Assembly (NCBI GenBank): GCA_017450705.1
Contig: JAFSTC010000054.1
Location: forward strand, 1-64,000
Reading direction: 5' to 3'
DNA from: Lentisphaeria bacterium
GTDB lineage: Bacteria > Verrucomicrobiota > Lentisphaeria > Victivallales > Victivallaceae
DNA: 64,000 nt
Shown: piece after piece, positions 1 through 64,000 of the stretch
Numbering within the stretch: position 1 is the first letter of the stretch
Layout: each line of letters begins with the position of its first letter
Translations under genes and position numbers: made by a program
The notes under the pieces: generated by a model
Database searches by the model: none
What the model saw: the letters and a program-made list of their open reading frames with translations, nothing else
Told to the model about the DNA's origin: nothing

Positions 1-2601
1 ATAATCCTGCAGACTGGGAGTCAGGGTGCTCCGCCATACCCCGGTGTAGTTGATCCGCGCCGGGTTCCACCACTCGGACCGGAAGGCCTGCGCCCCCTCG
101 TCGTAGCGGTAGACCAGCCGGGGATCCGTGTACATGATGGGACGCGAGGGCGGGCGGCGTTTGTCGCTCAGCGAGGAAGCGTCGCAGGCGCTTTTCAGGA
201 TCTTCGCGGACTGCCCGGGGTAGTCCTTGTCGATGGTCTGCCGGAGAATGGGCAGATACCTGTCGAAAAAGGTCCTGATGTCGTTTTTGATGTCTCCGGA
301 ATATCGCCCGTCGCCTGAGATGATGCTTATCACCTTTTTGTACAGAGAATAATCGTTTGCGAGGGGAAATACGGCCCATTGACTGGCGAAACCGCCGCGC
401 ACCTGATTGAAGTCGCCCAGATTGGGGAGTTCTCCCGAGACCCAGCCCCGTCCGTCGCGGGTCATGGGCAGAAGTGCGGGTTCCACGGGTTTGACCGGTG
501 TCGCCTGAAGCCCGAATTCAAATACGCGCTTCGACTCCCGGTCGGGAACGTTGATGATGTCGATCTCGAGGAGGACGGTCTTGCCTTTGCGGCTGATCCG
601 CACCTGCGGAAGGGTCTGCGAAAGACGGCACCCGAAGGAAGAGTCCATGAACCAGCAGACGCCTTTTTCGACGCCGCCGAGCCAGACGTAGGGAACGAAT
701 TGTTTGTGCATGACGGGCTGACCGAAGTGGAGTTGCCGGACAAGTTTCGTGCCGTTCCACAGTTCTCCTTCTCCTGCGGGCAGGGCCCCCGCGGGATTGG
801 TACGGATCGTGTTGGATATGACGTGAAACAGCGGCATCTGGGCATCCTTGAGCGGAATGCGCACCGTCAGACGGTCGACGGGGCGTCTGACGGGATTGTC
901 GAGTTCGAAACGGTTCCAGAAAAATCCGTCGTACTCGGCGTATCCGGCGACGGTCAGGGAAATGCCCGCGGCGTTTGCGCTTTCCGCCCGATAGGAGGCG
1001 TCGTGCCCGCCGTTGCGGAGTTCGATTTTTTTGATTTCTCCCCGCCATGGGACCGTCTTTCCTTCGGAAACAAGTTCGAAGGACATGGGCTCCGCCAGCA
1101 GTTCCGTGCCCTTGCTTTCGACGGAGTCCCACAGGCCGAAGTGATTGAGCCGGTGTTTCCGGAACAGAACTTCGACCTCGTTTCCGCACGTCCTGATCGG
1201 CGTGAAGGGCGGGATGACCACTTTTTCCCTGCCGAGATCATTTCCGAGCCACGGAAAATTCTTGCGCGTGATCCGGCACACCTCGCGTCCGCCGGGGAGG
1301 GTGAAGGTGTAGACGCCGAGGGCAGAGGGGATCTCCGCACGGCAGTAATGCTCTCCGCCGCGGGCGGTGATCGGGAATTTGACCGCCTTGCCGTCCGGAC
1401 CGGTCATCTGGAGATTTTCCGGGGCAGGGGAGGTGAAGTTGAAGAAGAAGGCCGCATGTCCGAAGCCGGGATAGTCGTAGACCCGGAACCGGCCCGTTTT
1501 CTTTATTTCGCCCGCCGCGTACAGGGGACGGCGTCCTGTGAAGAGAGATTTTCTGCCCTGGATCAGGCGGTTGTGCAGAACTTTTTTCGTCTTCGCGTCC
1601 AAAACGGCGGTCGCGAACCAGATCAGCGCATTGGAGGCGGTCTTGCGCCGGAGGACGAGTTTGCCCGTTTCTCCCGGAGAAAGGATCTTTTTTTCCAGCG
1701 CATGCACGGTGTGACTGCGTTTGACTTTGCCGTCCGCTTTTTTGAAGGCGTATTCATGGAGCATGACGGCAAAGACCACATCCCGTCCGGAGCTGTTCAC
1801 CGCCGTGCTTTCGGTATCCCAGTTCCCGTCGTCGGGATTTCCCAAGGTGTTCTGTTTCACGGTCACGGGAGAATCGGAGAAGTCGAGCCGGATCATGTCG
1901 GCGGGCAGAAAATACTTTCTGACCTTGTTCAGCGTCGAAAATGTCCCCGTGTCGCACCAGTTGCGGGCGACGTTGAACTTGAGCACGCCCCCCGCGGGAG
2001 TAAGTTCCGAAAGGGGAATTTTCATCTCCGTCACCCACCAGAAACTCTCGACCACGGAACCCGCGGAAACGCCCGCGAAGTTCCATTTCGCGTCGGAATT
2101 GCCTGAGGCGAGGTCGCGCCGGATATCCAGACAGGCTCCCGAGGGGTTGCAGACGATCTGCAGGATCGTGTCCGGCCGCCGGGAGTTGTGGAAAGTGAAT
2201 TCCACCGTGTCGTCGCCGGCGATGGCGGGATCGTCGCGTTTCGTCGCGGCGCAGACCAGTCCGCCGCCGGGGCTGTCGTTGGGCGTCGCGGTCCTGACGG
2301 CGATGTAAAGATGTTCCTTTGTCCGCTGCAGAAGCACCTGGCCGGGCTTGTTTCCCAGCAGCTGCCCCTTGGCTCCCTGCGTGCTGAATCCGCAGAGGAT
2401 CGCCGCACCGTCCCACTCCCGCGGCGACAGACGGCCGTCGACGACGGGTGGACGGGAGGCGAGGGGGACCTGCACGAGGGCGTTGCCGGTGTGGACCCGT
2501 TCCATGAGTTTCGTCAGCTGCCCGTCGTCGATCCCGCCGCGGACGAGGGGGCAGACGAGAAGTGTCAGCGCGAAAAGAACGGGTTTTGTACCGTGAAACA
2601 T
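1..2601 (-). CDS. Secreted CBM9-like / GH123-type glycosidase-like protein, 3' end outside the window
   Basis: The frame is open from an ATG at 2601 to the window edge (867 codons), so the C-terminus is missing. The N-terminus (MFHGTKPVLFALTLLVCPLV) is a signal peptide. Residues about 40-210 resemble the CBM9-like domain of secreted carbohydrate enzymes (PPVVDGRLSPREWDGAA, then a TVEFTFHNS strand and a MKIPLSEL strand). The middle part (LAEPMSFELV, AEYDGFFWNRFELDNPV, YVWLGGVEKGVCWF, FGLQATPVKP) matches the beta-sandwich that precedes the barrel in GH123/DUF6067-type proteins. The same blocks occur in the proteins at 15574-19497 and 21717-25637, but this one lacks their N-terminal LamG domain. 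It lies 27 bp downstream of a pilin-like gene and probably shares its promoter. The substrate is unknown; the glycosidase role is inferred from the domain family. Confidence 0.8.
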   Translation of the reverse strand, partial: MFHGTKPVLFALTLLVCPLVRGGIDDGQLTKLMERVHTGNALVQVPLASRPPVVDGRLSPREWDGAAILCGFSTQGAKGQLLGNKPGQVLLQRTKEHLYIAVRTATPNDSPGGGLVCAATKRDDPAIAGDDTVEFTFHNSRRPDTILQIVCNPSGACLDIRRDLASGNSDAKWNFAGVSAGSVVESFWWVTEMKIPLSELTPAGGVLKFNVARNWCDTGTFSTLNKVRKYFLPADMIRLDFSDSPVTVKQNTLGNPDDGNWDTESTAVNSSGRDVVFAVMLHEYAFKKADGKVKRSHTVHALEKKILSPGETGKLVLRRKTASNALIWFATAVLDAKTKKVLHNRLIQGRKSLFTGRRPLYAAGEIKKTGRFRVYDYPGFGHAAFFFNFTSPAPENLQMTGPDGKAVKFPITARGGEHYCRAEIPSALGVYTFTLPGGREVCRITRKNFPWLGNDLGREKVVIPPFTPIRTCGNEVEVLFRKHRLNHFGLWDSVESKGTELLAEPMSFELVSEGKTVPWRGEIKKIELRNGGHDASYRAESANAAGISLTVAGYAEYDGFFWNRFELDNPVRRPVDRLTVRIPLKDAQMPLFHVISNTIRTNPAGALPAGEGELWNGTKLVRQLHFGQPVMHKQFVPYVWLGGVEKGVCWFMDSSFGCRLSQTLPQVRISRKGKTVLLEIDIINVPDRESKRVFEFGLQATPVKPVEPALLPMTRDGRGWVSGELPNLGDFNQVRGGFASQWAVFPLANDYSLYKKVISIISGDGRYSGDIKNDIRTFFDRYLPILRQTIDKDYPGQSAKILKSACDASSLSDKRRPPSRPIMYTDPRLVYRYDEGAQAFRSEWWNPARINYTGVWRSTLTPSLQDY

Positions 2602-2628
2602 CGCGGGGCCTCCTCCTTCGAAACTTGT

Positions 2629-3426
2629 TCAGAGCTGACCCGCCAGAAACTTGGCCGCGGCCGTGGTGGTGGTGCAGAGCTGTTTGATCTCGGCGGCGCC
2701 GAAACTTTTGACCGAGCCGTCGACGCAGACGATGTTGCCGGACCCGGCGTGCCACAAACCGAAGGAGTTGATGTAGGGATTGGCCGAGTGCGAATAGGCG
2801 CTTGCCGTCGCCATGTAACAGCCTGGGTCGAACACGACGAGCGGCACCGTCGCGGGATAACTCATCGTCCCGTAATTCACCGAAGCGGAATAACTGCAGT
2901 CCAGCACCAGCGGCGTCCGCGAGGCGCGCCTCACCTGTTCGATCTTGGCGTAGATGACGGTTTTCGTGGCGTCTCCGTGCTGCAGGGCGTGGTTGTTGTG
3001 ACCGTAGTGACCGGGGAAGTTCGTCTTGCCGTCGGAGAAATACGACTGCACCTTGCGGCTGTGGACCGGACCGCCGGGGCAGGAGAAGAGTCCCGTGTTG
3101 CCGACGTATTTTTCGATCTTGACGTACCAGCTGGGGGTGGGGAAGTGGCTCTCCCAGTCACCGGTGTACTGCAGATATCCCGACCCCAGCTGTTTGAGAT
3201 TGGAACAGCAGTTGATCGTCTTGGCCCTGTTCCGTGCCTGCTGCAGCGCGGGCATCAGCATGGCCGCGAGGATCGCGATGATGGCGATCACGACCAGCAG
3301 CTCGATCAGCGTGAAACGCCCCCGGGAAAGGGGAAAGTGATGCCCGATCCGCCCGCGGACGGCGCGGGTTTCTCCCGCAGGATCGGCTTCTGAACGGACG
3401 CGGAAACCGTAAGATCTTTCTTCCAT
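2629..3426 (-). CDS. Pilin-like protein with type IV prepilin N-terminus and H-x9-DG motif
   Basis: 265 aa. After an unusually long basic leader of about 37 residues comes [21 protein letters not shown], the conserved first turn and membrane helix of type IV pilins and type II secretion pseudopilins. The Glu at mature position 5 is present, but the residue before the Phe is Arg rather than Gly. A variable globular region follows, and the C-terminus has H-x9-DG (HAGSG to VDGSV), the signature of the prepilin-type processing-associated H-x9-DG family. The start is supported by AGGGAG about 9 nt upstream and by a promoter at 3472-3500. The gene lies between an AraC-type regulator and a secreted CBM9/GH123-like gene, all on the minus strand. 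The exact role of this family is not known. Confidence 0.9.
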
Positions 3427-3460
3427 TTGAGATGCTCCCTGTATTGCGACTCCGAGATGA

Positions 3461-3500
3461 TTTACATCGTAAATATACTCAAATCCCGGGAGAAATGCAA
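3461..3500 (-). promoter_or_regulatory. Promoter TTGCAT-N17-TATATT with overlapping inverted repeat
   Basis: Read on the minus strand, the -35 is TTGCAT (3495-3500) and the -10 is TATATT (3472-3477), 17 bp apart and about 45 bp upstream of the pilin-like gene. A perfect 13-bp inverted repeat, TTTACATCGTAAA (3461-3473), overlaps the downstream edge of the -10 and could be an operator. The rest of the gap (3501-3618) is AT-rich, with no gene seen. Confidence 0.55.
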
Positions 3501-3618
3501 GAAATATGCAGAATATTGTTTTTTTGATTCACAATTTCTTTTAAATAAGAATGTTATAGGTGTTCATTCCAATGCATAATTTTTTCTGTTCCGGGGCGGT
3601 CTTCTCTTCCGCCGCACA

Positions 3619-4437
3619 TCATCCCCGCATTTCCGGTTTCGAGAGGCTGCGCCGGCGGAACAGGGAAGGCGAACAGCCCCGGCGTTTCTTGAAGGTGTTG
3701 GAAAAGTGATACTGGTCGGAGAAAGCGAGGGCAGCCGCGATCTCCTTGATGGAGAGCTCGGTGTAAAGGAGATATTTCTCCGCTTCGAACATTCTGTTTT
3801 CCATCAGATATTCATGCGGCGTCGTTCCGAACAGGCGGCGGAAAGAACGGATCAGGGCGCTTCCCGTGCAGTTGTGCGCCCGTGCATACTGCGCCAGTGA
3901 AAAGTGTGTTTCGAGGGAGCCGTCAAGCTGTTTCCGGAGATCCTCCAGATGTTCCGGTATGCCGGACCGGCTTTTCCGGGAGATGTGCCCGGAGATCTCG
4001 TTGAGGAGCCTGTGGAACGCCACCGCGGCCCGTCCGTCGTCACGCGGGGATCTTTTCAGATAGAGCATTTCCTTGAAATATTTTTTCAGCTCCGGAGCGT
4101 CGGGGATGCAGTACACTTTTTCGAGAGCGTACGCGCGCAGGAGCGCGTCGACCAGATCGCCGTAAGCGACGAAAAATATTTTGCTCCACGGATCGTTTTT
4201 GTCGGGCCAGTAGGCGTGTGTGCTGCCCGGGGTGAGAAAATAGACGCTGTCCTTCGTCACATGAAAACTTCTGCCGTCGATCTCTAGAAAACCGGCGCCG
4301 GAGGTGACGTACTCCATGGTGAGAACGGGGTAATTCTCCCTCGCGTACCTCTGGGGCCCGGGGGTGACGATCTCCTGGGCGTAAAGGAGCCTGAACGGGA
4401 ATCTCCCCGGCCGTCTGTGTCTTTTTTCCGAGATCAT
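3619..4437 (-). CDS. AraC-family transcriptional regulator with N-terminal cupin-like sensor domain
   Basis: 272 aa. The N-terminal ~150 residues look like an AraC-type sugar-sensing beta-barrel (YVTSGAGFLEIDGRSFHVTKDSVYFLTPGSTHAYWP). The last ~100 residues hold the two helix-turn-helix units of the AraC DNA-binding domain: HFSLAQYARAHNCTGSALIRSFRRLFGTTPHEYL, then LSIKEIAAALAFSDQYHFSNTFKKRRGCSPS, which matches the family signature. It is transcribed towards the pilin-like and CBM9/GH123-like genes downstream and probably controls them. Its own promoter lies at 4499-4526. The ligand is not known. Confidence 0.93.
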   Translation of the reverse strand: MISEKRHRRPGRFPFRLLYAQEIVTPGPQRYARENYPVLTMEYVTSGAGFLEIDGRSFHVTKDSVYFLTPGSTHAYWPDKNDPWSKIFFVAYGDLVDALLRAYALEKVYCIPDAPELKKYFKEMLYLKRSPRDDGRAAVAFHRLLNEISGHISRKSRSGIPEHLEDLRKQLDGSLETHFSLAQYARAHNCTGSALIRSFRRLFGTTPHEYLMENRMFEAEKYLLYTELSIKEIAAALAFSDQYHFSNTFKKRRGCSPSLFRRRSLSKPEMRG

Positions 4438-4498
4438 TTCGTCGCTGCCCTGCGCCCCGTTCCGGAACGTAAAAGGTTTTTGCGGAACATCGACGCTT

Positions 4499-4526
4499 AC
4501 TATAGCATCTTTCGACCGCTTTTCAA
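4499..4526 (-). promoter_or_regulatory. Promoter TTGAAA-N16-TATAGT for the AraC-type gene
   Basis: On the minus strand the -35 is TTGAAA (4521-4526) and the -10 is TATAGT (4499-4504), spaced 16 bp and about 60 bp upstream of the start at 4437. Confidence 0.6.
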
Positions 4527-4574
4527 ATCCGTCTTCCGGAGAGACCGGGGAAAATGCCCCGCGCGCGGCTGCAT

Positions 4575-4603
4575 TTGATTTTTTCCGGTCTCTGTGCTAT
4601 TTT
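4575..4603 (+). promoter_or_regulatory. Promoter TTGATT-N17-TATTTT for the PARG-like gene
   Basis: The -35 is TTGATT (4575-4580) and the -10 is TATTTT (4598-4603), 17 bp apart, leaving a leader of about 75 nt before the GTG start at 4684. Confidence 0.5.
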
Positions 4604-4683
4604 ACGCCCCGCCATGACGGAGGAGCGGCCCCTGTGTGATTTTTCGTCTGCCGTTCCCGATGGAAAAAACGAGGAGACATGTT

Positions 4684-5715
4684 GTGAAAAAAAACTGTTC
4701 TGCGGCCCTGGACGGCCGGCCCTTCAGCCGGCTGGGGGAAGGCTCTTTCACCGTGGGCGAACTGCTGCGGGAGAATCCTCCCGAGTACCGCAACGAGTTC
4801 AAACGGGAGATTTATTCCGAGGCGGCCGTTTTTTTTGCCTCCCGGCAGGCGGATCTTGCGATCGGGTTTTCGCGCAGTACAAGTCTTGAACTGTCGGAGA
4901 TCGCGATCCGGCCCGGAGCGGCGAAAATGCCCGGGATCGTCACTGTTCCGCACTATTTCCGCTACGACGATCCGCCGTCGCAGGAGGAGATGCCCTGGTA
5001 TCTCAACTTCGCCGATCCCTGTCTGTTCTTTGCCTACGACTCGGCTCTCTTCGCCCAGGACGAGATCCAGACCCTCGAACACCCCATGCTCGCCGCCGTC
5101 ATGCTGCGCCTAGAGGGGATGAATGATCCTGGACTGCGCCCGCTGACGGTGGAGAACGGCCGGCCGACGCCGTGGATATTCGAAAATGTCCCCCGCTGGA
5201 TCGGTGTGGATACGCTGCCCGTTGATGAAAACGGCGAAACGAAAAACATTTACGGCAATGCTTTCTGCATTGCCGATCAAGCCCTGCTGCGGCGGGCGAT
5301 CACGATCGGCGGGGATCCCGCCGCATGCAGCAACATCATCGCCATGGCGGCTCCGAGTCCCGGATACGGCCTTTATCAGCCGCACCAGATCCGGCAGCTG
5401 CTGGGCACCGTTCTGGCCGGATTCGCGCCCGCCGTCGAGGCGTCGGCGGGACGGGGACGGGCGGCCGTCATCCATACCGGGAGATGGGGCGCCGGGGCCT
5501 TCGGCGGTTCGGAGGAGCTGGCACTCTGCGTCCAGATCATCGGAGGCATGCTCTCCGGTGTGTCGAAACTCTGTTTCCACGCCGTGTCGGAAGAATTTCT
5601 CGAAAACGCCCGGGAGATCGCCGAAACGGTCGTCGCCGCGTCGGCGGATGCGGAAGAGATTTCGGAAAAACTGCTTGCGATCGGATATGAATGGGGCGTC
5701 AGCGACGGCAACTGA
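4684..5715 (+). CDS. Poly(ADP-ribose) glycohydrolase (PARG)-like protein
   Basis: 343 aa. I chose a GTG start because GAGGAG lies at 4671-4676, 7 nt upstream; an upstream ATG at 4636 in the same frame has no such site. The C-terminal half carries TGRWGAGAFGG (residues 265-275) followed by an amphipathic helix, closely matching the TGNWGCGAFGGD block conserved in PARG enzymes. FAQDEIQTLEHP (QDE at residues 125-127) aligns in position and context with the PARG catalytic loop, normally GGG-x-QEE, so the second, catalytic Glu is kept. The usual GGG run is not visible. PARG enzymes cut the ribose-ribose bond of ADP-ribose polymers. No ADP-ribosyltransferase is nearby; the gene stands alone, convergent with the glycosyltransferase gene 26 bp away. 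Confidence 0.75.
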   Translation: MKKNCSAALDGRPFSRLGEGSFTVGELLRENPPEYRNEFKREIYSEAAVFFASRQADLAIGFSRSTSLELSEIAIRPGAAKMPGIVTVPHYFRYDDPPSQEEMPWYLNFADPCLFFAYDSALFAQDEIQTLEHPMLAAVMLRLEGMNDPGLRPLTVENGRPTPWIFENVPRWIGVDTLPVDENGETKNIYGNAFCIADQALLRRAITIGGDPAACSNIIAMAAPSPGYGLYQPHQIRQLLGTVLAGFAPAVEASAGRGRAAVIHTGRWGAGAFGGSEELALCVQIIGGMLSGVSKLCFHAVSEEFLENAREIAETVVAASADAEEISEKLLAIGYEWGVSDGN

Positions 5716-5741
5716 AGCCGCCGCCGACCTCCCGCGGACTG

Positions 5742-7403
5742 TCATCGGGTACGGTGAAAGCGGGTCGGCCCCTTCTTTTTCTCCAGCAGGGCGCACGCCC
5801 TTCGGCCGATCCGGCCCCGGGCAAGGACCGTCCAGTCGGATTCGGCCTGATTCCATTTGTCCAGGCGGGCGACGACAAGTGTCCCTGCCGCAAGCGAAGA
5901 CACATTCCCGCGGGAGACATACCGGGGAATGAATATGCGTGACCGCGAAACGTGGATCATGTATTTGTTTTCGTCCCCGTCCCGCCCGAGGGCGTAGAAG
6001 AAGAGGGGCCTGCTGCCTCTGATCTTTTCGCAGTGCAAGGTGAAGGCGCGCGAACTCAACGTCGCTGCCTCGATCGGTTCGAGGAGCATGATGCGGCAGA
6101 AAACCACAAGTCCCGCGGCTGCGGCAAGCAGAGCAAGCCGACTGTACCGTCCGAAGCGCCCCGAGAAGAGGGTCAGCAGAAAGATGAGGACGAGAACGAC
6201 TGTTCCCGGCAGGAGCGGGAGACGGATGACGCTTCCCGTTTTCTGCACGACGGCGGGGTGGAGCAAAACGAGCTGGAGCCCGATGAACAGAGGCACGGCC
6301 AGCGCCGCCAAGATCCGGGTCAGGATGAAGAACAGCTTCCGGATCTTTCTCAGCAGAGGGAGCTTTGCCGGGTTCCAGACGAGATGGGCGGCGATCAGCG
6401 CGGCGGCCGGGATCAGCGGGGCGATGTAGCGCAGATGTTTGGTTCCGGGAATGCTGAAGCCCGCGACGATCACGGACAGCCATGCCGCACAGTCGGCGAA
6501 AGGCCGCAGGGAACTTGCCGTCAGAAGCTTCCTTTTGAAGACGACCGCGTAGACGGCGATGATGCCCAGCGCCGCAGGATAGGCAAACGCGTAAGAGCCG
6601 ACGGCATTCGTGAAGTAATACCACGGCGGTTTGCCCTTGCTCATGCGGCCGGTGATCTGCATGTCGAGGCATTTCCGCAGCAGCTCCTCTCCGCCGAACC
6701 TGAAGATGATCCACCCCCACAGGGCCAGCAGAAAGATCAGCAGGAGTCCCGAACAGAGGGCAAAACGGATCAGCAGGGCGTATCGGCGTTCTACAAGCAA
6801 AGTCGCGCATACCGCGGCGGCCGGAACGACAAGCCCGATGGGACCCCGGGCGATATACCCCGCGGCCAGAAACAGCAAACTCCAGTAGACGCGCCGCTCG
6901 TGGTGCTCATGAATGGCGGTCCAGGTGAGATAAAAGGCACATATCGTCGCCAGCGCCGGATAAAGATCGACGCTGGCGATCCGGCAGATGCCGACGAATT
7001 CGAAGGCGCAGAACATCAGGAGAACGGCTGCCGCGGCGATCCTTGCGCCGAACAGCCGGACGCCCGTTTTCCATGTCATCACGATCAGAAAGGCTCCCGC
7101 GAGGGCGGAGGGAAGGATCAGGGAAAAATAGTCCACTTTCCCCGTGAGTTCGGCCGCTCCGAGCGAGAGCAGGGTCGAAAAGCCGGTGTAATCGGGGTAG
7201 GGCTCACCGTAAAGCGTCGGCCAGAAAAGCATCCCCGTCTCCCTCATCTCGTGGACGAAAAGGGCGAAACGGGTGTCGATCATCAGAAACTCGCTGCGCA
7301 TCCTCACGGTGAAGACGGTCAGCGCTCCGAAGAAGATCAGCCACGGAACGGACCGGGCGATCCGGTCTCCCATCCGTGTCGAAAATGCCGGGAGTGTCCT
7401 CAT
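5742..7403 (-). CDS. ArnT/GT39-like integral membrane glycosyltransferase
   Basis: 553 aa with about 11-12 hydrophobic helices. The N-terminal MIDTRFALFVHEMRETG has the acidic first-loop motif of polyprenyl-phosphate-sugar transferases. RGPIGLVVPAAAV and KPPWYYF match blocks of the ArnT / dolichyl-phosphate-mannose transferase family. Such proteins transfer a sugar from a lipid-phosphate donor to lipid A or another acceptor on the outer face of the inner membrane; the acceptor here is unknown. No clear ribosome-binding site precedes the ATG at 7403. The gene lies just past the tsf terminator, so its own promoter is unclear. The end of the protein is more charged and soluble. Confidence 0.8.
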   Translation of the reverse strand: MRTLPAFSTRMGDRIARSVPWLIFFGALTVFTVRMRSEFLMIDTRFALFVHEMRETGMLFWPTLYGEPYPDYTGFSTLLSLGAAELTGKVDYFSLILPSALAGAFLIVMTWKTGVRLFGARIAAAAVLLMFCAFEFVGICRIASVDLYPALATICAFYLTWTAIHEHHERRVYWSLLFLAAGYIARGPIGLVVPAAAVCATLLVERRYALLIRFALCSGLLLIFLLALWGWIIFRFGGEELLRKCLDMQITGRMSKGKPPWYYFTNAVGSYAFAYPAALGIIAVYAVVFKRKLLTASSLRPFADCAAWLSVIVAGFSIPGTKHLRYIAPLIPAAALIAAHLVWNPAKLPLLRKIRKLFFILTRILAALAVPLFIGLQLVLLHPAVVQKTGSVIRLPLLPGTVVLVLIFLLTLFSGRFGRYSRLALLAAAAGLVVFCRIMLLEPIEAATLSSRAFTLHCEKIRGSRPLFFYALGRDGDENKYMIHVSRSRIFIPRYVSRGNVSSLAAGTLVVARLDKWNQAESDWTVLARGRIGRRACALLEKKKGPTRFHRTR

Positions 7404-7430
7404 GTTTTTCTGGATTTTTTTTGCCGGTTG

Positions 7431-7466
7431 AAAAAACGGAGCAAAACGGCGAACCGTTCTGCTCCG
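7431..7466 (-). terminator. Rho-independent terminator after tsf
   Basis: On the minus strand a 13-bp stem with one mismatch (CGGAGCAGAACGG paired with CCGTTTTGCTCCG) closes a TTCG tetraloop and is followed by six T (7436-7431). It lies 25 bp past the tsf stop. Confidence 0.9.
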
Positions 7467-7490
7467 CGAAAAGACAAGGGTAGGAAACCG

Positions 7491-8300
7491 TCAGAGTTCC
7501 TCGCCGATGGCCCAGCGGGCGAAGCGTTTGATCTTCACTTCGGGGTGAAGCTTCGCCAGTGTGGTCTTGTCGTCGCGGACCCAGGGCTGGTTGACGAGAC
7601 AAACCTCGGAGAAGAAGCGGTTGATCTTGCCCGCGAGGATCTTCTCCAGCATCTGGGGCGGCTTGTTGGCCAGCTTGGGATCTGCGGCGGCCGCGATCTC
7701 TTTTTCCTTGGCGATCACTTCGGCCGGAACGTCGGAGGAAGCGATGTACCTGGGACTGAAGGCGGCGATGTGCAGACAGATGTCATTGAGCAGTTCGGCG
7801 TCGTTCGTTCCCTCGACTTCGACCAGCACGCTCACGCGGCCGTCCATGTGGTGGTAGCCTGCGAACTTGCTGGCGCCGCTGCCGAGCCATTTGACGGCGC
7901 GGCGGAGCTGCATGTTTTCGCCGATGGTGGCGATGTGGCTGGTGAGATTTGCGGCCACGGCGGTATTGGCGGCGGAAGTGACGTCACCTTCGCCCTCGAG
8001 CTTGAGAACGTCCGCGACGCACTGGGCCACCAGAGCTCCGAACTTCGGCGTCTTGGCGGCGAAATCGGTTTCGCAGAGCAGTTCGATGATGGCGGCCTTG
8101 TTTCCCTCGATGCCGGTCCAGACCTTGCCCTGATTGGTGGAGCGTCCGGCCTTTTTCTCGGCCTTGGCGATACCGGATTTGCGCAGATTTTCAATGGCGG
8201 CGTCCATATCGCCGTCGGCGGCGGTAAGGGCCTTTTTGCAATCCATCATACCGGCTCCGGTCTTCTCCCGGAGTTCCTGAACCATTTTAGCAGTGATCAT
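7491..8300 (-). CDS. tsf: Translation elongation factor Ts
   Basis: 269 aa, the usual length. EF-Ts is the guanine-nucleotide exchange factor of EF-Tu. The N-terminal UBA-like module (VQELREKTGAGMMDCKKALTAADGD) and the LLCETDFAAKT motif, which contacts the EF-Tu nucleotide site, are both present. The start is ATG at 8300 with GGAG about 10 nt upstream. It follows rpsB by 36 bp, the arrangement found in most bacteria, and ends at a strong terminator. Confidence 0.98.
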   Translation of the reverse strand: MITAKMVQELREKTGAGMMDCKKALTAADGDMDAAIENLRKSGIAKAEKKAGRSTNQGKVWTGIEGNKAAIIELLCETDFAAKTPKFGALVAQCVADVLKLEGEGDVTSAANTAVAANLTSHIATIGENMQLRRAVKWLGSGASKFAGYHHMDGRVSVLVEVEGTNDAELLNDICLHIAAFSPRYIASSDVPAEVIAKEKEIAAAADPKLANKPPQMLEKILAGKINRFFSEVCLVNQPWVRDDKTTLAKLHPEVKIKRFARWAIGEEL

Positions 8301-8336
8301 GATGTTTCAACTCCAATTTGCAGCGTTTTTTCGTCA

Positions 8337-9374
8337 TCACTCGGCTTTGGGGGCCTTTGCTTCGGCTTCGGCCTTTTCAGCAGCCTTGGGGGCCGCCTTC
8401 TTCGCGGCGGGCTTCTTGGCGGCGGGCTTCTTGGCGGGAGCTTTTGCTTTGACTTCGGCCTCGGGTTTGGCTTCGGCTTTGGGTTCAGCTTTTGCCTCGG
8501 CCTTGGCTTCGGCTTCTTCGGCCTTGGGGGCGTCGGCAGATTTCTTCGCGGCCGGTTTGCGGGCGGCGGTGCGGCGGGGCTTTTCGGTCTTCTCCGCCTT
8601 TTCGGCGGCTTCGGCCTCTTCATCGGCCTTATCCTGGGCGAGGCGCTTCGCGGCCTCGGCGGCTTCCTTTTCCTCCGCGACGCGCTTCAGGTGGATCTCG
8701 CGGGCGATCTTGATCGCTTCGCGGAAGAGGCCCGTGATGATCTCGACCGACTTCACGGCGTCGTCGTTGGCCGCCACGGGGTAGTCCACCAGAGAGGGAT
8801 CGCCGTTGGTATCGACGATGGCGACGATGGGAATGTTGAGTTTGTTCGCTTCACGGACGGCGTTGATCTCGTTGCAGACGTCGACGATGACCAGCGCGGC
8901 GGGAAGTTTCTTCATCTGGGCGATGCCGTCCAGATCGCGGTGCAGTTTCGCGGCGCGGCGGGAGATGCTGGCGATCTCTTTTTTCTTCATGGAGCCGATG
9001 GCGTCGGAGCCGAGGGTCTCGTCGATCTCCGCCATCTTGGCGATGCTCTTGCGGATGGTGACGTTATTGGTCAGCGTGCCGCCGAGCCAGCGCTCGGAGA
9101 CGCTGAACATGCCGGTCTCTTCCGCAAGGCTCTTGATGAGGTCGCGGATCTGGCGCTTGGTGCCGACAAAGAGAACATCGCCGCCGTCGGCGACGACGTG
9201 CTGCAGAAAATTGCAGGCGGCCGCGATCTGGTGCATGGTTTTGGTGAGGTCGATGATGGAGATGCCGTTCCTGGCGCCGTAGACATAGTCCTTCATCCGG
9301 GGATTCCAGCGGCGGGTCTGGTGTCCGAAGTGACATCCGGCTTCCAACAAATCCTTGATACTGATTTTGGCCAT
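8337..9374 (-). CDS. rpsB: 30S ribosomal protein S2 with a long Lys/Ala-rich C-terminal tail
   Basis: 345 aa. The start at 9374 (MAKISIKDLLEAGCHFGHQ) is the canonical S2 N-terminus, preceded by AAAGGAAG; an in-frame extension up to 9482 is not needed. Residues 1-~230 are standard S2 (RWNPRMKDYVYGARNG, FVGTKRQIRD, YPVAANDDAVKS). The last ~115 residues are low complexity, rich in Glu, Lys, Ala and Pro, with repeats of the type AKKPAAKKPAAKK that resemble histone H1 tails. Standard S2 is about 230-260 aa, so the tail is an addition. It is cotranscribed with tsf. Confidence 0.97.
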   Translation of the reverse strand: MAKISIKDLLEAGCHFGHQTRRWNPRMKDYVYGARNGISIIDLTKTMHQIAAACNFLQHVVADGGDVLFVGTKRQIRDLIKSLAEETGMFSVSERWLGGTLTNNVTIRKSIAKMAEIDETLGSDAIGSMKKKEIASISRRAAKLHRDLDGIAQMKKLPAALVIVDVCNEINAVREANKLNIPIVAIVDTNGDPSLVDYPVAANDDAVKSVEIITGLFREAIKIAREIHLKRVAEEKEAAEAAKRLAQDKADEEAEAAEKAEKTEKPRRTAARKPAAKKSADAPKAEEAEAKAEAKAEPKAEAKPEAEVKAKAPAKKPAAKKPAAKKAAPKAAEKAEAEAKAPKAE

Positions 9375-9484
9375 TTTCTGCTTCCTTTTCTCTTTGCGGC
9401 GCCTTGGTGACATCGTCGGTACAGGCAGCCATAGGGTTTGGTTTTCGCGTCCCGAAGACCCACGCTCCGGACCCGCATTCAAAT

Positions 9485-9513
9485 AATATATCCCCGAAAC
9501 GGCCTCTTTTCAA
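9485..9513 (-). promoter_or_regulatory. rpsB-tsf promoter TTGAAA-N17-TATATT
   Basis: On the minus strand the -35 is TTGAAA (9508-9513) and the -10 is TATATT (9485-9490), 17 bp apart. The predicted 5' leader is about 105 nt, long enough for a regulatory structure, though I did not find a convincing known S2 leader element in it. Confidence 0.7.
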
Positions 9514-9548
9514 GCCGCATCTGCGATTTTCGGAGAAGAAATCCCGCA

Positions 9549-9573
9549 GATCCCCGCGGTCTACCGGGGGATC
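9549..9573 (-). terminator. Weak hairpin at the end of the symporter gene
   Basis: GATCCCC (minus strand, starting at 9573) pairs with GGGGATC (ending at 9549) across the stop codon of the upstream symporter gene. No T tract follows, so termination would be weak or Rho-assisted. Confidence 0.3.
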
Positions 9574-10958
9574 GCCCCGTCGGTGCACTCGGGATCGTTC
9601 TCTGCCAGCCGGCCGCTCCAGAGGTATTTTTTCGTTTCCGCCGTCACGATCCGGCTCAGCAGCAGGATCGAGATGACATTGGGGATCACCATGAGACCGT
9701 TGGCGAAACTGGCGAAGTCCCACACCAGCGACAGGGAGCCCATGGCGCCGAGAAAGGTGCAGATGATGTAGACGCCCTTGTAAACGGCGACGGCGGCCTC
9801 ATTTTTCACGAGAAAGCGGATGCACTGCTCCCCGTAGTAGAACCACCCCAGCAGCGTGGTGGACGCGAAGGCGAAAATGGCGAATGCGAGGACGTATTTC
9901 CCGCAGTAGGGGATCTGCGAGAAGCAGGCTTGGGTCACGATACTCCTGTCTTTGAGACTGACGAGTTCGGGAGCGGCCAGCGCGGAGGAGACGATGACGA
10001 GCCCCGTCAGACCGCAGATGATGATGGTGCAGAAAGTCCCCGTGTAGGAGACCAGTCCCTGCCGCACGGCGTTCCGCGTCCTCGCCGTGGCCGCGACGAT
10101 GGGCTCGGATCCCATGCCGGCCTCGTTGGAAAAGAGGCCGCGGGCCACGCCGTATCGTGCGGCTGCCATGAAGCCGTAGCCGAGCATGCCGCCCGCGGCG
10201 GCCGCGGGTGAGAAGGCCGACTTGACGATCACGGCCGCGGCATCGCCGAGGAACTGCCCATTGATGATGAGCAGGGCCGTGCATCCGGCCAGATAGATGA
10301 TGGACATGAGCGGCACCAGGCATGTGCAGACTTTTGCGATGCTCTGAAGTCCTCCCAGAATGACAAGCCCGGCCATCAGGGCGATGCAGAGTCCGGTGAT
10401 CCAGTTCGGGACGGAAAAGGTTTCTTTGACGATCCCCGCGATGGCGTTGGACTGGACCAGATTGCCCGTCCCCATGACGGCCACGGCGCCGATGACGCAG
10501 AAAAAAACGGCCATCCACCGCCATCCGAGACCCTTGAGGATGGTGTACATGGGACCGCCGTGCACTTCGCCCCGTTCGTCCCGTACCCGGAACTTGACGG
10601 CCAGAAGGGATTCCGCGTATTTGGTCGACATGCCGAAGATGCCGGTGATCATGCACCAGAAGACGGCGCCCGGCCCGCCGAGGCAGACCGCTGTCGCCAC
10701 GCCCACCACGTTTCCCGTGCCGATGGTGGAGGCCAGCGCCACGGAAAGGGCCGCCAGGGGAGAGACATTGCCGTTGAGCTGTTTGTCCCGCTCGATCAGA
10801 ACCGAGAAGGCCGTTCCCAGGTGACGCTGGATGAATTTCAGCCGGAAGGTGTAAAAAAGATGTGTCCCGAGCAGAAGTACCAAAAGGGGAGGGCCCCACA
10901 GAAACGTGTCGGCCGCATGGATCCATTGTGCGAAAGTCTGCATGGAAAACTCCGTCAT
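9561..10958 (-). CDS. Sodium:alanine/glycine symporter (AGCS family)
   Basis: 465 aa with about 11 membrane helices. It matches the AGCS family throughout: LLLGTHLFYTFRLKFIQRHLG near the N-terminus, ALSVALASTIGTGNVVGVATA (family signature), GGPMYTILKGLG, RGLFSNEAGMGSEPIVAA and FAFASTTLLGWFYYGEQC. These carriers import alanine or glycine with Na+ across the inner membrane. The gene stands alone, with its promoter at 11012-11039, divergent from the LacI-type gene. Confidence 0.95.
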   Translation of the reverse strand: MTEFSMQTFAQWIHAADTFLWGPPLLVLLLGTHLFYTFRLKFIQRHLGTAFSVLIERDKQLNGNVSPLAALSVALASTIGTGNVVGVATAVCLGGPGAVFWCMITGIFGMSTKYAESLLAVKFRVRDERGEVHGGPMYTILKGLGWRWMAVFFCVIGAVAVMGTGNLVQSNAIAGIVKETFSVPNWITGLCIALMAGLVILGGLQSIAKVCTCLVPLMSIIYLAGCTALLIINGQFLGDAAAVIVKSAFSPAAAAGGMLGYGFMAAARYGVARGLFSNEAGMGSEPIVAATARTRNAVRQGLVSYTGTFCTIIICGLTGLVIVSSALAAPELVSLKDRSIVTQACFSQIPYCGKYVLAFAIFAFASTTLLGWFYYGEQCIRFLVKNEAAVAVYKGVYIICTFLGAMGSLSLVWDFASFANGLMVIPNVISILLLSRIVTAETKKYLWSGRLAENDPECTDGAIPR

Positions 10959-11011
10959 ATCTTTATCGCGTCCCCTTTCCGGCCATCCGCCGGCGGGAAC
11001 GGCAACTTCTT

Positions 11012-11039
11012 AGTATAGCACATCTTCCGTTAAATTCAA
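11012..11039 (-). promoter_or_regulatory. Promoter TTGAAT-N16-TATACT for the AGCS symporter
   Basis: On the minus strand the -35 is TTGAAT (11034-11039) and the -10 is TATACT (11012-11017), spaced 16 bp. The -35 is 32 bp from the -35 of the divergent LacI-gene promoter. Confidence 0.6.
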
Positions 11040-11071
11040 GCGGGGCAGGGGGGATTTTTCGGGGTTTTGTT

Positions 11072-11100
11072 TTGACAAAAGCGGAAAGAGACGGTATAGT
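11072..11100 (+). promoter_or_regulatory. Promoter TTGACA-N17-TATAGT for the LacI-type regulator
   Basis: Near-consensus sigma-70 elements: TTGACA (11072-11077), 17 bp, TATAGT (11095-11100). The transcript would start only about 15 nt before the coding region, just ahead of the GGAGG site at 11110-11114. Confidence 0.75.
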
Positions 11101-11122
11101 ATCCGCCCGGGAGGAAATCGTT

Positions 11123-12136
11123 TTGAAAACCATGGCACAAATCGCGGAGGAGGCGGGCCTCTCCCGCTTCACCGTCTCGAAGATCCTCCGGGGGGACACC
11201 TCGGTCCGCAGGAAGAACCGGGAAAAGGTCCTTGCGCTGTGCGAGAAGTACGGCTTCGTCCCCAATTCCAACGCCGTGAACCTTGTCTCGGGCAGTTCCC
11301 GCGTCATCGGCATGATCGTGCCCTATATCACCGACGGATTCTACGCCGAGCTCGTCGAATTCACCGAAAAATACGCTTCCCGGCGCGGCATGAGCCTCGT
11401 TTACCGCTCGAGTTACAACGATGCCGGGACCGAGGAAAAGATCATACGCTCTTTTCTGGGACTCAGCATTGCCGCGCTGCTGATCGTGCCTGTGGTGGAA
11501 AATTCCGACCGCAGACTTCTCCGGCTGGCCGCCGCCAATTTCCCCGTGATCTGCCTTGACCGCCCCGTGCCCGGCGCGTTCTGTTCCGTGCTCAACGACA
11601 ACCGCGAGAGCTGCCGGATCATGACGGAGCATCTGCTCGACAGAAGAAGCGAAGTCTGCTTTTTCGACAGTTTCTACCGGGACAGCAACCCCACCGCGCT
11701 GGCCCGCCGCTGCGGCTATCTGGATGCCGTGAACGCCCGCGGTATCGCGCCCCGCTTCATTCCGCTGGGCGCCTCCGGCGAACAGCAGGACAATGAGCGC
11801 TACGGTTACGGGAATCTTGCCGCGTTCCTGAAGACGAATCCCAAGCCGCCGGCCGCGATCGTCTGCGTCACCGACGCGGTCGCCCTCGGCGCCATGCGTG
11901 CTCTCCGCGACGCGGGATTTCTGCCCGGCGTCGATACCCTTGTCGGCGGGCACGACAATCTGCGTTTCTGCGAATACACCACCCCCACGCTCAGCTCCAT
12001 GGCCCAGCCAAAGCAGGAGATGGCCCGGATCGCCGTCGACATGGCTCTCGCCCGTCTCCGGCATCCCGACGCTCTCCCCGAAAACGTCGTGCTGAAGTCC
12101 GTTCTGGTCGTCCGCGATTCATCCGGACGGCCCTGA
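11123..12136 (+). CDS. LacI-family transcriptional regulator
   Basis: 337 aa from a TTG start at 11123, chosen because GGAGG (11110-11114) lies 8 nt upstream and the helix-turn-helix follows at once (MAQIAEEAGLSRFTVSKILRGD). An in-frame ATG at 11132 is the alternative. The hinge and periplasmic-binding-protein-like sensor domain follow: SRVIGMIVPYITDGFYAELVEFTEKYA, ALLIVPVVEN, DAVALGAMRALRDAGFLPGVDTLVGGHDN, PTLSSMAQPKQEMARIAVDMAL. It is co-directed with the sugar-enzyme operon beginning at 12347. The CACGTG sites in that promoter are its likely operators. It probably senses a sugar or sugar derivative; which one is unknown. Confidence 0.95.
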   Translation: MKTMAQIAEEAGLSRFTVSKILRGDTSVRRKNREKVLALCEKYGFVPNSNAVNLVSGSSRVIGMIVPYITDGFYAELVEFTEKYASRRGMSLVYRSSYNDAGTEEKIIRSFLGLSIAALLIVPVVENSDRRLLRLAAANFPVICLDRPVPGAFCSVLNDNRESCRIMTEHLLDRRSEVCFFDSFYRDSNPTALARRCGYLDAVNARGIAPRFIPLGASGEQQDNERYGYGNLAAFLKTNPKPPAAIVCVTDAVALGAMRALRDAGFLPGVDTLVGGHDNLRFCEYTTPTLSSMAQPKQEMARIAVDMALARLRHPDALPENVVLKSVLVVRDSSGRP

Positions 12137-12151
12137 CGGGACTTCTTCGGC

Positions 12152-12188
12152 GGCGGAGAGAAAAAAGCCTTAATTTTTTCCCTCCGCC
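12152..12188 (+). terminator. Hairpin terminator after the LacI-type gene
   Basis: GGCGGAG-A-GAAAAAA pairs with TTTTTTC-C-CTCCGCC around the loop GCCTTAA. The T tract is inside the stem, as in bidirectional terminators. It ends 2 bp before the -35 of the next promoter. Confidence 0.65.
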
Positions 12189-12190
12189 CC

Positions 12191-12219
12191 TTGACACGTG
12201 CCGTTCCTTGGACTATAAT
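12191..12219 (+). promoter_or_regulatory. Promoter TTGACA-N17-TATAAT for the isomerase/aldolase/glycosidase operon
   Basis: A perfect consensus promoter: TTGACA (12191-12196), 17 bp, TATAAT (12214-12219). Being this strong, it would need a repressor to be controlled. Three CACGTG boxes overlap or flank it. The leader to the start at 12347 is about 120 nt. Confidence 0.85.
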
Positions 12220-12273
12220 TAATCACGTGCTTACCTCTCGCATCGCGTTTCGCCGATAAAATTGACACGTGTT
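12193..12273. promoter_or_regulatory. Three CACGTG boxes, putative LacI-family operators
   Basis: CACGTG occurs at 12195-12200 (overlapping the -35), 12224-12229 (just past the -10) and 12266-12271 (early transcribed leader). The first and third sit in the identical decamer TTGACACGTG. The third is the most symmetric (ACACGTGT). A central CG in a short palindrome is typical of LacI-family operators, and the LacI-type gene is immediately upstream. Binding is inferred. Confidence 0.55.
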
Positions 12274-12346
12274 GATTTTTTGACGGGGGACGGGCGGAAG
12301 GATCATTGTCGTGCTATATCATCCAAATGCGGAAAGGAAAACGGAA

Positions 12347-13747
12347 ATGTCAAAGTTGAAGATCGGATACATGCCGACGAAACGCCGGTTCTTCTCGGGA
12401 GAGGACGCATTCAAGTACAAGGGGATCATCCGCGCCGCCATCGGCAAGATCGCGCCGGATGTGGAGTTCGTCGACCTCGAAGGACTCAACGATACGGGGC
12501 TGCTTGCCTCGGTCGAGGATGCGGGCGCGGCGGCGAAGCGGTTCATCGCGGCGGGCGTCGATGCCGTCTTCACCCCCCACTGCAACTTCGGGTGCGAGGA
12601 GGCGGTGGCCATCGCCGCGAAAAAGGTGAACGTGCCGGTCCTGCTGTGGGGCCCCCGTGACGAGTCGCCTCTTGCCAACGGGGAGCGGCTCCGCGACTCC
12701 CAGTGCGGACTCTTCGCCACGTCCAAAGTCCTGCAGCGCTTCGGCGTTCCCTTCAGCTACATCATCAACTCCCGCGTGGACGATCCGGTCTTCGTCGAGG
12801 GCTTCCGGCGCTTCGTCGCCGCGGCGGATGTGGTCAGGAATTTCAAAAATGCCCGCATCGGTCAGATCGCCACCCGGCCCAAGGATTTTTATTCGGTCAT
12901 CGTGAACGAAGGGGAACTTCTGGAGCGTTTCGGCATCCAGACCGTCCCTATGGACATGGGAAAATTGGCCGCGGAAGTCCGTTCCCAGGTGAAGAACCCC
13001 TCCGAAGCGCTGCGCGCCGAGGCCGAAGCGCTGTCGAAAAAAGTGGATTTTTCTCTGATGACCGCCGACGCGCCGCTCAAAATGGCCGCTCTCAGGGCTG
13101 CCCTTGCCAAGTGGAAGCGCGACGAGGGTCTCAACGCCGCCGCGTTCCAGTGCTGGGATCAGCTGCAGCTTGAGATCGGCATCTGCCCCTGTTTCGTCAA
13201 CTCCGTGCTCATCGAGGAGGGGTTCCCCGTGGCCTGCGAAACGGATATCCACGGCGCGCTCTCCATGCTCATGCAGCAGGCGGCCTCCCACTTTGCCGAG
13301 CCGGTGTTCCTGGCGGACCTCACGATCCGCCATCCCGACGACGACAACGCCGAACTGCTGTGGCACTGCGGCGCCTTCCCCTCGGCCCTGGCCGATGGTC
13401 CGTGCAAACTCAACAAGCACTTCGTCCTGCCCGGCAATCCCGACGGCGTGTGCAACTGGAAGCTGAAGAAGGGCCACATCACCGTCAACCGCTTCGACGG
13501 CGTGAGGGGTAAATACTCCCTCTTCAGCGGCGAGTGCGACGCCGTGGACGGACCGTTCAATCAGGGAACTTACGTCTACGTCAGGATGCCCGACTGGAGC
13601 GTCTGGGAGGAAAAATTCATCTACGGGCCCTACCTCCACCATGTCAGCTGCGTCTACGGTTCCCTCACGCCCGTGATGAAGGAGGCCGTGCGGTTCATCG
13701 ACGGTCTGGAGTTCGACCCCGTCTGCGGAGGTGCGTCATGCCGGTGA
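12347..13747 (+). CDS. L-fucose/L-arabinose isomerase-like protein
   Basis: 466 aa from ATG 12347, with AAAGGA upstream; a longer in-frame start at 12311 is less likely. The fold is that of the fucose/arabinose isomerase superfamily: an N-terminal Rossmann-like part (VDAVFTPHCNFGCEEAVAIAAKKVNVPVLLWGPRD), then a middle part with FQCWDQLQLEIGICPCFVNS and CETDIHGALSML, where the Glu and Asp are expected to bind the metal ion, and a C-terminal beta domain (KKGHITVNRFDG). Such enzymes interconvert an aldose and its ketose in the cytoplasm. It overlaps the next gene by 10 bp, so it is translationally coupled to the aldolase-like protein. No sugar kinase is present in the window, so the pathway is incomplete here and the exact sugar is open. 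Confidence 0.85.
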   Translation: MSKLKIGYMPTKRRFFSGEDAFKYKGIIRAAIGKIAPDVEFVDLEGLNDTGLLASVEDAGAAAKRFIAAGVDAVFTPHCNFGCEEAVAIAAKKVNVPVLLWGPRDESPLANGERLRDSQCGLFATSKVLQRFGVPFSYIINSRVDDPVFVEGFRRFVAAADVVRNFKNARIGQIATRPKDFYSVIVNEGELLERFGIQTVPMDMGKLAAEVRSQVKNPSEALRAEAEALSKKVDFSLMTADAPLKMAALRAALAKWKRDEGLNAAAFQCWDQLQLEIGICPCFVNSVLIEEGFPVACETDIHGALSMLMQQAASHFAEPVFLADLTIRHPDDDNAELLWHCGAFPSALADGPCKLNKHFVLPGNPDGVCNWKLKKGHITVNRFDGVRGKYSLFSGECDAVDGPFNQGTYVYVRMPDWSVWEEKFIYGPYLHHVSCVYGSLTPVMKEAVRFIDGLEFDPVCGGASCR

Positions 13748-14712
13748 TCCACGGCCGAAAAAACGCGCTCAAGGTCCTCGAGCGGGCCGAGGAGCGCAAT
13801 GTTCCCATTCCGATCTTCGGGACGGGCAGTTTCTGGAACATCGAAGCGATCCTCATCGCGGCGAAGAACATCAAGGACAAGTATCAGATCGCGGAAATGC
13901 CGGTGACGGTCTCCATGACCTACACCTATCCCTGCATGGCGCAGGCGAAGCGCATCACGGTGAGCGCCGTGCCCCAGATCGGTTTCAGGAGCGTCATGAC
14001 CCAGCTGCGGACTCTGGTGGACTCCCCCGAGTCGCCCTACAAGGACATCGTCGTGCTGCCGCATTTGGATCACGCCGATCCCGAGCGGGACGTCTGGGCC
14101 CTGACCGAGGGGACGCAGTACCTGGCCAGCGCCATGTTCGACGCCCAGCGCTTCCCCGCGGAGAAGAATGCCGAACTCACCGCAGACTACGTGAAGGCAT
14201 ACGGCAAAGAGATCCTCGTCGAGGGGATCATGGACGAACTCCCCGTGGAGGCGATGCACGCAAAAACCGTCGAGCGCATCTCCGATGCGGACTACCCCGG
14301 CCGGGCGGCGGAGTACGTCAAACGCACCGGGATCGACTTCCTCGTGGCCGATCTCGGCACGGAGCAGCAGGCGGCGGGCAGCTCCAACTGCCATTACCTG
14401 GGGGACAGGGCGCGGCGCATCACCGGGGCCGTGGGCCGTCCCATGCTCACCATGCACGGCGGCTCGTCTCTTCCGCCGGAACAGCTGGCGCAGCTGGGGC
14501 GCGACGGCGTCGTCCGTTTCAACGTCTGGACGAAGATCGCCCGGGACGCGGGCAAATTCGCCGCTTTCGAGCTCTGCCGGCGGATGGAACAGGTGGCCTC
14601 GGGCGATTTCGAGGCCACGGAATCGGCGGCGTTCATGCGCGACAACGTGCGGAGCGCGGCGCGATCCATGGAGATCATATTCGAACATCTGGGTTACGCC
14701 CGTTTGGCATAA
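13738..14712 (+). CDS. Class II (zinc-type) aldolase-like protein
   Basis: 324 aa. The start is ATG 13738, with GGAGGT at 13727-13732, inside the end of the isomerase gene. It resembles class II fructose/tagatose-bisphosphate aldolases (FbaA/GatY/KbaY): [12 protein letters not shown] matches the metal/catalytic block [36 protein letters not shown] matches LHGGSG...[16 protein letters not shown] stands where EGELG is usual. The second histidine metal ligand, normally in a GxxHG-type motif, seems replaced, since the matching segment reads [12 protein letters not shown]. It may therefore bind metal differently or have changed chemistry. Coupled to the isomerase, it probably cleaves the resulting ketose or its phosphate. 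Confidence 0.8.
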
Positions 14713-14728
14713 ACAAAGGAGGTCCAAA

Positions 14729-15547
14729 ATGAAAATGAAGATCCGATCCCCGAAGAAAAAATTCACGTTGATCGAGCTGCTGGTCGTGATCGCCATCATC
14801 GCGATCCTGGCCTCGATGCTGATGCCGGCTCTTCAGCAGGCGCGTGAAGCCGCGAAGAAGTCCGACTGCGCTTCCCGGCTGAAAAACCTCGGGACCAAGT
14901 TCCAGTTTTACACCGACAATCAGAACGACTGGTTCCCCTACTACTGCACGAACGACGGCAAATATTACTCCTGGCCCATGGCGCTGGAGGTCGACGGCGG
15001 CAAATTCGGAAGTCTGGCGCTGGCGAAGACCTACAGCCCCATGAACCACAGAAACGATTACGTGTACAGGAATTTCATGAAGTACTACAAGGAGTACCGC
15101 TGTCCCCGGCAGTCGCTGCTGATTTCCGACGCCATCGAAACCAACGACTGGGCCCCCGCGATCTACTCCTACATCCCCAACGCCGCCGTTCTCGGTGGTA
15201 CCTTTTCGGCGCATACCGATTTGGGGCTGCCCATGAAGCGCTCGAAGATCAACAAGTCCTCCACGGTCGGTTTGCTGTGGGATGCGCCGGAGATCGCCTT
15301 CAATTCCTCGTCGAGGATCATCACCCCGATCTATCGGACCGATCAGCTTCCGTCCGACCGCAGCGACGGCAAAGCCGGCGTCGGGTTCATCCATGCCGAC
15401 TCGTGCAACATCCTCTACACGGACGGCCATGTCGCCAATACCACACGGGTCAAGTATATCCCCATCGCCATCGTCGACAGCAGTCCCTATCTGGTCCATC
15501 CGACCCGGGGCGGCGGCGCGTACAACTGGACTCTCGCCAGACCCTGA
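14729..15547 (+). CDS. Pilin-like protein with type IV prepilin N-terminus and H-x9-DG motif
   Basis: 272 aa. The start is ATG 14729, with AAAGGAGG 7-14 nt upstream. The short basic leader [11 protein letters not shown] runs into [20 protein letters not shown], with Lys rather than Gly before the Phe. H-x9-DG is seen as [12 protein letters not shown] near residue 230. It sits 16 bp after the aldolase gene and 26 bp before a secreted LamG/CBM9/GH123-like gene, so it is part of the same operon. A role in an envelope-spanning or surface structure that handles polysaccharide is inferred from position only. Confidence 0.92.
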
Positions 15548-15573
15548 CGGCGGAAAAAAGAAGGAAATAAGTC

Positions 15574-18500
15574 ATGAAACAATCAAGAGTGCTTTATTTC
15601 TTCGGACTGCTCCTGCCGCTGGCCGTCGCCGCCGACGGCGGCAAGCCGGAGATAGAGTTCTCCTTCGAGAAGAACTATGGCATCGACGCTCCGGTGAAGA
15701 TGCTCAAGTCGGAGAAGACCACCGTCGTCAAGCCCCATCCGGGCGGCAAGGTCCTCGACAAGGAGAAACTGCTGGTCCCCGGACTTGCCGGCAAGGGACT
15801 TCACATCGGCGGCCGCGAGGGGCAGGGGCATGACTCCGTCATCTTCTACCGCAAGGAGGGACTGGTCCCCGCGGGAGAAGGCAGCGTCAGTTTCTGGGTC
15901 CGCCCGGACGATTGGGATTTTACCAGCAGCAGAAACATCTGTTTCGTCCGCCTGATCGCCCCCTCCGGGGAGTCTCTCGCGATCGTCTCCCAGATGACGG
16001 GGGGAAAGAACCGGATCGTCTTCAGCTGCGGCGTGGTCAACAAGCCCGGCGGCTCCAGCGTGCGCGCCACGCCGGAGAAGCCCTGGAAGAAGGGCGTCTG
16101 GCATCACGTCGCCGCAACGTGGGGAAACGGCAAGATGACGGTCTATTTGGACGGCAAACCGGCCGCGTCCGGGGACTTCAAGCCCGCCGCGAAGGATTTC
16201 AACAATCTCTCGCTGGGAGATGTCTGGGGGCACGTGAGCCCCGGAAATTCCACGCTGGATGACGTCAGGATCTTCCACAGAAAACTCGATGACAAAGAGG
16301 TCGAAGGGGAATTCGGCCGCCGGGCGGGGACGCTGGTCTCCGCCCGTCATTGTATAGAACTCAAACTCGGGCGCAGAACGGCCGTCGTCGACGGCCGGAT
16401 CGACCCGGGGGAATACGCTTCCGGGTTTGCCTTCATGCGGCTGCGCGGGAAGAATGTCGATCCCGTTCTTTCCGACCGCCAGACGGCCGTTTTTCTGTCG
16501 GGCGACGCGGAAAATCTCTACTGGGGCGCGGTGTCCGCCGGGGAGAATCTCAAGACCGTCGTCAAAAACCGAGACGGGAATGTCTGGGAGGACGATTCTC
16601 TCGAGCTTTACGTCACATCCGTCGGAGACAACGCCCCGACGCACCACTTCATCGTCAACAGCGCCGACGCGGTGTACGACGCCGTCATCGCCCGGGGATC
16701 CGAAGATAAGAGCTGGAATTGCAATGGGTTGCAAGTCAAGTCTCTCCGGCAGGGAAAATCGTGGTGCTTCGAAGCCGCGATCCCGTGGAAGGAGATCGGG
16801 ATCTCTCCCGACGAGGGAAAGAGTTTTCTCTTCAACGCCTGCCGCACTTTCGTCGGCGTGAAAGCCGTCGATAAAGATTACGCCTACGACCGGAACGCCT
16901 CCGCCACGGTCTGGAGCGCCGTTTCTCCCGGCCCCTATGCCGACCGGCGCTTTTATGCCCGCGCGGTCTTTGCCGCCGCCGCTCCCGCCTTCGTCTACAC
17001 GCCTTTTGAAAATGTTTATACCCGCAATATCGATTCTGTTGTGAACGTCACCGCCTCCTCCTCCGCACCCGACACCGTCACCCTCTCTGCCCGCATCGAC
17101 GGAAAACCCAAGTTCCACGTGGAACAAAGTCAGAATATCCCGGCCGGAAAAACGGCCTCTTTTTCCCTCAAAGGCGAAGTCGCCCGCGAAGGAAGCATCG
17201 AAACTTCTCTCGTCAGCAAAAATCACGGCACGCTGTTTGCCGCGGAAATACCCTACCGCAAGTCCTCTCCGCTTCTCTACCACTCCCTCTTCACCCGGCT
17301 CGACAAAAATCAGCTGGTCTTCGTGACCGAGTGCCGGGACTCCGGCGGTCAGAAATGCGGCGTTTCCCTGCGCATGACCGAATGGGATTCCGGCCGGGAG
17401 GTCTTCAAGGCCCGGCAGACCGTCACGACGGCCCGGGGCAGGAACCACACCGCGTTCGACATCGCCAGTCTGCCGGAAGGTCTCTTCCGCGTCCATTACG
17501 AGCTGAGCGACGCTTCCGGCAAGGTGTTTGCCAAAGATACGGAGTACTACGTCAATTACCGGGGGAATCCCCCGTGGCACGGCACGCAGGTCGGCGCGGA
17601 GGACGTGGTCCCCGTCCCGTGGACGGCTCCCGAGTTCGGCAAAGACACCTTCAAATGCTGGGGCAGAAGCCACCGCTTCGGCGGAGAGGGCGTCCTCTCT
17701 TCGCTGGAAAGCGCCGGGAGGGAACTGCTTGCCCGGCCCGTAAGGCTGGTCCTCGACGGAAAGAACGTGAAATTCACGGCGGAACGGGTCAAAGCAGGGA
17801 AGGGCTTCGCCGAATATCTGCTGACGCCCGCGGACGGGAAACTGCCGCTCAAAATCCTGGCCCGGGCGGAGTTCGACGGCTTCATCTGGTTCGATCTTGT
17901 GCTGTCCAAGGGACTTCCTGTCAATGCCCTTTTTCTCGAGGTCCCGCTTGACCGGCGGCACGTGATCGCCGTCGACGACAATTCCTCCGCCAACGTCAAA
18001 TACGACATCACGTCGTGGACGAGCCGGAGTTATTCCAAAAACCCCGTCTTCGATCCCTTCTGGTGGATCGGCGGCGAGTCCAGCGGCGTCATGGGCGGCG
18101 TGGAGAGCTGTATCGACTGGCACTTCAAACACAAGAGCCGCGGTCTGGTCTACGCCGTCACGCCGAAGGAGGTCACGGTCACGTTCAACTTCATTGACAC
18201 GCCTTTTACCCTTGACCGGGAGCGCCGGATCGGATTCTATCTGCAGGGTACGCCGGTCAAGCCCAAGGACCGCACGGCCGCTCTTCTCCGCGACCGGAAG
18301 AGCATGTGGAGCTGGAGCGGCTACTACACGAATTTCTACGAGCACAAGTGGCCGGGCATGATGTACACCGACCGGTACAATCTCATGCACGGCATCCAGA
18401 AGCGCGGTTCGCGGATCTTCTGGTACAACTCCAGCAAGGGTGCTTCCCCGGTCTCCCCGTGGTGGAACCGCTACGGCATCGACTGGAACATCGCCGGCGA

Positions 18501-19497
18501 CCCCGGAAGGGCCCAGCAGGACATGACCGTGGCCACGCGGATTCTTCGCGACCGCAATCTCTGGGCGTGGACGTGTCTCAACAGCCGCAGTTTCATGGAA
18601 TACAAACTTTACACCATCAACTGGTTCCTCAACTGCAAAGACTACGAGTGCCGCGACCTTTACTTCGATCTGGCCTGGCCCAGGTTCTGCAGCAATCCCT
18701 ATCACGGCTGCGTGCGGCGCGACGAATTCGGCTACACCCACAGGAGATTCGACCTGAGGAATTTGCGGGAGTTCCACAAGCGCATCTACATCGCCATGAA
18801 AAAGAAGGACCCGACGGCCCTGATGCTGGGCCACGAGACCTTCTACCGGGTCCCGTCGGACAGCTTTTTCGACATCATCGGCGGCGGGGAGACCTTCGAG
18901 AGACAGATCGCCCAGACCCACAATTACTATGACATCCTCACGCCTGAGGTCATGCGCATCCTCTTCGGTCTGCGGAGCAACGAAGCCAAGGTCTCCATGA
19001 GCTGTCAGATCGTCCGCACCATGCAGATGTACAGCCCTCAGCTCTACCGCAAGCTGGATGCGGTTTCCCCCAGCATCATGGAGAAGGAGCACCGGCACTT
19101 CTATGCCTACTCCGGGGCGCACAACATCTCGAACTCCATCTTTTCCACCCGGAACGACGTGCTGGGACCGATCCTCGGGGACGTGTACGAGTCCCTCGGG
19201 CTGGACCGCCGCTTCCACGCGTACTGGGATGGCTCCGGCGGCATTTCGCCTTTCGTCAGGCATGAGCGCTTCATCTTCGGGGCCCATTCCGGTTCCGGAC
19301 GGCTGTTCGTGATCGTTCTCAACGATACCGATAAGGAGATGGCCAACGGCGTCGTCATCGATCCCGCCGTCATCCCCGTTCCGGGCCTCGTGGGGAAGGA
19401 CATCTTTTCCGGCGAAAAGTTCCGGCTGGAGAACAACAAACTCGCGTTCCGGCTCCCGCCCCGGGAGTCGAGATTTATCCTTTTCGATGGCAAATGA
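15574..19497 (+). CDS. Secreted LamG + CBM9-like + GH123-type glycosidase-like protein (copy A)
   Basis: 1307 aa. The signal peptide is MKQSRVLYFFGLLLPLAVA. Residues ~60-245 form a LamG/concanavalin A-like domain (GSVSFWVRPDDWDF, GVWHHVAATWGNGKMTVYLDG, LDDVRIFHRKL). Residues ~255-430 form a CBM9-like domain (AVVDGRIDPGEYASGF, ENLYWGAV, VWEDDSLELYV, CFEAAIPWKEIGI). From about 660 comes the GH123/DUF6067-type beta-sandwich (FKCWGRSHRFGGEGVLSSLES, FWWIGGESSGVMGGVES), followed by a probable TIM barrel (WWNRYGIDWNIAGDPG, FDLAWPRFCSNPYHGC, GHETFYRVPSD). Known GH123 enzymes are beta-N-acetylgalactosaminidases, but these proteins are distant, so the activity is not established. It is paired with the leaderless GH-D protein that follows and is a paralogue of 21717-25637. 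Confidence 0.88.
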   Translation: MKQSRVLYFFGLLLPLAVAADGGKPEIEFSFEKNYGIDAPVKMLKSEKTTVVKPHPGGKVLDKEKLLVPGLAGKGLHIGGREGQGHDSVIFYRKEGLVPAGEGSVSFWVRPDDWDFTSSRNICFVRLIAPSGESLAIVSQMTGGKNRIVFSCGVVNKPGGSSVRATPEKPWKKGVWHHVAATWGNGKMTVYLDGKPAASGDFKPAAKDFNNLSLGDVWGHVSPGNSTLDDVRIFHRKLDDKEVEGEFGRRAGTLVSARHCIELKLGRRTAVVDGRIDPGEYASGFAFMRLRGKNVDPVLSDRQTAVFLSGDAENLYWGAVSAGENLKTVVKNRDGNVWEDDSLELYVTSVGDNAPTHHFIVNSADAVYDAVIARGSEDKSWNCNGLQVKSLRQGKSWCFEAAIPWKEIGISPDEGKSFLFNACRTFVGVKAVDKDYAYDRNASATVWSAVSPGPYADRRFYARAVFAAAAPAFVYTPFENVYTRNIDSVVNVTASSSAPDTVTLSARIDGKPKFHVEQSQNIPAGKTASFSLKGEVAREGSIETSLVSKNHGTLFAAEIPYRKSSPLLYHSLFTRLDKNQLVFVTECRDSGGQKCGVSLRMTEWDSGREVFKARQTVTTARGRNHTAFDIASLPEGLFRVHYELSDASGKVFAKDTEYYVNYRGNPPWHGTQVGAEDVVPVPWTAPEFGKDTFKCWGRSHRFGGEGVLSSLESAGRELLARPVRLVLDGKNVKFTAERVKAGKGFAEYLLTPADGKLPLKILARAEFDGFIWFDLVLSKGLPVNALFLEVPLDRRHVIAVDDNSSANVKYDITSWTSRSYSKNPVFDPFWWIGGESSGVMGGVESCIDWHFKHKSRGLVYAVTPKEVTVTFNFIDTPFTLDRERRIGFYLQGTPVKPKDRTAALLRDRKSMWSWSGYYTNFYEHKWPGMMYTDRYNLMHGIQKRGSRIFWYNSSKGASPVSPWWNRYGIDWNIAGDPGRAQQDMTVATRILRDRNLWAWTCLNSRSFMEYKLYTINWFLNCKDYECRDLYFDLAWPRFCSNPYHGCVRRDEFGYTHRRFDLRNLREFHKRIYIAMKKKDPTALMLGHETFYRVPSDSFFDIIGGGETFERQIAQTHNYYDILTPEVMRILFGLRSNEAKVSMSCQIVRTMQMYSPQLYRKLDAVSPSIMEKEHRHFYAYSGAHNISNSIFSTRNDVLGPILGDVYESLGLDRRFHAYWDGSGGISPFVRHERFIFGAHSGSGRLFVIVLNDTDKEMANGVVIDPAVIPVPGLVGKDIFSGEKFRLENNKLAFRLPPRESRFILFDGK

Positions 19498-19548
19498 TTT
19501 CAAAGATAAGACGTTGAAAATTTTTCCGATATGAAACAGGGGTGAAAA

Positions 19549-21678
19549 ATGAAACCGACCTACGGAAACTTTCAAAACTATTCCTTCAGGTTCGATCCCG
19601 CGGCATGCCGCTTCGAGCTGTTCTACCACCGCTTCGACGACGAGACCGAAAAAGTCTTCCTGTCGGGCCGTGTCCTGACGGCCGGCGGATTGGCTCAGCC
19701 GGAGGGGCTGACGGTCACCGACCGCAGCGATTTCCGCACGGACAGACGGTACACGGTCTTTTCGGGCGAAAGGGGGAGCACACCTCTCTTCGAGATCACG
19801 TTCGAGCTCGACCGGGAGGAGATCCGTCTGCGCTGTTCGGGGGACGTTTCCCTCGAGGGACTTCTCCACTGGGGCGAAAATGTCGCGGACACCATTTCCG
19901 GCGTCTATGCCGGTGACAGCCCCGTGCTTCAGGGGACCTCCGGGCCAGCCGTCCGCGCGGGCGACGACATGCTCTTCGACCGCAAAGAGGACCGCGTCCT
20001 GCGCTTCATCCCCGAGGGAAACTTCAAACTTGCCTTCGACTGGGATGAAAACGCCTACGCCTTCCGGGCCGGGCGGGGCCGCTGCGTTTCCTCTTTCGCG
20101 CTGCGTCTTCAGGTCCGCGAACACTTTGTGGCGGAAAGCATGCACATGCGCTACACGCCCATCAACAAGCACAGCTGGTTTGCCACAGCGCCCGTGGGCT
20201 GGATGACGTGGTACGCCACGCGCTTCGACGCCTGCGAGGCGGAAGTCCTGGAAAACACCCGGAAGATGAAGGAATTGCTCGGACCCTATACCGACAACCT
20301 CGTTTCCTGGGTGGACTGGGAGTGGTACCACCCCCGCCACGGCGCCAAAGACGACGCCGGGTGCGACATTTTCGAACCCCGCAAGGACGCCTATCCCCAC
20401 GGCATGGCCTATGTGGCGAAAAAAATCGAGGAGGCCGGGTGCATCCCGGCCATCTGGATCGCCCCCACCAACGAGCCGCGGAAGAACAAGTGGTTCAAGG
20501 CCCATCCCGACTGCGTCCTGGGGCCGTGGCCCACGTGGAGCGGCCAGTGGTGGATCGACCCCTCCCGTCCGGAGATCTTCAGCGAGTACATCCCCATGGT
20601 GATCCGGCAGATGCTCGACTGGGGATACCGGGCCATCAAATGGGACTGCCTGAGCAGCAATCCGGCCATGTGGAGCTATCACCACGACGAACTGGCCGAT
20701 CCCTCCGTCTCTCCGGAGCAGTACGCCCATAAGGTGGTGGCCGCCGGACGCAAGGCCGCGGGAGACGACATTTTCATGCTCTTCTGCAACCCCGTCACCG
20801 ACAATGAAATGGCCACGGGGACCGACGTCTTCGACGCCGCCCGCATCGGCGGTGACGTCTTCGGCTGGTACGAGTTCTGCGAGCGGGCCATCGACCGGCT
20901 CTTCCACTTCTTCCCCATCCACAACACGATCCTCTACACCGACGGCGACAACATCGTGCTGCGGGAGGAATACAATACGGTCACGCAGGCGCAAAGCCGG
21001 GTCTCCTTCTACGGCCTGACCGGTCTGCCCGTGACGGTGGGCGACCGCTTCCGCGAGTATGACGAGACCCGCATCGACATGCTGCGCCGGATCGTTCCCG
21101 TGGTCGACGTGACCCCCGTGGAGTTCCGCGCCAAATTTCCCGACGGCGCCTCACGCAAGATCGTCACCGCCTTCAGCCGTCCCTTCGGCGACTGGCAGGT
21201 GGCCGCGCTGGTCAACACGCGGGAGAATCCGCTGGAGCTGACGCTGGATTTCGCCGCCGACTGCCGTCTGGAGACCGGGGAGGGCCGGTGTTACGCCGTC
21301 TACGATTACTGGAAGGGGCAGTTCCTCGGCGTGCATGAAAGAAGCGTTTCCGTCAAGGTCGCTCCCTTCGAGACCGCCGTGCTCCGGATCACGCCCGTCG
21401 CCGACGACATGCTGCCGACCCTCGTTTCCAGTTCGCGCCACATCACCCAGGGCGGGTACGAATTGGCCGATATGAAGCGCGATGTCGCGGGCGGCGTTCT
21501 CCGCGGCGTCGTGAAATGCGTCCCCGGCGAGCCCTGCCGGCTGAGTTTTCTCGTCCCCGAGGGCATGGAGATCGCTGCCTCGGGCGGCGTCTGGGAAAAA
21601 TCCGGTCCCTGCGGCGTGCTCACGATCCTCAAAAAAGAGGGCGGCGAGGCGGCGTGGAAGCTGAAGAAAAAGAAGTAG
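19549..21678 (+). CDS. Clan GH-D (GH27/GH36-like) glycosidase, probably an alpha-galactosidase type (copy A)
   Basis: 709 aa, with no signal peptide. An N-terminal beta domain (to ~residue 210) precedes a TIM barrel that starts at WMTWYATRFDACEAEVLENTRKM. AIKWDC (Asp366) fits the clan GH-D nucleophile motif (KWD) and ARIGGD (Asp436) fits the acid/base position. WIAPTNEPRKNKWFKAHPD and the C-terminal beta domain also fit. GH27/GH36 enzymes hydrolyse alpha-galactosides with retention. The exact substrate here is uncertain, since other specificities exist in the clan. The lack of a leader suggests it acts in the cytoplasm on imported oligosaccharides. It is a close paralogue of 25664-27814. Confidence 0.82.
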   Translation: MKPTYGNFQNYSFRFDPAACRFELFYHRFDDETEKVFLSGRVLTAGGLAQPEGLTVTDRSDFRTDRRYTVFSGERGSTPLFEITFELDREEIRLRCSGDVSLEGLLHWGENVADTISGVYAGDSPVLQGTSGPAVRAGDDMLFDRKEDRVLRFIPEGNFKLAFDWDENAYAFRAGRGRCVSSFALRLQVREHFVAESMHMRYTPINKHSWFATAPVGWMTWYATRFDACEAEVLENTRKMKELLGPYTDNLVSWVDWEWYHPRHGAKDDAGCDIFEPRKDAYPHGMAYVAKKIEEAGCIPAIWIAPTNEPRKNKWFKAHPDCVLGPWPTWSGQWWIDPSRPEIFSEYIPMVIRQMLDWGYRAIKWDCLSSNPAMWSYHHDELADPSVSPEQYAHKVVAAGRKAAGDDIFMLFCNPVTDNEMATGTDVFDAARIGGDVFGWYEFCERAIDRLFHFFPIHNTILYTDGDNIVLREEYNTVTQAQSRVSFYGLTGLPVTVGDRFREYDETRIDMLRRIVPVVDVTPVEFRAKFPDGASRKIVTAFSRPFGDWQVAALVNTRENPLELTLDFAADCRLETGEGRCYAVYDYWKGQFLGVHERSVSVKVAPFETAVLRITPVADDMLPTLVSSSRHITQGGYELADMKRDVAGGVLRGVVKCVPGEPCRLSFLVPEGMEIAASGGVWEKSGPCGVLTILKKEGGEAAWKLKKKK

Positions 21679-21716
21679 ACTTTTCAAAGAGAATATTCAA
21701 AATAGGGATTGATTTC

Positions 21717-24700
21717 ATGAAACATCTTTTTTCGGCACTTTTACTGGCACTTTCCCTCTGCGCTTTCGGGGCGGCGGAGCCGGAGATCTCGTTTTCCTTC
21801 GAAAAAGGCGCGGCGCCGGACGCTCCCGTGCCGCTGCTCTCCGGCAAAGGCAAGTCCGGTTTGAAGCCCCACTTCGACAAGGATGGGGATCCCGGCCGGA
21901 TGATCGTTCCCGGACTTTCCGGTCAGGCGCTGCGCGTGGGCAGTTCCCCGGAGCAGAAGGGGCACGATGCCGTGACGTACTATCTGCAGAGCGGCATCAT
22001 GGCGGCCGCGCAGGGCAGCTTCTCCTTCTGGATGAAGGCGGTGGACTGGAATCAGGACAACCGCAAGGGCCACGCCTTCGTGCGCCTGATGAGTCAGGAT
22101 CAGGAAAGTCTCGTCGCCGTGGCCCAGAATCTGCGGGGCAGTTACCGCGTCCGTCTGCTGGGAGGTGTGCTCAAGGACGGTGTCCGCAATCCCAGCGTCG
22201 AGGGCGTCAAAGCCGACTGGCAGATGGGCGAGTGGCATCACATCGCCGTCACCTGGGGCAAGGGGAAGATGTCCCTCTACCTCGACGGGGAGTTCGCCGG
22301 CGCCCGGGACGTGCCGACGGCAAAGAACGATTACAGACTGCTCTATCTTGGGCAGAGATGGGACAAGGAGCCCGGCATCACCCTCATCGACGAGCTCCGC
22401 TTCTTCCGCCGGACCCTCACCGACGCCGAAGTCCGCGATGAATTCCGGCGTCTCGCCGGCGCCGCGTCCGGCGGGCATCGGACTTTCGAGGTGAAACTCT
22501 CCCCCCGGTCGCCCCGGCTGGACGGCGCGGTGGAGCCCGCGGAATATGCCGCAGGCTTTGCCCTCATGCACGAGACGAGGAACAAGCAGACCGGCTTCTA
22601 CGCCGAGTACCAGCCCCGCTGCTATCTCTCCTACGACCGGGAAAATCTCTATTTCGCCATGGTCTCCAGCGGCGACCTGCGGCGGATGATCAAGGAGCAC
22701 GACGGCAACGTCTGGGAGGACGACTGCATCGAGTTCTACGTCTCCAAGTCCGGCACGCACACGGATATCTACCACTTCATCATCAACGCCGACTGCGCCG
22801 TGTACGACTCCCGGGTCAGCGCGGGACGGGAGATCAAGTCCTTCAATGCCGAGGGCGTTCGGCTCAAATCGAAGGTCGTCGACGGCCGCTGGGTGCTGGA
22901 GGCCGCTTTCCCGTGGCGTACCTTCGGCTTCTCTCCCGCCGACACGGAGAGTTTTTACTTCAATCTCTGCCGCTCCTACCGGGGCAACCCCAAGGGTGAC
23001 TTCGCCGGTGACCTCAACCGGCACGCCTCCGAGGGGCGCAACGACATCCGCCGCTGTTCGGTCAGCGTGAGCAGCGGCGCTTTCGCCGACGCTTCCGGCT
23101 TCGGCAAGATCATTTTTGCGCCGAACGCGCCCGCCTTCGACCTGGCCCCCGTGGGACGGCTCATCAAGGGCGAGGTGGATTCAAAAATGAGCTTTTTCCC
23201 GGCCGCGGACGACGTCCTGACGGCCCGGCTCTCCACGGGGAACGGTCCCGGAGCCTTCCGCTTCGAAAAGGCGCTCAAGTGTGCGGCGGGCAAGACCGCA
23301 AATCAGGCGATCCGCGGCAAATGCGCCGGCAACGGCACGCTCACCGTCCGCCTCGACTCCGCGGCGGCGGGAGAACTCCTCCGGGCGAAGCTCGCCTACG
23401 AGAAGCCGACGCTGCTCAAATTCAGATCCTTTGTCGCCGATCCGCCCAAAATGCAGCTGGTCTTCACCACCGAGGGCGGGGAGGATTCCGGCGAGGCGTG
23501 TTTCGTCCGCATCCGGATGAAGGACTGGAAGACCGGCGCGATCGTCTATGACAGCACCCAGCCCCTGAAGCTGCGCCGGGGCATCATCACCCAGCGGTTC
23601 GACCTGACGGCCCTGCCGCCGGGCGTTTTCGATCTGCTCTATACCTTCACCGACAAGACGGGAAAAGTCCTCGCCGACGATTACGGGTATTTTGCCAAGC
23701 CCGACGGCAAGGCTCCGTGGGAGGGCACGACCGCCGGAGCCGGCGACATCGTCCCCGAACCGTGGACTCTTCCCGAGGCGGACGACACCGTCTTCTCCTG
23801 CTGGGGAAGAAAGTATACATTGGGCGGGAATGGACTGGTTTCCTCCGTCACGAGTCAGGGAAAGGAACTTCTGAGCCGCCCCGTGACCCTCGTCCTCGAC
23901 GGGAAAAAGCTCGAGTTTTCTTCGAAGCTGGTCAAAAAGGGCAAGTCCTTTGCGGACTATCTCCTGACGGCGAAAAACGGCGTCCCGGTGACGGCGGATA
24001 TCCGCGCCGAGTTCGACGGTTTCCTCTGGATCACGGTCCATGCGGGGAAGGCCGGATTCAAGGCAAAATCCCTCCGGCTCGAATACCCCGTGAACCGCAA
24101 AAATTCCCACGTCTTCGACGATTGCTCGACCATCTACGTGAAACAGGATTTCGCCAAGTGGTCCGACAAGACGATCTTCAACGACCCCACCCAGAAGCCC
24201 TTTTTCTGGATCGGCGGTCCGGAGATCGGTCTCATGGGCGGCATCGACAGCTGCCGCGGCTGGTACTGCAAGGACAAGAAAAAGGCCGCAAGCCTGAAGG
24301 TCTCTCCTGAGGAGGCCGTCGTTTCGCTCGCGTTCATCGATACGCCGGTCGAGATGAAAGCGCCGCGGAAGATCGAGTTCTATCTTCAGGCGACGCCCTC
24401 CAAGAAAAAGTCCCTGATCGCGGCCGATCTGGACCCGCTGACGGTCCGGATGACGTGGCATCCCACCCGTTTCTTCGAGTGGAAAGCGCCGGGCCAGGTC
24501 AACGACAGCCACATGCAGCAGTTCCTCGCCATGGAAAAGACCCAGGGCATCCACTGGTGGCACTACTTCGGCACCAAGGGCAGTTCGCCCCGCTTCCCGT
24601 GGTGGGGCTGGTACGGTCCCGACTGGAATATGCTCGGCGATCCCGCCTGGTTCCAGCAGGAGACCCCCACCGCCGACCGGGCCGCCATGGACCGGGGCAT

Positions 24701-25637
24701 CTGGACATGGACGTGCATGAACAGCCGGAACTTCTTCGACCACAAGATCGAAAACGTGCGTTACTATCTCGGCGTCGATAAATACAAGGTCCGGGACATC
24801 TATTTCGATCTGGCCTGGCCCTATCCCTGCCGCAACGCCGTGCACGGCTGCCTGTGGAAGGACGAGTTCGGTTTCACCCATTCCGACTACGACATGAAGG
24901 CCCTGCGCGAGTTCCACAAGCGGGCCTACATCATGATGAAGCAGAAAACGCCCAATGCCGTGATGAAGGGCCACGTCCGCTACACCCGCTGCCCGTCGGA
25001 CAACTTTTTCGACATCCTCACCGTGGGCGAATCCTACGAGCGTCAGATCGCCGAAAAGCACAACTACTATGAGGTCTTCGTGCCGGAGACCCTGCGCATG
25101 CTCTACGGCTACCGGACGAATGAGTTCACCATCCAGCTGGGGCCCCAGATCTTCCGCACGATCCAGGTGTACAACAGGAACAAACTCAAGGATTTCAACC
25201 CGGACGATCCCAAGATCGACAAGGCCCAGCGTCACTATCTGGCCTACGTGGAGAGTTTCGGCTTCACCCGCCATATCTACTGGCGGCGGACCAACGGCGA
25301 GAAACAGCTGATCCAGCTGGGAGAAGCCAAAAACACGCTGGGCAGACTGCCGAAGTTCTACTGCTTCTGGGACAAGACCTGCGGCATCAGGGCCGAAAAG
25401 GACCATCCGCGCTTCATCTACAGCGCCTATGCCGGAAACGGCAAAGTTCTGGTCATCGCCCTGAACGACACCGACGAACCCATGCGCAACGCCGTGGTCG
25501 TCGACGGCGCGAAACTGCCCATGCCTTCCGCGGAGGGCAAAGAGGTTTTCAGCGGCCGCAAGTACGCCTTTTCGGACGGAAAGATCGTCTTCGACCTTCC
25601 GCCCCGGGAATCGGCTTTCGTCATGTTCGAAAAATGA
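21717..25637 (+). CDS. Secreted LamG + CBM9-like + GH123-type glycosidase-like protein (copy B)
   Basis: 1306 aa from ATG 21717, where a clean signal peptide begins (MKHLFSALLLALSLCAFGAA); the frame stays open upstream into the previous gene, which is not used. The domain order is the same as in 15574-19497: LamG (GSFSFWMKAVDWN, GEWHHIAVTWGKGKMSLYLDG, ITLIDELRFFRRTL), CBM9-like (PRLDGAVEPAEYAAGF, VWEDDCIEFYVS), a GH123/DUF6067-type sandwich (FSCWGRKYTLGGNGLVSS, FWIGGPEIGLMGGIDSC) and a barrel region (WWGWYGPDWNMLGDP, FDLAWPYPCRNAVHGC). It is the second half-copy of a duplicated two-gene cassette. Copies A and B differ most in the LamG and linker parts, which suggests different target glycans. 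Confidence 0.88.
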   Translation: MKHLFSALLLALSLCAFGAAEPEISFSFEKGAAPDAPVPLLSGKGKSGLKPHFDKDGDPGRMIVPGLSGQALRVGSSPEQKGHDAVTYYLQSGIMAAAQGSFSFWMKAVDWNQDNRKGHAFVRLMSQDQESLVAVAQNLRGSYRVRLLGGVLKDGVRNPSVEGVKADWQMGEWHHIAVTWGKGKMSLYLDGEFAGARDVPTAKNDYRLLYLGQRWDKEPGITLIDELRFFRRTLTDAEVRDEFRRLAGAASGGHRTFEVKLSPRSPRLDGAVEPAEYAAGFALMHETRNKQTGFYAEYQPRCYLSYDRENLYFAMVSSGDLRRMIKEHDGNVWEDDCIEFYVSKSGTHTDIYHFIINADCAVYDSRVSAGREIKSFNAEGVRLKSKVVDGRWVLEAAFPWRTFGFSPADTESFYFNLCRSYRGNPKGDFAGDLNRHASEGRNDIRRCSVSVSSGAFADASGFGKIIFAPNAPAFDLAPVGRLIKGEVDSKMSFFPAADDVLTARLSTGNGPGAFRFEKALKCAAGKTANQAIRGKCAGNGTLTVRLDSAAAGELLRAKLAYEKPTLLKFRSFVADPPKMQLVFTTEGGEDSGEACFVRIRMKDWKTGAIVYDSTQPLKLRRGIITQRFDLTALPPGVFDLLYTFTDKTGKVLADDYGYFAKPDGKAPWEGTTAGAGDIVPEPWTLPEADDTVFSCWGRKYTLGGNGLVSSVTSQGKELLSRPVTLVLDGKKLEFSSKLVKKGKSFADYLLTAKNGVPVTADIRAEFDGFLWITVHAGKAGFKAKSLRLEYPVNRKNSHVFDDCSTIYVKQDFAKWSDKTIFNDPTQKPFFWIGGPEIGLMGGIDSCRGWYCKDKKKAASLKVSPEEAVVSLAFIDTPVEMKAPRKIEFYLQATPSKKKSLIAADLDPLTVRMTWHPTRFFEWKAPGQVNDSHMQQFLAMEKTQGIHWWHYFGTKGSSPRFPWWGWYGPDWNMLGDPAWFQQETPTADRAAMDRGIWTWTCMNSRNFFDHKIENVRYYLGVDKYKVRDIYFDLAWPYPCRNAVHGCLWKDEFGFTHSDYDMKALREFHKRAYIMMKQKTPNAVMKGHVRYTRCPSDNFFDILTVGESYERQIAEKHNYYEVFVPETLRMLYGYRTNEFTIQLGPQIFRTIQVYNRNKLKDFNPDDPKIDKAQRHYLAYVESFGFTRHIYWRRTNGEKQLIQLGEAKNTLGRLPKFYCFWDKTCGIRAEKDHPRFIYSAYAGNGKVLVIALNDTDEPMRNAVVVDGAKLPMPSAEGKEVFSGRKYAFSDGKIVFDLPPRESAFVMFEK

Positions 25638-25663
25638 CAGCAGAATATAGGATGTTTGTCTGA

Positions 25664-27814
25664 ATGAAACCTGTCTACGGAAATTTTCAATATTTTTCCT
25701 TCCGGTACGATCCGGAGACCTTTCGTTTCAAATGTTTCTACCACCGGTTCGACGACGAGCGGGAACAGCTCTTCATGGACGGGCGGATCATCCACGGCAG
25801 CGGCCGGGAGATCCCGCTGCGCCCGGAACCGGCCTATGAGGTGCTTCCCGTCTCCGGCGAGCGGCTGCCCATGTTCCGCGACGGCCGCAAGTACACATTC
25901 TCGTACCGGGGACCTGATACGACGTATCACTTCGACGTCTTCTTCGAGATGCACAAGGGCGAGATGCAGATCCGCTTCTTCGGCAACATCATTTTCCTCG
26001 GCGAGTTGTACTGGAGTCGCGACGTCGCCGACACTTTCGCCTGTCAGTACCGTTCGGACAGCGCCGTCCTGCAGGGGGCTTCCGGTCCCGTGACGCACCC
26101 GGGCGACGACATGCTCTTCGACCGTGAACGTGACCGGGCCCTGCGCTTCTCCGTCCGCGGCAACTTCGAACTGGGATACGACTGGGGAAAAGCCTGCTAC
26201 ACCTTCAAGTATTTCCACAAGAACGAAGTGCCCGTCAACATGCTGCGCATCCGCGTTTTGGAGAATTGCGTCGCGCGCTCCATGAACATGCGCTACACCC
26301 CCATCGACAAAAAGAACCGGTTCCCCGCGCCCCCCGTGGGCTGGATGACCTGGTACGCCACGCGCTTCGACGCCTGCGAGGCGGAAGTGCTGGAGAACAC
26401 CCGGAAGATGAAGGAGCTTCTCGGCAAATACACCGACACCCTCGTCTCGTGGGTGGACTGGGAGTGGTATCACAAGAACATCAAGGGCGACGGGGAGGGC
26501 GGCGGCAACGTATTCTCCCCCTGTTCCGACACCTATCCTCACGGCCTCGCTCCCGTGGCGAAAAAGATCCGCAAGCTCGGATGCCTCCCCGCCGTCTGGG
26601 TGGGGCTCACCTGCGAGGGCAACAAAAACAAGTGGTTCGAAGCCCATCCCGACTGCGTTTTCGGCCCCGAGCCCCGCTGGTGCGGCCAGTGGTGGATCAA
26701 CCCGACGCGGCAGGAGATCTACGACGAGTACATCCCCATGGTCATGAAACAGCTCCTCGCCTGGGGCTTCGAGGCCGTCAAATGGGATTGCCTCACCATG
26801 ACGGGGTTCGTGTGGGAGGATTTCCGTGACAAATTCGGTCTCGGAAACGTCTCCACCGAACAGTTCCAAAAAAAGATCGTTTCCTGCGGACGCAAGGCGC
26901 TGGGGGACGACGTTTACCTTCTGCTCTGCAGTCCCCTCTCCGACAGCGACATCTCCACGGGCAGCGAGGTCTGCGACGCCGCCCGCATCGGCGGAGACAT
27001 CTTCAAATGGGACGAGTTCGTGCATCAGGCCATCGACACCTTGCACCACTTCTACCCCATCCACAACACCATGCTGTACGCCGACTGCGACAACCTGGTC
27101 ATGCGCAAGGAGTACAACACCGTCGCCCAGGCCCGGTCCCGGGTGTCGTTCTACGGCGTCACCGGCGTGCCGCTCACCATCGGGGACCGCTTCAGCGAAT
27201 ACGACGACGAGCGCATCGACATGCTGCGCCGGATCGTGCCCGTCGTGGACATGCGTCCCGTGGAGCTGTGTTCCAAGACGCCGTCGGGAAAAGAACGCAG
27301 ATTTTTGGCCGCCTTCAGCCGTCCTTTCGGCACGTGGAGCGTTTTGACGCTCACCAATCTGGATGAGAAGGATCCTTCCGACATGACGGTCGATTTCGCG
27401 GCGGACTGCCGCCTTGCGACGGGGAAGGACATTCGGTACGCCGTGTACGATTTCTGGAAGCACGCGTTCCTCGGCGTCTTCGAGACCGGCGTGACCGTGA
27501 GTGTGCCGCCCTGCGACACGGCGGTGCTGCGCATCACCCCCGTCGGGGACGAGGAACTGCCCACGCTGGTTTCCAGCTCCCGGCACATCACCCAGGGCGG
27601 TCACGAGCTCCTTGCCATGAGCCGCGGGAACGGCAAGGTGACGGGCGAGGTCCTCTGCGTCGAGGGCGAAGTTTGCCGCCTGACGTTCTACGTTCCTTCC
27701 GGCATGAAGGTCCGGGCGAAGGGCGGCGCGTGGCGTCAGAAGGGAACTTGCGGCGAACTTGCCGTCGGAGGGACCGACGGCGGTCCCGTTTCCTGGTCGA
27801 TCGAAAAGCGCTGA
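25664..27814 (+). CDS. Clan GH-D (GH27/GH36-like) glycosidase (copy B)
   Basis: 716 aa, leaderless and colinear with 19549-21678. Both begin MKP(T/V)YGNFQ. The barrel opens with WMTWYATRFDACEAEVLENTRKMKELLG, almost identical in the two. The probable nucleophile is Asp375 (VKWDC) and the acid/base Asp445 (ARIGGD). The C-terminus ends with a beta domain (LVSSSRHITQGGHELLAM). It lies 26 bp after the secreted partner gene. It presumably acts in the cytoplasm on an alpha-linked sugar; the substrate is not determinable here. Confidence 0.82.
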   Translation: MKPVYGNFQYFSFRYDPETFRFKCFYHRFDDEREQLFMDGRIIHGSGREIPLRPEPAYEVLPVSGERLPMFRDGRKYTFSYRGPDTTYHFDVFFEMHKGEMQIRFFGNIIFLGELYWSRDVADTFACQYRSDSAVLQGASGPVTHPGDDMLFDRERDRALRFSVRGNFELGYDWGKACYTFKYFHKNEVPVNMLRIRVLENCVARSMNMRYTPIDKKNRFPAPPVGWMTWYATRFDACEAEVLENTRKMKELLGKYTDTLVSWVDWEWYHKNIKGDGEGGGNVFSPCSDTYPHGLAPVAKKIRKLGCLPAVWVGLTCEGNKNKWFEAHPDCVFGPEPRWCGQWWINPTRQEIYDEYIPMVMKQLLAWGFEAVKWDCLTMTGFVWEDFRDKFGLGNVSTEQFQKKIVSCGRKALGDDVYLLLCSPLSDSDISTGSEVCDAARIGGDIFKWDEFVHQAIDTLHHFYPIHNTMLYADCDNLVMRKEYNTVAQARSRVSFYGVTGVPLTIGDRFSEYDDERIDMLRRIVPVVDMRPVELCSKTPSGKERRFLAAFSRPFGTWSVLTLTNLDEKDPSDMTVDFAADCRLATGKDIRYAVYDFWKHAFLGVFETGVTVSVPPCDTAVLRITPVGDEELPTLVSSSRHITQGGHELLAMSRGNGKVTGEVLCVEGEVCRLTFYVPSGMKVRAKGGAWRQKGTCGELAVGGTDGGPVSWSIEKR

Positions 27815-27833
27815 CCGGAGAGAGGGCCGACCC

Positions 27834-29963
27834 ATGGGGACGCCGCTCGAAAGATCCGCGCTCCGGTCACCGGGGGGAAGAGTTTTTTCCTTCGATGCGG
27901 GAACGGTAAGTTTCGTCTTTTCCTTCGAAGATCTCGAACGCCGGACGACGCCGGGGAGTTTTCTGCGTTTTTCCCGGACCCGGCCCTGGCATTTCCCGGA
28001 GAGCGTCTTCCGGAACGTGTGTCCCGCGTTCGCCGGGGAGGGGGAGGCAAGTCTGACCGTCTCCGCGGAGACGGAGGATTTTTTCTGCCGGCTCTCCTTT
28101 CGTTTCGAAGGGGAACTTCTGCTGGGGGAACTTCAGCTGGATGTCCGGCGGGACCTCGACGGCGTCTTTGCCGCGCTGGCGCTTCCCGTGTCGGGGGAGG
28201 GGGTCTTTACCTGCCCCGGCGTTCTTTACAACGACAATCCGTCGGCCGAACGCCTCACCGCCCATTTCCCGCCCGCCGGTCCGGCCTCGCTGATGCTGGA
28301 GGAGAGCCGTCTGCCCATCCCCGGAGTCAATGCGGAAAAGGACGGGGCGTTCCTCTCGCTTTTTGCCGTTCCCGACCCAAGCCGTGAGTGGACGCTGGGG
28401 CTCCACCGCGACGAAAACGGGCGGACCTTCCTCATGCTCGGCAGCGGCTGCGTGAGCTTCAACGGCGTGCCCGATCACGTCTACATCGCCAAAAATACGG
28501 CGGGGGATCCGGGGGAGCCTTACCCGTGTCTTGCTTCCGGTGCGCACGTGACCAAGCGTTTCGCCCTCTCGTGGGGATCTGCCGCCAAGGGACACGGGTT
28601 CCGCGACCTGAGCAAAAGCGGTTTCGATCTGCTTTCTCCCGCGCCCGTTCCCGCCCGGAGCCGGAAAGAGGTCATCGATCTTAAGATGCAGGCCCTCCGG
28701 GAACGCTGGGCGCAGGACGGTTATCTTTGTACCATGCCGGACAATCTCTACCGGAGGCCCCCGGCTTTCCTCTACGGCTGGACCGGTCAGTCCTTCCGGC
28801 TGGCCCTCTGCGATCTGCGCTGCGCCCTGCTTGCCGGAGAGACGGAGGGGATCGTCCGCATGCGGCGCTGCGTGGACTTTTTTCTGAAAAACAGCGGCAC
28901 GGCGCTCCCCGGGCTCCGGAACAACTACTTCGAACTTGACGGCCTTTTCTGGCATGCTTACGGCACTCCGGAGCGCCCGCTTTTTTCCTCCCGGGCGCAG
29001 GGGGAGACGTGGAGCGATCTTGCCCGGATCATCCTCTGCTGCCGGGAGCACGGCATCGCCGAACCCGAGGGTGCTTTGGAGGCTCTCCGGGAGGGACTGC
29101 GGTTCTTTATGGATCACCGTTTGACCGACGGAGCGGTTCCTCTCATGTGGAAGAGCGACGGGGCCCCGGGGAGCGATGCAGTCACCTGTGCCGGTTCCAG
29201 CGTTCTTCCGGCTTTCTTCCTCTTCTGGCGTCTGACCGGGGAAGCGTTCTGGCGGCGATGTGCCGAGGAGATGCTGGAGATATTCTACCGCACGGGCGCG
29301 GGGGATTTTTCGACGCCCTTCTCTCACGCCACGCTGGATGCCTCCTGCGAAGACAAGGAGGCCTGCGTGCCCTTTTTCACCGCTTCGGCGCTGGCCTATG
29401 AACTGACCGGCAGCGAAAAGTTCCGCACCTACGCCGAAGTCGCCGCGGACTGGCTCCTCACCTGGGTCTATTTCCACGATGCGCCCCTTGCGCCCGACAG
29501 CGTCTGCGCCCTCGACGGTTTCCGGACCACGGGCTGGCCCTCGGTGAGCGTGGAGCACCACCATTTGGACGTGCTTTCCCCCGCGTGGGAGCTTTACCGG
29601 TTCGGCAAGCTCACGGGGAGCAGCCGTTACACCGTCATGGGGAAAACCGTTTTCGCCGCGCTAAGCCGCGGCATCTCCGGCGGCGGGGGAGAGTGGTTTT
29701 TTCAAAACCCGGGCCGCCAGCCCGAGCAGTTCTTCCAGACCCGCTGGCACTTCCTTCGTGACGGTCATGAGAGCTGGGAGCGGTTTCACCCCGTGCTGCG
29801 TTATCAGCTCCAACGCCGGGGGTACACGGCGGAAAACCTCTGCCGCCGCCACTGGCGGGGCGGGTGCAATCCCTGGGACGTCTCGTGGATCATCGCGCAG
29901 GTTCTGGACGCCGCCCTGAGTTTCGAAGAGGAAGCCCGCACACTTTCCGAAAAGGCGGATTGA
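27834..29963 (+). CDS. Probable alpha/alpha-barrel carbohydrate-active protein
   Basis: 709 aa from ATG 27834, preceded by GGAGAGAGGG 20 nt after the previous stop; no signal peptide. The N-terminal ~270 residues look like a beta-sandwich (VFSFDAGTVSFVFSFEDL). The rest is helical with repeated Trp/Phe-rich segments (FLYGWTGQSFRLALCDLRCALL, NNYFELDGLFWHAYG, ASALAYELTGSEKFRTYAEVAADWLLTWVYF, GWPSVSVEHHHLDVLSPAWELYRFGKLTG), like the six-hairpin (alpha/alpha)6 barrels of many glycosidases and lyases. I do not recognise a family with certainty. It is the last gene of the LacI-type operon before the internal promoter at 29960. Confidence 0.6.
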   Translation: MGTPLERSALRSPGGRVFSFDAGTVSFVFSFEDLERRTTPGSFLRFSRTRPWHFPESVFRNVCPAFAGEGEASLTVSAETEDFFCRLSFRFEGELLLGELQLDVRRDLDGVFAALALPVSGEGVFTCPGVLYNDNPSAERLTAHFPPAGPASLMLEESRLPIPGVNAEKDGAFLSLFAVPDPSREWTLGLHRDENGRTFLMLGSGCVSFNGVPDHVYIAKNTAGDPGEPYPCLASGAHVTKRFALSWGSAAKGHGFRDLSKSGFDLLSPAPVPARSRKEVIDLKMQALRERWAQDGYLCTMPDNLYRRPPAFLYGWTGQSFRLALCDLRCALLAGETEGIVRMRRCVDFFLKNSGTALPGLRNNYFELDGLFWHAYGTPERPLFSSRAQGETWSDLARIILCCREHGIAEPEGALEALREGLRFFMDHRLTDGAVPLMWKSDGAPGSDAVTCAGSSVLPAFFLFWRLTGEAFWRRCAEEMLEIFYRTGAGDFSTPFSHATLDASCEDKEACVPFFTASALAYELTGSEKFRTYAEVAADWLLTWVYFHDAPLAPDSVCALDGFRTTGWPSVSVEHHHLDVLSPAWELYRFGKLTGSSRYTVMGKTVFAALSRGISGGGGEWFFQNPGRQPEQFFQTRWHFLRDGHESWERFHPVLRYQLQRRGYTAENLCRRHWRGGCNPWDVSWIIAQVLDAALSFEEEARTLSEKAD

Positions 29964-29988
29964 CTTTTTTGATTTTGTGTTGTATACT
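29960..29988 (+). promoter_or_regulatory. Promoter TTGACT-N17-TATACT before the Gfo/Idh/MocA gene
   Basis: TTGACT (29960-29965), 17 bp, TATACT (29983-29988). It overlaps the stop codon of the previous gene, so the oxidoreductase and the first PL26-like gene can be expressed separately from the LacI-type operon. Confidence 0.7.
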
Positions 29989-30003
29989 ATATATGGTATA
30001 CAA
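29980..30003. promoter_or_regulatory. Inverted repeat TTGTATAC-N8-GTATACAA, putative operator
   Basis: Two perfect 8-bp arms, TTGTATAC (29980-29987) and GTATACAA (29996-30003), separated by 8 bp. The left arm covers the -10 element. TTGTATAC-type arms are common in operators of GntR-family regulators, but no such gene is in the window. Confidence 0.5.
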
Positions 30004-30056
30004 AAACTCCCGGCGCGGAGCGGGGAGGGAAAAGCGACCAAGGGAGGGATACGCGG

Positions 30057-31103
30057 ATGGACAGGATCAGGTGTGCCGTCGTGGGCCTGCGTTTCGGGGA
30101 AAGCATCGTGAAACAGCTTCAGGACAACGCCGAGATCTGCGTCGTCAAGGTGTGCGACCTGGATCGGGAAAAGGCCGACCGCGTCGCGGCGGAATACAAT
30201 TGCGGGACGGCATCTCTCGACGAACTGCTGGCCGATCCCGGGATCGACGCCGTCGGACTTTACACGCCGCCCGTCGGCCGCGCGGCGCTGATAAAAAGGT
30301 GCGTCGAAAGCGGCAAGCCCGTCATGACAACGAAGCCTCTGGAGCGGGACCCCGCTGCCGCGCTGGAGGTGCTGCGCTTCGCCCGGAGCCGGGGCGTCCC
30401 CGTGCATCTCAACGCGCCGTCGCCTCTCCCCTGCGGGGAACTGCGTCAGATCGACCTGTGGAAACAGAAGTATGCGCTGGGCCGTCCCGTGGCCGTCCGC
30501 TGGGAGACCTATGTGCATTACCGCGAACAGGCCGACGGCCGGTGGCTGGACGATCCGGACCAGTGCCCCGCCGCTCCCGTCTTCCGGCTGGGGATCTACG
30601 GGATCGCCGAACTGATCCATCTCATGGGGCGGCCCGAAGAGGTCCAGGTGTTCGCCAGCCGCATCTTCACCGGGCGCCCCACGCCCGACAATGCGGAGCT
30701 TTCGATCCGGTTTGCCGGGGGCGCTCTGGGGAGTTTGTTTGCCTCCTTCTGCGTCAACGACGGCCACAGCTATCCCTCCGCGATGACTGTCCACTACGAA
30801 AGCGGGACGGTGAAAAAAAGGCAGTACGGTCCGGCGTTCGCCGTTCCCAAAGCCCAGTTCGACCGGGTGGAGCTGGAGCTGGACTGCGTCTGCGACGGGC
30901 AGTGCATCCATGAAACGTTCACCACGTCTGCGGAGGAGCGCTCGGGCTCCTACCAGTGGCGGAATTTTGCCGAGGCCGTGCGCAGGGGCTCTCCGCTTCC
31001 CGGGGAGGTCTCTCCCGAAGACGTCGCGCTGGGCATCGCCGTCATCGACGCCATGCGCCGGTCGGAGGTGTCCGGCCGCCCCGAACAGGTCGTTTTGCCT
31101 TGA
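30057..31103 (+). CDS. Gfo/Idh/MocA-family oxidoreductase
   Basis: 348 aa. The N-terminal Rossmann domain starts IRCAVVGLRFGESIVKQL, followed by VCDLDREKADRVAAEYNC and DELLADPGIDAVGLYTPP. The family glycine motif is altered (GLRFGES instead of GxGxxG), and the usual catalytic EKP reads TKP (MTTKPLERD). The C-terminal domain (FRLGIYGIAELIHLMGRPEEVQVFA, LSIRFAGGALGSLFASF) fits the family. Members oxidise or reduce sugars and cyclitols with NAD(P), and some cleave glycosides by an oxidation/elimination route. The start has AGGGAGG 12 nt upstream. It is followed 23 bp later by the first PL26-like gene. Confidence 0.9.
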   Translation: MDRIRCAVVGLRFGESIVKQLQDNAEICVVKVCDLDREKADRVAAEYNCGTASLDELLADPGIDAVGLYTPPVGRAALIKRCVESGKPVMTTKPLERDPAAALEVLRFARSRGVPVHLNAPSPLPCGELRQIDLWKQKYALGRPVAVRWETYVHYREQADGRWLDDPDQCPAAPVFRLGIYGIAELIHLMGRPEEVQVFASRIFTGRPTPDNAELSIRFAGGALGSLFASFCVNDGHSYPSAMTVHYESGTVKKRQYGPAFAVPKAQFDRVELELDCVCDGQCIHETFTTSAEERSGSYQWRNFAEAVRRGSPLPGEVSPEDVALGIAVIDAMRRSEVSGRPEQVVLP

Positions 31104-31126
31104 ACAGGAACAGGAAAGGTTTTTTC

Positions 31127-34100
31127 ATGAAACGTGACGGAAAAAGAGTGTCTCTCTTTCGCACCGTCCTCGGTGCGGTCGTGATGACAGGCGTGCTTCA
31201 GGCCGCGGAAAAGGCGAAGCCCGATCTCTGGCTGGATCACAAATTTGCCGTCCTGCCGGGAGCCTCGTCGAAAGGATTTGACCGGAAGGCGGCTTACGCG
31301 CTCTCCAACAGGGGGATCGAGAAGCTCCGCCTGCCGGAGAAACGCCCCGTGCCAACGGCCGATTTCCTTTTGAAGGACACCCCGGGGCGGGCCGGGAGCG
31401 TCACTTACAAAAAGGTCCCCGTGGAACTCCTCGAGGAGGCCGGTGTCGCCAGGCGCGCCCTGATCCGTTTCGGCTTTCCGCTGCCGGAAGGGGGGCTGTT
31501 CGACTTGGCGCATCTCCGCCTGGGCGACGGGGAAAAGGAGATCCCCGCCTCTTATTCCGTCACGGGAAAGTATCCCGACGGCTCCCTGCGCTGGGTGATG
31601 ATCCGCGCCGCGGTGCCGCTGGCGGCAAGGGAGAAGAAGACGCTTTTCGTCGAATTCGGGTCGAAGCTCGCCCCCCGCAAGGCGGAGGCGGAGGCGATCC
31701 GCATCAGCGAGGATGAAAACTTCATCGCCGTCGACAACGGCGTCCTCTCGGCCCGGATCAACAAAAAGCGCTTCACGCTGATACAGGATGTCCGGCTCGG
31801 CAAAACCTATTGCGGCAGCGTCAACGGCTTTGGAACGCTGATGGTCTTCCGCGACGGCAAGCGCTTCGGGACCTACAAGACGCCTCCCTCGATCCGGTGC
31901 ATCGAGTCGACTCCCGCGCATGTCGTCTACCGGATCGACGGCGTCTTCGGCGAGGCCGCCGACCCTTACGGGTCCTATACCGCGCGGCTCTCCTTCCACC
32001 GGGGCGTGCCGGGGTTCGATTTGGAGTACACCCACATCAACACCAACATGCGCTATGAATTCACCGACATCAGGTCCATGACCGTCGGCTTTGCGACGGG
32101 GAAGGCCAACCCGCTGAAATCCTGGGCGCATTTCACCGGTGGTACGCCGGTCCCCGGGGGGGCGGAGCGGGTGGTCCAGCTGGACGACGCGACCGTTTCC
32201 GCCGACGGGAAGACCTTTCCCGCTCGGCTTCCCGGCGGGATCAAGTTCGTCACCGAAAAGGGCGTGGAGGGCACGATCACCGTTTCCGACGCATGGAAGC
32301 GCTACCCCAAGGGCTTTGCCGTCGATCCCAGGACCAACACGGTCAACATCGAACTTCTGCCGGAACTGCCCGATGAAAAATTCGGAAAACATCTGCCCTA
32401 CTATCTGCAATTCCCTTTCTGCGGCGGCGGACACCGCATCAAGTGGGGCGTCTCCTTCACGGAGCGCCTGAGTTTCCGCTTCGGCAAGGATCTCTCCCCC
32501 GAAGCCGCGGCGGCGGAAGCGAATCTGCCCGTCATCGCGACGCTGCCGCCGGCGTGGTACGCCGAGGCCGGCATCTGGAAAGGCATGGCCCTCGAAAAAC
32601 TCTATGCCGGGATCGACAAGGAGGCGCTCGACCTTTTCAAGCGCAATCTCCAGCGTCGGGAAAAACAGCGGGAATACGGCGCGTTCAGCTACGGCGACTC
32701 CTTCGGCGAACGGGCGGGGCAGAACTGGACCAACAACGAGTACGACATGCCCCACGGCATGTTCCTCCTCGGACTGCGGACGGGGGACCGTGAGGTCCTG
32801 CGTTACGCTCTGGCCGCGGCCAGACACGAGGCCGACGTGGATATCGTTCACGCCTATCTGCATCCCTATTTCGTCGGGTGCAACATCCAGCACTCTTGCG
32901 CCCACACGGGGACCTACGGGCGGTGGAGCTGGCCCTACCGCTGCCGCTTCAACGACGGCTACAGCGGGCACAACTGGCTGCGGGGCATGGTGGACTCGTG
33001 GCATCTCTTCGGGGAGGGGACCGCGATGGATTCCTCCTATCTTTTGGCCGATCACCTCGCCTTCGCCTGGCTTCCCGCGCTGACGAAACTCGTGCAGATC
33101 CGGGACGGCGCGTGGAACCTCATCGCCCTGTGCGAGATTGCCCGCTCCAGCGGCCGCCCGGAGTACCGCAAGGCCGCGGACGCGCTGGCGAAGTACCTGA
33201 TGGAGCTCGTCGATCTCAAGACCGAGTGGTACATGAACCGCACAGGCGGGGGCCGGGGCGGCATCGCCGTATTCATGTGCGGCATCTTGCTCAACTCGCT
33301 TTGCGACTACCATGACTTGACGGGACGCGCCGACGCCGCTGCCAAGTGCGGAGATTTCGGCCGCTGGCTCGTGAAAAAGACCTTCTCCCCCGATCTCGGC
33401 GGCCTGTTCTGGTACGACGTCACGCCCGCGGGCAGAAGCACTTTCCCGTCGGCGATCTACAACGCGCTCATCGCCCCCGGCGTCATCCGCGCCGGAGCGA
33501 TCGCCCGTGACCGCGAACTCTTTTTGGCGGGGCTCAACGCCTTCAAAGCGCTCTCCATGTGCCCCGTGGACGCCTCCGGCAAGAGCGTGGCGCTGCATCT
33601 GCTTTTCATCGAAGACGTTCTGCAGGCCGCCGCTTCCTGGCGCGCGAAAGATACCGCGGACGTGCCGGAGACCTTCGACCGGGACGTGTGGCGGCGGGAC
33701 CTTGCCCGTCTGCAGACCGGCAGCGTCATGCACCGCGGTTCGGCCCGCTACGTCATCGTTTCCCGGCTGGACGGGCAGAGTGCCGACATCCAGTGGAGCA
33801 ATTACAACGGCTGGAACGCCAAGCCCGTCATCAAAAAACTGCTGGTGACCGATCAGGCGGGGAAGGCGGTCCTGAAGTATGAAAATCTGCCCACGGAGAT
33901 CGGGAAACTGGTGAAACACTTCCCCCTCCAGCTCGGTCCGGCGGGGTCCCGGTACACGGTGGAGATCGAAACCGACGGCCGATCCATGTGGGTCATTTCC
34001 GGCACGCCCGGATGCGACATATTCCACGATATGTCCGCCGGAGCGGTCACGCTGGTCTCCGCCGTCACGGGCAGATACACGCTGGAGCAATTGCCCGGCG

Positions 34101-34378
34101 AGACGATCAAAATTCGCCTGGCCCCCATGCACAACGGCCGCTTCGGACTGACGGTCCGGGACGACCGGGGCAAAGTCCTGTTCACGAAAAGCGGCGAAAA
34201 ACTTGTCACCGACATGAAAGACACCGGCATCGGCATCGACTGCGAGATACCTGCCGTCGGCGAAAAGCGGACTCTTGCTCTGGAACTTTTTGCCGGCAAC
34301 TGCGCCATGCTCAAGGTCGCGCCCGGGAAACTGCTGGCCCGTCCCCGACCCTTCCCCGCGCTGGGCGTCTGTCTGTGA
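31127..34378 (+). CDS. Secreted exo-rhamnogalacturonan lyase-like protein (PL26 type), copy 1
   Basis: 1083 aa. The signal peptide lies within the first ~28 residues (basic start, then TVLGAVVMTGVLQA). The RIFT-barrel-like N-terminal region has the family block VPVELLEEAGVARRALIRFGFPLPEGGLFDLAHLRL ... YPDGSLRWVMI. A central beta domain follows, then a helical toroid with NWTNNEYDMPHG, ARHEADVDIVHAYLHPYFVG and the GMVDSWHLFGEGTAMDSSYLLADH region; a C-terminal beta domain ends the protein. The order matches exo-rhamnogalacturonan lyases of family PL26, which release an unsaturated GalA-Rha disaccharide from rhamnogalacturonan I. It is the most divergent of the four copies and lies in an operon with the oxidoreductase. 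The activity is inferred, not certain. Confidence 0.78.
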   Translation: MKRDGKRVSLFRTVLGAVVMTGVLQAAEKAKPDLWLDHKFAVLPGASSKGFDRKAAYALSNRGIEKLRLPEKRPVPTADFLLKDTPGRAGSVTYKKVPVELLEEAGVARRALIRFGFPLPEGGLFDLAHLRLGDGEKEIPASYSVTGKYPDGSLRWVMIRAAVPLAAREKKTLFVEFGSKLAPRKAEAEAIRISEDENFIAVDNGVLSARINKKRFTLIQDVRLGKTYCGSVNGFGTLMVFRDGKRFGTYKTPPSIRCIESTPAHVVYRIDGVFGEAADPYGSYTARLSFHRGVPGFDLEYTHINTNMRYEFTDIRSMTVGFATGKANPLKSWAHFTGGTPVPGGAERVVQLDDATVSADGKTFPARLPGGIKFVTEKGVEGTITVSDAWKRYPKGFAVDPRTNTVNIELLPELPDEKFGKHLPYYLQFPFCGGGHRIKWGVSFTERLSFRFGKDLSPEAAAAEANLPVIATLPPAWYAEAGIWKGMALEKLYAGIDKEALDLFKRNLQRREKQREYGAFSYGDSFGERAGQNWTNNEYDMPHGMFLLGLRTGDREVLRYALAAARHEADVDIVHAYLHPYFVGCNIQHSCAHTGTYGRWSWPYRCRFNDGYSGHNWLRGMVDSWHLFGEGTAMDSSYLLADHLAFAWLPALTKLVQIRDGAWNLIALCEIARSSGRPEYRKAADALAKYLMELVDLKTEWYMNRTGGGRGGIAVFMCGILLNSLCDYHDLTGRADAAAKCGDFGRWLVKKTFSPDLGGLFWYDVTPAGRSTFPSAIYNALIAPGVIRAGAIARDRELFLAGLNAFKALSMCPVDASGKSVALHLLFIEDVLQAAASWRAKDTADVPETFDRDVWRRDLARLQTGSVMHRGSARYVIVSRLDGQSADIQWSNYNGWNAKPVIKKLLVTDQAGKAVLKYENLPTEIGKLVKHFPLQLGPAGSRYTVEIETDGRSMWVISGTPGCDIFHDMSAGAVTLVSAVTGRYTLEQLPGETIKIRLAPMHNGRFGLTVRDDRGKVLFTKSGEKLVTDMKDTGIGIDCEIPAVGEKRTLALELFAGNCAMLKVAPGKLLARPRPFPALGVCL

Positions 34379-34386
34379 CGGGAGCC

Positions 34387-35265
34387 TTATCGGGACTTTT
34401 CCGGGGGGACCGGTCCCTCCCGCTGCAAGCGTTCCTTCCGCCAGCGCCCGGGGGAGATGCCCCGGGCTTTGCGGAAGACTGAACTTAAGTAGTATTCGTT
34501 GCCGAATCCCGTCACCGAGGCGACCTTTTTCAGCGGCACGTCGGTTTCGCGGAGGATCTTCTCCACCTGGCGGAGTCTCGCCGTCCGGAGCAATTCGGAG
34601 AAGCCTTGACCGAAGGTCGCGAGCAGGATATGATCCGTCCGCGACTCCGACAGGCCCAGTTCGGCGGCCAGATCGGCCAGACCCACATTGTCCGCGAAGT
34701 GATTCCGGAAAAACCGCCGGATCTGACCGGGGCGGCCTTGTTCCCCGGGGTAACGGTTCCGCAGTTCCTCGGCCAGCCGCAGCAGCGCGTACCCCGCGCT
34801 CGTCAGCAGGGCCTCCAGCTCCGGGAGGCGCGCGTCGTCCCACTCCGGCAGTTCTTCGTAGGCGCGCCGGTAGCGCGCGGGGAAGCCGGAGACGTCGAAA
34901 TCCTTTTTCCGGAACGTCCCGGCAAAGATCGTGGCCGTGTGGACGTCCCCCGTCCGCAGCGGCATGACCAGCTCGGTCACGCCGCAGAAACACGTCGTGA
35001 CGAAGGCTCCTTTTTCCTCCGCCGCCCGCCGTTTCGCACCGAAACTGCAATGGGTGTTGCATTTTTCCCTGTTTCCGTACCAGAAACGGCAGCAGGGGGC
35101 GTCGTGCAGATTTTTTCCCGGCAGAAGTTCCTGACCGTCCGGCAGGGTGAAGACGCCCACGTGGTCATGGAGCGTAAGTCGCGCGCCGAACGCCTGTTCC
35201 ATCGACAGCCACAACTGCCGGATCTTCGCGATGGCCTCACTTTGACGTTCGCTTCCGGGAAACAT
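34387..35265 (-). CDS. AraC-family regulator with PocR sensor domain
   Basis: 292 aa. The N-terminal ~165 residues contain the Cys-rich pattern of the PocR sensory domain (CCRFWYGNREKCNTHCSFGAKRRAAEEKGAFVTTCFCGVTELVMPL), a PAS-like fold that binds small hydrocarbon derivatives such as 1,3-propanediol in the founding member. The C-terminus has two AraC-type HTH units (VGLADLAAELGLSESRTDHILLATFGQGFSELL; VPLKKVASVTGFGNEYYLSSVFRKARGISPGRWR). It is convergent with the first PL26-like gene and divergent from the FAD oxidoreductase gene, which it probably controls. Lyase pathways yield deoxy-keto acids and aldehydes that would suit such a sensor (speculative). Confidence 0.9.
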   Translation of the reverse strand: MFPGSERQSEAIAKIRQLWLSMEQAFGARLTLHDHVGVFTLPDGQELLPGKNLHDAPCCRFWYGNREKCNTHCSFGAKRRAAEEKGAFVTTCFCGVTELVMPLRTGDVHTATIFAGTFRKKDFDVSGFPARYRRAYEELPEWDDARLPELEALLTSAGYALLRLAEELRNRYPGEQGRPGQIRRFFRNHFADNVGLADLAAELGLSESRTDHILLATFGQGFSELLRTARLRQVEKILRETDVPLKKVASVTGFGNEYYLSSVFRKARGISPGRWRKERLQREGPVPPEKSR

Positions 35266-35344
35266 GACCTCTTCCTCCGGGTATGGATTTTGCGCTATGA
35301 AATTAAAATAGCATGATTTTATAAAAAAACAACTTTTTTTCGCA

Positions 35345-35372
35345 TTGTGATATTTTGGAGCCGGGCTATATT
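35345..35372 (+). promoter_or_regulatory. Promoter TTGTGA-N16-TATATT for the FAD oxidoreductase gene
   Basis: TTGTGA (35345-35350) and TATATT (35367-35372), spaced 16 bp. The first 17 bp (from 35341) match the region at 36581 at 15 positions (CGCWTTGTGAWATTTTG). Confidence 0.5.
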
Positions 35373-35405
35373 AACCTCCGGAACGCAATGAAAGGGGGAT
35401 CCTCC

Positions 35406-36590
35406 ATGCGGTACGATGTGATCGTCGCGGGCGCGGGCTGCGCCGGATTTGCCGCTGCCGTCGGTGCGGCGCGGACGGGGAAAAAGGTGCTTCTGCTGGA
35501 CGGGAACGCTTCTCCCGGGGGCGTGACGGTTTTTTCCGGGTGTCCCGTGTTCACGCCCTATCAGACCTTCGAAGACCAGCCGCCCCGGGGCGTTTTCAAA
35601 GAGTTTCTCGACCGCCTCGGCGACCGCTGGGGATACTTCGGGGGGGCTCCGGCCTGCAAGACGTCGGAGTTCGACGCGGCGCTCACCATGACGCGGATGC
35701 TCAAAGACGCCCGTGTCGATCTCCTCTTTTACGCGACCGTCATCGATGCGGCTTGCACCCGTGACAGGATCGAAAGCGTCACCGTTTTCTGCTGCGGGCG
35801 CAAGATGACCTTCGAGGCCGATCATTTCGTCGACGCCACCGGCGACGCCGTTTTGACGGAGATGGCCGGGGGCCGGACGGTGACGGCGGAGGAGTCCGAA
35901 TCCATGACCAAGACCGTCCTCTTCCGGGTGACCGGGGTGGAGAACTTCGACAAGCCGAGGATCCGGGAGCTCTTTTCCTCGCTGGATTTTCCCTATCCGT
36001 GGCAGAACAATTTCATGGGGACCCGGGTGGGGTGCGACGGAAAAGACATCCTCATCAACCTCTCCGCCGTCCGGGGGGACGCGCTGGATCCCTTCGACCG
36101 GACGCGCATGGATACGGAACTTCGGGAACAGGTGGATGTGATCCACCGCTGGCTCAGGGAGAAGGTTCCCGGATTCGAAAACTGCCGCATCAGCGCCGTC
36201 GCGCCGGTGATCGGCGTCCGCTGTTCCCGCACCATCGTCGGGCGGACCGTGATCACCTGCCGCGACATCGACGAGAACACCCCCGTTCCCGACGGGGTCG
36301 CCAACGGCAGGCGTTCTTACGGAGATCATTTCGTGGACCGCTTCCGGAGTCCCTGGGGCAAGGAGCATCAGGGAACACGGCCCGTTCCCTACGGCGCGCT
36401 CATCCCGGAAAGGATCGCCAACCTGACAGCCGCCGGGCGGTGCATCAGCGTCGAGCCCCGGGTCATCACGACCGTCCGCTACGCCCCCTGCTGCATGGCC
36501 ACGGGCCAGGCGGCGGGCGTCGCCGCCGCGCTGGGGATCCCGTCCTACGACGTGCTCAAAACCGAACTGGTGCGCCAGGGCGCTTTGTGA
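35406..36590 (+). CDS. FAD-dependent oxidoreductase
   Basis: 394 aa from ATG 35406, preceded by AAAGGGGGA; an in-frame ATG at 35355 lies in the promoter and is rejected. The N-terminus is a classical FAD-binding Rossmann fold (YDVIVAGAGCAGFAAAVGAARTGKKVLLLDGNASPGG). Later blocks ADHFVDATGDAVLTEMAGG and the C-terminal LTAAGRCISVEPRVITTVRYAPCCMATGQAAGVAAAL match the FAD_oxidored family (PF12831 type), which often occurs next to polysaccharide lyases and hydrolases. It has no signal peptide and so is cytoplasmic. The substrate may be a sugar acid or amine; this is not determinable. It is divergent from the PocR/AraC regulator and followed by a pilin-like gene. Confidence 0.9.
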   Translation: MRYDVIVAGAGCAGFAAAVGAARTGKKVLLLDGNASPGGVTVFSGCPVFTPYQTFEDQPPRGVFKEFLDRLGDRWGYFGGAPACKTSEFDAALTMTRMLKDARVDLLFYATVIDAACTRDRIESVTVFCCGRKMTFEADHFVDATGDAVLTEMAGGRTVTAEESESMTKTVLFRVTGVENFDKPRIRELFSSLDFPYPWQNNFMGTRVGCDGKDILINLSAVRGDALDPFDRTRMDTELREQVDVIHRWLREKVPGFENCRISAVAPVIGVRCSRTIVGRTVITCRDIDENTPVPDGVANGRRSYGDHFVDRFRSPWGKEHQGTRPVPYGALIPERIANLTAAGRCISVEPRVITTVRYAPCCMATGQAAGVAAALGIPSYDVLKTELVRQGAL

Positions 36591-36612
36591 AATTTTGCGG
36601 GATGCATATAAT
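36585..36612 (+). promoter_or_regulatory. Promoter TTGTGA-N16-TATAAT for the second pilin-like/PL26 unit
   Basis: TTGTGA (36585-36590) ends with the stop codon of the FAD gene. TATAAT is at 36607-36612, after a 16-bp spacer. It allows the pilin-like gene at 36639 to be transcribed separately. Confidence 0.6.
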
Positions 36613-36638
36613 CGACCATATAAAACGAGGAGGTAAAG

Positions 36639-37424
36639 ATGACAACTTTGATGAAAACCGGGAAGCGTTTCACGCTGATCGAGCTGCTGGTCGTGATCGC
36701 GATCATCGCCATTTTGGCCGCGATGCTCATGCCGGCCCTGCAGCAGGCTCGGGAGCGGGGCCGCGCCGCCCGCTGCGTATCGAACATGAAGCAGCAGGGA
36801 ACGGCGTTCCAGCTTTATGCGCAGGCCTTCGATGACAGCGTGATCCGTTACATGAACAACTGGGTCCGCTATAATTCCACGTGGTACAGCGCCCTCTGGG
36901 CGGCGTACATGGCTCAGGAGAATCTCACGAAAAAAGAGGTCTTCCTCTGCGATTCCCTGCCGTCCACCGGGCACTCGGTCTTCAGGCAGAATGACGGTTT
37001 CGCAAGTCGGCCGAACACGAACTTCCGCTTCATCGGATACGGTTTTTCCTATTACTGCGCCGGGTCCGGGACCGTCCGCCGGGGCAAGAGCAATGGCAAC
37101 GTGACGGCCTACACGAACATGAAATACGCCGATATCCCCCAGGCCTCGAAGATGATCTTCGTCACCGACAGCTACGCCTATTACGAGGGAAAATACAAGT
37201 GCGGTCACTACCGCATCACCTACATGGAATCCGATGTGACCGGTGCCGACCGGCCCTCCATCGGGAACCCCGATCCGCGGCACGGCGGCCGGGTCAACGT
37301 CCTGTACGGCGACGGTCATGTCGGGGGCGTGAATGTCGGCCAGGGCGGGAATTTTTACAAAGTCGTCGATCCGGGGAACAGGAAGACGCTGAACGTCGTC
37401 TGGAACGGATACAGGGAGTTGTGA
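36639..37424 (+). CDS. Pilin-like protein with type IV prepilin N-terminus and H-x9-DG motif
   Basis: 261 aa. The start is ATG 36639, with GAGGAGG 5-11 nt upstream. The leader [10 protein letters not shown] precedes [20 protein letters not shown], with Arg before the Phe. A variable middle contains Tyr/Trp-rich segments ([20 protein letters not shown]). H-x9-DG appears as [12 protein letters not shown]. It lies 21 bp before the second PL26-like gene and presumably is exported with it. As in the other modules there is exactly one such gene per enzyme group. Confidence 0.92.
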
Positions 37425-37445
37425 GAAACGTACGTTGAGGGGAAA

Positions 37446-40400
37446 ATGAGAACGTTTCATCTGTTTTCCATTCTGCTGGCGGCGGGGGCGCTGACCGCGT
37501 CCGCCGAAGCAAAAGGCAAGTATCTGCTTGACAATGAACAGATCCGGCTTCTGCCCCTGAGCAATTCGGGGATCACAGGAAACCATGTCCGGCGTCTGGC
37601 GAACTACAAGGTCCAAGATCCCCGGCCTGTCCCCGTTGCGGATCATCTTCTGAAGGACGTCAAAAAGCCGGGAAGCTTGGACTATGTCTCCGTGCCGGTG
37701 GAGCTGCTGGAGGAGTTCGGCGTCGCCCGCGAGGCGGCGGTCCGTTTCGGTTTCCCGCTGCCCGAGGGCGCGGTTTTCGATCTGAACTCTCTGCAGGTCA
37801 AAGATCCTGCGGGGAAGGTCCGTCCGGCCCAGTTCTCCGTCGGGGAAAAGTGGGGCGACGGCTCGCTCAAATGGGTCCACATCAGCTTCTTTGCGCCGCT
37901 TTCGGCCCGGGAAAAGGCCCTCTGGCGCGTGGAGGCGGGCAATAAAATAAAACGCACCGACCGGAAAGGGATCCGTTTCACCGAGACCGAGGACGCGATC
38001 ACGGTCATGGCCGGGCGGATCAGCGCCGTCGTGGACAAGAAAAAATTCAACATCCTCAAGGACATCAAGCTGGACGGCAAGTTCGCGGGCGTCTTTCCCC
38101 TGAGCGGTGTGGAGGTCCAGGGGCGCGGCGGCGAGAAAAGCTCCTGGTACGGCGGGCGGCGCGTTCCCGACAGCGTGAAGATCATCGAGCAGGGGCCCGA
38201 GCGGCTGACCATCCGGGTCGCGGGACGCTACGGGACGGCCAAAGAGGCCTTCATGGGGTACGTGGCCAGGATCGGGTTCCGCTACGACGACACGGCGTTC
38301 ACCCTCGACTACACCCACGTCAACAGCGAGATCGAGCGGGAATTCACCGACATGACGCTGCTGAGGATCCTTTTCTTCCCCAGCCGCCAGCCGACGGACA
38401 TCGCGGTCGGCAAGCACCGCACGAACGTCCTTCAGAAGACCGAACGCACCTACCTCGCCGACGGAAAACTCCACGACGGCGCTCTGCCGGGCACGGCGGA
38501 GTTCCGCTTCGGCAATGAACCGGGCCCCTCGGTCGCCGTGGCCGATTTTGCCCGCCGCTATCCCAAGGGTTTCCGGGTCCACAAGCCGGGGAACAACCGC
38601 TGGCTGGAGATCGGCCTGCTCCCGGAACAGCCGGACAAAGAATTCAATTCCGATCTGCCGGGGTATCTGCGCTTTCCCTTCTGCGAAGGCAAATACCGGA
38701 TGAAGTGGGGCATGAGCTTCACCGAGCGGATGCGCTTCGAACTGGCTCCGGGCCGCGCCCAGATCAACGAGGCGGAGATGTCGAACCCCGTCGTCGCGGT
38801 CCTGCCCGCCTCGTGGTACGGGAAGACCGGGGTCTATCCCGGCGTCCGGGCCGCGAGCGCAGCGGTGGACGCGGGGATCCTCGAGAGTTTCAAAGGCCGC
38901 CTTTTCGACCGGGAGCGAAACCGGGAATTCGGTTTTCTGAACTACGGCGACAGCCACGGCGAGAACGTCTGGAACTGGACCAACAACGAATACGACATGG
39001 CCAACGGCTGCTTCATGACCTTTATCCGCACCGGGGACCGGGAGCTCTACCGCTACGCCCTTGCGGCGGCGCGGCATCAGGCGGATGTGGATATCGTCCA
39101 CGCCTACGCCGATCCCTACTACGTGGGCGGCAACGTCATCCACGGACCGGGCCACAGCGGCCGGATGCTGGGGCGGGTCTTCAGCTGGAGTTATCCCTTC
39201 AATTACTACGTGTCGGCGGCCAACGGCCACACCTGGGTCAAAGGCATGCTGGACGCCTGGGAGATGGCCGGAGATCCCACGGTGATGGACGCGGCGTACC
39301 TGCTGGGCGACCACATCGCGCTGGCCATGGCGCCCAACTTCGTCTGGGGACCTCTCGGACCCATGCCCCGGGAGTGCGGCTGGGCCCTGCGCGCCGCCGT
39401 CCAGCTGGCCGCCGCCACGCAGGATCCGGTCTACCGCAAGGCGGCCGATCTGTTGGCCCTGAAGGCGCAGACCACCTGCAATCCGCCCTCGGGCGGCATC
39501 TGGCCGCAGATCATGTCCCGGCTGGCCGAGACCCGGGGCAACTACACGCTGGGGAACACGGTCTTCATCGTTTCCGTCGCCCTGCAGGCCCAGTGCGATT
39601 ACTACCGGCTGAACCGGGACGAGAAGACGCTCCGCTGCATCCGGGACATCGCCAGATGGATCAGCTGCGCCTTCGATCCCGAGGACGGCTGCGGTTTCGC
39701 CTACGATTTGGACCGGAAGGGCAGAAAACTCAATTACTCCATCGTGACTTTGAACAACATCATCGCGCCTCCGCTGGCTCAGGCGGCGGAACTGCTCAAG
39801 GATCCGAAATTGGCGGAGATCGCCAACCGGGCGATGGCGGCGGTGCTGGTGCGCCGTCCCGGCATCGACGGCAAGTTTTTCTCGGAGTATCAGACTTTCC
39901 TCGCGGAATATCTGGAGACGACGGATCCCAAAGTCCCGCTGACGAAGGAGCGTCTGCTTGACAGAATCTTCGCCGTCCCCGGATACGGCTGGCACGTCAG
40001 GACCAATTTCCCGTGTCGTTTCATCTTCCGTCTGACCTCTCCCGAGGCGAAGGTCGTCATGCAGCGCTGGGCCTCTGGCGCCCTCGTCAAAAAGGAGATA
40101 GGCGTCCTGCCGACGGATCTCGTGCTGAAACAGGGCGAGAGGACCGTCGAGAAGAAAACTTTCGATCCCCGGGTCGAGGCGCAAAGGCACAGCTTCACGC
40201 TCAAGGGCAAGCCGGGCGACGAATTTGTGCTCGAAGTCCGCGACATCGGCTGCGGCGACTGGAGCATCGGTTCCCTCTCGGGCGCCGTCGCGGGAGGGGA
40301 GGGGGACGCCCGCGGAAGAGTCAGCCTTGTCCGCAACGGCATGCGCAAGTTCTACGTGGAAGTCCCCGCGCAGGGCGAACTCAAATTCCGGTACTACGGG

Positions 40401-40643
40401 ACCCATATCGGTCCCTGGGCGATCACGGTGTACGATGAGGAGGGCAAGATCCTCTTCGACAGGAGCGGGACGACCGTCCGTTTCTCCCTGAAAAAGGAGG
40501 CTTCTTCCTACGCCGACGTGACGATAAAGGGGAACGGGAAGAAACGGCTCTGCTCCATGATCACCTGGGCCGAGAGCGGCGCCATCCTGATCTTCTTCAC
40601 ACCGGCGAGGTTTTCGACGCATCCGGATTTTTTCAAAAAATGA
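37446..40643 (+). CDS. Secreted exo-rhamnogalacturonan lyase-like protein (PL26 type), copy 2
   Basis: 1065 aa. The signal peptide is MRTFHLFSILLAAGALTASAEA. The family N-terminal block is VPVELLEEFGVAREAAVRFGFPLPEGAVFDLNSLQVKDPAGKVRPAQFSVGEKWGDGSLKWVHI. The helical toroid contains NWTNNEYDMANG, ARHQADVDIVHAYADPYYVGGN and NGHTWVKGMLDAWEMAGDPTVMDAAYLLGDHIALAM. A C-terminal beta domain follows (IGCGDWSIGSLS, LKFRYYGTHIGPWAITVYDEEGK). It is preceded by GAGGGG and lies in the unit pilin-like - PL26 - DUF4434 - PL26. The activity is inferred from family resemblance. Confidence 0.8.
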   Translation: MRTFHLFSILLAAGALTASAEAKGKYLLDNEQIRLLPLSNSGITGNHVRRLANYKVQDPRPVPVADHLLKDVKKPGSLDYVSVPVELLEEFGVAREAAVRFGFPLPEGAVFDLNSLQVKDPAGKVRPAQFSVGEKWGDGSLKWVHISFFAPLSAREKALWRVEAGNKIKRTDRKGIRFTETEDAITVMAGRISAVVDKKKFNILKDIKLDGKFAGVFPLSGVEVQGRGGEKSSWYGGRRVPDSVKIIEQGPERLTIRVAGRYGTAKEAFMGYVARIGFRYDDTAFTLDYTHVNSEIEREFTDMTLLRILFFPSRQPTDIAVGKHRTNVLQKTERTYLADGKLHDGALPGTAEFRFGNEPGPSVAVADFARRYPKGFRVHKPGNNRWLEIGLLPEQPDKEFNSDLPGYLRFPFCEGKYRMKWGMSFTERMRFELAPGRAQINEAEMSNPVVAVLPASWYGKTGVYPGVRAASAAVDAGILESFKGRLFDRERNREFGFLNYGDSHGENVWNWTNNEYDMANGCFMTFIRTGDRELYRYALAAARHQADVDIVHAYADPYYVGGNVIHGPGHSGRMLGRVFSWSYPFNYYVSAANGHTWVKGMLDAWEMAGDPTVMDAAYLLGDHIALAMAPNFVWGPLGPMPRECGWALRAAVQLAAATQDPVYRKAADLLALKAQTTCNPPSGGIWPQIMSRLAETRGNYTLGNTVFIVSVALQAQCDYYRLNRDEKTLRCIRDIARWISCAFDPEDGCGFAYDLDRKGRKLNYSIVTLNNIIAPPLAQAAELLKDPKLAEIANRAMAAVLVRRPGIDGKFFSEYQTFLAEYLETTDPKVPLTKERLLDRIFAVPGYGWHVRTNFPCRFIFRLTSPEAKVVMQRWASGALVKKEIGVLPTDLVLKQGERTVEKKTFDPRVEAQRHSFTLKGKPGDEFVLEVRDIGCGDWSIGSLSGAVAGGEGDARGRVSLVRNGMRKFYVEVPAQGELKFRYYGTHIGPWAITVYDEEGKILFDRSGTTVRFSLKKEASSYADVTIKGNGKKRLCSMITWAESGAILIFFTPARFSTHPDFFKK

Positions 40644-40655
40644 TTTTCACGTTAG

Positions 40656-40689
40656 CTCCGTCCCGGTGCAAGTATATCAGGGGACGGAG
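40656..40689 (+). other. Intergenic hairpin between PL26 copy 2 and the DUF4434-type gene
   Basis: CTCCGTCCC (40656-40664) pairs perfectly with GGGACGGAG (40681-40689) around a 16-nt loop. No T tract follows, so it is not a typical terminator. It may be an mRNA-stability or attenuation element inside the operon. Confidence 0.5.
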
Positions 40690-40713
40690 GATCCCCGGAA
40701 CAGGAAGTGTTTC

Positions 40714-41790
40714 ATGAGTGTCATCAGGAATTTCGAAGGGTTCGATTTTCTCCAGCCGCCTCCCGAGAGCGAGCAGGAAGACATGCGGATGGTCCGCGCC
40801 AGTTACGCCGAAAACGGGCAGTATCTGGCCCGCACGCCCGATGCGCCCGCCGCCATGCCGATCTCGGCAAGTTTCATCTGCGCCCACGCCCCCGATTACG
40901 TGGGGCGCCCCACCATCGGCTGGGACAGCGAAAAGTGGGTCGACCTCTTCGAGGAAATGAAATGCGACGGGCTGGACACCGTGATCTTTCAGGCCGCCCT
41001 CTGGAATGAACTGCGCGAGTGCTATTACGCGTCCAAAATTTACCGGGATGGTTTCCGGCAGTGGGAAGTCGTTGCTCCCATGCTGGAGGCGGCGAAACAG
41101 TGCGGCATGACCGTTTTCCTCGGCGGCTACGGGTCCCTTTCGGGGTTCGAGGCGGGGAAGATGAGCGAGTGGGAGATCGCCCTCGACATCGACCGGCAGA
41201 TCGCCTGCATGCTGGAGCTTCTGGAGCGCGATGCGGATTTTGCCGGGATCTACTATGTCTCCGAGAGTATGTTCCTGGGCCGGGATCCCGAGTTCGAGAA
41301 ACGCCTGAACCGCATCTACAGGAACTATCTTGGCCGTTTGGCCGAGGCCGCTCCGGACAAAAAATTCCTCATCTCCCCCGCCACCATGTATGTTCCCGGC
41401 CCTGCGCAGGACTTCATCGATTTCTGGAAGGCGATGCTGGAGGGACTGCCCCAGATGATCCTTTCTCCGCAGGACTCCGTGGGCACCGGCTGCAGCAGTC
41501 TGCCTCACGCGGCGGAGTTCTGGCGGCGGTGGAAGGTCGTGGCCGATCATTTCGGCTATCCCCTCTGGGCGAACATCGAACTTTTCGAGCGCACCAAGTT
41601 TTCCGGGCCGGATCTTTTCAAGGCCGCTTCCCCGGCCCGTGTCCGGGCGCAGATCAACTGCGCCGCGCCCTATGTGGAGCGCTGCACCTGCTGGGAATAC
41701 GCGTTCTTCACCTCGCAGGCCGAGGACGCGGAAGATCTGAAGCGGGAGATCTTCGGAAGAACTCCCGCCGAGGGAAAAATTTCAGGATAA
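40714..41790 (+). CDS. DUF4434-like TIM-barrel protein
   Basis: 358 aa from ATG 40714, with CAGGAAG about 9 nt upstream. No signal peptide. The sequence (ISASFICAHAPDYVGRPTIGWDSEKWVDLFEEMKCDGLDTVIFQAALWNE, FLGGYGSLSG, FAGIYYVSESMFLG, FLISPATMYVPG) fits DUF4434-type barrels, putative glycosidases of unknown specificity. Conserved acidic residues at strand ends (YYVSE, ANIELFER) could be catalytic. It lies between two PL26-like genes and probably acts on products of the same polymer inside the cell. Confidence 0.65.
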   Translation: MSVIRNFEGFDFLQPPPESEQEDMRMVRASYAENGQYLARTPDAPAAMPISASFICAHAPDYVGRPTIGWDSEKWVDLFEEMKCDGLDTVIFQAALWNELRECYYASKIYRDGFRQWEVVAPMLEAAKQCGMTVFLGGYGSLSGFEAGKMSEWEIALDIDRQIACMLELLERDADFAGIYYVSESMFLGRDPEFEKRLNRIYRNYLGRLAEAAPDKKFLISPATMYVPGPAQDFIDFWKAMLEGLPQMILSPQDSVGTGCSSLPHAAEFWRRWKVVADHFGYPLWANIELFERTKFSGPDLFKAASPARVRAQINCAAPYVERCTCWEYAFFTSQAEDAEDLKREIFGRTPAEGKISG

Positions 41791-41830
41791 GAGCCTTCAC
41801 AATAAAAAACTTTTTGTCGAGGAGTGGAAA

Positions 41831-44800
41831 ATGATGATCGCAAGAGCAAAAAAATTTCTTGTTCCGCTGCTTGCCGCCGCCGTGCTCCCCGCGCTGTTCG
41901 CGGAGATGACCGAGGAGGAGAAGCAGAAATTCTGGTACAACGGTCCCCATCTCAAGCTCTACCACCGCCGCAACCGGGGCAATTCCGCCGTTCAGGTCAT
42001 GAAGCGGGCGGACAAGAAGGTGCAAAACCCCCGTCCCGCGGCCATCGCCCGCTTCGTCAACGGGGGAAAAGTCGACAAGCCCTGTGCCGTTGAGCTTGAG
42101 CGCGTTCCCGTGATGCTCAAGGAGGAGGCGGGCGTCGACCGGCAGGCGTGGGTCCGTTTCGGTCTGCCCCTGCCGCAGGGGGCGGTCTATCAGACGCGGC
42201 ACATCCGCGTGGTGGACGAGTCCGGTAAAGAGATCCCCTCTCAAACTTCCGTCACCGGGTTCTGGAAGGACGACTCCATCAAATGGGCTCTCGTCCAGTT
42301 TTCCCTCCCTCTTAAGGCGGGCGAGGAAAAGCGCTGCTTCGCCGAGTTCGGGAGCAAGGTCGCTGCGGCAAAGGTCAAGGGCATCACCCTCCGGGAAAAG
42401 CCCGACACCCTCGTCGTCGAGACGGGCAAGATGTCGGCGTTCATCGACAAAAAGAAATTCAACCTCATCCGCTCCATCGTGAAGAACAAGGTCCGCGTCG
42501 GCGGATTTTCACCCGAGGGCGTGGTGCTGACGGACGCCCTTTCGGGCAAGGATTTTTCCATGTCCGGCCGCAGGCCCGCCAGCTTCGAGATCAGCGAATC
42601 CGGGCCCCTGCGCCTGACGGTGCGCGTCGCGGGCAAGTATTGGAAAGGCGGCAAGAGCTACATGGACTACGTGGCCCGGCTCACGTTCTTTGCCGGGAGC
42701 GATGCCTGCGAGATCGAACTCACCCACATCGACGCTGAAGTGGCCCGGGAGTTTTCCGATCTGAACCGTCTGGACGTTGAGTACCGCCCGGTCAAGGCCG
42801 AAGGGAAACTGGCCGTCTCCGTCGTGAAGGGGGCCCCCGTCACGGCCGGGCGCGTCTTTCAGGAGACGGATGAATTTTACTCCGTGGACGGCGGTCCCCG
42901 GATCGCCGGGCAGATCAGGGGCGGCGCGTCTTTCGGGAAGGACCTCTCCTTCGGCGTGGCCCAGGCGTGGCAGCGCTGGCCCAAGGCCTTTTCCGAAAAG
43001 GACGGCAAAGTCGTCATCGAACTTCTGCCCCGCCAGCCCCATGAGAACTTCAACCGGGATCTGCCCTATCATCTGGTCTATCCCTTCTGCGACGGCGCTT
43101 ACCGCATGAAGTGGGGCATGTGTTTCACCGAGCGCATGCGTTTCGATTTCTCGGGCAGCGGCACCGTTGAGGCGGCGCTGAATTGGCCCGTCGTCGCCGT
43201 TCTGCCCGCGTCGTGGTACGACAAAACCTGCGTCTTCCCCGGCCTTGACACCCCCGGCTTCGACAAGATCGACAAAAAGATCGTTTCCAGCTTCGAGGCC
43301 CGCTTGAAACAGATGCACGAACAGCGGGAATACGGTTTCTTCAACTGGGGCGACAGCTTCGGCGAGAAGGGCGAAAACTGGACCAACAACGAATACGACA
43401 TGGCCTACGGCCTTTTCATGACCTTCCTGCGCACCGGCGACCGGAGGATCTTCCGGCACGCGCTGGAAGCGGCGCGGCATCAGGCGGACGTGGATACCTG
43501 TCACGCCTATCCCGATCCCTATTACGTGGGCGCCGACCTCGGTCATCGCGCGGGACATACCGGCAAATACAAGATGTGGAGCAGTTTTTACAACTACTAC
43601 CAGACGGCGGCCAACGGCCACACCTGGTCGGCGGGCATGACGGACGCGTGGCATCTTGCCGGAGAGGCGAGTGTCATGGACGCCGTGCACCTGCTGGGCG
43701 ATCACATCGCGCTGGCCATGGCGCCAAATTACCAGCCCAGCATCCACCCTCCCACGCCCCGGGAGTGTTCATGGGCCTTGCGCGCGGTCCTCAAGATCTA
43801 CGACTCGACGCTGGATCCGGTCTATCTCGAAGCGGCGAAGACGCTCGCGTACAAGGCCATCGGCCATTGCAAAAAGTTCAAGGGCAGCGTCTGGGCCTTC
43901 AGGAATCCCCGGCTGGTGAGCCAGCACAGCGACAACTCTCTGAGCAACGTGCTTTTCGTCACCGCCATCGGTCTCAAAGGGCTGTGCGAGTACTACCAGG
44001 CGACCCGCGACGAAGAAGTTAAACCTTTCATCGGGAACATGGCCCGCCGGATCCTCTGCGGCTTCGATCCCGCGGCCGCCTGCGGTTTCGCCTACGACGT
44101 GCGGGACGACGGGACGAAACTCAACTACAGCGTCGTGACGCTGAATCCCTCCATCGCGCCGCCGCTGGCGGAGGCGGCGGTGATCCTCGACGATCCCGTG
44201 CTGTACGACGCGGCGTCCCGGGCCATGGCCGTCTGTTTTCTGAGAAGTCCCGGGATCGCCGGCAAGTATCTGGCGGAGTATCAGAGTTTCCTCGCGGATT
44301 TTCTCGCGGCCTACGGGAAGTTCCCAGAGAAGTACCGTCTCGATTTCACCGATGAAGGGCTGCTTTCGAAAATTTTCGCGGGAACGCCTCAGAAGTGGTC
44401 GTGGCGGGGTCCCAATCCCATGTCCTACCGGGTAAAACTTTTGAAAGACGGCAAAGTACACCTCGTCTTCCAGCGCTGGATCAACTCCTACAGGAACAAG
44501 AAAAAGATGGAGGGCGCGGCCATCACCATTTCCGACGGAGCGGGGAAGGTTTTGGAAACGCGTCCCTTCGACACCAGCAGCGGCCGCCTGATGGAAAAAA
44601 TCGAACTGTCGGGCCGGAAAGGGGATGTTTTCGACGTCACCATCCGCGACACGGCCAACGGCGACTGGAGTCTTCTGCCCGACGAGGTCTTCGTCCATGC
44701 CGCCGTGACGGAAAAGGGCTCCGTCAAAATCACCCGCTGCGGGCTGGTCAGGTTTTATTTCGAAATCCCGGCGGGGAAGGATGTCTCGATCTCCTTCTAC

Positions 44801-45046
44801 GGAGCCCATGCCGGAGGGTTCGGGTACTGGCTCTTCGACGACACGGGCCGTCTCGTGAAAAAGGCGACCTCCTGGCAGGCCCGGCACGCCATTTCGACGA
44901 AACCGGATGCCGTGCTCGAGCTCAAGATCCCCGGCAGTGAGAAGAAGCGGCTCGTCTCCATCGTGCTGTGGGCGGAGAACGACGCCCTCTTCAAGATCGA
45001 TGCGCCTTACGTCAGCGCGGACAGCGCGTTCTTCGGCGTAAAATAG
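41831..45046 (+). CDS. Secreted exo-rhamnogalacturonan lyase-like protein (PL26 type), copy 3
   Basis: 1071 aa. A signal peptide is present (basic start, then FLVPLLAAAVLPALFA). The mature start MTEEEKQKFWYNGPHLKLYHRRNRG is shared with copy 4. The family block is VPVMLKEEAGVDRQAWVRFGLPLPQGAVYQT ... FWKDDSIKWALVQFS. The toroid contains NWTNNEYDMAYG, ARHQADVDTCHAYPDPYYVGAD and NGHTWSAGMTDAWHLAGEASVMDAVHLLGDHIALAM. It is the last gene of its operon and ends 3 bp before the convergent AraC-type gene. It is very similar to copy 4, with one stretch of about 60 residues almost identical, pointing to a recent duplication or gene conversion. Confidence 0.8.
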   Translation: MMIARAKKFLVPLLAAAVLPALFAEMTEEEKQKFWYNGPHLKLYHRRNRGNSAVQVMKRADKKVQNPRPAAIARFVNGGKVDKPCAVELERVPVMLKEEAGVDRQAWVRFGLPLPQGAVYQTRHIRVVDESGKEIPSQTSVTGFWKDDSIKWALVQFSLPLKAGEEKRCFAEFGSKVAAAKVKGITLREKPDTLVVETGKMSAFIDKKKFNLIRSIVKNKVRVGGFSPEGVVLTDALSGKDFSMSGRRPASFEISESGPLRLTVRVAGKYWKGGKSYMDYVARLTFFAGSDACEIELTHIDAEVAREFSDLNRLDVEYRPVKAEGKLAVSVVKGAPVTAGRVFQETDEFYSVDGGPRIAGQIRGGASFGKDLSFGVAQAWQRWPKAFSEKDGKVVIELLPRQPHENFNRDLPYHLVYPFCDGAYRMKWGMCFTERMRFDFSGSGTVEAALNWPVVAVLPASWYDKTCVFPGLDTPGFDKIDKKIVSSFEARLKQMHEQREYGFFNWGDSFGEKGENWTNNEYDMAYGLFMTFLRTGDRRIFRHALEAARHQADVDTCHAYPDPYYVGADLGHRAGHTGKYKMWSSFYNYYQTAANGHTWSAGMTDAWHLAGEASVMDAVHLLGDHIALAMAPNYQPSIHPPTPRECSWALRAVLKIYDSTLDPVYLEAAKTLAYKAIGHCKKFKGSVWAFRNPRLVSQHSDNSLSNVLFVTAIGLKGLCEYYQATRDEEVKPFIGNMARRILCGFDPAAACGFAYDVRDDGTKLNYSVVTLNPSIAPPLAEAAVILDDPVLYDAASRAMAVCFLRSPGIAGKYLAEYQSFLADFLAAYGKFPEKYRLDFTDEGLLSKIFAGTPQKWSWRGPNPMSYRVKLLKDGKVHLVFQRWINSYRNKKKMEGAAITISDGAGKVLETRPFDTSSGRLMEKIELSGRKGDVFDVTIRDTANGDWSLLPDEVFVHAAVTEKGSVKITRCGLVRFYFEIPAGKDVSISFYGAHAGGFGYWLFDDTGRLVKKATSWQARHAISTKPDAVLELKIPGSEKKRLVSIVLWAENDALFKIDAPYVSADSAFFGVK

Positions 45047-45049
45047 GGG

Positions 45050-45871
45050 TCACTCCGTCTCCCGTTCCTCTGCGTGGCGGCGGAAGAGGCCCGGCGTGCT
45101 CCCCGTGTGTTCCGCAAACACGTGGGCAAAGTATGCCGGAGAGGCGAAGCCCGACTGCCGGGCCACGTCGGAAACGGGAAGGGCGCTCTCCCGGAGAAGG
45201 TGCATCGCCCGCTGGATTCGGCATCCTGTGATGTAGTGCGAGATGGAAATGCCGTATCCGGAGGAGAAGATGCGGCTTAAACTGCCCCTGTGGATCCCCA
45301 GCATCTGGGCCGCCTGTTCCACATTGAATTGCGGATCTGAAAATCTTTCGTCGCACAGCGCCCGGGCCGACTCCAGAATGCCTTTTCGTTCCGGCTTGAC
45401 GGGGGGATCGCCGGTGACGCTCGTCAGGATCTCAAACGCCGAAACAAGGCACTGCATCTTGGCCTCTCTCGTCCGTTCCGGAAGTTTCTGCCGGATGATG
45501 GAGAGCAGATGTACCGGCGCGTCGCCCCCGTAATTGATCCCCGGGCGGATGTTCAGCCCGTCGAAAAATGAGGCCGCCCGAGGGCCCGCGATGGTCAGGA
45601 AATAATACTGGAAAGCCGGTTCCCTCGGAAAATAGTCGTGAAAACTCCCCGCCGGATAATACCAGACGCAGCCGGGACGGAGAATGAAGTCGTTCCCGTC
45701 CAGCCGGAAGAGGCCGCTGCCTTTGACGGCCCAGAAAATCTCGCAGAAATCCACCGTGCGCATCACTTCCCTGTCCGGTGGGATCAGCTGAAAATGCCCC
45801 GTGCTCCGGACGTGGAATCCCAGACGCGTATCCCGCTCCGGCGCTATGGCGAAATGGCGAAATGTTTCCAT
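45050..45871 (-). CDS. AraC-family transcriptional regulator
   Basis: 273 aa. The N-terminal cupin-like sensor part (FCEIFWAVKGSGLFRLDGNDFILRPGCVWYYPAGSFHDYF) is followed by the AraC DNA-binding domain (FNVEQAAQMLGIHRGSLSRIFSSGYGISISHYI; LPVSDVARQSGFASPAYFAHVFAEHTGSTPGLFRR). It is divergent from the pilin-like gene at 46023. A perfect 17-bp palindrome (45871-45887) touches its start codon, where the ribosome-binding site should be; the nearest purine-rich stretch, AAAGG, is about 16 nt away. That suggests autoregulation. Confidence 0.93.
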   Translation of the reverse strand: METFRHFAIAPERDTRLGFHVRSTGHFQLIPPDREVMRTVDFCEIFWAVKGSGLFRLDGNDFILRPGCVWYYPAGSFHDYFPREPAFQYYFLTIAGPRAASFFDGLNIRPGINYGGDAPVHLLSIIRQKLPERTREAKMQCLVSAFEILTSVTGDPPVKPERKGILESARALCDERFSDPQFNVEQAAQMLGIHRGSLSRIFSSGYGISISHYITGCRIQRAMHLLRESALPVSDVARQSGFASPAYFAHVFAEHTGSTPGLFRRHAEERETE

Positions 45872-45967
45872 TGCGATAATATCGCAACCTTTTGTGACAA
45901 AATTGATATTGACAACATAATGTACTTATTGTAAATTATACGCATAATATATCATTTTGCGACAAAA
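45871..45967. promoter_or_regulatory. Operator cluster between AraC-type and pilin-like genes
   Basis: Three related elements: the perfect palindrome TTGCGATAATATCGCAA (45871-45887), TTTTGTGACAAAA (45890-45902, a perfect palindrome about its central G) and TTTTGCGACAAAA (45955-45967). The last two differ at one base and are 65 bp apart. They flank the promoter at 45909-45937. They are probably binding sites of the adjacent AraC-type protein. Confidence 0.5.
45909..45937 (+). promoter_or_regulatory. Promoter TTGACA-N17-TAAATT for the third pilin-like/PL26 unit
   Basis: A perfect -35, TTGACA (45909-45914), and a weak -10, TAAATT (45932-45937), 17 bp apart. This combination often marks activator-dependent promoters. 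Confidence 0.55.
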
Positions 45968-46022
45968 ATACAAGCGTGTGCCCGATCGCCGGATCCCGGC
46001 ATCGGAGGGAAGGGGGCTGTTT

Positions 46023-46823
46023 ATGAGAAGGTTCTCGTCGGGAAGCAAAAAAAACGGGTGCAGAGCGGATTTTACCTTGATCGAGCTGCTGGTCGTGATC
46101 GCCATCATCGCCATCCTTGCGGCAATGCTGATGCCCGCTCTTCAACAGGCGCGGGAGCGCGGTAAAGCCGCCAGCTGCAAGAGCAATCTCAAAACTTACG
46201 GGACGGCCATCGCCCTTTACGCGGACTCGCAGGACGGCTGGTGTCTTCCCCAGCGGACGAATCACGCCCATAAGGGCAGTTATTCGATTTTTCTGCTGGC
46301 CAACGAGTGGCTCCACAAAACGCTGAGCACGGCTTCCGTCGACGCCTGGCGCGCCGGGAAGGCCTTCAACGGCTGTCCCTCACGGACCCGCGACCCGCGG
46401 CCGGACAGCGATGCCAAGTCCAACGCCGATCTTGCCACCGTGTCGACGCCGGACCGCAGGGGCTTGAGTTACGCCCACTGCACCGGCGTGCTGGGCGCCA
46501 TCTGCGACAATCCCATGGACAGCAGCCGGAGAGACACCCGCCAGAGAAAACTCAGCGTCTTCCGGAAGCCCTCGTTGTACTGGGGATTCGTCGACAGCGA
46601 GTTCTATCAGGTGCAGATATCGCAGCTTACCTACACTCGAGCCGGCGAGAAACAGTCTGACGGCATCTCCTTCCGTCACAACGGTTCCCTCAACGCCGCG
46701 CACCTGGACGGCCACGGCAGCAGTCTCAAGTACGATCCGCTTTACACGCAGAATGTCGCGGGAAATCCCGTGCGCGTGTGGGTCCAGCCGAAGGCGCTGG
46801 ATTCGAGAGCGGAGAATTTTTGA
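46023..46823 (+). CDS. Pilin-like protein with type IV prepilin N-terminus and H-x9-DG motif
   Basis: 266 aa from ATG 46023, with GGAGGGAAGGGGG upstream; the in-frame ATG at 45957 lies in the regulatory region. The leader of 16 residues ends in RAD, followed by [20 protein letters not shown], so here Asp stands at the position normally held by Gly. H-x9-DG is [12 protein letters not shown]. The middle has several Cys and charged residues unlike the other three copies, as expected of a specificity region. It is followed 27 bp later by PL26 copy 4. Confidence 0.9.
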
Positions 46824-46850
46824 GCCGAAGAGGGCTCAAGAAGGGGCCTT

Positions 46851-49800
46851 ATGACAAAATATGTCTTTTTTCTATTGTTCTTTGCCCTGTCGTTTCCTCT
46901 TCTGAACGGGATGACGGAGGAGGAAAAAAAGGATTTCTGGTACAAGGGACCGCATCTTAAGCTCCATCACAAAAAGAACCGGGGCGTCCGGCCGGAAAAA
47001 GTCATGGCCCGGGCGAAGAACAAGGTCCCAAACCCCCGTCCCGCGGCCATCGCCCGCTTTGTAAACGGCGGAAAAGTCGACAAGTCCTGTGCCGTTGCGT
47101 TCGAGCGCGTTCCCGTGATGCTCAAAGAGGAGGCTGGCATCGACCGGCAGGCGTGGGTCCGTTTCGGTCTGCCCCTGCCGAAGGGGGCCGTCTATCAGAC
47201 CCGGTTCATCCGTATCGTGGACGAAGCTGGAAAAAAGATCCCCGCTCAAACTTCCGTCACGGGGTTCTGGAAAGACGATTCCATCCGCTGGGCCCTTGTT
47301 CAGTTTTCCGTTCCCCTGAAGGCGGGCGAGGAAAAGCGCTGTTTCGCTGAATTCGGCAGCAAGGCCGCCGCCGCAGAGGTCCCGGGCGTGCTTTCCTACA
47401 AGGAGACTGCCGACCGGATCACGGTGGACACGGGCAAAATAACGGCGCTCATCGACAAGAAAAAGTTCAATCTCATCCGGTCGATCAAAAAGAACGGGGT
47501 CAGGATCGGCGGCTTCTCGCCCGCGGGCGTCGTGCTGACGGATGCCCTCTCCAAACGGGACTACAGCATCTCTGCGCAGCCTCCCAGTAAGATCGAGATC
47601 AGCGAATCCGGTCCCCTGCGCCTGACGGTGCGCGCCTCCGGCAGTTACGCCCGGGGCGGTAAAAAACTCATGGACTACGTGGCCCGCGTCACATTCTTTG
47701 CCGGCAGTGACGCCGTGGAGATCGACTTCACCCACATCAACACCGAACTTGCCCGGGAGTTCACCGATCTGGACCGACTGGATGTCGAGTTTGTTCCCGT
47801 CCGGCCCGCGGAGTCCCTCCGCGTGCCCGTCGTCAAAGGAAAGGAGCTTGTCTCCGCCAAGCGCGTCTTTCAGGAGACGGATGAGTTTTACTCTGTGGAC
47901 GGCGGTCCCCGGATTGCCGGGCAGTTCTGCGGCGTCGCCTCCGCGGACGGGGTGCTTTCCTTCGGTCTGGCGCAGGCGTGGCAACGTTACCCCAAAGCCG
48001 TCTCCGTCAGAGACGGCAAGACCGTCATCGAGCTTCTGCCCCGCCAGCCCCACGAGAATTTCAACCGGGATCTGCCTTACTACCTCGTCTATCCCTTCTG
48101 CGACGGTTCCTACCGCATGAAGTGGGGCATGAGCTTCACGGAGCGCATGCGTTTCGATTTTTCGGGAGGAAACGATGTGGAGGCGGCGCTGAACCTGCCC
48201 GTCGTCGCCGTTCTGCCTGCGTCATGGTACAGCAAAACCTGCGTCTTCCCCGGACTGGACACCCCCGGCTTCGACAAGATCGACAAAAAGATCGTTTCCA
48301 GCTTCGAGGCCCGGTTGAAACAGATGCATGAACAACGGGAGTACGGTTTCTTCAACTGGGGCGACAGCTTCGGGGAGAAGGGCGAGAACTGGACCAACAA
48401 CGAATACGACATGGCCTGCGGCCTTTTCATGACTTTCCTGCGTACCGGCGACAGGAGGATCTTCCGGCACGCGCTGGAGGCCGCGCGGCATCAGGCGGAC
48501 GTGGATATCTGTCACGCCTATCCCGATCCCTATTACGTCGGCACCAATTTCGGGCACCGAGCGGGACACAACGGCGGCTACAAGGTCTGGTCCTCCACCT
48601 TCAGTTACTATCAGAGCGCCGCCAACGGCCACACCTGGTCGGCGGGCATGGTGGATGCATGGCACCTTGCGGGGGACGCGACCGTCATGGACGCCGTCCT
48701 CCTGCTGGGCGATCATATCGCTTTGGCCATGGAGCCCAATTTCGAGCTGAGCACGTTGTCTCCGGCTCCCCGGGAGTGTTCCTGGGCACTGCGCGCGGTC
48801 CTCAAAATCTATGAGGCGACGCTGGACCCCCTCTATTTTCAGGCGGCGAAAAACCTGGCCATGAAGCATGTCAAAAAATGCCGGGAATTCAAAGACGGCG
48901 TTTGGGCTTTCAGGAACAAGCGGCTGGAAAAGGAACACAACGAAACCGCCCGGAGCATCACGTTGTTCGCCTCGGCCATCGGCCTTAAAGGGCTGTGCGA
49001 ATATTACAACGCAAGCGGCGACGAAACGGTCAAACCCTTCATAGGGAACATTGCCCGGCGGATCCTCCGCGGATTCGATCCCGAGGCCGGATGCGGTTTC
49101 GTCTATAATCTGCGGGAGGACGGGACGCGGATCAATTTCAGTCTCGTGACGATGAATCCCACTATCGTGCCCCCGCTGGCCGAGGCGGCGGTGATTCTCG
49201 ACGATCCCGAGCTGTACGACGCGGCGTCCCGGGGGATGGCCGCGATGCTGTTGAGAAGTCCGGGGATCTCCGGCAAGTTCCTGGGGGAATACCAGACCTT
49301 CCTCGCCGACTTTCTCGCCGCGCACCGGAAATTCCCCAAGAAGTACCGTTTGGATTTCTCCGAGACCGGCTTGCTCGCGAAAGTCTTTTCCGGAAGCGAC
49401 AGCAAGTGGTCGTGGCGGGGACCTGATCCCATGTCCTACCGGGTGAAACTGCTGAAAGACGGCAAAACACAACTGGTCTTTCAGCGCTGGATCAACGCGG
49501 CACGGAGCAAGAAAAAAGAGGAGGGCACTTCCATAACCGTCTCCGACATAACGGGGAAAGTTGTGGAAATTCGTCCCTTCGACAGCAGCAGCGGCCGCCT
49601 GACGGAGAAGTTCGACATCTCCGGGAAAAAGGGCGATCTGTTCGACGTCCGGATCCGCGACATCGGCAATGGAGACTGGAGTCTTCTTCCCTCCAGCAAT
49701 TTCGTCCACGCCGCATCGACGAAGACGCGTATCAAGATCACCCGGTGCGGCATGTACCGTTTCTATTTCGAGGTCCCCGCAGGCAAGGAAGATGTCTCCA

Positions 49801-50057
49801 TTTCCTTCTACGGGGCCCATGCCGGGGGCTTCGGATACTGGCTCTTCGACGAAAAAGACCGCCTCGTCAAAAAGGAGATCAAATGGCAGGCGCGGCACGC
49901 GATCTCGACCGCTCCCGCCAGCGTCTGCCGCATCGCGATCCCGGAAGGGAAGACGCGCCGGATCTTCTCCATCGTCCTTTGGGCCGAATACGACGCCATG
50001 CTGAAGATCGTCAATTCGCCTTACGTCAGCGCCTCCCTGGCATTTTTCGACAAATAA
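46851..50057 (+). CDS. Secreted exo-rhamnogalacturonan lyase-like protein (PL26 type), copy 4
   Basis: 1068 aa. The short signal peptide is MTKYVFFLLFFALSFPLLNG, and the mature start MTEEEKKDFWYKGPHLKLHHKKNRG parallels copy 3. The family block is VPVMLKEEAGIDRQAWVRFGLPLPKGAVYQT. The toroid motifs are NWTNNEYDMACG, ARHQADVDICHAYPDPYYVGTN and NGHTWSAGMVDAWHLAGDATVMDAVLLLGDHIALAM. It forms a two-gene unit with the pilin-like gene under the AraC-type regulator. Its place directly after copy 3, interrupted by regulator and pilin genes, suggests duplication with capture of its own control. Confidence 0.8.
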   Translation: MTKYVFFLLFFALSFPLLNGMTEEEKKDFWYKGPHLKLHHKKNRGVRPEKVMARAKNKVPNPRPAAIARFVNGGKVDKSCAVAFERVPVMLKEEAGIDRQAWVRFGLPLPKGAVYQTRFIRIVDEAGKKIPAQTSVTGFWKDDSIRWALVQFSVPLKAGEEKRCFAEFGSKAAAAEVPGVLSYKETADRITVDTGKITALIDKKKFNLIRSIKKNGVRIGGFSPAGVVLTDALSKRDYSISAQPPSKIEISESGPLRLTVRASGSYARGGKKLMDYVARVTFFAGSDAVEIDFTHINTELAREFTDLDRLDVEFVPVRPAESLRVPVVKGKELVSAKRVFQETDEFYSVDGGPRIAGQFCGVASADGVLSFGLAQAWQRYPKAVSVRDGKTVIELLPRQPHENFNRDLPYYLVYPFCDGSYRMKWGMSFTERMRFDFSGGNDVEAALNLPVVAVLPASWYSKTCVFPGLDTPGFDKIDKKIVSSFEARLKQMHEQREYGFFNWGDSFGEKGENWTNNEYDMACGLFMTFLRTGDRRIFRHALEAARHQADVDICHAYPDPYYVGTNFGHRAGHNGGYKVWSSTFSYYQSAANGHTWSAGMVDAWHLAGDATVMDAVLLLGDHIALAMEPNFELSTLSPAPRECSWALRAVLKIYEATLDPLYFQAAKNLAMKHVKKCREFKDGVWAFRNKRLEKEHNETARSITLFASAIGLKGLCEYYNASGDETVKPFIGNIARRILRGFDPEAGCGFVYNLREDGTRINFSLVTMNPTIVPPLAEAAVILDDPELYDAASRGMAAMLLRSPGISGKFLGEYQTFLADFLAAHRKFPKKYRLDFSETGLLAKVFSGSDSKWSWRGPDPMSYRVKLLKDGKTQLVFQRWINAARSKKKEEGTSITVSDITGKVVEIRPFDSSSGRLTEKFDISGKKGDLFDVRIRDIGNGDWSLLPSSNFVHAASTKTRIKITRCGMYRFYFEVPAGKEDVSISFYGAHAGGFGYWLFDEKDRLVKKEIKWQARHAISTAPASVCRIAIPEGKTRRIFSIVLWAEYDAMLKIVNSPYVSASLAFFDK

Positions 50058-50074
50058 ATGGCTGTGCCGTAAGA

Positions 50075-50117
50075 CCGGAACACGCTGCGGAGACCCTTTT
50101 CGCAAGGCGTGCTCCGG
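50075..50117. terminator. Hairpin between convergent genes
   Basis: CCGGAACACGC (50075-50085) pairs with GCGTGCTCCGG (50107-50117) with one mismatch. It lies between the convergent PL26 copy 4 and the small membrane-protein gene and has no clear T tract, so it may be a weak bidirectional terminator. Confidence 0.4.
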
Positions 50118-50128
50118 GAAACTGAAAA

Positions 50129-50452
50129 TCAGGGTTGCATTCTTTCCGTGATCTCGACCTCCTTGAACTGGACGAGCTTCGCGGTATTGGCGGCGGTCTC
50201 CGCGCAGGAACGCAGGATTTCGCCGATGGCGGTGTAAAGCAACCCGCTGATCAACAGCGACATGAAGAGGGCGATGTAGAATTTAGTTTCCGCCGTGAAC
50301 CATGCGGCGAGAAAAAGCACGATCGCCACGGCGATGAAGACCAGCCCCATGGCGTCGAACACCCGCGAGATCCAGGGAACGGGACGGGACATCCCTCCGC
50401 TGACTCCGCAGACACAGACCTCTTTCACGACGTGTTTGTTTTCCGAACTCAT
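50129..50452 (-). CDS. Small two-helix membrane protein of unknown function
   Basis: 107 aa. A soluble N-terminus of ~30 residues with VCVCGV precedes two hydrophobic helices (AMGLVFIAVAIVLFLAAWF and FYIALFMSLLISGLLYTAI), then a charged C-terminal tail. GAGGAG lies about 9 nt before the ATG. I do not recognise a family. It is the last gene of the minus-strand run and follows the glycosyltransferase gene after ~100 bp. Confidence 0.7.
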   Translation of the reverse strand: MSSENKHVVKEVCVCGVSGGMSRPVPWISRVFDAMGLVFIAVAIVLFLAAWFTAETKFYIALFMSLLISGLLYTAIGEILRSCAETAANTAKLVQFKEVEITERMQP

Positions 50453-50550
50453 AACATGACTCTCCTCTGTTTTTGCGCCGGCGCGGGATCACGCCGGGCG
50501 TCTCCTCTTCGCAGAAACAATATAAACCGGGGCGGGGAAATGTCAAGGTG

Positions 50551-51603
50551 TCAGGCGAAACAGTCCTTGAGGAAGTCGGTCAGGATCGGACCGTATTTCT
50601 GCAGAGAGTGATCGTAAGAGACTTTTCGCATCTCTTCCGACATCTCGCCCCGCAGATGTGGGTCTGCAAGGCGTTTTACCGCCGACACCCATTCTTCGGG
50701 GGAGGCGGGGGAAAAGCCGTTGATCCCCTCCCGGATGAAAAACCTGTTTTCTCCCACGGGACTTGCGACGGCGGGCAGTCCCGCGGCCGCGTACTGGATG
50801 AGCTTGTACGCGGATTTCCCTCTCGAAAAATCGTCGTCGGCCAGCGGCATGACGCCGAAATCGCAGGAAGCGAGAAGTTTCGCCTCATCCTCTTCGCTCC
50901 AGTCGACACATGTCATGGGCACGCCGTCGACGGCGGGCAGATCCGCCCGGGCGATGATGAGAAACTCCACGGGACACGCCCGGCAGACGGTCTTGAAGAT
51001 TTCAGCAAAAGGCAGAAAGCACGCCCGGTAGGTGACCGGCGTCCCGATCCACGCCGCCCGGAGAACCCCCTCCTTTTTCGGGAGCAGGGGAGGGGTGCGG
51101 TATTTTTCCAGATCGACCGCGGTGGGAACGAGAATGACCCGCTTGTTGAGCTTTTCCGCCCTGTCGTACAGCAGGTGATTGGCCGCAATGACGCCCGATG
51201 CTTTGCGGATGAGCGTATCGTACTTGTGTCCGAGGCAGGGGAGATTTTTGTATTTTTCCCACACGAGGTCGTCGAAATTGAGGACGAACTTTTTCCTCCG
51301 GAGCAGAAACAGCTCCGCCACGGCCGGGAAGAAAGGCAGAAGTTCGTACTCGATGAGCAGATTTTTTTCCGGCGCCGCCAGCTGAAAAAGCCGGGAGGCC
51401 ATGGCTTCGAAAAAAAGCCTTTTCGACTTTCCCTGTCCCTCGTAGAGCCGCTTCAGGTACTCGTCTTTCAGCAGGGGATGATAGACGGGCGCAAATCCCG
51501 CCTCCTCGAAACTTTTGCGGGAGAGAAAATAGCGCAGACGGCTGGAGGCTCCCCGTTCGGAATAACGGGTATAAATACCGAGCTCTGCATCATGCCGGAC
51601 CAT
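50551..51603 (-). CDS. Glycosyltransferase, GT4-like (GT-B fold)
   Basis: 350 aa. It begins ELGIYTRYSERGASSRLRYFLSRKSFEEAGF, typical of the N-terminal domain of GT-B enzymes. The C-terminal half has VILVPTAVDLEKYRTPP, AAWIGTPVTY, and DFGVMPLADDDFSRGKSAYKLIQYAAAGLPAVASPVGENRFFIREGINGF, a clear match to the nucleotide-sugar binding region of family 4 glycosyltransferases, though the E-x7-E motif is modified. It is probably cytoplasmic and involved in surface glycan synthesis. SD GGGAGGGG precedes the start, and a promoter is at 51636-51664. Confidence 0.85.
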   Translation of the reverse strand: MVRHDAELGIYTRYSERGASSRLRYFLSRKSFEEAGFAPVYHPLLKDEYLKRLYEGQGKSKRLFFEAMASRLFQLAAPEKNLLIEYELLPFFPAVAELFLLRRKKFVLNFDDLVWEKYKNLPCLGHKYDTLIRKASGVIAANHLLYDRAEKLNKRVILVPTAVDLEKYRTPPLLPKKEGVLRAAWIGTPVTYRACFLPFAEIFKTVCRACPVEFLIIARADLPAVDGVPMTCVDWSEEDEAKLLASCDFGVMPLADDDFSRGKSAYKLIQYAAAGLPAVASPVGENRFFIREGINGFSPASPEEWVSAVKRLADPHLRGEMSEEMRKVSYDHSLQKYGPILTDFLKDCFA

Positions 51604-51635
51604 TTATCTTATCCCCTCCCGCATTGTTCGGGGAT

Positions 51636-51664
51636 AAGATAGCGCCCGAAAGGTTGTTTTTCAA
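51636..51664 (-). promoter_or_regulatory. Promoter TTGAAA-N17-TATCTT for the glycosyltransferase gene
   Basis: On the minus strand: TTGAAA (51659-51664), 17 bp, TATCTT (51636-51641). It lies in the gap between the Spy-like gene and the glycosyltransferase gene. Confidence 0.6.
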
Positions 51665-51686
51665 GCGGATACGGCTCGGGAAAGCG

Positions 51687-52301
51687 TTATTTGTTTTCCG
51701 GCGCGGGCGGCGGGAGCGGGCGGCGTCCCTGCGGGAATCCCGGGCGGCCGCCGGGTTTCCCCGGGGGAGGGAAGGGCTTTTTGCCGCTCAGCAGGGAGTC
51801 CACCAGCATGGAGACGATCTTGTCGGCGTTTTTCTCCCGGCGGTCCAGTTCCTGCTCGAGTTTGACCGTCTGGCGCTTCATCGCCTCGAGCTGCCGGCGG
51901 TTGCCCGCGAGACGCTTGGCGAAACGCTTTTTCATCAGGTCCGTCAGCTGCTGTTTGACGGCGGCTTTTTCCTCGTCGCTTTTGGCCGATTTGAACTTCT
52001 CGGCCAGTTCCTGCATCTTCTGTCTCTCGGCCTTTTCCCGCTGAATGATCTCCTCGGCTTTTTTGGACATCGCTTCGCGGAATTTCTCGGGATCTTCCCG
52101 CTGGAGTTTCGTCATGGCCGCCCGCTCCTCGTCGGAGAGCTCCGAAAAGGCCCGCCACAGTTGGGGGCCCCGGCCGTAATTGCCGCGGTGGCGCGGCGGT
52201 CCCTGGTGCGGCGGCTGAGGTTTTCCATGCTCGTCCGGCGGCGCCGCGGCAAGCGAAAGGACCGTCAGCGCTCCCGACAGGATAATTGCAAACATCTTCA
52301 T
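51687..52301 (-). CDS. Periplasmic Spy/CpxP-like helical protein
   Basis: 204 aa from ATG 52301, chosen because GGAGGAG lies 6 nt upstream; an in-frame TTG at 52319 would put that site inside the gene. The signal peptide is MKMFAIILSGALTVLSLAAA. The mature protein is Pro/His/Arg-rich at both ends, with a long charged coiled-coil centre (REDPEKFREAMSKKAEEIIQREKAERQKMQELAEKF ... RKMKRQTVKLEQELDRREK-like segments), reminiscent of Spy/CpxP and heavy-metal-resistance periplasmic proteins. It directly follows the ECF sigma and probable anti-sigma genes, so it is likely a stress-response target or sensor. Confidence 0.65.
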   Translation of the reverse strand: MKMFAIILSGALTVLSLAAAPPDEHGKPQPPHQGPPRHRGNYGRGPQLWRAFSELSDEERAAMTKLQREDPEKFREAMSKKAEEIIQREKAERQKMQELAEKFKSAKSDEEKAAVKQQLTDLMKKRFAKRLAGNRRQLEAMKRQTVKLEQELDRREKNADKIVSMLVDSLLSGKKPFPPPGKPGGRPGFPQGRRPLPPPAPENK

Positions 52302-52315
52302 ATACTTGCTCCTCC

Positions 52316-52666
52316 TCAAACTTCGAAGTTGGCGCGCCCGTCGGTCAGATCCATAAAGGAGGAACTGCTGCTGATCTCGCTGGCCAGATTGTACCCGGCC
52401 TGCTCCACATTGGTCCAGTCGGAGAGAGCCGCCAGATTCAGGCGGTCCTCCTGCGCGGGACGGACGGGGTGGGCGCCGGGCTGGATGAAAAGCCCGGCCG
52501 CGACCAGAAACGCCGCCGCCGCGGCTACGCCGCCTGCGACAAGACTCAGACGCTTTTTGCGGCGCATGGCCGTCCGGCGCAGTTTTGCCGCCGCGAGTAT
52601 CCGCAGATCCAGTTCTTGCGGCACGTCGGCGCGGATCAACGATTCGAGCTTCAGATATTTTTTCAT
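52316..52666 (-). CDS. Probable single-TM anti-sigma factor
   Basis: 116 aa. A basic cytoplasmic N-terminus of ~40 residues (LRILAAAKLRRTAMRRKKR) precedes one membrane helix (LSLVAGGVAAAAAFLVAAGLF) and a ~50-residue periplasmic tail. It has no zinc-binding HxxxCxxC motif. Its position 56 bp downstream of an ECF sigma gene and the topology suggest an anti-sigma factor, but the sequence alone does not prove this. Confidence 0.6.
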   Translation of the reverse strand: MKKYLKLESLIRADVPQELDLRILAAAKLRRTAMRRKKRLSLVAGGVAAAAAFLVAAGLFIQPGAHPVRPAQEDRLNLAALSDWTNVEQAGYNLASEISSSSSFMDLTDGRANFEV

Positions 52667-52722
52667 TTTTTCGGTTCCTTGTTTTCGAACCCTCTGTCAG
52701 TATAACGTAAACAAAATCTCTT

Positions 52723-53304
52723 TTATTTGACGAGCGCCCGGCTCTCCGCCAAAAAAATCCTCAAATTTTTGATCGCATAGTGCATCCTGCTCAAAACCGT
52801 GTTGACCGGGCAATTCTGGATATCGGCGATCTCCTTGAAGGAGAGCTCCTGCTGGCGGAGCAGAAAGACCTCCCGCTGTTCCGCCGAGAGGGCGTGCACG
52901 GCTTTTTCGATCTCTTTCCCCAGTTCGGCGTTTTCCATCTCCCCCGCGGGCTGTCTGTGCTCCGGCTCCGGCAGTTCCGGCATGTCCTCCCTGTCGATGG
53001 ACTGCAGCGCGACATTGCCGTTCTTTCTGATCTTGTCGATGAAAATATTGTGCCCCAGCCGGAAGAGCCACGCGCTGAAACGGCCCTGTTCCTTGTACTT
53101 CGGCAGCTTGTCGATCACCTTGAGCCAGGTCTCCTCGAAAACGTCGTCCGGATCGATGGCGGAGCCCCGGAGCAGATTGTTCAGATAGCCGTAAAACTGC
53201 CGCTTGTAGCGGAAATAAAGTATCTCGAAGGCCTTGTCGTCCCCGCGGAGATAGGCGCTTATGAGTTCCGTGTCGCCGGATGTGTCGTTGACTGTGATCA
53301 TCAT
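52723..53304 (-). CDS. ECF-type RNA polymerase sigma factor
   Basis: 193 aa. Region 2 is DKAFEILYFRYKRQFYGYLNNLL ... DPDDVFEETWLKVIDKLPKYKEQGRFSAWLFRLGHNIFIDKIRK; region 4 is ALSAEQREVFLLRQQELSFKEIADIQNCPVNTVLSRMHYAIKNLR. This is the usual two-domain layout and length of sigma-70-family group 4 factors. No strong ribosome-binding site precedes the tandem ATGs at 53304. It lies 33 bp after the Nudix gene and heads a sigma - TM protein - periplasmic protein set. Confidence 0.95.
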   Translation of the reverse strand: MMITVNDTSGDTELISAYLRGDDKAFEILYFRYKRQFYGYLNNLLRGSAIDPDDVFEETWLKVIDKLPKYKEQGRFSAWLFRLGHNIFIDKIRKNGNVALQSIDREDMPELPEPEHRQPAGEMENAELGKEIEKAVHALSAEQREVFLLRQQELSFKEIADIQNCPVNTVLSRMHYAIKNLRIFLAESRALVK

Positions 53305-53337
53305 ACTTCGAATAACGTGAAAAAAGCCGTGAAAATT

Positions 53338-53739
53338 TTATCCGGAGCGGAGAAATTTCCAGAAAAGAAGGTCGTTGGGGAGGAGCGGGATCTCTGAAAA
53401 CAGCCTTTCCGTCTCCTCCCGGTTTTCGGGATCGATCCAGAAGGCACGCTGCCCCTCCCGGCAGACGAGGGTCTCCTCGGGGGAAATGAGAGTGCGCATG
53501 AACCAGATGTCCAGTTTATCCGTCCGTGTCCGGCACATGGGATCCAGTACGAGGGGGGCTCTCATGCCCAGCTCCTCCCCCAGCTCCCGGGCCAGCGCCC
53601 TTTGCAGGGTCTCCCCCGGCTCCACCTTGCCCCCGGGGAACTCCAGCCCGTAGGGCGGCTTGCCTTCGGGACGCGAAGTCAGCAGAAGTTTTCCTTCGCG
53701 GCGGATGACGGCCGCGACGATCGTCAGCCGAAGATCCAT
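53338..53739 (-). CDS. Nudix hydrolase, MutT-like
   Basis: 133 aa from ATG 53739. The Nudix box is complete (GGKVEPGETLQRALARELGEELGM, matching G-x5-E-x7-REUxEExGU). LTIVAAVIRREGKLLLTSRPEGKPPYGLEFPGG resembles MutT and the small (deoxy)nucleoside triphosphate pyrophosphohydrolases, which remove 8-oxo-dGTP. The first 16 bp overlap the end of the site-2 protease gene, so the two are coupled. A much longer in-frame open stretch upstream is antisense-like noise and is not used. Confidence 0.93.
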   Translation of the reverse strand: MDLRLTIVAAVIRREGKLLLTSRPEGKPPYGLEFPGGKVEPGETLQRALARELGEELGMRAPLVLDPMCRTRTDKLDIWFMRTLISPEETLVCREGQRAFWIDPENREETERLFSEIPLLPNDLLFWKFLRSG

Positions 53740-54353
53740 TCCAGCACCAGCAGTTCGGAACTTGTGACGATGCGGGCCAGCCTGAAAAGCTGATCGAAGA
53801 AAACGAAAAGAAGCATGACGAGCAGAAAGACCGTGCCGCGGACCGCTTCCGACGAGTTCTGCAGGAAACGGGGGAAGAGCGTGCCGAGGATCGCAAACCC
53901 GTCGAAGCCGGGCACGGGGAGCATGTTCAGGAAAAAGAGCACCACGTTGAGCGTCGAAGCGTAAAACAGCATGTCGACCGCGAATTCGTCGCCGATGTGT
54001 TTCTTGAAGCAGACGTAGGTGAGGATGATGAAAAACAGCGAGAGAACGATGTTGGCCGCGGGACCGGCAAAGGCTGTGAGGGCAGGGGCGTACCGGCCGC
54101 GCATCTTGCGCGGATCCACGGGAACGCTCCCCCAGGCCAGACCGAAGAGACAGAAAAGCAGCAGGGAAAAGGGCCCCATCTGCTTGAAGGGGTTGAGGGT
54201 GAGGTGCCCGTTCCTCGCGGCCGTGTCGTCGCCGCATTTGAGCGCCGTGCAGGCGTGCATGAACTCGTGGATGCTGATGGAGAGCACGACGACGACCGCG
54301 ACCGTGAAAAACAGCCGCGGGTCTTTCCAGAGGTAGGTGATGAAGAGATTCAT
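53724..54353 (-). CDS. Site-2 protease family (M50) intramembrane metalloprotease
   Basis: 209 aa with about 5 membrane helices. HEFMH (residues 29-33) is the zinc-binding HExxH motif in the first helix, and PVPGFDG (Asp151) gives the third ligand. It is compact and without a PDZ domain, as in the YwhC-type group. Such proteases cut membrane-embedded regulators. It lies 12 bp after queA and overlaps the Nudix gene. The nearby single-TM protein at 52316 is a possible substrate. Confidence 0.93.
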   Translation of the reverse strand: MNLFITYLWKDPRLFFTVAVVVVLSISIHEFMHACTALKCGDDTAARNGHLTLNPFKQMGPFSLLLFCLFGLAWGSVPVDPRKMRGRYAPALTAFAGPAANIVLSLFFIILTYVCFKKHIGDEFAVDMLFYASTLNVVLFFLNMLPVPGFDGFAILGTLFPRFLQNSSEAVRGTVFLLVMLLFVFFDQLFRLARIVTSSELLVLEWIFG

Positions 54354-54365
54354 TTTTCTGTCCGC

Positions 54366-55430
54366 CTATTTGAGAAGCATGCAGTCTCCGTAACTGTAAA
54401 AATGGAATTTCTCCCGCTTGGCCAGCTCGTAGGCGGCGAGGATGTGTTCCCGGGCGGCAAAGCACGACACCAGCATGAGCAGGGTGCTTTTCGGCAGATG
54501 GAAATTGGTCAGGAGCCTGTCCACGACCCGGGGCTTGTAGGGCGGATAGAGGAATATCCCCGTTTCCCCGCGCCGGGGCGTGAGCGTGCCGTCCGGCGCG
54601 GCGCAGCTCTCCAGGACCCGGACGGTGGTCGTGCCAACGGCCATGATCTTTTTTCCCGCGCGCCGGGCGGTGTTGATGGTCTCCGCCGTCTCTTCGGGCA
54701 GATCGAAGGTTTCCACGTGCATTTTGTGCTCTTCGGCGTTTTCCGTTTCCACGGGCTTGAAGGTCCCGGGGCCGACGTGGAGTGTCAGAGCCCGCGTGAG
54801 AACGCCCTTTGCCCGGGCCGCGTCGAGGATCTCGTCCGTGAAATGCAGTCCCGCCGTCGGGGCGGCCACGGCGCCGGGACAGCGGGCGTACACCGTCTGG
54901 TAGCGTTCCGTATCGGAGGCTTCGGCCTCCCGCCCGATGTACGGGGGCAGGGGGATGTGACCGTAACGCTCCTGGAGGCGCGTGATGTCGGGATCCGAGA
55001 AGCGGACGAGATAACCGTCGCCGCGCTTTTCGACGACTTCGAAAAAGTTTCCGTGCGGATCGGCGTTCCCCTCCTGATCGCACAGGGCGGCCCGGACGCC
55101 GTTTTTCGCCCGCTTGCCGGGCTTGATGAGGACGTTCCACAATCCGGGGACGCCGTTCTCGGGCGAGACGAGGAGAATCTCGAATTTCGCTCCCGTCGCA
55201 ACATCCGGCATCCTGCGGGCGAACATGCGGCCTTTGAGGACCTTTGTGTCATTCCAGACGAGGACGTCTCCCGGCGAGAGCCAGGAGAGGATGTCGCCGA
55301 AGACGTGAGGCTCGGCATGTCCGGTTGCCCGGTCTACGACCAGCATCCGGGAGGTCCCGCGTTTTTCCGCGGGATAACGGGCGATGAGTTCCTTCGGCAG
55401 ATCGTAGTCGAACAGGGCGGTGGAGAGCAT
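54366..55430 (-). CDS. queA: S-adenosylmethionine:tRNA ribosyltransferase-isomerase
   Basis: 354 aa, the usual length. QueA adds the ribosyl of SAM to preQ1 at tRNA position 34, making epoxyqueuosine. Family blocks: FDYDLPKELIARYPAEKRGTSRMLVVDR, GDVLVWNDTKVLKGR, GHIPLPPYIGR, RYQTVYARCPGAVAAPTAGLHFT, LHVGPGTFKPVETENAEEHKMHVE, TNFHLPKSTLLMLV. It lies 6 bp after the rhomboid gene in the same operon. Confidence 0.98.
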   Translation of the reverse strand: MLSTALFDYDLPKELIARYPAEKRGTSRMLVVDRATGHAEPHVFGDILSWLSPGDVLVWNDTKVLKGRMFARRMPDVATGAKFEILLVSPENGVPGLWNVLIKPGKRAKNGVRAALCDQEGNADPHGNFFEVVEKRGDGYLVRFSDPDITRLQERYGHIPLPPYIGREAEASDTERYQTVYARCPGAVAAPTAGLHFTDEILDAARAKGVLTRALTLHVGPGTFKPVETENAEEHKMHVETFDLPEETAETINTARRAGKKIMAVGTTTVRVLESCAAPDGTLTPRRGETGIFLYPPYKPRVVDRLLTNFHLPKSTLLMLVSCFAAREHILAAYELAKREKFHFYSYGDCMLLK

Positions 55431-55436
55431 CTTCTT

Positions 55437-56270
55437 TTATTTGCCCCGCATTTCTTCCCGGGCACGGCGGAGCCGGGCCAGTTCATACGCGGAGAGACTG
55501 TTGATCCCGTCGCGGGAGATCTTGTCCAGCAGCGCGTCCAGTTCCGCCGGCGACACGGGACCGGCGGCGTCTCCCTCCGGCGCCGCCGAAGGCGCGGGAC
55601 GGGGAGCGGCAGCGTACTGCCTGAAGAAGCGGCGGAGAGGATCCCAGGCCACCGTGTTCCGGAACCAGATTTTGACGACGATGTATCCGCCGATGAAACC
55701 GCCCAGATGGGCCAGATGGGAGACGTTGCTCTGGCTTCCCGAAAGCTGCAGAAAGATCTCCAGGATCGTGTAGCAGATGACCAGCGTCGACGTCTTGATC
55801 GGCGAGAAGGGCATGAAGATCATGACGAACCGGCGGTCGGGCTCCAGCATCGCCGCCGCCATCATGAAAGCGCAGACGGCCCCCGAGGCTCCCAGAAGGA
55901 CGTTGGGCGCCCGCCAGGCGCTCGCCAGGAAGATCAGGTTGCCGGAGAGAACGCCGACGAGATAAAGCCAGGTGAAACGGTTTTTCCCCGTATGGGGGAG
56001 GACCAGCGATCCGAAAAGATAAAGTCCCCACATGTTGAAGAAGATATGCGAAAACGTCGAGTGGAGGAACCCGGCGGTCAGCAGCTGCCAGAGACGGAAC
56101 GACTCCGGCAGGCTTTTCAAGGCCAGATCTGCGAACAGCGGACTGCCGGGCGGGGCGAAAAGAAGGAACAGCGCGGCATTGATGCCGATGAGTATCCAGA
56201 TGATGCTGCGGCTGTTGCGGTTCTCCCGGGGTTCGTTGTCCCGCATATAGCTTCGGTCATACAGTGACAT
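55437..56270 (-). CDS. Rhomboid-family intramembrane serine protease
   Basis: 277 aa with six predicted membrane helices. GASG (Ser129) is the catalytic serine motif, and AHLGGF (His188) supplies the base. WQLLTAGFLHSTFSHIFFNMWGLYLFG is the conserved second-helix block. The cytoplasmic tail (from ~215) is Ala/Pro-rich. It heads the rhomboid - queA - S2P - Nudix operon, with a promoter at 56316-56344. Confidence 0.95.
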   Translation of the reverse strand: MSLYDRSYMRDNEPRENRNSRSIIWILIGINAALFLLFAPPGSPLFADLALKSLPESFRLWQLLTAGFLHSTFSHIFFNMWGLYLFGSLVLPHTGKNRFTWLYLVGVLSGNLIFLASAWRAPNVLLGASGAVCAFMMAAAMLEPDRRFVMIFMPFSPIKTSTLVICYTILEIFLQLSGSQSNVSHLAHLGGFIGGYIVVKIWFRNTVAWDPLRRFFRQYAAAPRPAPSAAPEGDAAGPVSPAELDALLDKISRDGINSLSAYELARLRRAREEMRGK

Positions 56271-56315
56271 AGTCTTTCAAATCTCCCGTAAAAAAAGCGC
56301 GATTCGGTCCTTCAT

Positions 56316-56344
56316 AATATACACGAACAGGGCGGTTTATTCAA
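56316..56344 (-). promoter_or_regulatory. Promoter TTGAAT-N17-TATATT for the rhomboid operon
   Basis: On the minus strand: TTGAAT (56339-56344), 17 bp, TATATT (56316-56321), about 45 bp before the rhomboid start. Confidence 0.65.
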
Positions 56345-56366
56345 GGGACGGCCGCTTTTCGGGAGG

Positions 56367-58478
56367 TCACCTGTTCAGACACTCGATGATCTTCTGCTGG
56401 ACGCTGCGGTAGTAGAGGTGGCCCAGATGGCCCCCGCGGGAGGTCCAGATGATGCGCTCTCCCAGGACCCGGTCCAGAAATTTCCTGTCCTGTTCCGAAA
56501 GGAGAAAATCGTTGATCGAATGGATGACGCAGATGTCCTGACGGTTCCTGAGCGTCCGTTCCAGGCTGTGGAGATCGGATTTTTCGAACAGCGTTTTTTT
56601 CGGAACGCCGGGGTATTCGTTCGCCAGGTATTTTTCGGCGTACTCGGTGAAGGATATCCTGTCCAGCTCCAGGTACAGTTTGTTTTTGGAGAAGTTCACG
56701 GGCGCGTCAAGAGAAATGAGTCCCCTGTCGCGGTGGGCCGCAAACAGCATGCCGCGCACGGACGATCTGAAATAAAGTCCTGCGAGAAAGTCCGCCGTTA
56801 CGGGATCCCCGGTCATCCTGTAGGCGAACTTGACGTTCTCCGGAAGGCTTGCGGCGTAGGGCGGCAGGACCGCCGAGAAACCGTTGACGATGGCTCCCGC
56901 CGCGCCGAGAAGCCGATCGAGCACCTCGTCGGGAGATTTTTCCGCCATGGAGTCGGCGAGGCGGTCCGCCTGCCGCGCGGCGTATTGCAGACTCACCGGA
57001 GGGTTGACGGCCAGATAATTCCGGATGCCGAGGCGCTCGTCCCTTTTCTCCAGCTCCGCGATCTTGAGCGTATGCATGCCGCCGAAACTGTAGCCCACGA
57101 GGGACAGCTCGGGCGCGGAGATGAGTTTTGCCTCCTTCAGGTCGTTCAGAGCCAGAAGGATGATCTTCCGCACGGCGTCCGCGTCGGCTGGCAGGAATCC
57201 CGGCAGGCGGCTGCCGGAACGGGCGCTGACGAACTGCCATGTGAAGGTGCTGTCGATCACCAGCACGGCAAAACCGTTCCCGTTGAGCAGTTCCGCCAAA
57301 GCGAGCGCCGTCGAGGAAAGGGCGGTCCCGCCGATGCCGGGCAGCAGGACGGCCAGCCGTTCCGGGGGCGGCGGGAGCGGTTTCCCCTCCCGGTCCTTGC
57401 CGGGAACGGGACTTGGCCAGAACGAGCAGACGAATTTGGGCCGGTCCGGGGCCAGCGCAAGTTTGCGCTTATACCGTTTCCCGGAGAAATCGCTGTTGAA
57501 CACCGAAAGACGCATATACCAGAAATCGTCGTCGGTCTGCGCTCTGAAGAGAACGGTCCGCAGGGAATCCAGCACGGGGGTCCCCGGACCGTATTCAGGA
57601 AGATCCAGCCACCGGCCCTGAAGGTCCGGAGGGGGCGCGACGCGGGGGGAGGGCTGGAGCGGCGGCGGGTAGTGTCCCTCCTCGGTGAGCTGATCGATCC
57701 GGTACCGGTAGCGGTAGGTCCACATGCGCAGTTTGAGTTCGCGACCCAGGAGGGCCAGCTGGCGGAAGGTCTTGTAGCGGTCGTTGCTGCCCTCCACGAC
57801 CTGCTGATAGGCGCGGTGGGCGATGACCATCCGGTTGAGCGCCGTGGCCCAGCCGGAATAGGGGATGTAGGTCTTGAGATCGAAGGCGATGTCGAAGAGC
57901 AGGCCGACCGTGTCCCTGACGTTCAGCGTGGGCGAGCCGGGCAGCATGAAGGTGCACCCCGGACCGATCCCCCAGGCGGCGAAGGCCTGCCCGAAATCGG
58001 AATCCGTGGAGTGGATCCGCCACCAGTGTTCCGCCGGATCGAAAAATCCCGCGATACCCACCGTGATGTTGAGCAGAAAACGCAATGTTTCCCGCCCCGC
58101 GCCCTTCCACTCCGCCCGGATGAGACAGCTGACCGCCCGGGCCGGAAACTCCAGATTGACGCAGAGGTTGTTGAAGTGCTCGATGAAAGGGCGCGGAAAG
58201 ATGGTGGTGTAGATCCTCCCGAGGGGATCGGCCAGATAGTCCATGAGAACGGATGTTACTGCGAACATGCTGCGGTTGAAGGGTTCGCAGGGATCCGGCC
58301 CGGCCAGGTGGTTCTCCAGTACGGAGAGGGTGATTTTTTCCCGCGGAGGCGGTTTTGTCTGCTGCGTGTTTTCGCCGGGCGGCGGCGTTTCCTGTGCGGT
58401 CCCGCAGCTTTGGCAGCCGGAAAAAAGACAAAGTCCGGCCAGAAACAGGAACAGCAGAAAGATGTGCCGCCTTTTCAC
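56367..58478 (-). CDS. MlaA/VacJ-like lipoprotein fused to an alpha/beta hydrolase
   Basis: 703 aa from a GTG start at 58478, with GGAG 7 nt upstream. The signal peptide has a lipobox FSGC (Cys22), so it is a lipoprotein. Residues ~60-270 match MlaA/VacJ, the outer-membrane component of retrograde phospholipid transport (DPCEPFNRSMFAVTSVLMDYLADPLGRIY, FFDPAEHWWRIHSTDSDFGQAFAAWGIGPG, RDTVGLLFD). Residues ~370-700 look like an alpha/beta hydrolase (AVLLPGIGGTALSS, VGYSFGG with Ser464, an Asp in HSINDFLL, a His in SRGGHLGHLYY). Standard MlaA is about 250 aa, so this is a fusion. A lipase or phospholipase acting on lipids handled by the MlaA part is a reasonable inference. It begins 4 bp after aroA. 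Confidence 0.85.
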   Translation of the reverse strand: MKRRHIFLLFLFLAGLCLFSGCQSCGTAQETPPPGENTQQTKPPPREKITLSVLENHLAGPDPCEPFNRSMFAVTSVLMDYLADPLGRIYTTIFPRPFIEHFNNLCVNLEFPARAVSCLIRAEWKGAGRETLRFLLNITVGIAGFFDPAEHWWRIHSTDSDFGQAFAAWGIGPGCTFMLPGSPTLNVRDTVGLLFDIAFDLKTYIPYSGWATALNRMVIAHRAYQQVVEGSNDRYKTFRQLALLGRELKLRMWTYRYRYRIDQLTEEGHYPPPLQPSPRVAPPPDLQGRWLDLPEYGPGTPVLDSLRTVLFRAQTDDDFWYMRLSVFNSDFSGKRYKRKLALAPDRPKFVCSFWPSPVPGKDREGKPLPPPPERLAVLLPGIGGTALSSTALALAELLNGNGFAVLVIDSTFTWQFVSARSGSRLPGFLPADADAVRKIILLALNDLKEAKLISAPELSLVGYSFGGMHTLKIAELEKRDERLGIRNYLAVNPPVSLQYAARQADRLADSMAEKSPDEVLDRLLGAAGAIVNGFSAVLPPYAASLPENVKFAYRMTGDPVTADFLAGLYFRSSVRGMLFAAHRDRGLISLDAPVNFSKNKLYLELDRISFTEYAEKYLANEYPGVPKKTLFEKSDLHSLERTLRNRQDICVIHSINDFLLSEQDRKFLDRVLGERIIWTSRGGHLGHLYYRSVQQKIIECLNR

Positions 58479-58482
58479 TTTT

Positions 58483-59748
58483 CTACTCCAGCGTAAAATC
58501 GGCTCCGAGCGCGGAAAAATCGTCGAAGAACCGTGGGTAGGAGACGCCGGCGCATGCTGCGTCGTCGATCTCCACGGGGCCTTCCGCCGCAAGTCCCGCC
58601 ACGGCGAAGGCCATGGCGATGCGGTGGTCGCCGTGACTGGAGACCCGTCCGCCCCGGACGCGGCCACCGTGGACGACGAGTCCGTCGGGCAGCTCCTCCG
58701 CCGCGATGCCGAGTTTCGGCAGTTCCTGCGCCATGACGGAAATGCGGTCGGTCTCCTTGATCCGGGCCTGGGGCACGTTGAGCAGCCGGGTCGTCCCCGA
58801 GGCGAAAGCGCCGGCGACGGCCAGAATGGGCAGCGCGTCCGGGGTGGCGTTGAGATCCAGATCACACCCCGCAAGGCGTGCCCCGGGCAAAACGGTGAGG
58901 ACTTTGCCCCGTTCCAGACGGGCGCCCAGCTGTTCCGCAAAGCCGAAGACCGCCTTGTCCCCCTGAGGATCCGAGAAATCCAGATTTTTGATGGCGACGC
59001 CGCGGCCTGAAATCATGCCGGCGACGAGGGGAAAGGACGCGGTGGAAAAGTCAGCGGGGATGGTCCTGTCGAAGGGCGCTATTTTCTGCCGCCCCGGGAT
59101 CTCCCAGCGGAGCAGATCCTCCGAATGCCGGTATTCGAGGCCGAGGGCGTCCATCCAGCTGGTTGTGATGCCGACATAGGGCTGTTCGTTGAGAAACTCC
59201 AGCGTGACGACCGACTCTCGCTGCGCCAGCGGCAGGGAGAGCAGAAGCGCGCTCAGGAACTGGGAACTGCTGCCGTCCGCCGTGACCGTGCCGCCCGTTA
59301 CGGGACCGCGCAGGGAGAAGGGGCATTTGCCCGTGGGGGCGTCGATGTGCGCGCCAAGTTTGGCAAAGGAGTCCAGCAGCGTGGCCATCTTGCGGGTCCG
59401 CAAAGAGGAGTCCCCGTCGAAGGAGATGGTGAAGTCCTGGAGCGCGCACATGCCTGAGAGCAGGCGCAGACCCGTGCCGGAGTTCTTCATATCGATGACC
59501 CGCCCGGGATCGGTGAATCTGCCGCCGGTCCCGGTGATCTCCCACGAGTCCGCGCATCGTGTGACGCGGGCGCCCAGCAGCATGGCGGCGTCGAGCGTGG
59601 CCAGCGTGTCGGCGGATCCCAGCGGCGCGCGCAGAACGCTCGTCCCCGTCCCCGCGAGGGCGGTGACGATGCCCCGGATGGTGTGCGATTTGGAACCGCT
59701 GACGGCGATCTCCCCCCTCAGCACGGAGGGTCTCACGGTAAGTTTCAT
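58483..59748 (-). CDS. aroA: 3-phosphoshikimate 1-carboxyvinyltransferase (EPSP synthase)
   Basis: 421 aa, normal length. It joins shikimate-3-phosphate and PEP in the aromatic amino-acid pathway. Blocks: GEIAVSGSKSHTIRGIVTALAGTGTSVLRAPLGSADT, KNSGTGLRLLSGMCAL, DGSSSQFLSALLLSLPLA, LAVAGAFASGTTRLLNVPQARIKETDRISVMAQELPKLG, SHGDHRIAMAFAVAGL. It follows the prephenate dehydrogenase gene by 37 bp; together they form an aromatic-biosynthesis operon that runs on into the MlaA-hydrolase gene. Confidence 0.97.
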   Translation of the reverse strand: MKLTVRPSVLRGEIAVSGSKSHTIRGIVTALAGTGTSVLRAPLGSADTLATLDAAMLLGARVTRCADSWEITGTGGRFTDPGRVIDMKNSGTGLRLLSGMCALQDFTISFDGDSSLRTRKMATLLDSFAKLGAHIDAPTGKCPFSLRGPVTGGTVTADGSSSQFLSALLLSLPLAQRESVVTLEFLNEQPYVGITTSWMDALGLEYRHSEDLLRWEIPGRQKIAPFDRTIPADFSTASFPLVAGMISGRGVAIKNLDFSDPQGDKAVFGFAEQLGARLERGKVLTVLPGARLAGCDLDLNATPDALPILAVAGAFASGTTRLLNVPQARIKETDRISVMAQELPKLGIAAEELPDGLVVHGGRVRGGRVSSHGDHRIAMAFAVAGLAAEGPVEIDDAACAGVSYPRFFDDFSALGADFTLE

Positions 59749-59785
59749 GTCGTTTCCCCCGAGTGTCCGCCGTCGGCCGGCGGGA

Positions 59786-60679
59786 TCATTTCATGCCTTT
59801 GTAATCGAGCCAGCTGTCGCGCAGGGCCTTGCCCCGGGCGAACTCCCGCTCGAAACCGTCGAAATCGCCCTGTTCGATCAGGCGTTTCAGACGGGCCAGT
59901 TCGCTTTGGAATCCCCCCAGCGCCTCCAGTACGGCGAGCTGGTTGGACTCGACGATCTCCCGCCACATGCGCGGACTGCTGGAGGCGATCCTGCTGGTGT
60001 CTTTGAAACCCGTGGCACACCCCCGGAAGCGCAGACGTTTTTCCTCTTCATTGCCGCCGCCCAGGATGTCGAGACTCAAAGCGGAGGCCACCACGTGCAG
60101 GGCGTGACTTGTCCGGGCCACGAGCAGATCGTGAGACCGGGCGTCCAGACGCGAGGTGTGACAGGAGAGGCAGTGCCACAGGGCTTCGGTTTTTGCCACG
60201 GCCTCTTCCCGGGCGCCGCCGGGCGGCGTGATGAACACGTCCGCCCTGTCGTAAAGCTCGGGAAACGCGGCGGCCAGTCCGCTTTTTTCCGTTCCGGCCA
60301 TGGGATGGGAACCGACGAAAAAAGGTCCTCCGGGCACGGAAAAAACCTGTTCCGCCCGGGAAACGATCTCGCGTTTGATGCTGCCGATGTCGGTGACGAC
60401 GGTCCCCGGCGGACAGCATTTCGCGCAGACCGGAAGGAAATCGATGATGACGGGGATCGGCAGACAGAGAACGACGACATCGGCCGCGGCGAGCGCGTCG
60501 TCCAGCCGGGGACAGACCGTGTCGACGGCGCCGATCGCGAGCGCCGTGTCAAGCGTTTCCGCGCGCCGGGCCCAGCCGATCCTTCTTTTTCCGCACCGCC
60601 CGAGGGCGAGGCCGAGAGAACCGCCCAGAAGTCCGAGCCCGATGACGGCGACGCTCCGTATGTTTTCCTCCGATCCCAT
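59786..60679 (-). CDS. tyrA: Prephenate dehydrogenase
   Basis: 297 aa from ATG 60679, with AAAGGA 6 nt upstream; the in-frame TTG at 60691 is less likely. The NAD-binding domain is SVAVIGLGLLGGSLGLALGRCG, followed by VVVLCLPIPVIIDFLP, VVTDIGSIKREIVSRAEQ and FVGSHPMAGTEKSGLAAA (the family HPMAG motif), then an all-helical dimer domain (FKDTSRIASSSPRMWREIVESN). It oxidises prephenate to 4-hydroxyphenylpyruvate for tyrosine synthesis. No regulatory ACT domain is present. Confidence 0.95.
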   Translation of the reverse strand: MGSEENIRSVAVIGLGLLGGSLGLALGRCGKRRIGWARRAETLDTALAIGAVDTVCPRLDDALAAADVVVLCLPIPVIIDFLPVCAKCCPPGTVVTDIGSIKREIVSRAEQVFSVPGGPFFVGSHPMAGTEKSGLAAAFPELYDRADVFITPPGGAREEAVAKTEALWHCLSCHTSRLDARSHDLLVARTSHALHVVASALSLDILGGGNEEEKRLRFRGCATGFKDTSRIASSSPRMWREIVESNQLAVLEALGGFQSELARLKRLIEQGDFDGFEREFARGKALRDSWLDYKGMK

Positions 60680-60713
60680 AGTCCTTTCCAATCCCGCCTC
60701 TCTGATGATTTAT

Positions 60714-60742
60714 AATATATATCCGGTCGCCGGGTTAATCAA
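60714..60742 (-). promoter_or_regulatory. Promoter TTGATT-N17-TATATT for the tyrA-aroA operon
   Basis: On the minus strand: TTGATT (60737-60742), 17 bp, TATATT (60714-60719), upstream of the tyrA start. Confidence 0.6.
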
Positions 60743-60774
60743 ACTTTTTTGCACCGATTTCTTTCCCCGCCGGA

Positions 60775-60803
60775 TTGAAAAAAAAGGGCTCCCGTGGTAT
60801 ATT
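60775..60803 (+). promoter_or_regulatory. Promoter TTGAAA-N17-TATATT for the MscS gene
   Basis: TTGAAA (60775-60780), 17 bp, TATATT (60798-60803), about 45 nt before the transcript reaches the ATG at 60857. Confidence 0.7.
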
Positions 60804-60856
60804 ACAGGTGCATCGCCAGTCAAAACGACACCATTTTAACGTAAGGAGAAGTGTAA

Positions 60857-61762
60857 ATGGCCGCAAAAGCAGATGTTTGTGTCAATGACGTCGTTTCCGC
60901 CGTTCAGGGCGGTACCGTCGGGGAATTCTTCCGGGACCTCTGGGAGCAGTATCAGTCCGAGATCATCAATCTGGGAAGGTGCATCCTGCTCTCCGTTCTC
61001 GTCATTCTGCTGGCGTGGCTCGTTGCGCGGATCGCCCGCAAAGTGCTGGTCAAAGCCATGAGCAAAATTCCCGGTCTGGACGCGGCGGTCGGGAATATCC
61101 TCGCCGGGATCGCCCGGGCCGTCATCTGGCTCTTCGCCGCCCTCATCATCCTCGATCTTTTCGGGATCAATACCGCCAGCATCCTCACGGTCCTGGGCGC
61201 CGCCGGCCTGGCCGTCGGTCTGGCCATGAAGGACTCCCTGAGCAACATCGCTTCCGGTCTGATGCTTCTTTTCCTGCGTCCCTACAAGGCCGGCGATTAC
61301 ATCGACTGCGGCTCCGTCAGCGGCACGATCAAGGAGATCGGTCTCTTCACCACCGTGTTCATGACGGTGGACGGCGTGTACATCTCCGCGCCCAACAGCG
61401 TCATCTTCGGGCATCCGATCAAGAACTTCTCCCGCAATCCGTTGCGCCGCGCGGACATCACCGTCGGCATCGCCTACGGCGACTCGCTCTCCTGCGCGGT
61501 GGAGACGCTCAAGAAACTCATGCTCGACAGCGACCTCATCATGAAGGACCCCGCGCCCGAAGTCCTCGTCGCGGAACTGGCCGACAGCTCCGTCAATCTC
61601 ACGCTCCGTTTCTGGACGGCGACGGAGAACTACTGGGCCGCCTACTGGATGATCAAGGCCCAGCTCAAGACCACCATCGAGGCCGCCGGACTCAACATCC
61701 CGTTCCCGCAGCGCGTCGTGACCTTCGCCAACGCCATCCCCGAGGACCGCAAGGCGGAGTAA
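60857..61762 (+). CDS. Small-conductance mechanosensitive channel (MscS family)
   Basis: 301 aa. Three membrane helices are followed by the pore-lining TM3 pattern LTVLGAAGLAVGLAMKDSLSNIASGLMLLFLRPYKAGDYI and the beta domain (GTIKEIGLFTTVFMTVDGVYISAPNSVIFGHPIKNFSRNPLRRADITVGIAYGDS), which are the MscS signatures. It opens on membrane tension to release solutes after hypo-osmotic shock. SD AAGGAG lies 9 nt upstream. The gene has its own promoter and terminator. Confidence 0.97.
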   Translation: MAAKADVCVNDVVSAVQGGTVGEFFRDLWEQYQSEIINLGRCILLSVLVILLAWLVARIARKVLVKAMSKIPGLDAAVGNILAGIARAVIWLFAALIILDLFGINTASILTVLGAAGLAVGLAMKDSLSNIASGLMLLFLRPYKAGDYIDCGSVSGTIKEIGLFTTVFMTVDGVYISAPNSVIFGHPIKNFSRNPLRRADITVGIAYGDSLSCAVETLKKLMLDSDLIMKDPAPEVLVAELADSSVNLTLRFWTATENYWAAYWMIKAQLKTTIEAAGLNIPFPQRVVTFANAIPEDRKAE

Positions 61763-61786
61763 AACGAACTGCCGTTGATTCGTTCC

Positions 61787-61821
61787 GGGCGGAAGGATCT
61801 TTCTTCCGCCCGCCTTTTTTT
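61787..61821 (+). terminator. Rho-independent terminator after the MscS gene
   Basis: GGGCGGAAG (61787-61795) pairs perfectly with CTTCCGCCC (61803-61811), followed by GC and seven T (61814-61820). Confidence 0.95.
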
Positions 61822-61843
61822 GCCGAAAATCCAGCCTGGGCGG

Positions 61844-61871
61844 TTGACGGACGCGCCGGGGAGAGTATATT
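61844..61871 (+). promoter_or_regulatory. Promoter TTGACG-N16-TATATT for the HD-domain gene
   Basis: TTGACG (61844-61849), 16 bp, TATATT (61866-61871); the GGAGG site follows at 61884-61888. Confidence 0.65.
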
Positions 61872-61896
61872 ATTTCCCGTTACGGAGGCAGGGAAC

Positions 61897-62562
61897 ATGG
61901 AAAACGAAAAAACGGCGCTTCCCCTTTTGGAGCGTGTCGGCCGGATCGTCCGGGAGCGTCTCGAAGGCGCGGACGGGTGCCACGACTGGGATCACACCCA
62001 GCGGGTCTGCGGCAACGCCGAGCGTCTGCTGGCGTCTTTTCCCGACGCCGACGCCGAAGCGGTCCGGCTGGCGGCGCTGCTCCACGACGTGGGACGTCCC
62101 GAGGAGAAGGCGGATGGAAAGGTCTGCCACGCCCTGCGGGGCGCGGAGATCGCCAAAGAGATTCTGACCTCCCTTGCCGCCGATCCGCAACTGGTTTCCC
62201 GGGTCGTCGCCGCCGTGAGGACCCACCGCTACCGGGACGGTCTTGCCCCCGCTTCGCTTGAGGCCGAGATCGTCTACGACGCCGACAAACTGGATTCCCT
62301 GGGCGCGGTGGGGATCGGCCGTGCCTTCCTCTTCGCGGGGAAGCACGGAGCGCGTCTCCACAATACGCGGAAGGAGGCGCTGGAAAACGGCGCCTATTCC
62401 CGCGAGGACACCGCCTACCGGGAGTATCTGGTCAAACTCCGCAAACTCCCCGACGCCATGCGGACCCCGCCTGGAAAGGAACTCGCCCGCGAGCGCGCCG
62501 AGTTCATGCGTCTTTTTTTCGACCGCCTCGACGGGGAGACGGACCCGCGGAAACCCGAGTGA
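61897..62562 (+). CDS. HD-domain metal-dependent phosphohydrolase
   Basis: 221 aa. The start is ATG 61897, with GGAGG 8 nt upstream. The HD motif set is clear: CHDWDHTQRVCGNAERLL (His and the HxxH-like lead), AALLHDVGRPEEK (the HD pair), VRTHRYRDG, and YDADKLDSLGAVGIGRAFLF (second Asp). This matches the YedJ/PF01966-type small HD hydrolases, which act on phosphate esters or nucleotides. No partner gene is evident; the physiological substrate is unknown. Confidence 0.92.
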   Translation: MENEKTALPLLERVGRIVRERLEGADGCHDWDHTQRVCGNAERLLASFPDADAEAVRLAALLHDVGRPEEKADGKVCHALRGAEIAKEILTSLAADPQLVSRVVAAVRTHRYRDGLAPASLEAEIVYDADKLDSLGAVGIGRAFLFAGKHGARLHNTRKEALENGAYSREDTAYREYLVKLRKLPDAMRTPPGKELARERAEFMRLFFDRLDGETDPRKPE

Positions 62563-62602
62563 ACGCCGTTCGCTTTTTTTGTGTAAATTCGGAAGTCGAA
62601 GG

Positions 62603-62630
62603 TTGAAATTTGCACATGTTGCGGTATATT
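62603..62630 (+). promoter_or_regulatory. Promoter TTGAAA-N16-TATATT for the DUF4143 ATPase gene
   Basis: TTGAAA (62603-62608), 16 bp, TATATT (62625-62630), just ahead of the GGAGG site before the ATG at 62660. Confidence 0.6.
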
Positions 62631-62659
62631 AACTCTCGGAATAACGAAGGAGGTTTCGG

Positions 62660-63820
62660 ATGATCCGGCGTTTCATCGAACCGCAATTGCAGCGTTTGGC
62701 GGCACAGTTTCCCGTCATCACCATAACCGGGCCCCGGCAGTCGGGCAAGACGACGCTGGCGCAGCATCACTTCGCGGGGTATGATTATGTGAATTTGGAG
62801 GAGCCGGAGATCCGAACCTACGCCATCGAAGACCCGAAGGGTTTTTTGTCGGATCACCCCGCGCCGCTGATCATCGACGAGGTGCAGCGGGTCCCGGCGC
62901 TGCTGAGTTATATCCAGGTCATTTCGGATCGTGAACGGAAATTGGGGCAGTATGTCTTGACCGGAAGCCACCAGCCCAAATTGAATTCCGAAATCAGCCA
63001 GTCTTTGGCGGGACGGACCGGTATTCTCCAACTGTTGCCGTTGTCGATCGCGGAGCTCGCCGCCACAAAATCCTCCACGGATCGGGATGCGCTGATCCAT
63101 CGCGGTTTTCTGCCCAAACTTCATGCGATGCCCGATGCCGATGTCGAGCTTGAGTATTCCAACTATTTTGCCACGTATGTCGAGCGCGACGTCAGGCTGC
63201 TGATCAATTTGCAGCATCAGCACGAATTCGAGGTGTTCGTGCGGTTGCTGGCGGGGCGCGTCGGTCAGCTCCTGAATCTCAACAGCCTGTCCGATGACAT
63301 CGGCGTCAGCGCCAAGACCCTCAGGGGGTGGCTGAATATCCTTGAGGCGAGTTTTATCGTTTTCAGACTGCCGCCGTATTTCGAGAATTTCGGGAAACGG
63401 CTGGTCAAGACTCCGAAAATCTATTTTACCGAGGTCGGGCTCGCCGCATGGCTGCTCGGCATCAAGTCGGCGGACATGGTAAGCCGCGATCCGCTGATCG
63501 GCAATCTCTTCGAAAACATGGTCATTGTCGAGGCGTTGAAAGCCCGTCTGAATTCCGGCAATATGCCGGATATGTATTTCTTCCGGGACCAGCGGGGATT
63601 CGAGATCGACATGCTGATCGCCGCCAACCGCAAAATCTATCCCTACGAGATCAAATCCGCCCGCACCTGGTCACCGGACTGGACCGGGAACCTGAAGACT
63701 TTTGCCGAGCGGGATGATAAAATCGAAAAGGGAACGGTGATCTATGCTGGCGACCTGAAGCGATCCGGTGATCCCGCCGCGGTGAATTTCAAAGACACCG
63801 CCGAGATCATTCCGAAATAG
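62660..63820 (+). CDS. AAA-type ATPase with C-terminal DUF4143 domain
   Basis: 386 aa. Walker A is GPRQSGKTT (residues 24-32) and Walker B is PLIIDEVQ, followed by YVLTGSHQ (sensor 1). The C-terminal half is DUF4143 (YSNYFATYVERDVRLLINLQ, FVRLLAGRVGQLLNLNSLSDDIGVSAKTLRGWLNILEASFIVFRLPPYFENFGKRLVKTPKIYFTEVGLAAWLLG, GNLFENMVIVEALKARLN, FFRDQRGFEIDMLI). This widespread, patchily distributed family has no settled function; the C-terminal part resembles restriction-endonuclease-like folds (E-x-D plus YEIKSA). Codon usage seems a little less GC-rich than its neighbours, which may indicate transfer. Confidence 0.95.
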   Translation: MIRRFIEPQLQRLAAQFPVITITGPRQSGKTTLAQHHFAGYDYVNLEEPEIRTYAIEDPKGFLSDHPAPLIIDEVQRVPALLSYIQVISDRERKLGQYVLTGSHQPKLNSEISQSLAGRTGILQLLPLSIAELAATKSSTDRDALIHRGFLPKLHAMPDADVELEYSNYFATYVERDVRLLINLQHQHEFEVFVRLLAGRVGQLLNLNSLSDDIGVSAKTLRGWLNILEASFIVFRLPPYFENFGKRLVKTPKIYFTEVGLAAWLLGIKSADMVSRDPLIGNLFENMVIVEALKARLNSGNMPDMYFFRDQRGFEIDMLIAANRKIYPYEIKSARTWSPDWTGNLKTFAERDDKIEKGTVIYAGDLKRSGDPAAVNFKDTAEIIPK

Positions 63821-63839
63821 TTTTTTTTACCAACGTGTT

Positions 63840-64000
63840 TCAGTACCTTATCATGGCGCGGGTGAGGTCGAAGTCGTTTTCCCTGCCGCGCACCCCGAGC
63901 GCTGCGGTCTTTTCCGGGGCGCTGCGGATCCGGACGACGTCGGCGGTCCGCCGGACGCGGGTCCCCTCGTCAACGGTCTTTTTCCAGACGGTCTCGTTTA
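63840..64000 (-). CDS. C-terminal fragment of a minus-strand gene running off the window
   Basis: From the edge, one minus-strand frame is open to a TGA at 63842-63840 and gives about 53 residues ending ENDFDLTRAMIRY. Its codon usage is like that of its neighbours. The fragment is too short for me to name a family. The stop codon lies 20 bp after the convergent ATPase gene. Confidence 0.5.
   Translation of the reverse strand, partial: NETVWKKTVDEGTRVRRTADVVRIRSAPEKTAALGVRGRENDFDLTRAMIRY

Follow-up and report, generated by a model that had tools for sequence, protein, structure and literature searches.

What does a bacterium do with a strayed phospholipid when its MlaA-type extractor and a serine hydrolase are made as one lipoprotein? 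The question is raised by a gene in the window, by which we mean the whole 64,000-nucleotide stretch of a Lentisphaeria bacterium contig analysed here. Reading of its open frames gives a single 703-residue lipoprotein, encoded on the minus strand at 56367-58478 without an internal stop, and the original prediction that both domains sit in this one chain proved right in coordinates and in parts. In addition to the Pfam family PF04333 (E 1.8e-40), the MlaA domain matches the NCBIfam MlaA model (E 8e-16), and a phmmer search brings up solved MlaA structures; the features are collected in Table 1. The two halves have nearly the same codon composition (GC3 0.81 vs 0.79). A GGAG shortly precedes the GTG start, which itself lies 4 nt past the aroA stop codon, and aroA also adjoins the fusion gene in two related loci (L001, L002), having not been found there in three others (L003-L005).

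Table 1. Features of the fusion gene and its upstream neighbour, in window coordinates.
Feature	Coordinates	Strand	Evidence
Whole gene: 703-aa lipoprotein, MlaA (MlaZ-type) with fused MlaY-type lipase	56367..58478	-	GTG start at 58478, stop ends at 56367; architecture shared with 48 other loci
Signal peptide and lipobox LFSG-C22, predicted lipidated Cys22	58413..58478	-	Sequence inspection; similar lipoboxes in 32/48 fused homologues (strict pattern)
MlaA/VacJ domain, residues 62-243	57750..58295	-	PF04333 E 1.8e-40; matches solved MlaA chains 5nuq, 8i8r, 5nuo
End of MlaA C-terminal helices and proline-rich linker, residues 244-288	57615..57749	-	Between the two profile matches; partly variable in alignment
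MlaY-type serine alpha/beta hydrolase domain, residues 289-703 (start about 290)	56370..57614	-	Family profile; P. aeruginosa MlaY homology, blastp E 1e-21, HMM E 1e-71
Ser464 codon, predicted catalytic nucleophile (GYSFGG), equivalent to MlaY S187	57087..57089	-	Ser in 34/34; alignment to MlaY
Asp657 codon, predicted catalytic acid, equivalent to MlaY D388	56508..56510	-	Asp in 32/32; alignment to MlaY
His684 codon, predicted catalytic histidine (GGHLG), equivalent to MlaY H415	56427..56429	-	His in 32/32; alignment to MlaY
aroA (EPSP synthase), directly upstream, 4 nt gap, context only	58483..59748	-	PF00275 E 3e-94

General profiles place the second half among the alpha/beta hydrolases rather loosely. 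The Pfam hydrolase models match it weakly, Abhydrolase_6 covering residues 377-618 with an E of 1.8e-4 for the whole protein and 9.9e-6, just above the cut-off, for the domain alone, and its best PDB profile match is hornet venom phospholipase A1 (E 3.6e-4). AlphaFold models built on a six-sequence input have low confidence (mean pLDDT 36 for the full protein and 48 for the lipase domain), and a Foldseek search with the latter model returned mainly alpha/beta serine hydrolases in weak alignments, which lends mild support. In an alignment of 34 sequences Ser464 is invariant (34/34), as are Asp657 and His684 in all 32 sequences that reach that far, together with a loop glycine, 381, and Asp432. 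A triad missing from relatives, which the original prediction had named as evidence against itself, is thus not what the family displays, and the domain would be expected to act as a lipase.

The closest described counterpart lies outside the phylum. Among the plasmid-collection records that our search beyond the phylum covered, tblastn found the MlaA and lipase halves as neighbouring genes in Skermanella rosea, S. mucosa and Fusobacterium vincentii, the Skermanella order being lipase, MlaA and then TamB. The lipases of Skermanella and Fusobacterium in turn led to a Pseudomonas aeruginosa pair that lies beside genes for a pirin, a patatin-like phospholipase, a lauroyl acyltransferase and minCDE, and from this neighbourhood, which agrees with the gene order of PAO1, we take the pair to be PA3238-PA3239. 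According to papers that cite the original work, PA3238 is MlaY and PA3239 is MlaZ, an MlaA homologue, and MlaZ has been proposed to extract misplaced glycerophospholipids from the outer leaflet for degradation by MlaY (PMC11131202, PMC12569750, PMC10925693); this two-protein MlaYZ system of Pseudomonas goes back to Guest et al. 2023, as cited in PMC11131202, PMC12569750, PMC11977310 and PMC10925693. PMC11977310 gives the catalytic triad of MlaY as Ser187, Asp388 and His415, and reports that MlaY, described as the degrading lipase, rescues an E. coli pldA mutant together with MlaZ. PMC12569750 adds that CtpA activity in P. aeruginosa is affected when mlaY and mlaZ are co-overexpressed and by neither singly.

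In the plasmid-borne P. aeruginosa protein these published positions are occupied by Ser, Asp and His, which confirms its identity as MlaY, and in the alignment, from which one row in a wrong reading frame (L111) was left out, they fall exactly on Ser464, Asp657 and His684 of the window protein. The lipase family profile finds MlaY with an E of 1e-71 and direct blastp with an E of 1e-21, at an identity of about 24% over 343 residues. Given this homology and the aligned triad, the window protein is, as judged from its sequence, a single-chain MlaZ-MlaY. The idea in the original prediction that lipid taken up by MlaA may be degraded on the spot is supported, and its remark that no enzyme of this kind had been described turns out to be wrong at the level of mechanism, since P. 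aeruginosa MlaZ/MlaY (PA3239/PA3238) has been proposed as a two-protein version of it.

The records outside the phylum deserve a few remarks of their own. On the Skermanella plasmids (L119, L120, 1030-12078) the pair is part of an operon-like run of an RND efflux adaptor and permease, a hypothetical protein, the MlaY-like lipase, the MlaZ-like VacJ protein and TamB, a run that joins a lipase, an extractor and a member of a phospholipid-transport family. The pair from the Fusobacteriota (L121, NZ_CP084075.1, Fusobacterium vincentii, 5707-7780) is on a 2.1 Mb record labelled as a plasmid, whose size suggests a chromosome. Three P. aeruginosa plasmid records (L122, L123, L124) carry what appears to be the chromosomal mlaYZ region, with minC and minD in two of them, as excised or duplicated chromosome segments or as products of assembly; the lipase of L124 is unannotated, matches in two pieces and may be disrupted.

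Let us consider, then, how such a chain might work. The lipoprotein would be exported and anchored in the outer membrane, where its MlaA domain, seated in the inner leaflet, would provide a route to its periplasmic opening for phospholipids misplaced in the outer, lipid A leaflet. There the tethered MlaY-type lipase, placed on the MlaC docking side, would cut their acyl esters with Ser464, Asp657 and His684, releasing a lysolipid or a glycerophosphodiester together with fatty acid into the periplasm, and no lipid would be handed to MlaC for return to the inner membrane. We consider it quite probable that the fusion protein operates in this manner, as a single-chain MlaZ-MlaY whose MlaA domain extracts and whose lipase cuts what would otherwise be passed to MlaC. 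Our own analysis contributes the architecture, the MlaY homology, the conserved triad, the genomic linkage and the absence of MlaC; the function of MlaA, the MlaC docking site and the MlaYZ proposal come from the literature, and phospholipase activity, extraction by the MlaA domain and handover to the lipase are what we infer from the two together.

The hydrolase might instead be an acyltransferase that passes an acyl chain from the extracted phospholipid to another acceptor, such as lipid A, a lipoprotein or another lipid, a reaction of the type catalysed by PagP, whose fold is different. Acyl transfer to acceptors other than water is indeed within the reach of alpha/beta hydrolases that have a Ser-Asp-His triad. 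We nevertheless think this improbable, as no acceptor-specific feature was found in the hydrolase, and its closest characterised relative, MlaY, is described as the degrading lipase that with MlaZ rescues the E. coli pldA mutant (PMC11977310).

If the single-chain MlaZ-MlaY destroys its lipid, one may ask what has become of the return path. The C-terminal helices and tail of MlaA are where MlaC binds in E. coli (PMC10719372), and the lipase of the fusion protein is attached on this same C-terminal side. MlaC was found in 49 of the 388 genomes of the phylum; among the 153 that carry MlaA, the lipase is present in 105 and MlaC in 46, and the two sets overlap in one genome only, G206. This genome has two MlaA genes, the first next to MlaC (at 1,962,574 and 1,963,232), the second joined to the lipase (at 2,986,607). 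Fisher's test gives p 6e-34 for the exclusion with shared ancestry ignored, so that the exclusion at the level of the locus, together with G206, is the safer measure of it. The two arrangements of G206 span C1:1962574-1963828 (plain MlaA with MlaC) and 2986607-2988331 (fusion). Closer to the window, MlaC (PF05494) was found neither in its genome nor in those of 59 of 60 close relatives, with E. coli and Caulobacter as positive controls. The order of the window has one member, G046, in which an MlaA gene adjoins MlaC with no lipase (G046:C222:2683-3880; L006, L038); contamination in this assembly is 6%, and the contig is possibly foreign. Two further genomes, G295 and G311, have MlaA and gave neither lipase nor MlaC in the profile searches of the 388 genomes. 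A survey of Mla proteins across bacteria places MlaABC mostly in Proteobacteria (PMC10665443), and a text search of this survey and of a review of MlaA found no mention of a hydrolase or a fusion.

As for the other partner genes on which the original prediction asked for a check (mlaB-F), MlaD and MlaE are present, the genome of the window having two loci with one of each, and it was MlaC that was missing. Another lipid route may therefore exist in this bacterium. One could imagine that the lipase trims phospholipids to lysolipids, which are detergent-like and need removal, and that another carrier passes these on to MlaDEF-type transporters, which bring them to the inner membrane. The two MlaD/MlaE loci would suit such a retrograde feed, but with MlaC absent from all but one of the 60 relatives we give it little credence, all the more so because MlaD, MlaE and every other MCE protein went undetected in 13 relatives that do have MlaA, fused to the lipase wherever its locus was read. 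An MCE transporter is thus not a required partner of the single-chain MlaZ-MlaY. These 13 belong to a set of 14 relatives that lack both MlaD and MlaE, and five of them are at least 90% complete (G010, G015, G017, G021, G038). The opposite case, MlaD/MlaE without an MlaA that we could find, occurs in eight relatives (G003, G006, G009, G027, G032, G035, G037, G039), several of them being 92-97% complete, so the MlaA-lipase system appears dispensable there. From the genomes without MlaDE and those without MlaA we conclude that the MlaA-lipase system and the MlaDE transporter are inherited independently, and that lipase and MlaC are the alternatives.

Twelve of the MCE-less genomes with MlaA fall in one genus (G001, G004, G008, G010, G015, G017, G019, G021, G022, G026, G029, G033), the thirteenth being G038; other members of that genus have MlaD and MlaE, and a natural loss of every MCE transporter is possible. 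Lipid A is probably made in most of these bacteria, since LpxC, taken as the marker because the LptD profile is too insensitive (8/60), is encoded in 55 of the 60 relatives, including 10 of the 13 without MCE proteins; the remaining three of the 13 are 54-71% complete. Seven genomes (G042, G046, G049, G051, G054, G056, G059) have a divergent LpxC with a frame of about 350 aa and an E of about 1e-26 to 1e-34, compared with about 1e-80 to 1e-92 in the other relatives, which suggests a second LpxC type within one order.

How firmly are the two halves tied to each other? An architecture search among relatives had been suggested in the original prediction. Of the 388 genomes of the phylum, 153 have MlaA, 107 have a member of the lipase family (a count that leaves out two weak matches) and 105 have both. 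In the 60 loci that were read, the window included, 49 have the fusion and 11 have adjacent genes. In every genome whose coordinates were compared (95 of 95), MlaA is immediately followed, on its own strand, by the lipase, the gap from one domain match to the next being 25-382 bp, which rules out chance juxtaposition. The apparent exceptions are cut by contig ends, namely a lipase without MlaA in G399 and an MlaA without lipase in G292 and in G043/L025; a further apparent exception, G393, is a match of 39 positions. In the split loci the lipase again follows MlaA on the same strand, the starts overlapping or lying within a few tens of bases, and begins with an apparent secretion signal of its own. 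A strict lipobox pattern is found in 32 of 48 fused proteins vs none of 11 split MlaAs, and by this pattern outer-membrane anchoring may have been gained with the fusion or lost in the split form.

This tie bears on the notion that the MlaA part is a mere outer-membrane anchor for a hydrolase acting on other esters, such as dietary lipids or acyl groups of the envelope. Its weak Pfam and fold similarity does reach cutinases, esterases and lipases in general, and rumen and colon, the sources of the relatives L001 and L002, are ester-rich sites. Anchoring of a lipoprotein, however, needs no MlaA domain, and the one at hand is well conserved, is a separate adjacent gene in 11 loci, forms with the lipase a pair that excludes MlaC, and has in the homologous P. 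aeruginosa pair a counterpart tied to phospholipid removal (PMC11131202, PMC12569750), all of which makes a mere anchor very unlikely. A frameshift or assembly error joining two genes, the objection that the original prediction raised against itself, can be dismissed: the halves are separate and sometimes overlapping genes in some relatives, but the same fused gene is present in 48 other loci, drawn from dozens of independent assemblies (the single-contig G036, G128 and G184 among them), with both halves conserved.

Trees of the MlaA domain place the window's order in one lipase-linked clade, in which the split pairs branch outside the fused ones; this is consistent with the fusion in this order having arisen from neighbouring genes. 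Fusions from other families of the class, along with a few genomes from other classes, make up a second clade, and a third group comprises the MlaZ proteins of P. aeruginosa, Skermanella and Fusobacterium. Placing all lipase-linked MlaAs in one clade is rejected only marginally (p-AU 0.044), and one or several origins are therefore both compatible with the trees. Since P. aeruginosa MlaZ stands apart in the trees from the MlaA domains of the window's clade, the partnership may have formed more than once.

Should the single-chain MlaZ-MlaY work as we suppose, the findings invite a wider reading, which we hold to be slightly less likely than not: throughout a class of diderm bacteria, the Mla pathway would have been turned from recycling to destruction, with a covalent phospholipase taking the docking place of MlaC, the MCE transporter lost in part of one genus, and a single protein left there as maybe the sole dedicated guard of the outer leaflet. 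What appears to be new is the covalent fusion, its class-wide spread, its near-perfect exclusion or replacement of MlaC, and the genomes in which no MCE transporter was found. Gene fusion and adjacency imply physical coupling, and so bring support from independent genomes to the proposal that lipid is handed directly from MlaZ to MlaY. They also extend the range of MlaYZ from Pseudomonas to a large clade, Fusobacterium and Skermanella. Whether degradation alone can keep outer-membrane asymmetry, with no return of phospholipids, becomes testable through the MlaC exclusion and the MCE-less genomes, and the handover could be studied structurally on the single-chain version, which is a simple target.

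Lastly, the system may be set against those already known. General alpha/beta hydrolases (Abhydrolase_6, cutinases, carboxylesterases, hornet venom phospholipase A1) have the fold class and the triad in common with it; the similarity is weak, however, and the MlaY family has conserved motifs of its own and a different gene context. PldA (OMPLA) of E. coli, to which the original prediction likened the protein, has the same proposed task, the degradation of phospholipids misplaced in the outer leaflet, and as a functional analogy the comparison stands. Kinship does not: PldA, a beta-barrel that works in the outer leaflet, has nothing in common with the fused lipase in fold or sequence, and a relationship is ruled out by the Pfam scan, which gave no match of the fusion protein to PLA1 (outer-membrane phospholipase A, PF02253), and by the absence of this family from all 60 relatives' genomes. 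With the canonical E. coli pathway, MlaA-MlaC-MlaFEDB, the window system has in common the MlaA domain, the outer-membrane location and the proposed removal of outer-leaflet phospholipids; it differs in having no MlaC and a lipase at the MlaC docking side, so that the lipid would be destroyed, not returned. Nearest of all is P. aeruginosa MlaZ/MlaY, in which an MlaA-family protein again goes together with a homologous Ser-Asp-His lipase, the two genes being adjacent and MlaC having no part in the pair. P. aeruginosa keeps the full canonical Mla pathway as well, whereas the window's clade does without MlaC and some of its genomes without an MCE transporter; and where MlaYZ is two proteins with the lipase gene first, an order found also in Skermanella and Fusobacterium, the window has one chain with MlaA in front.
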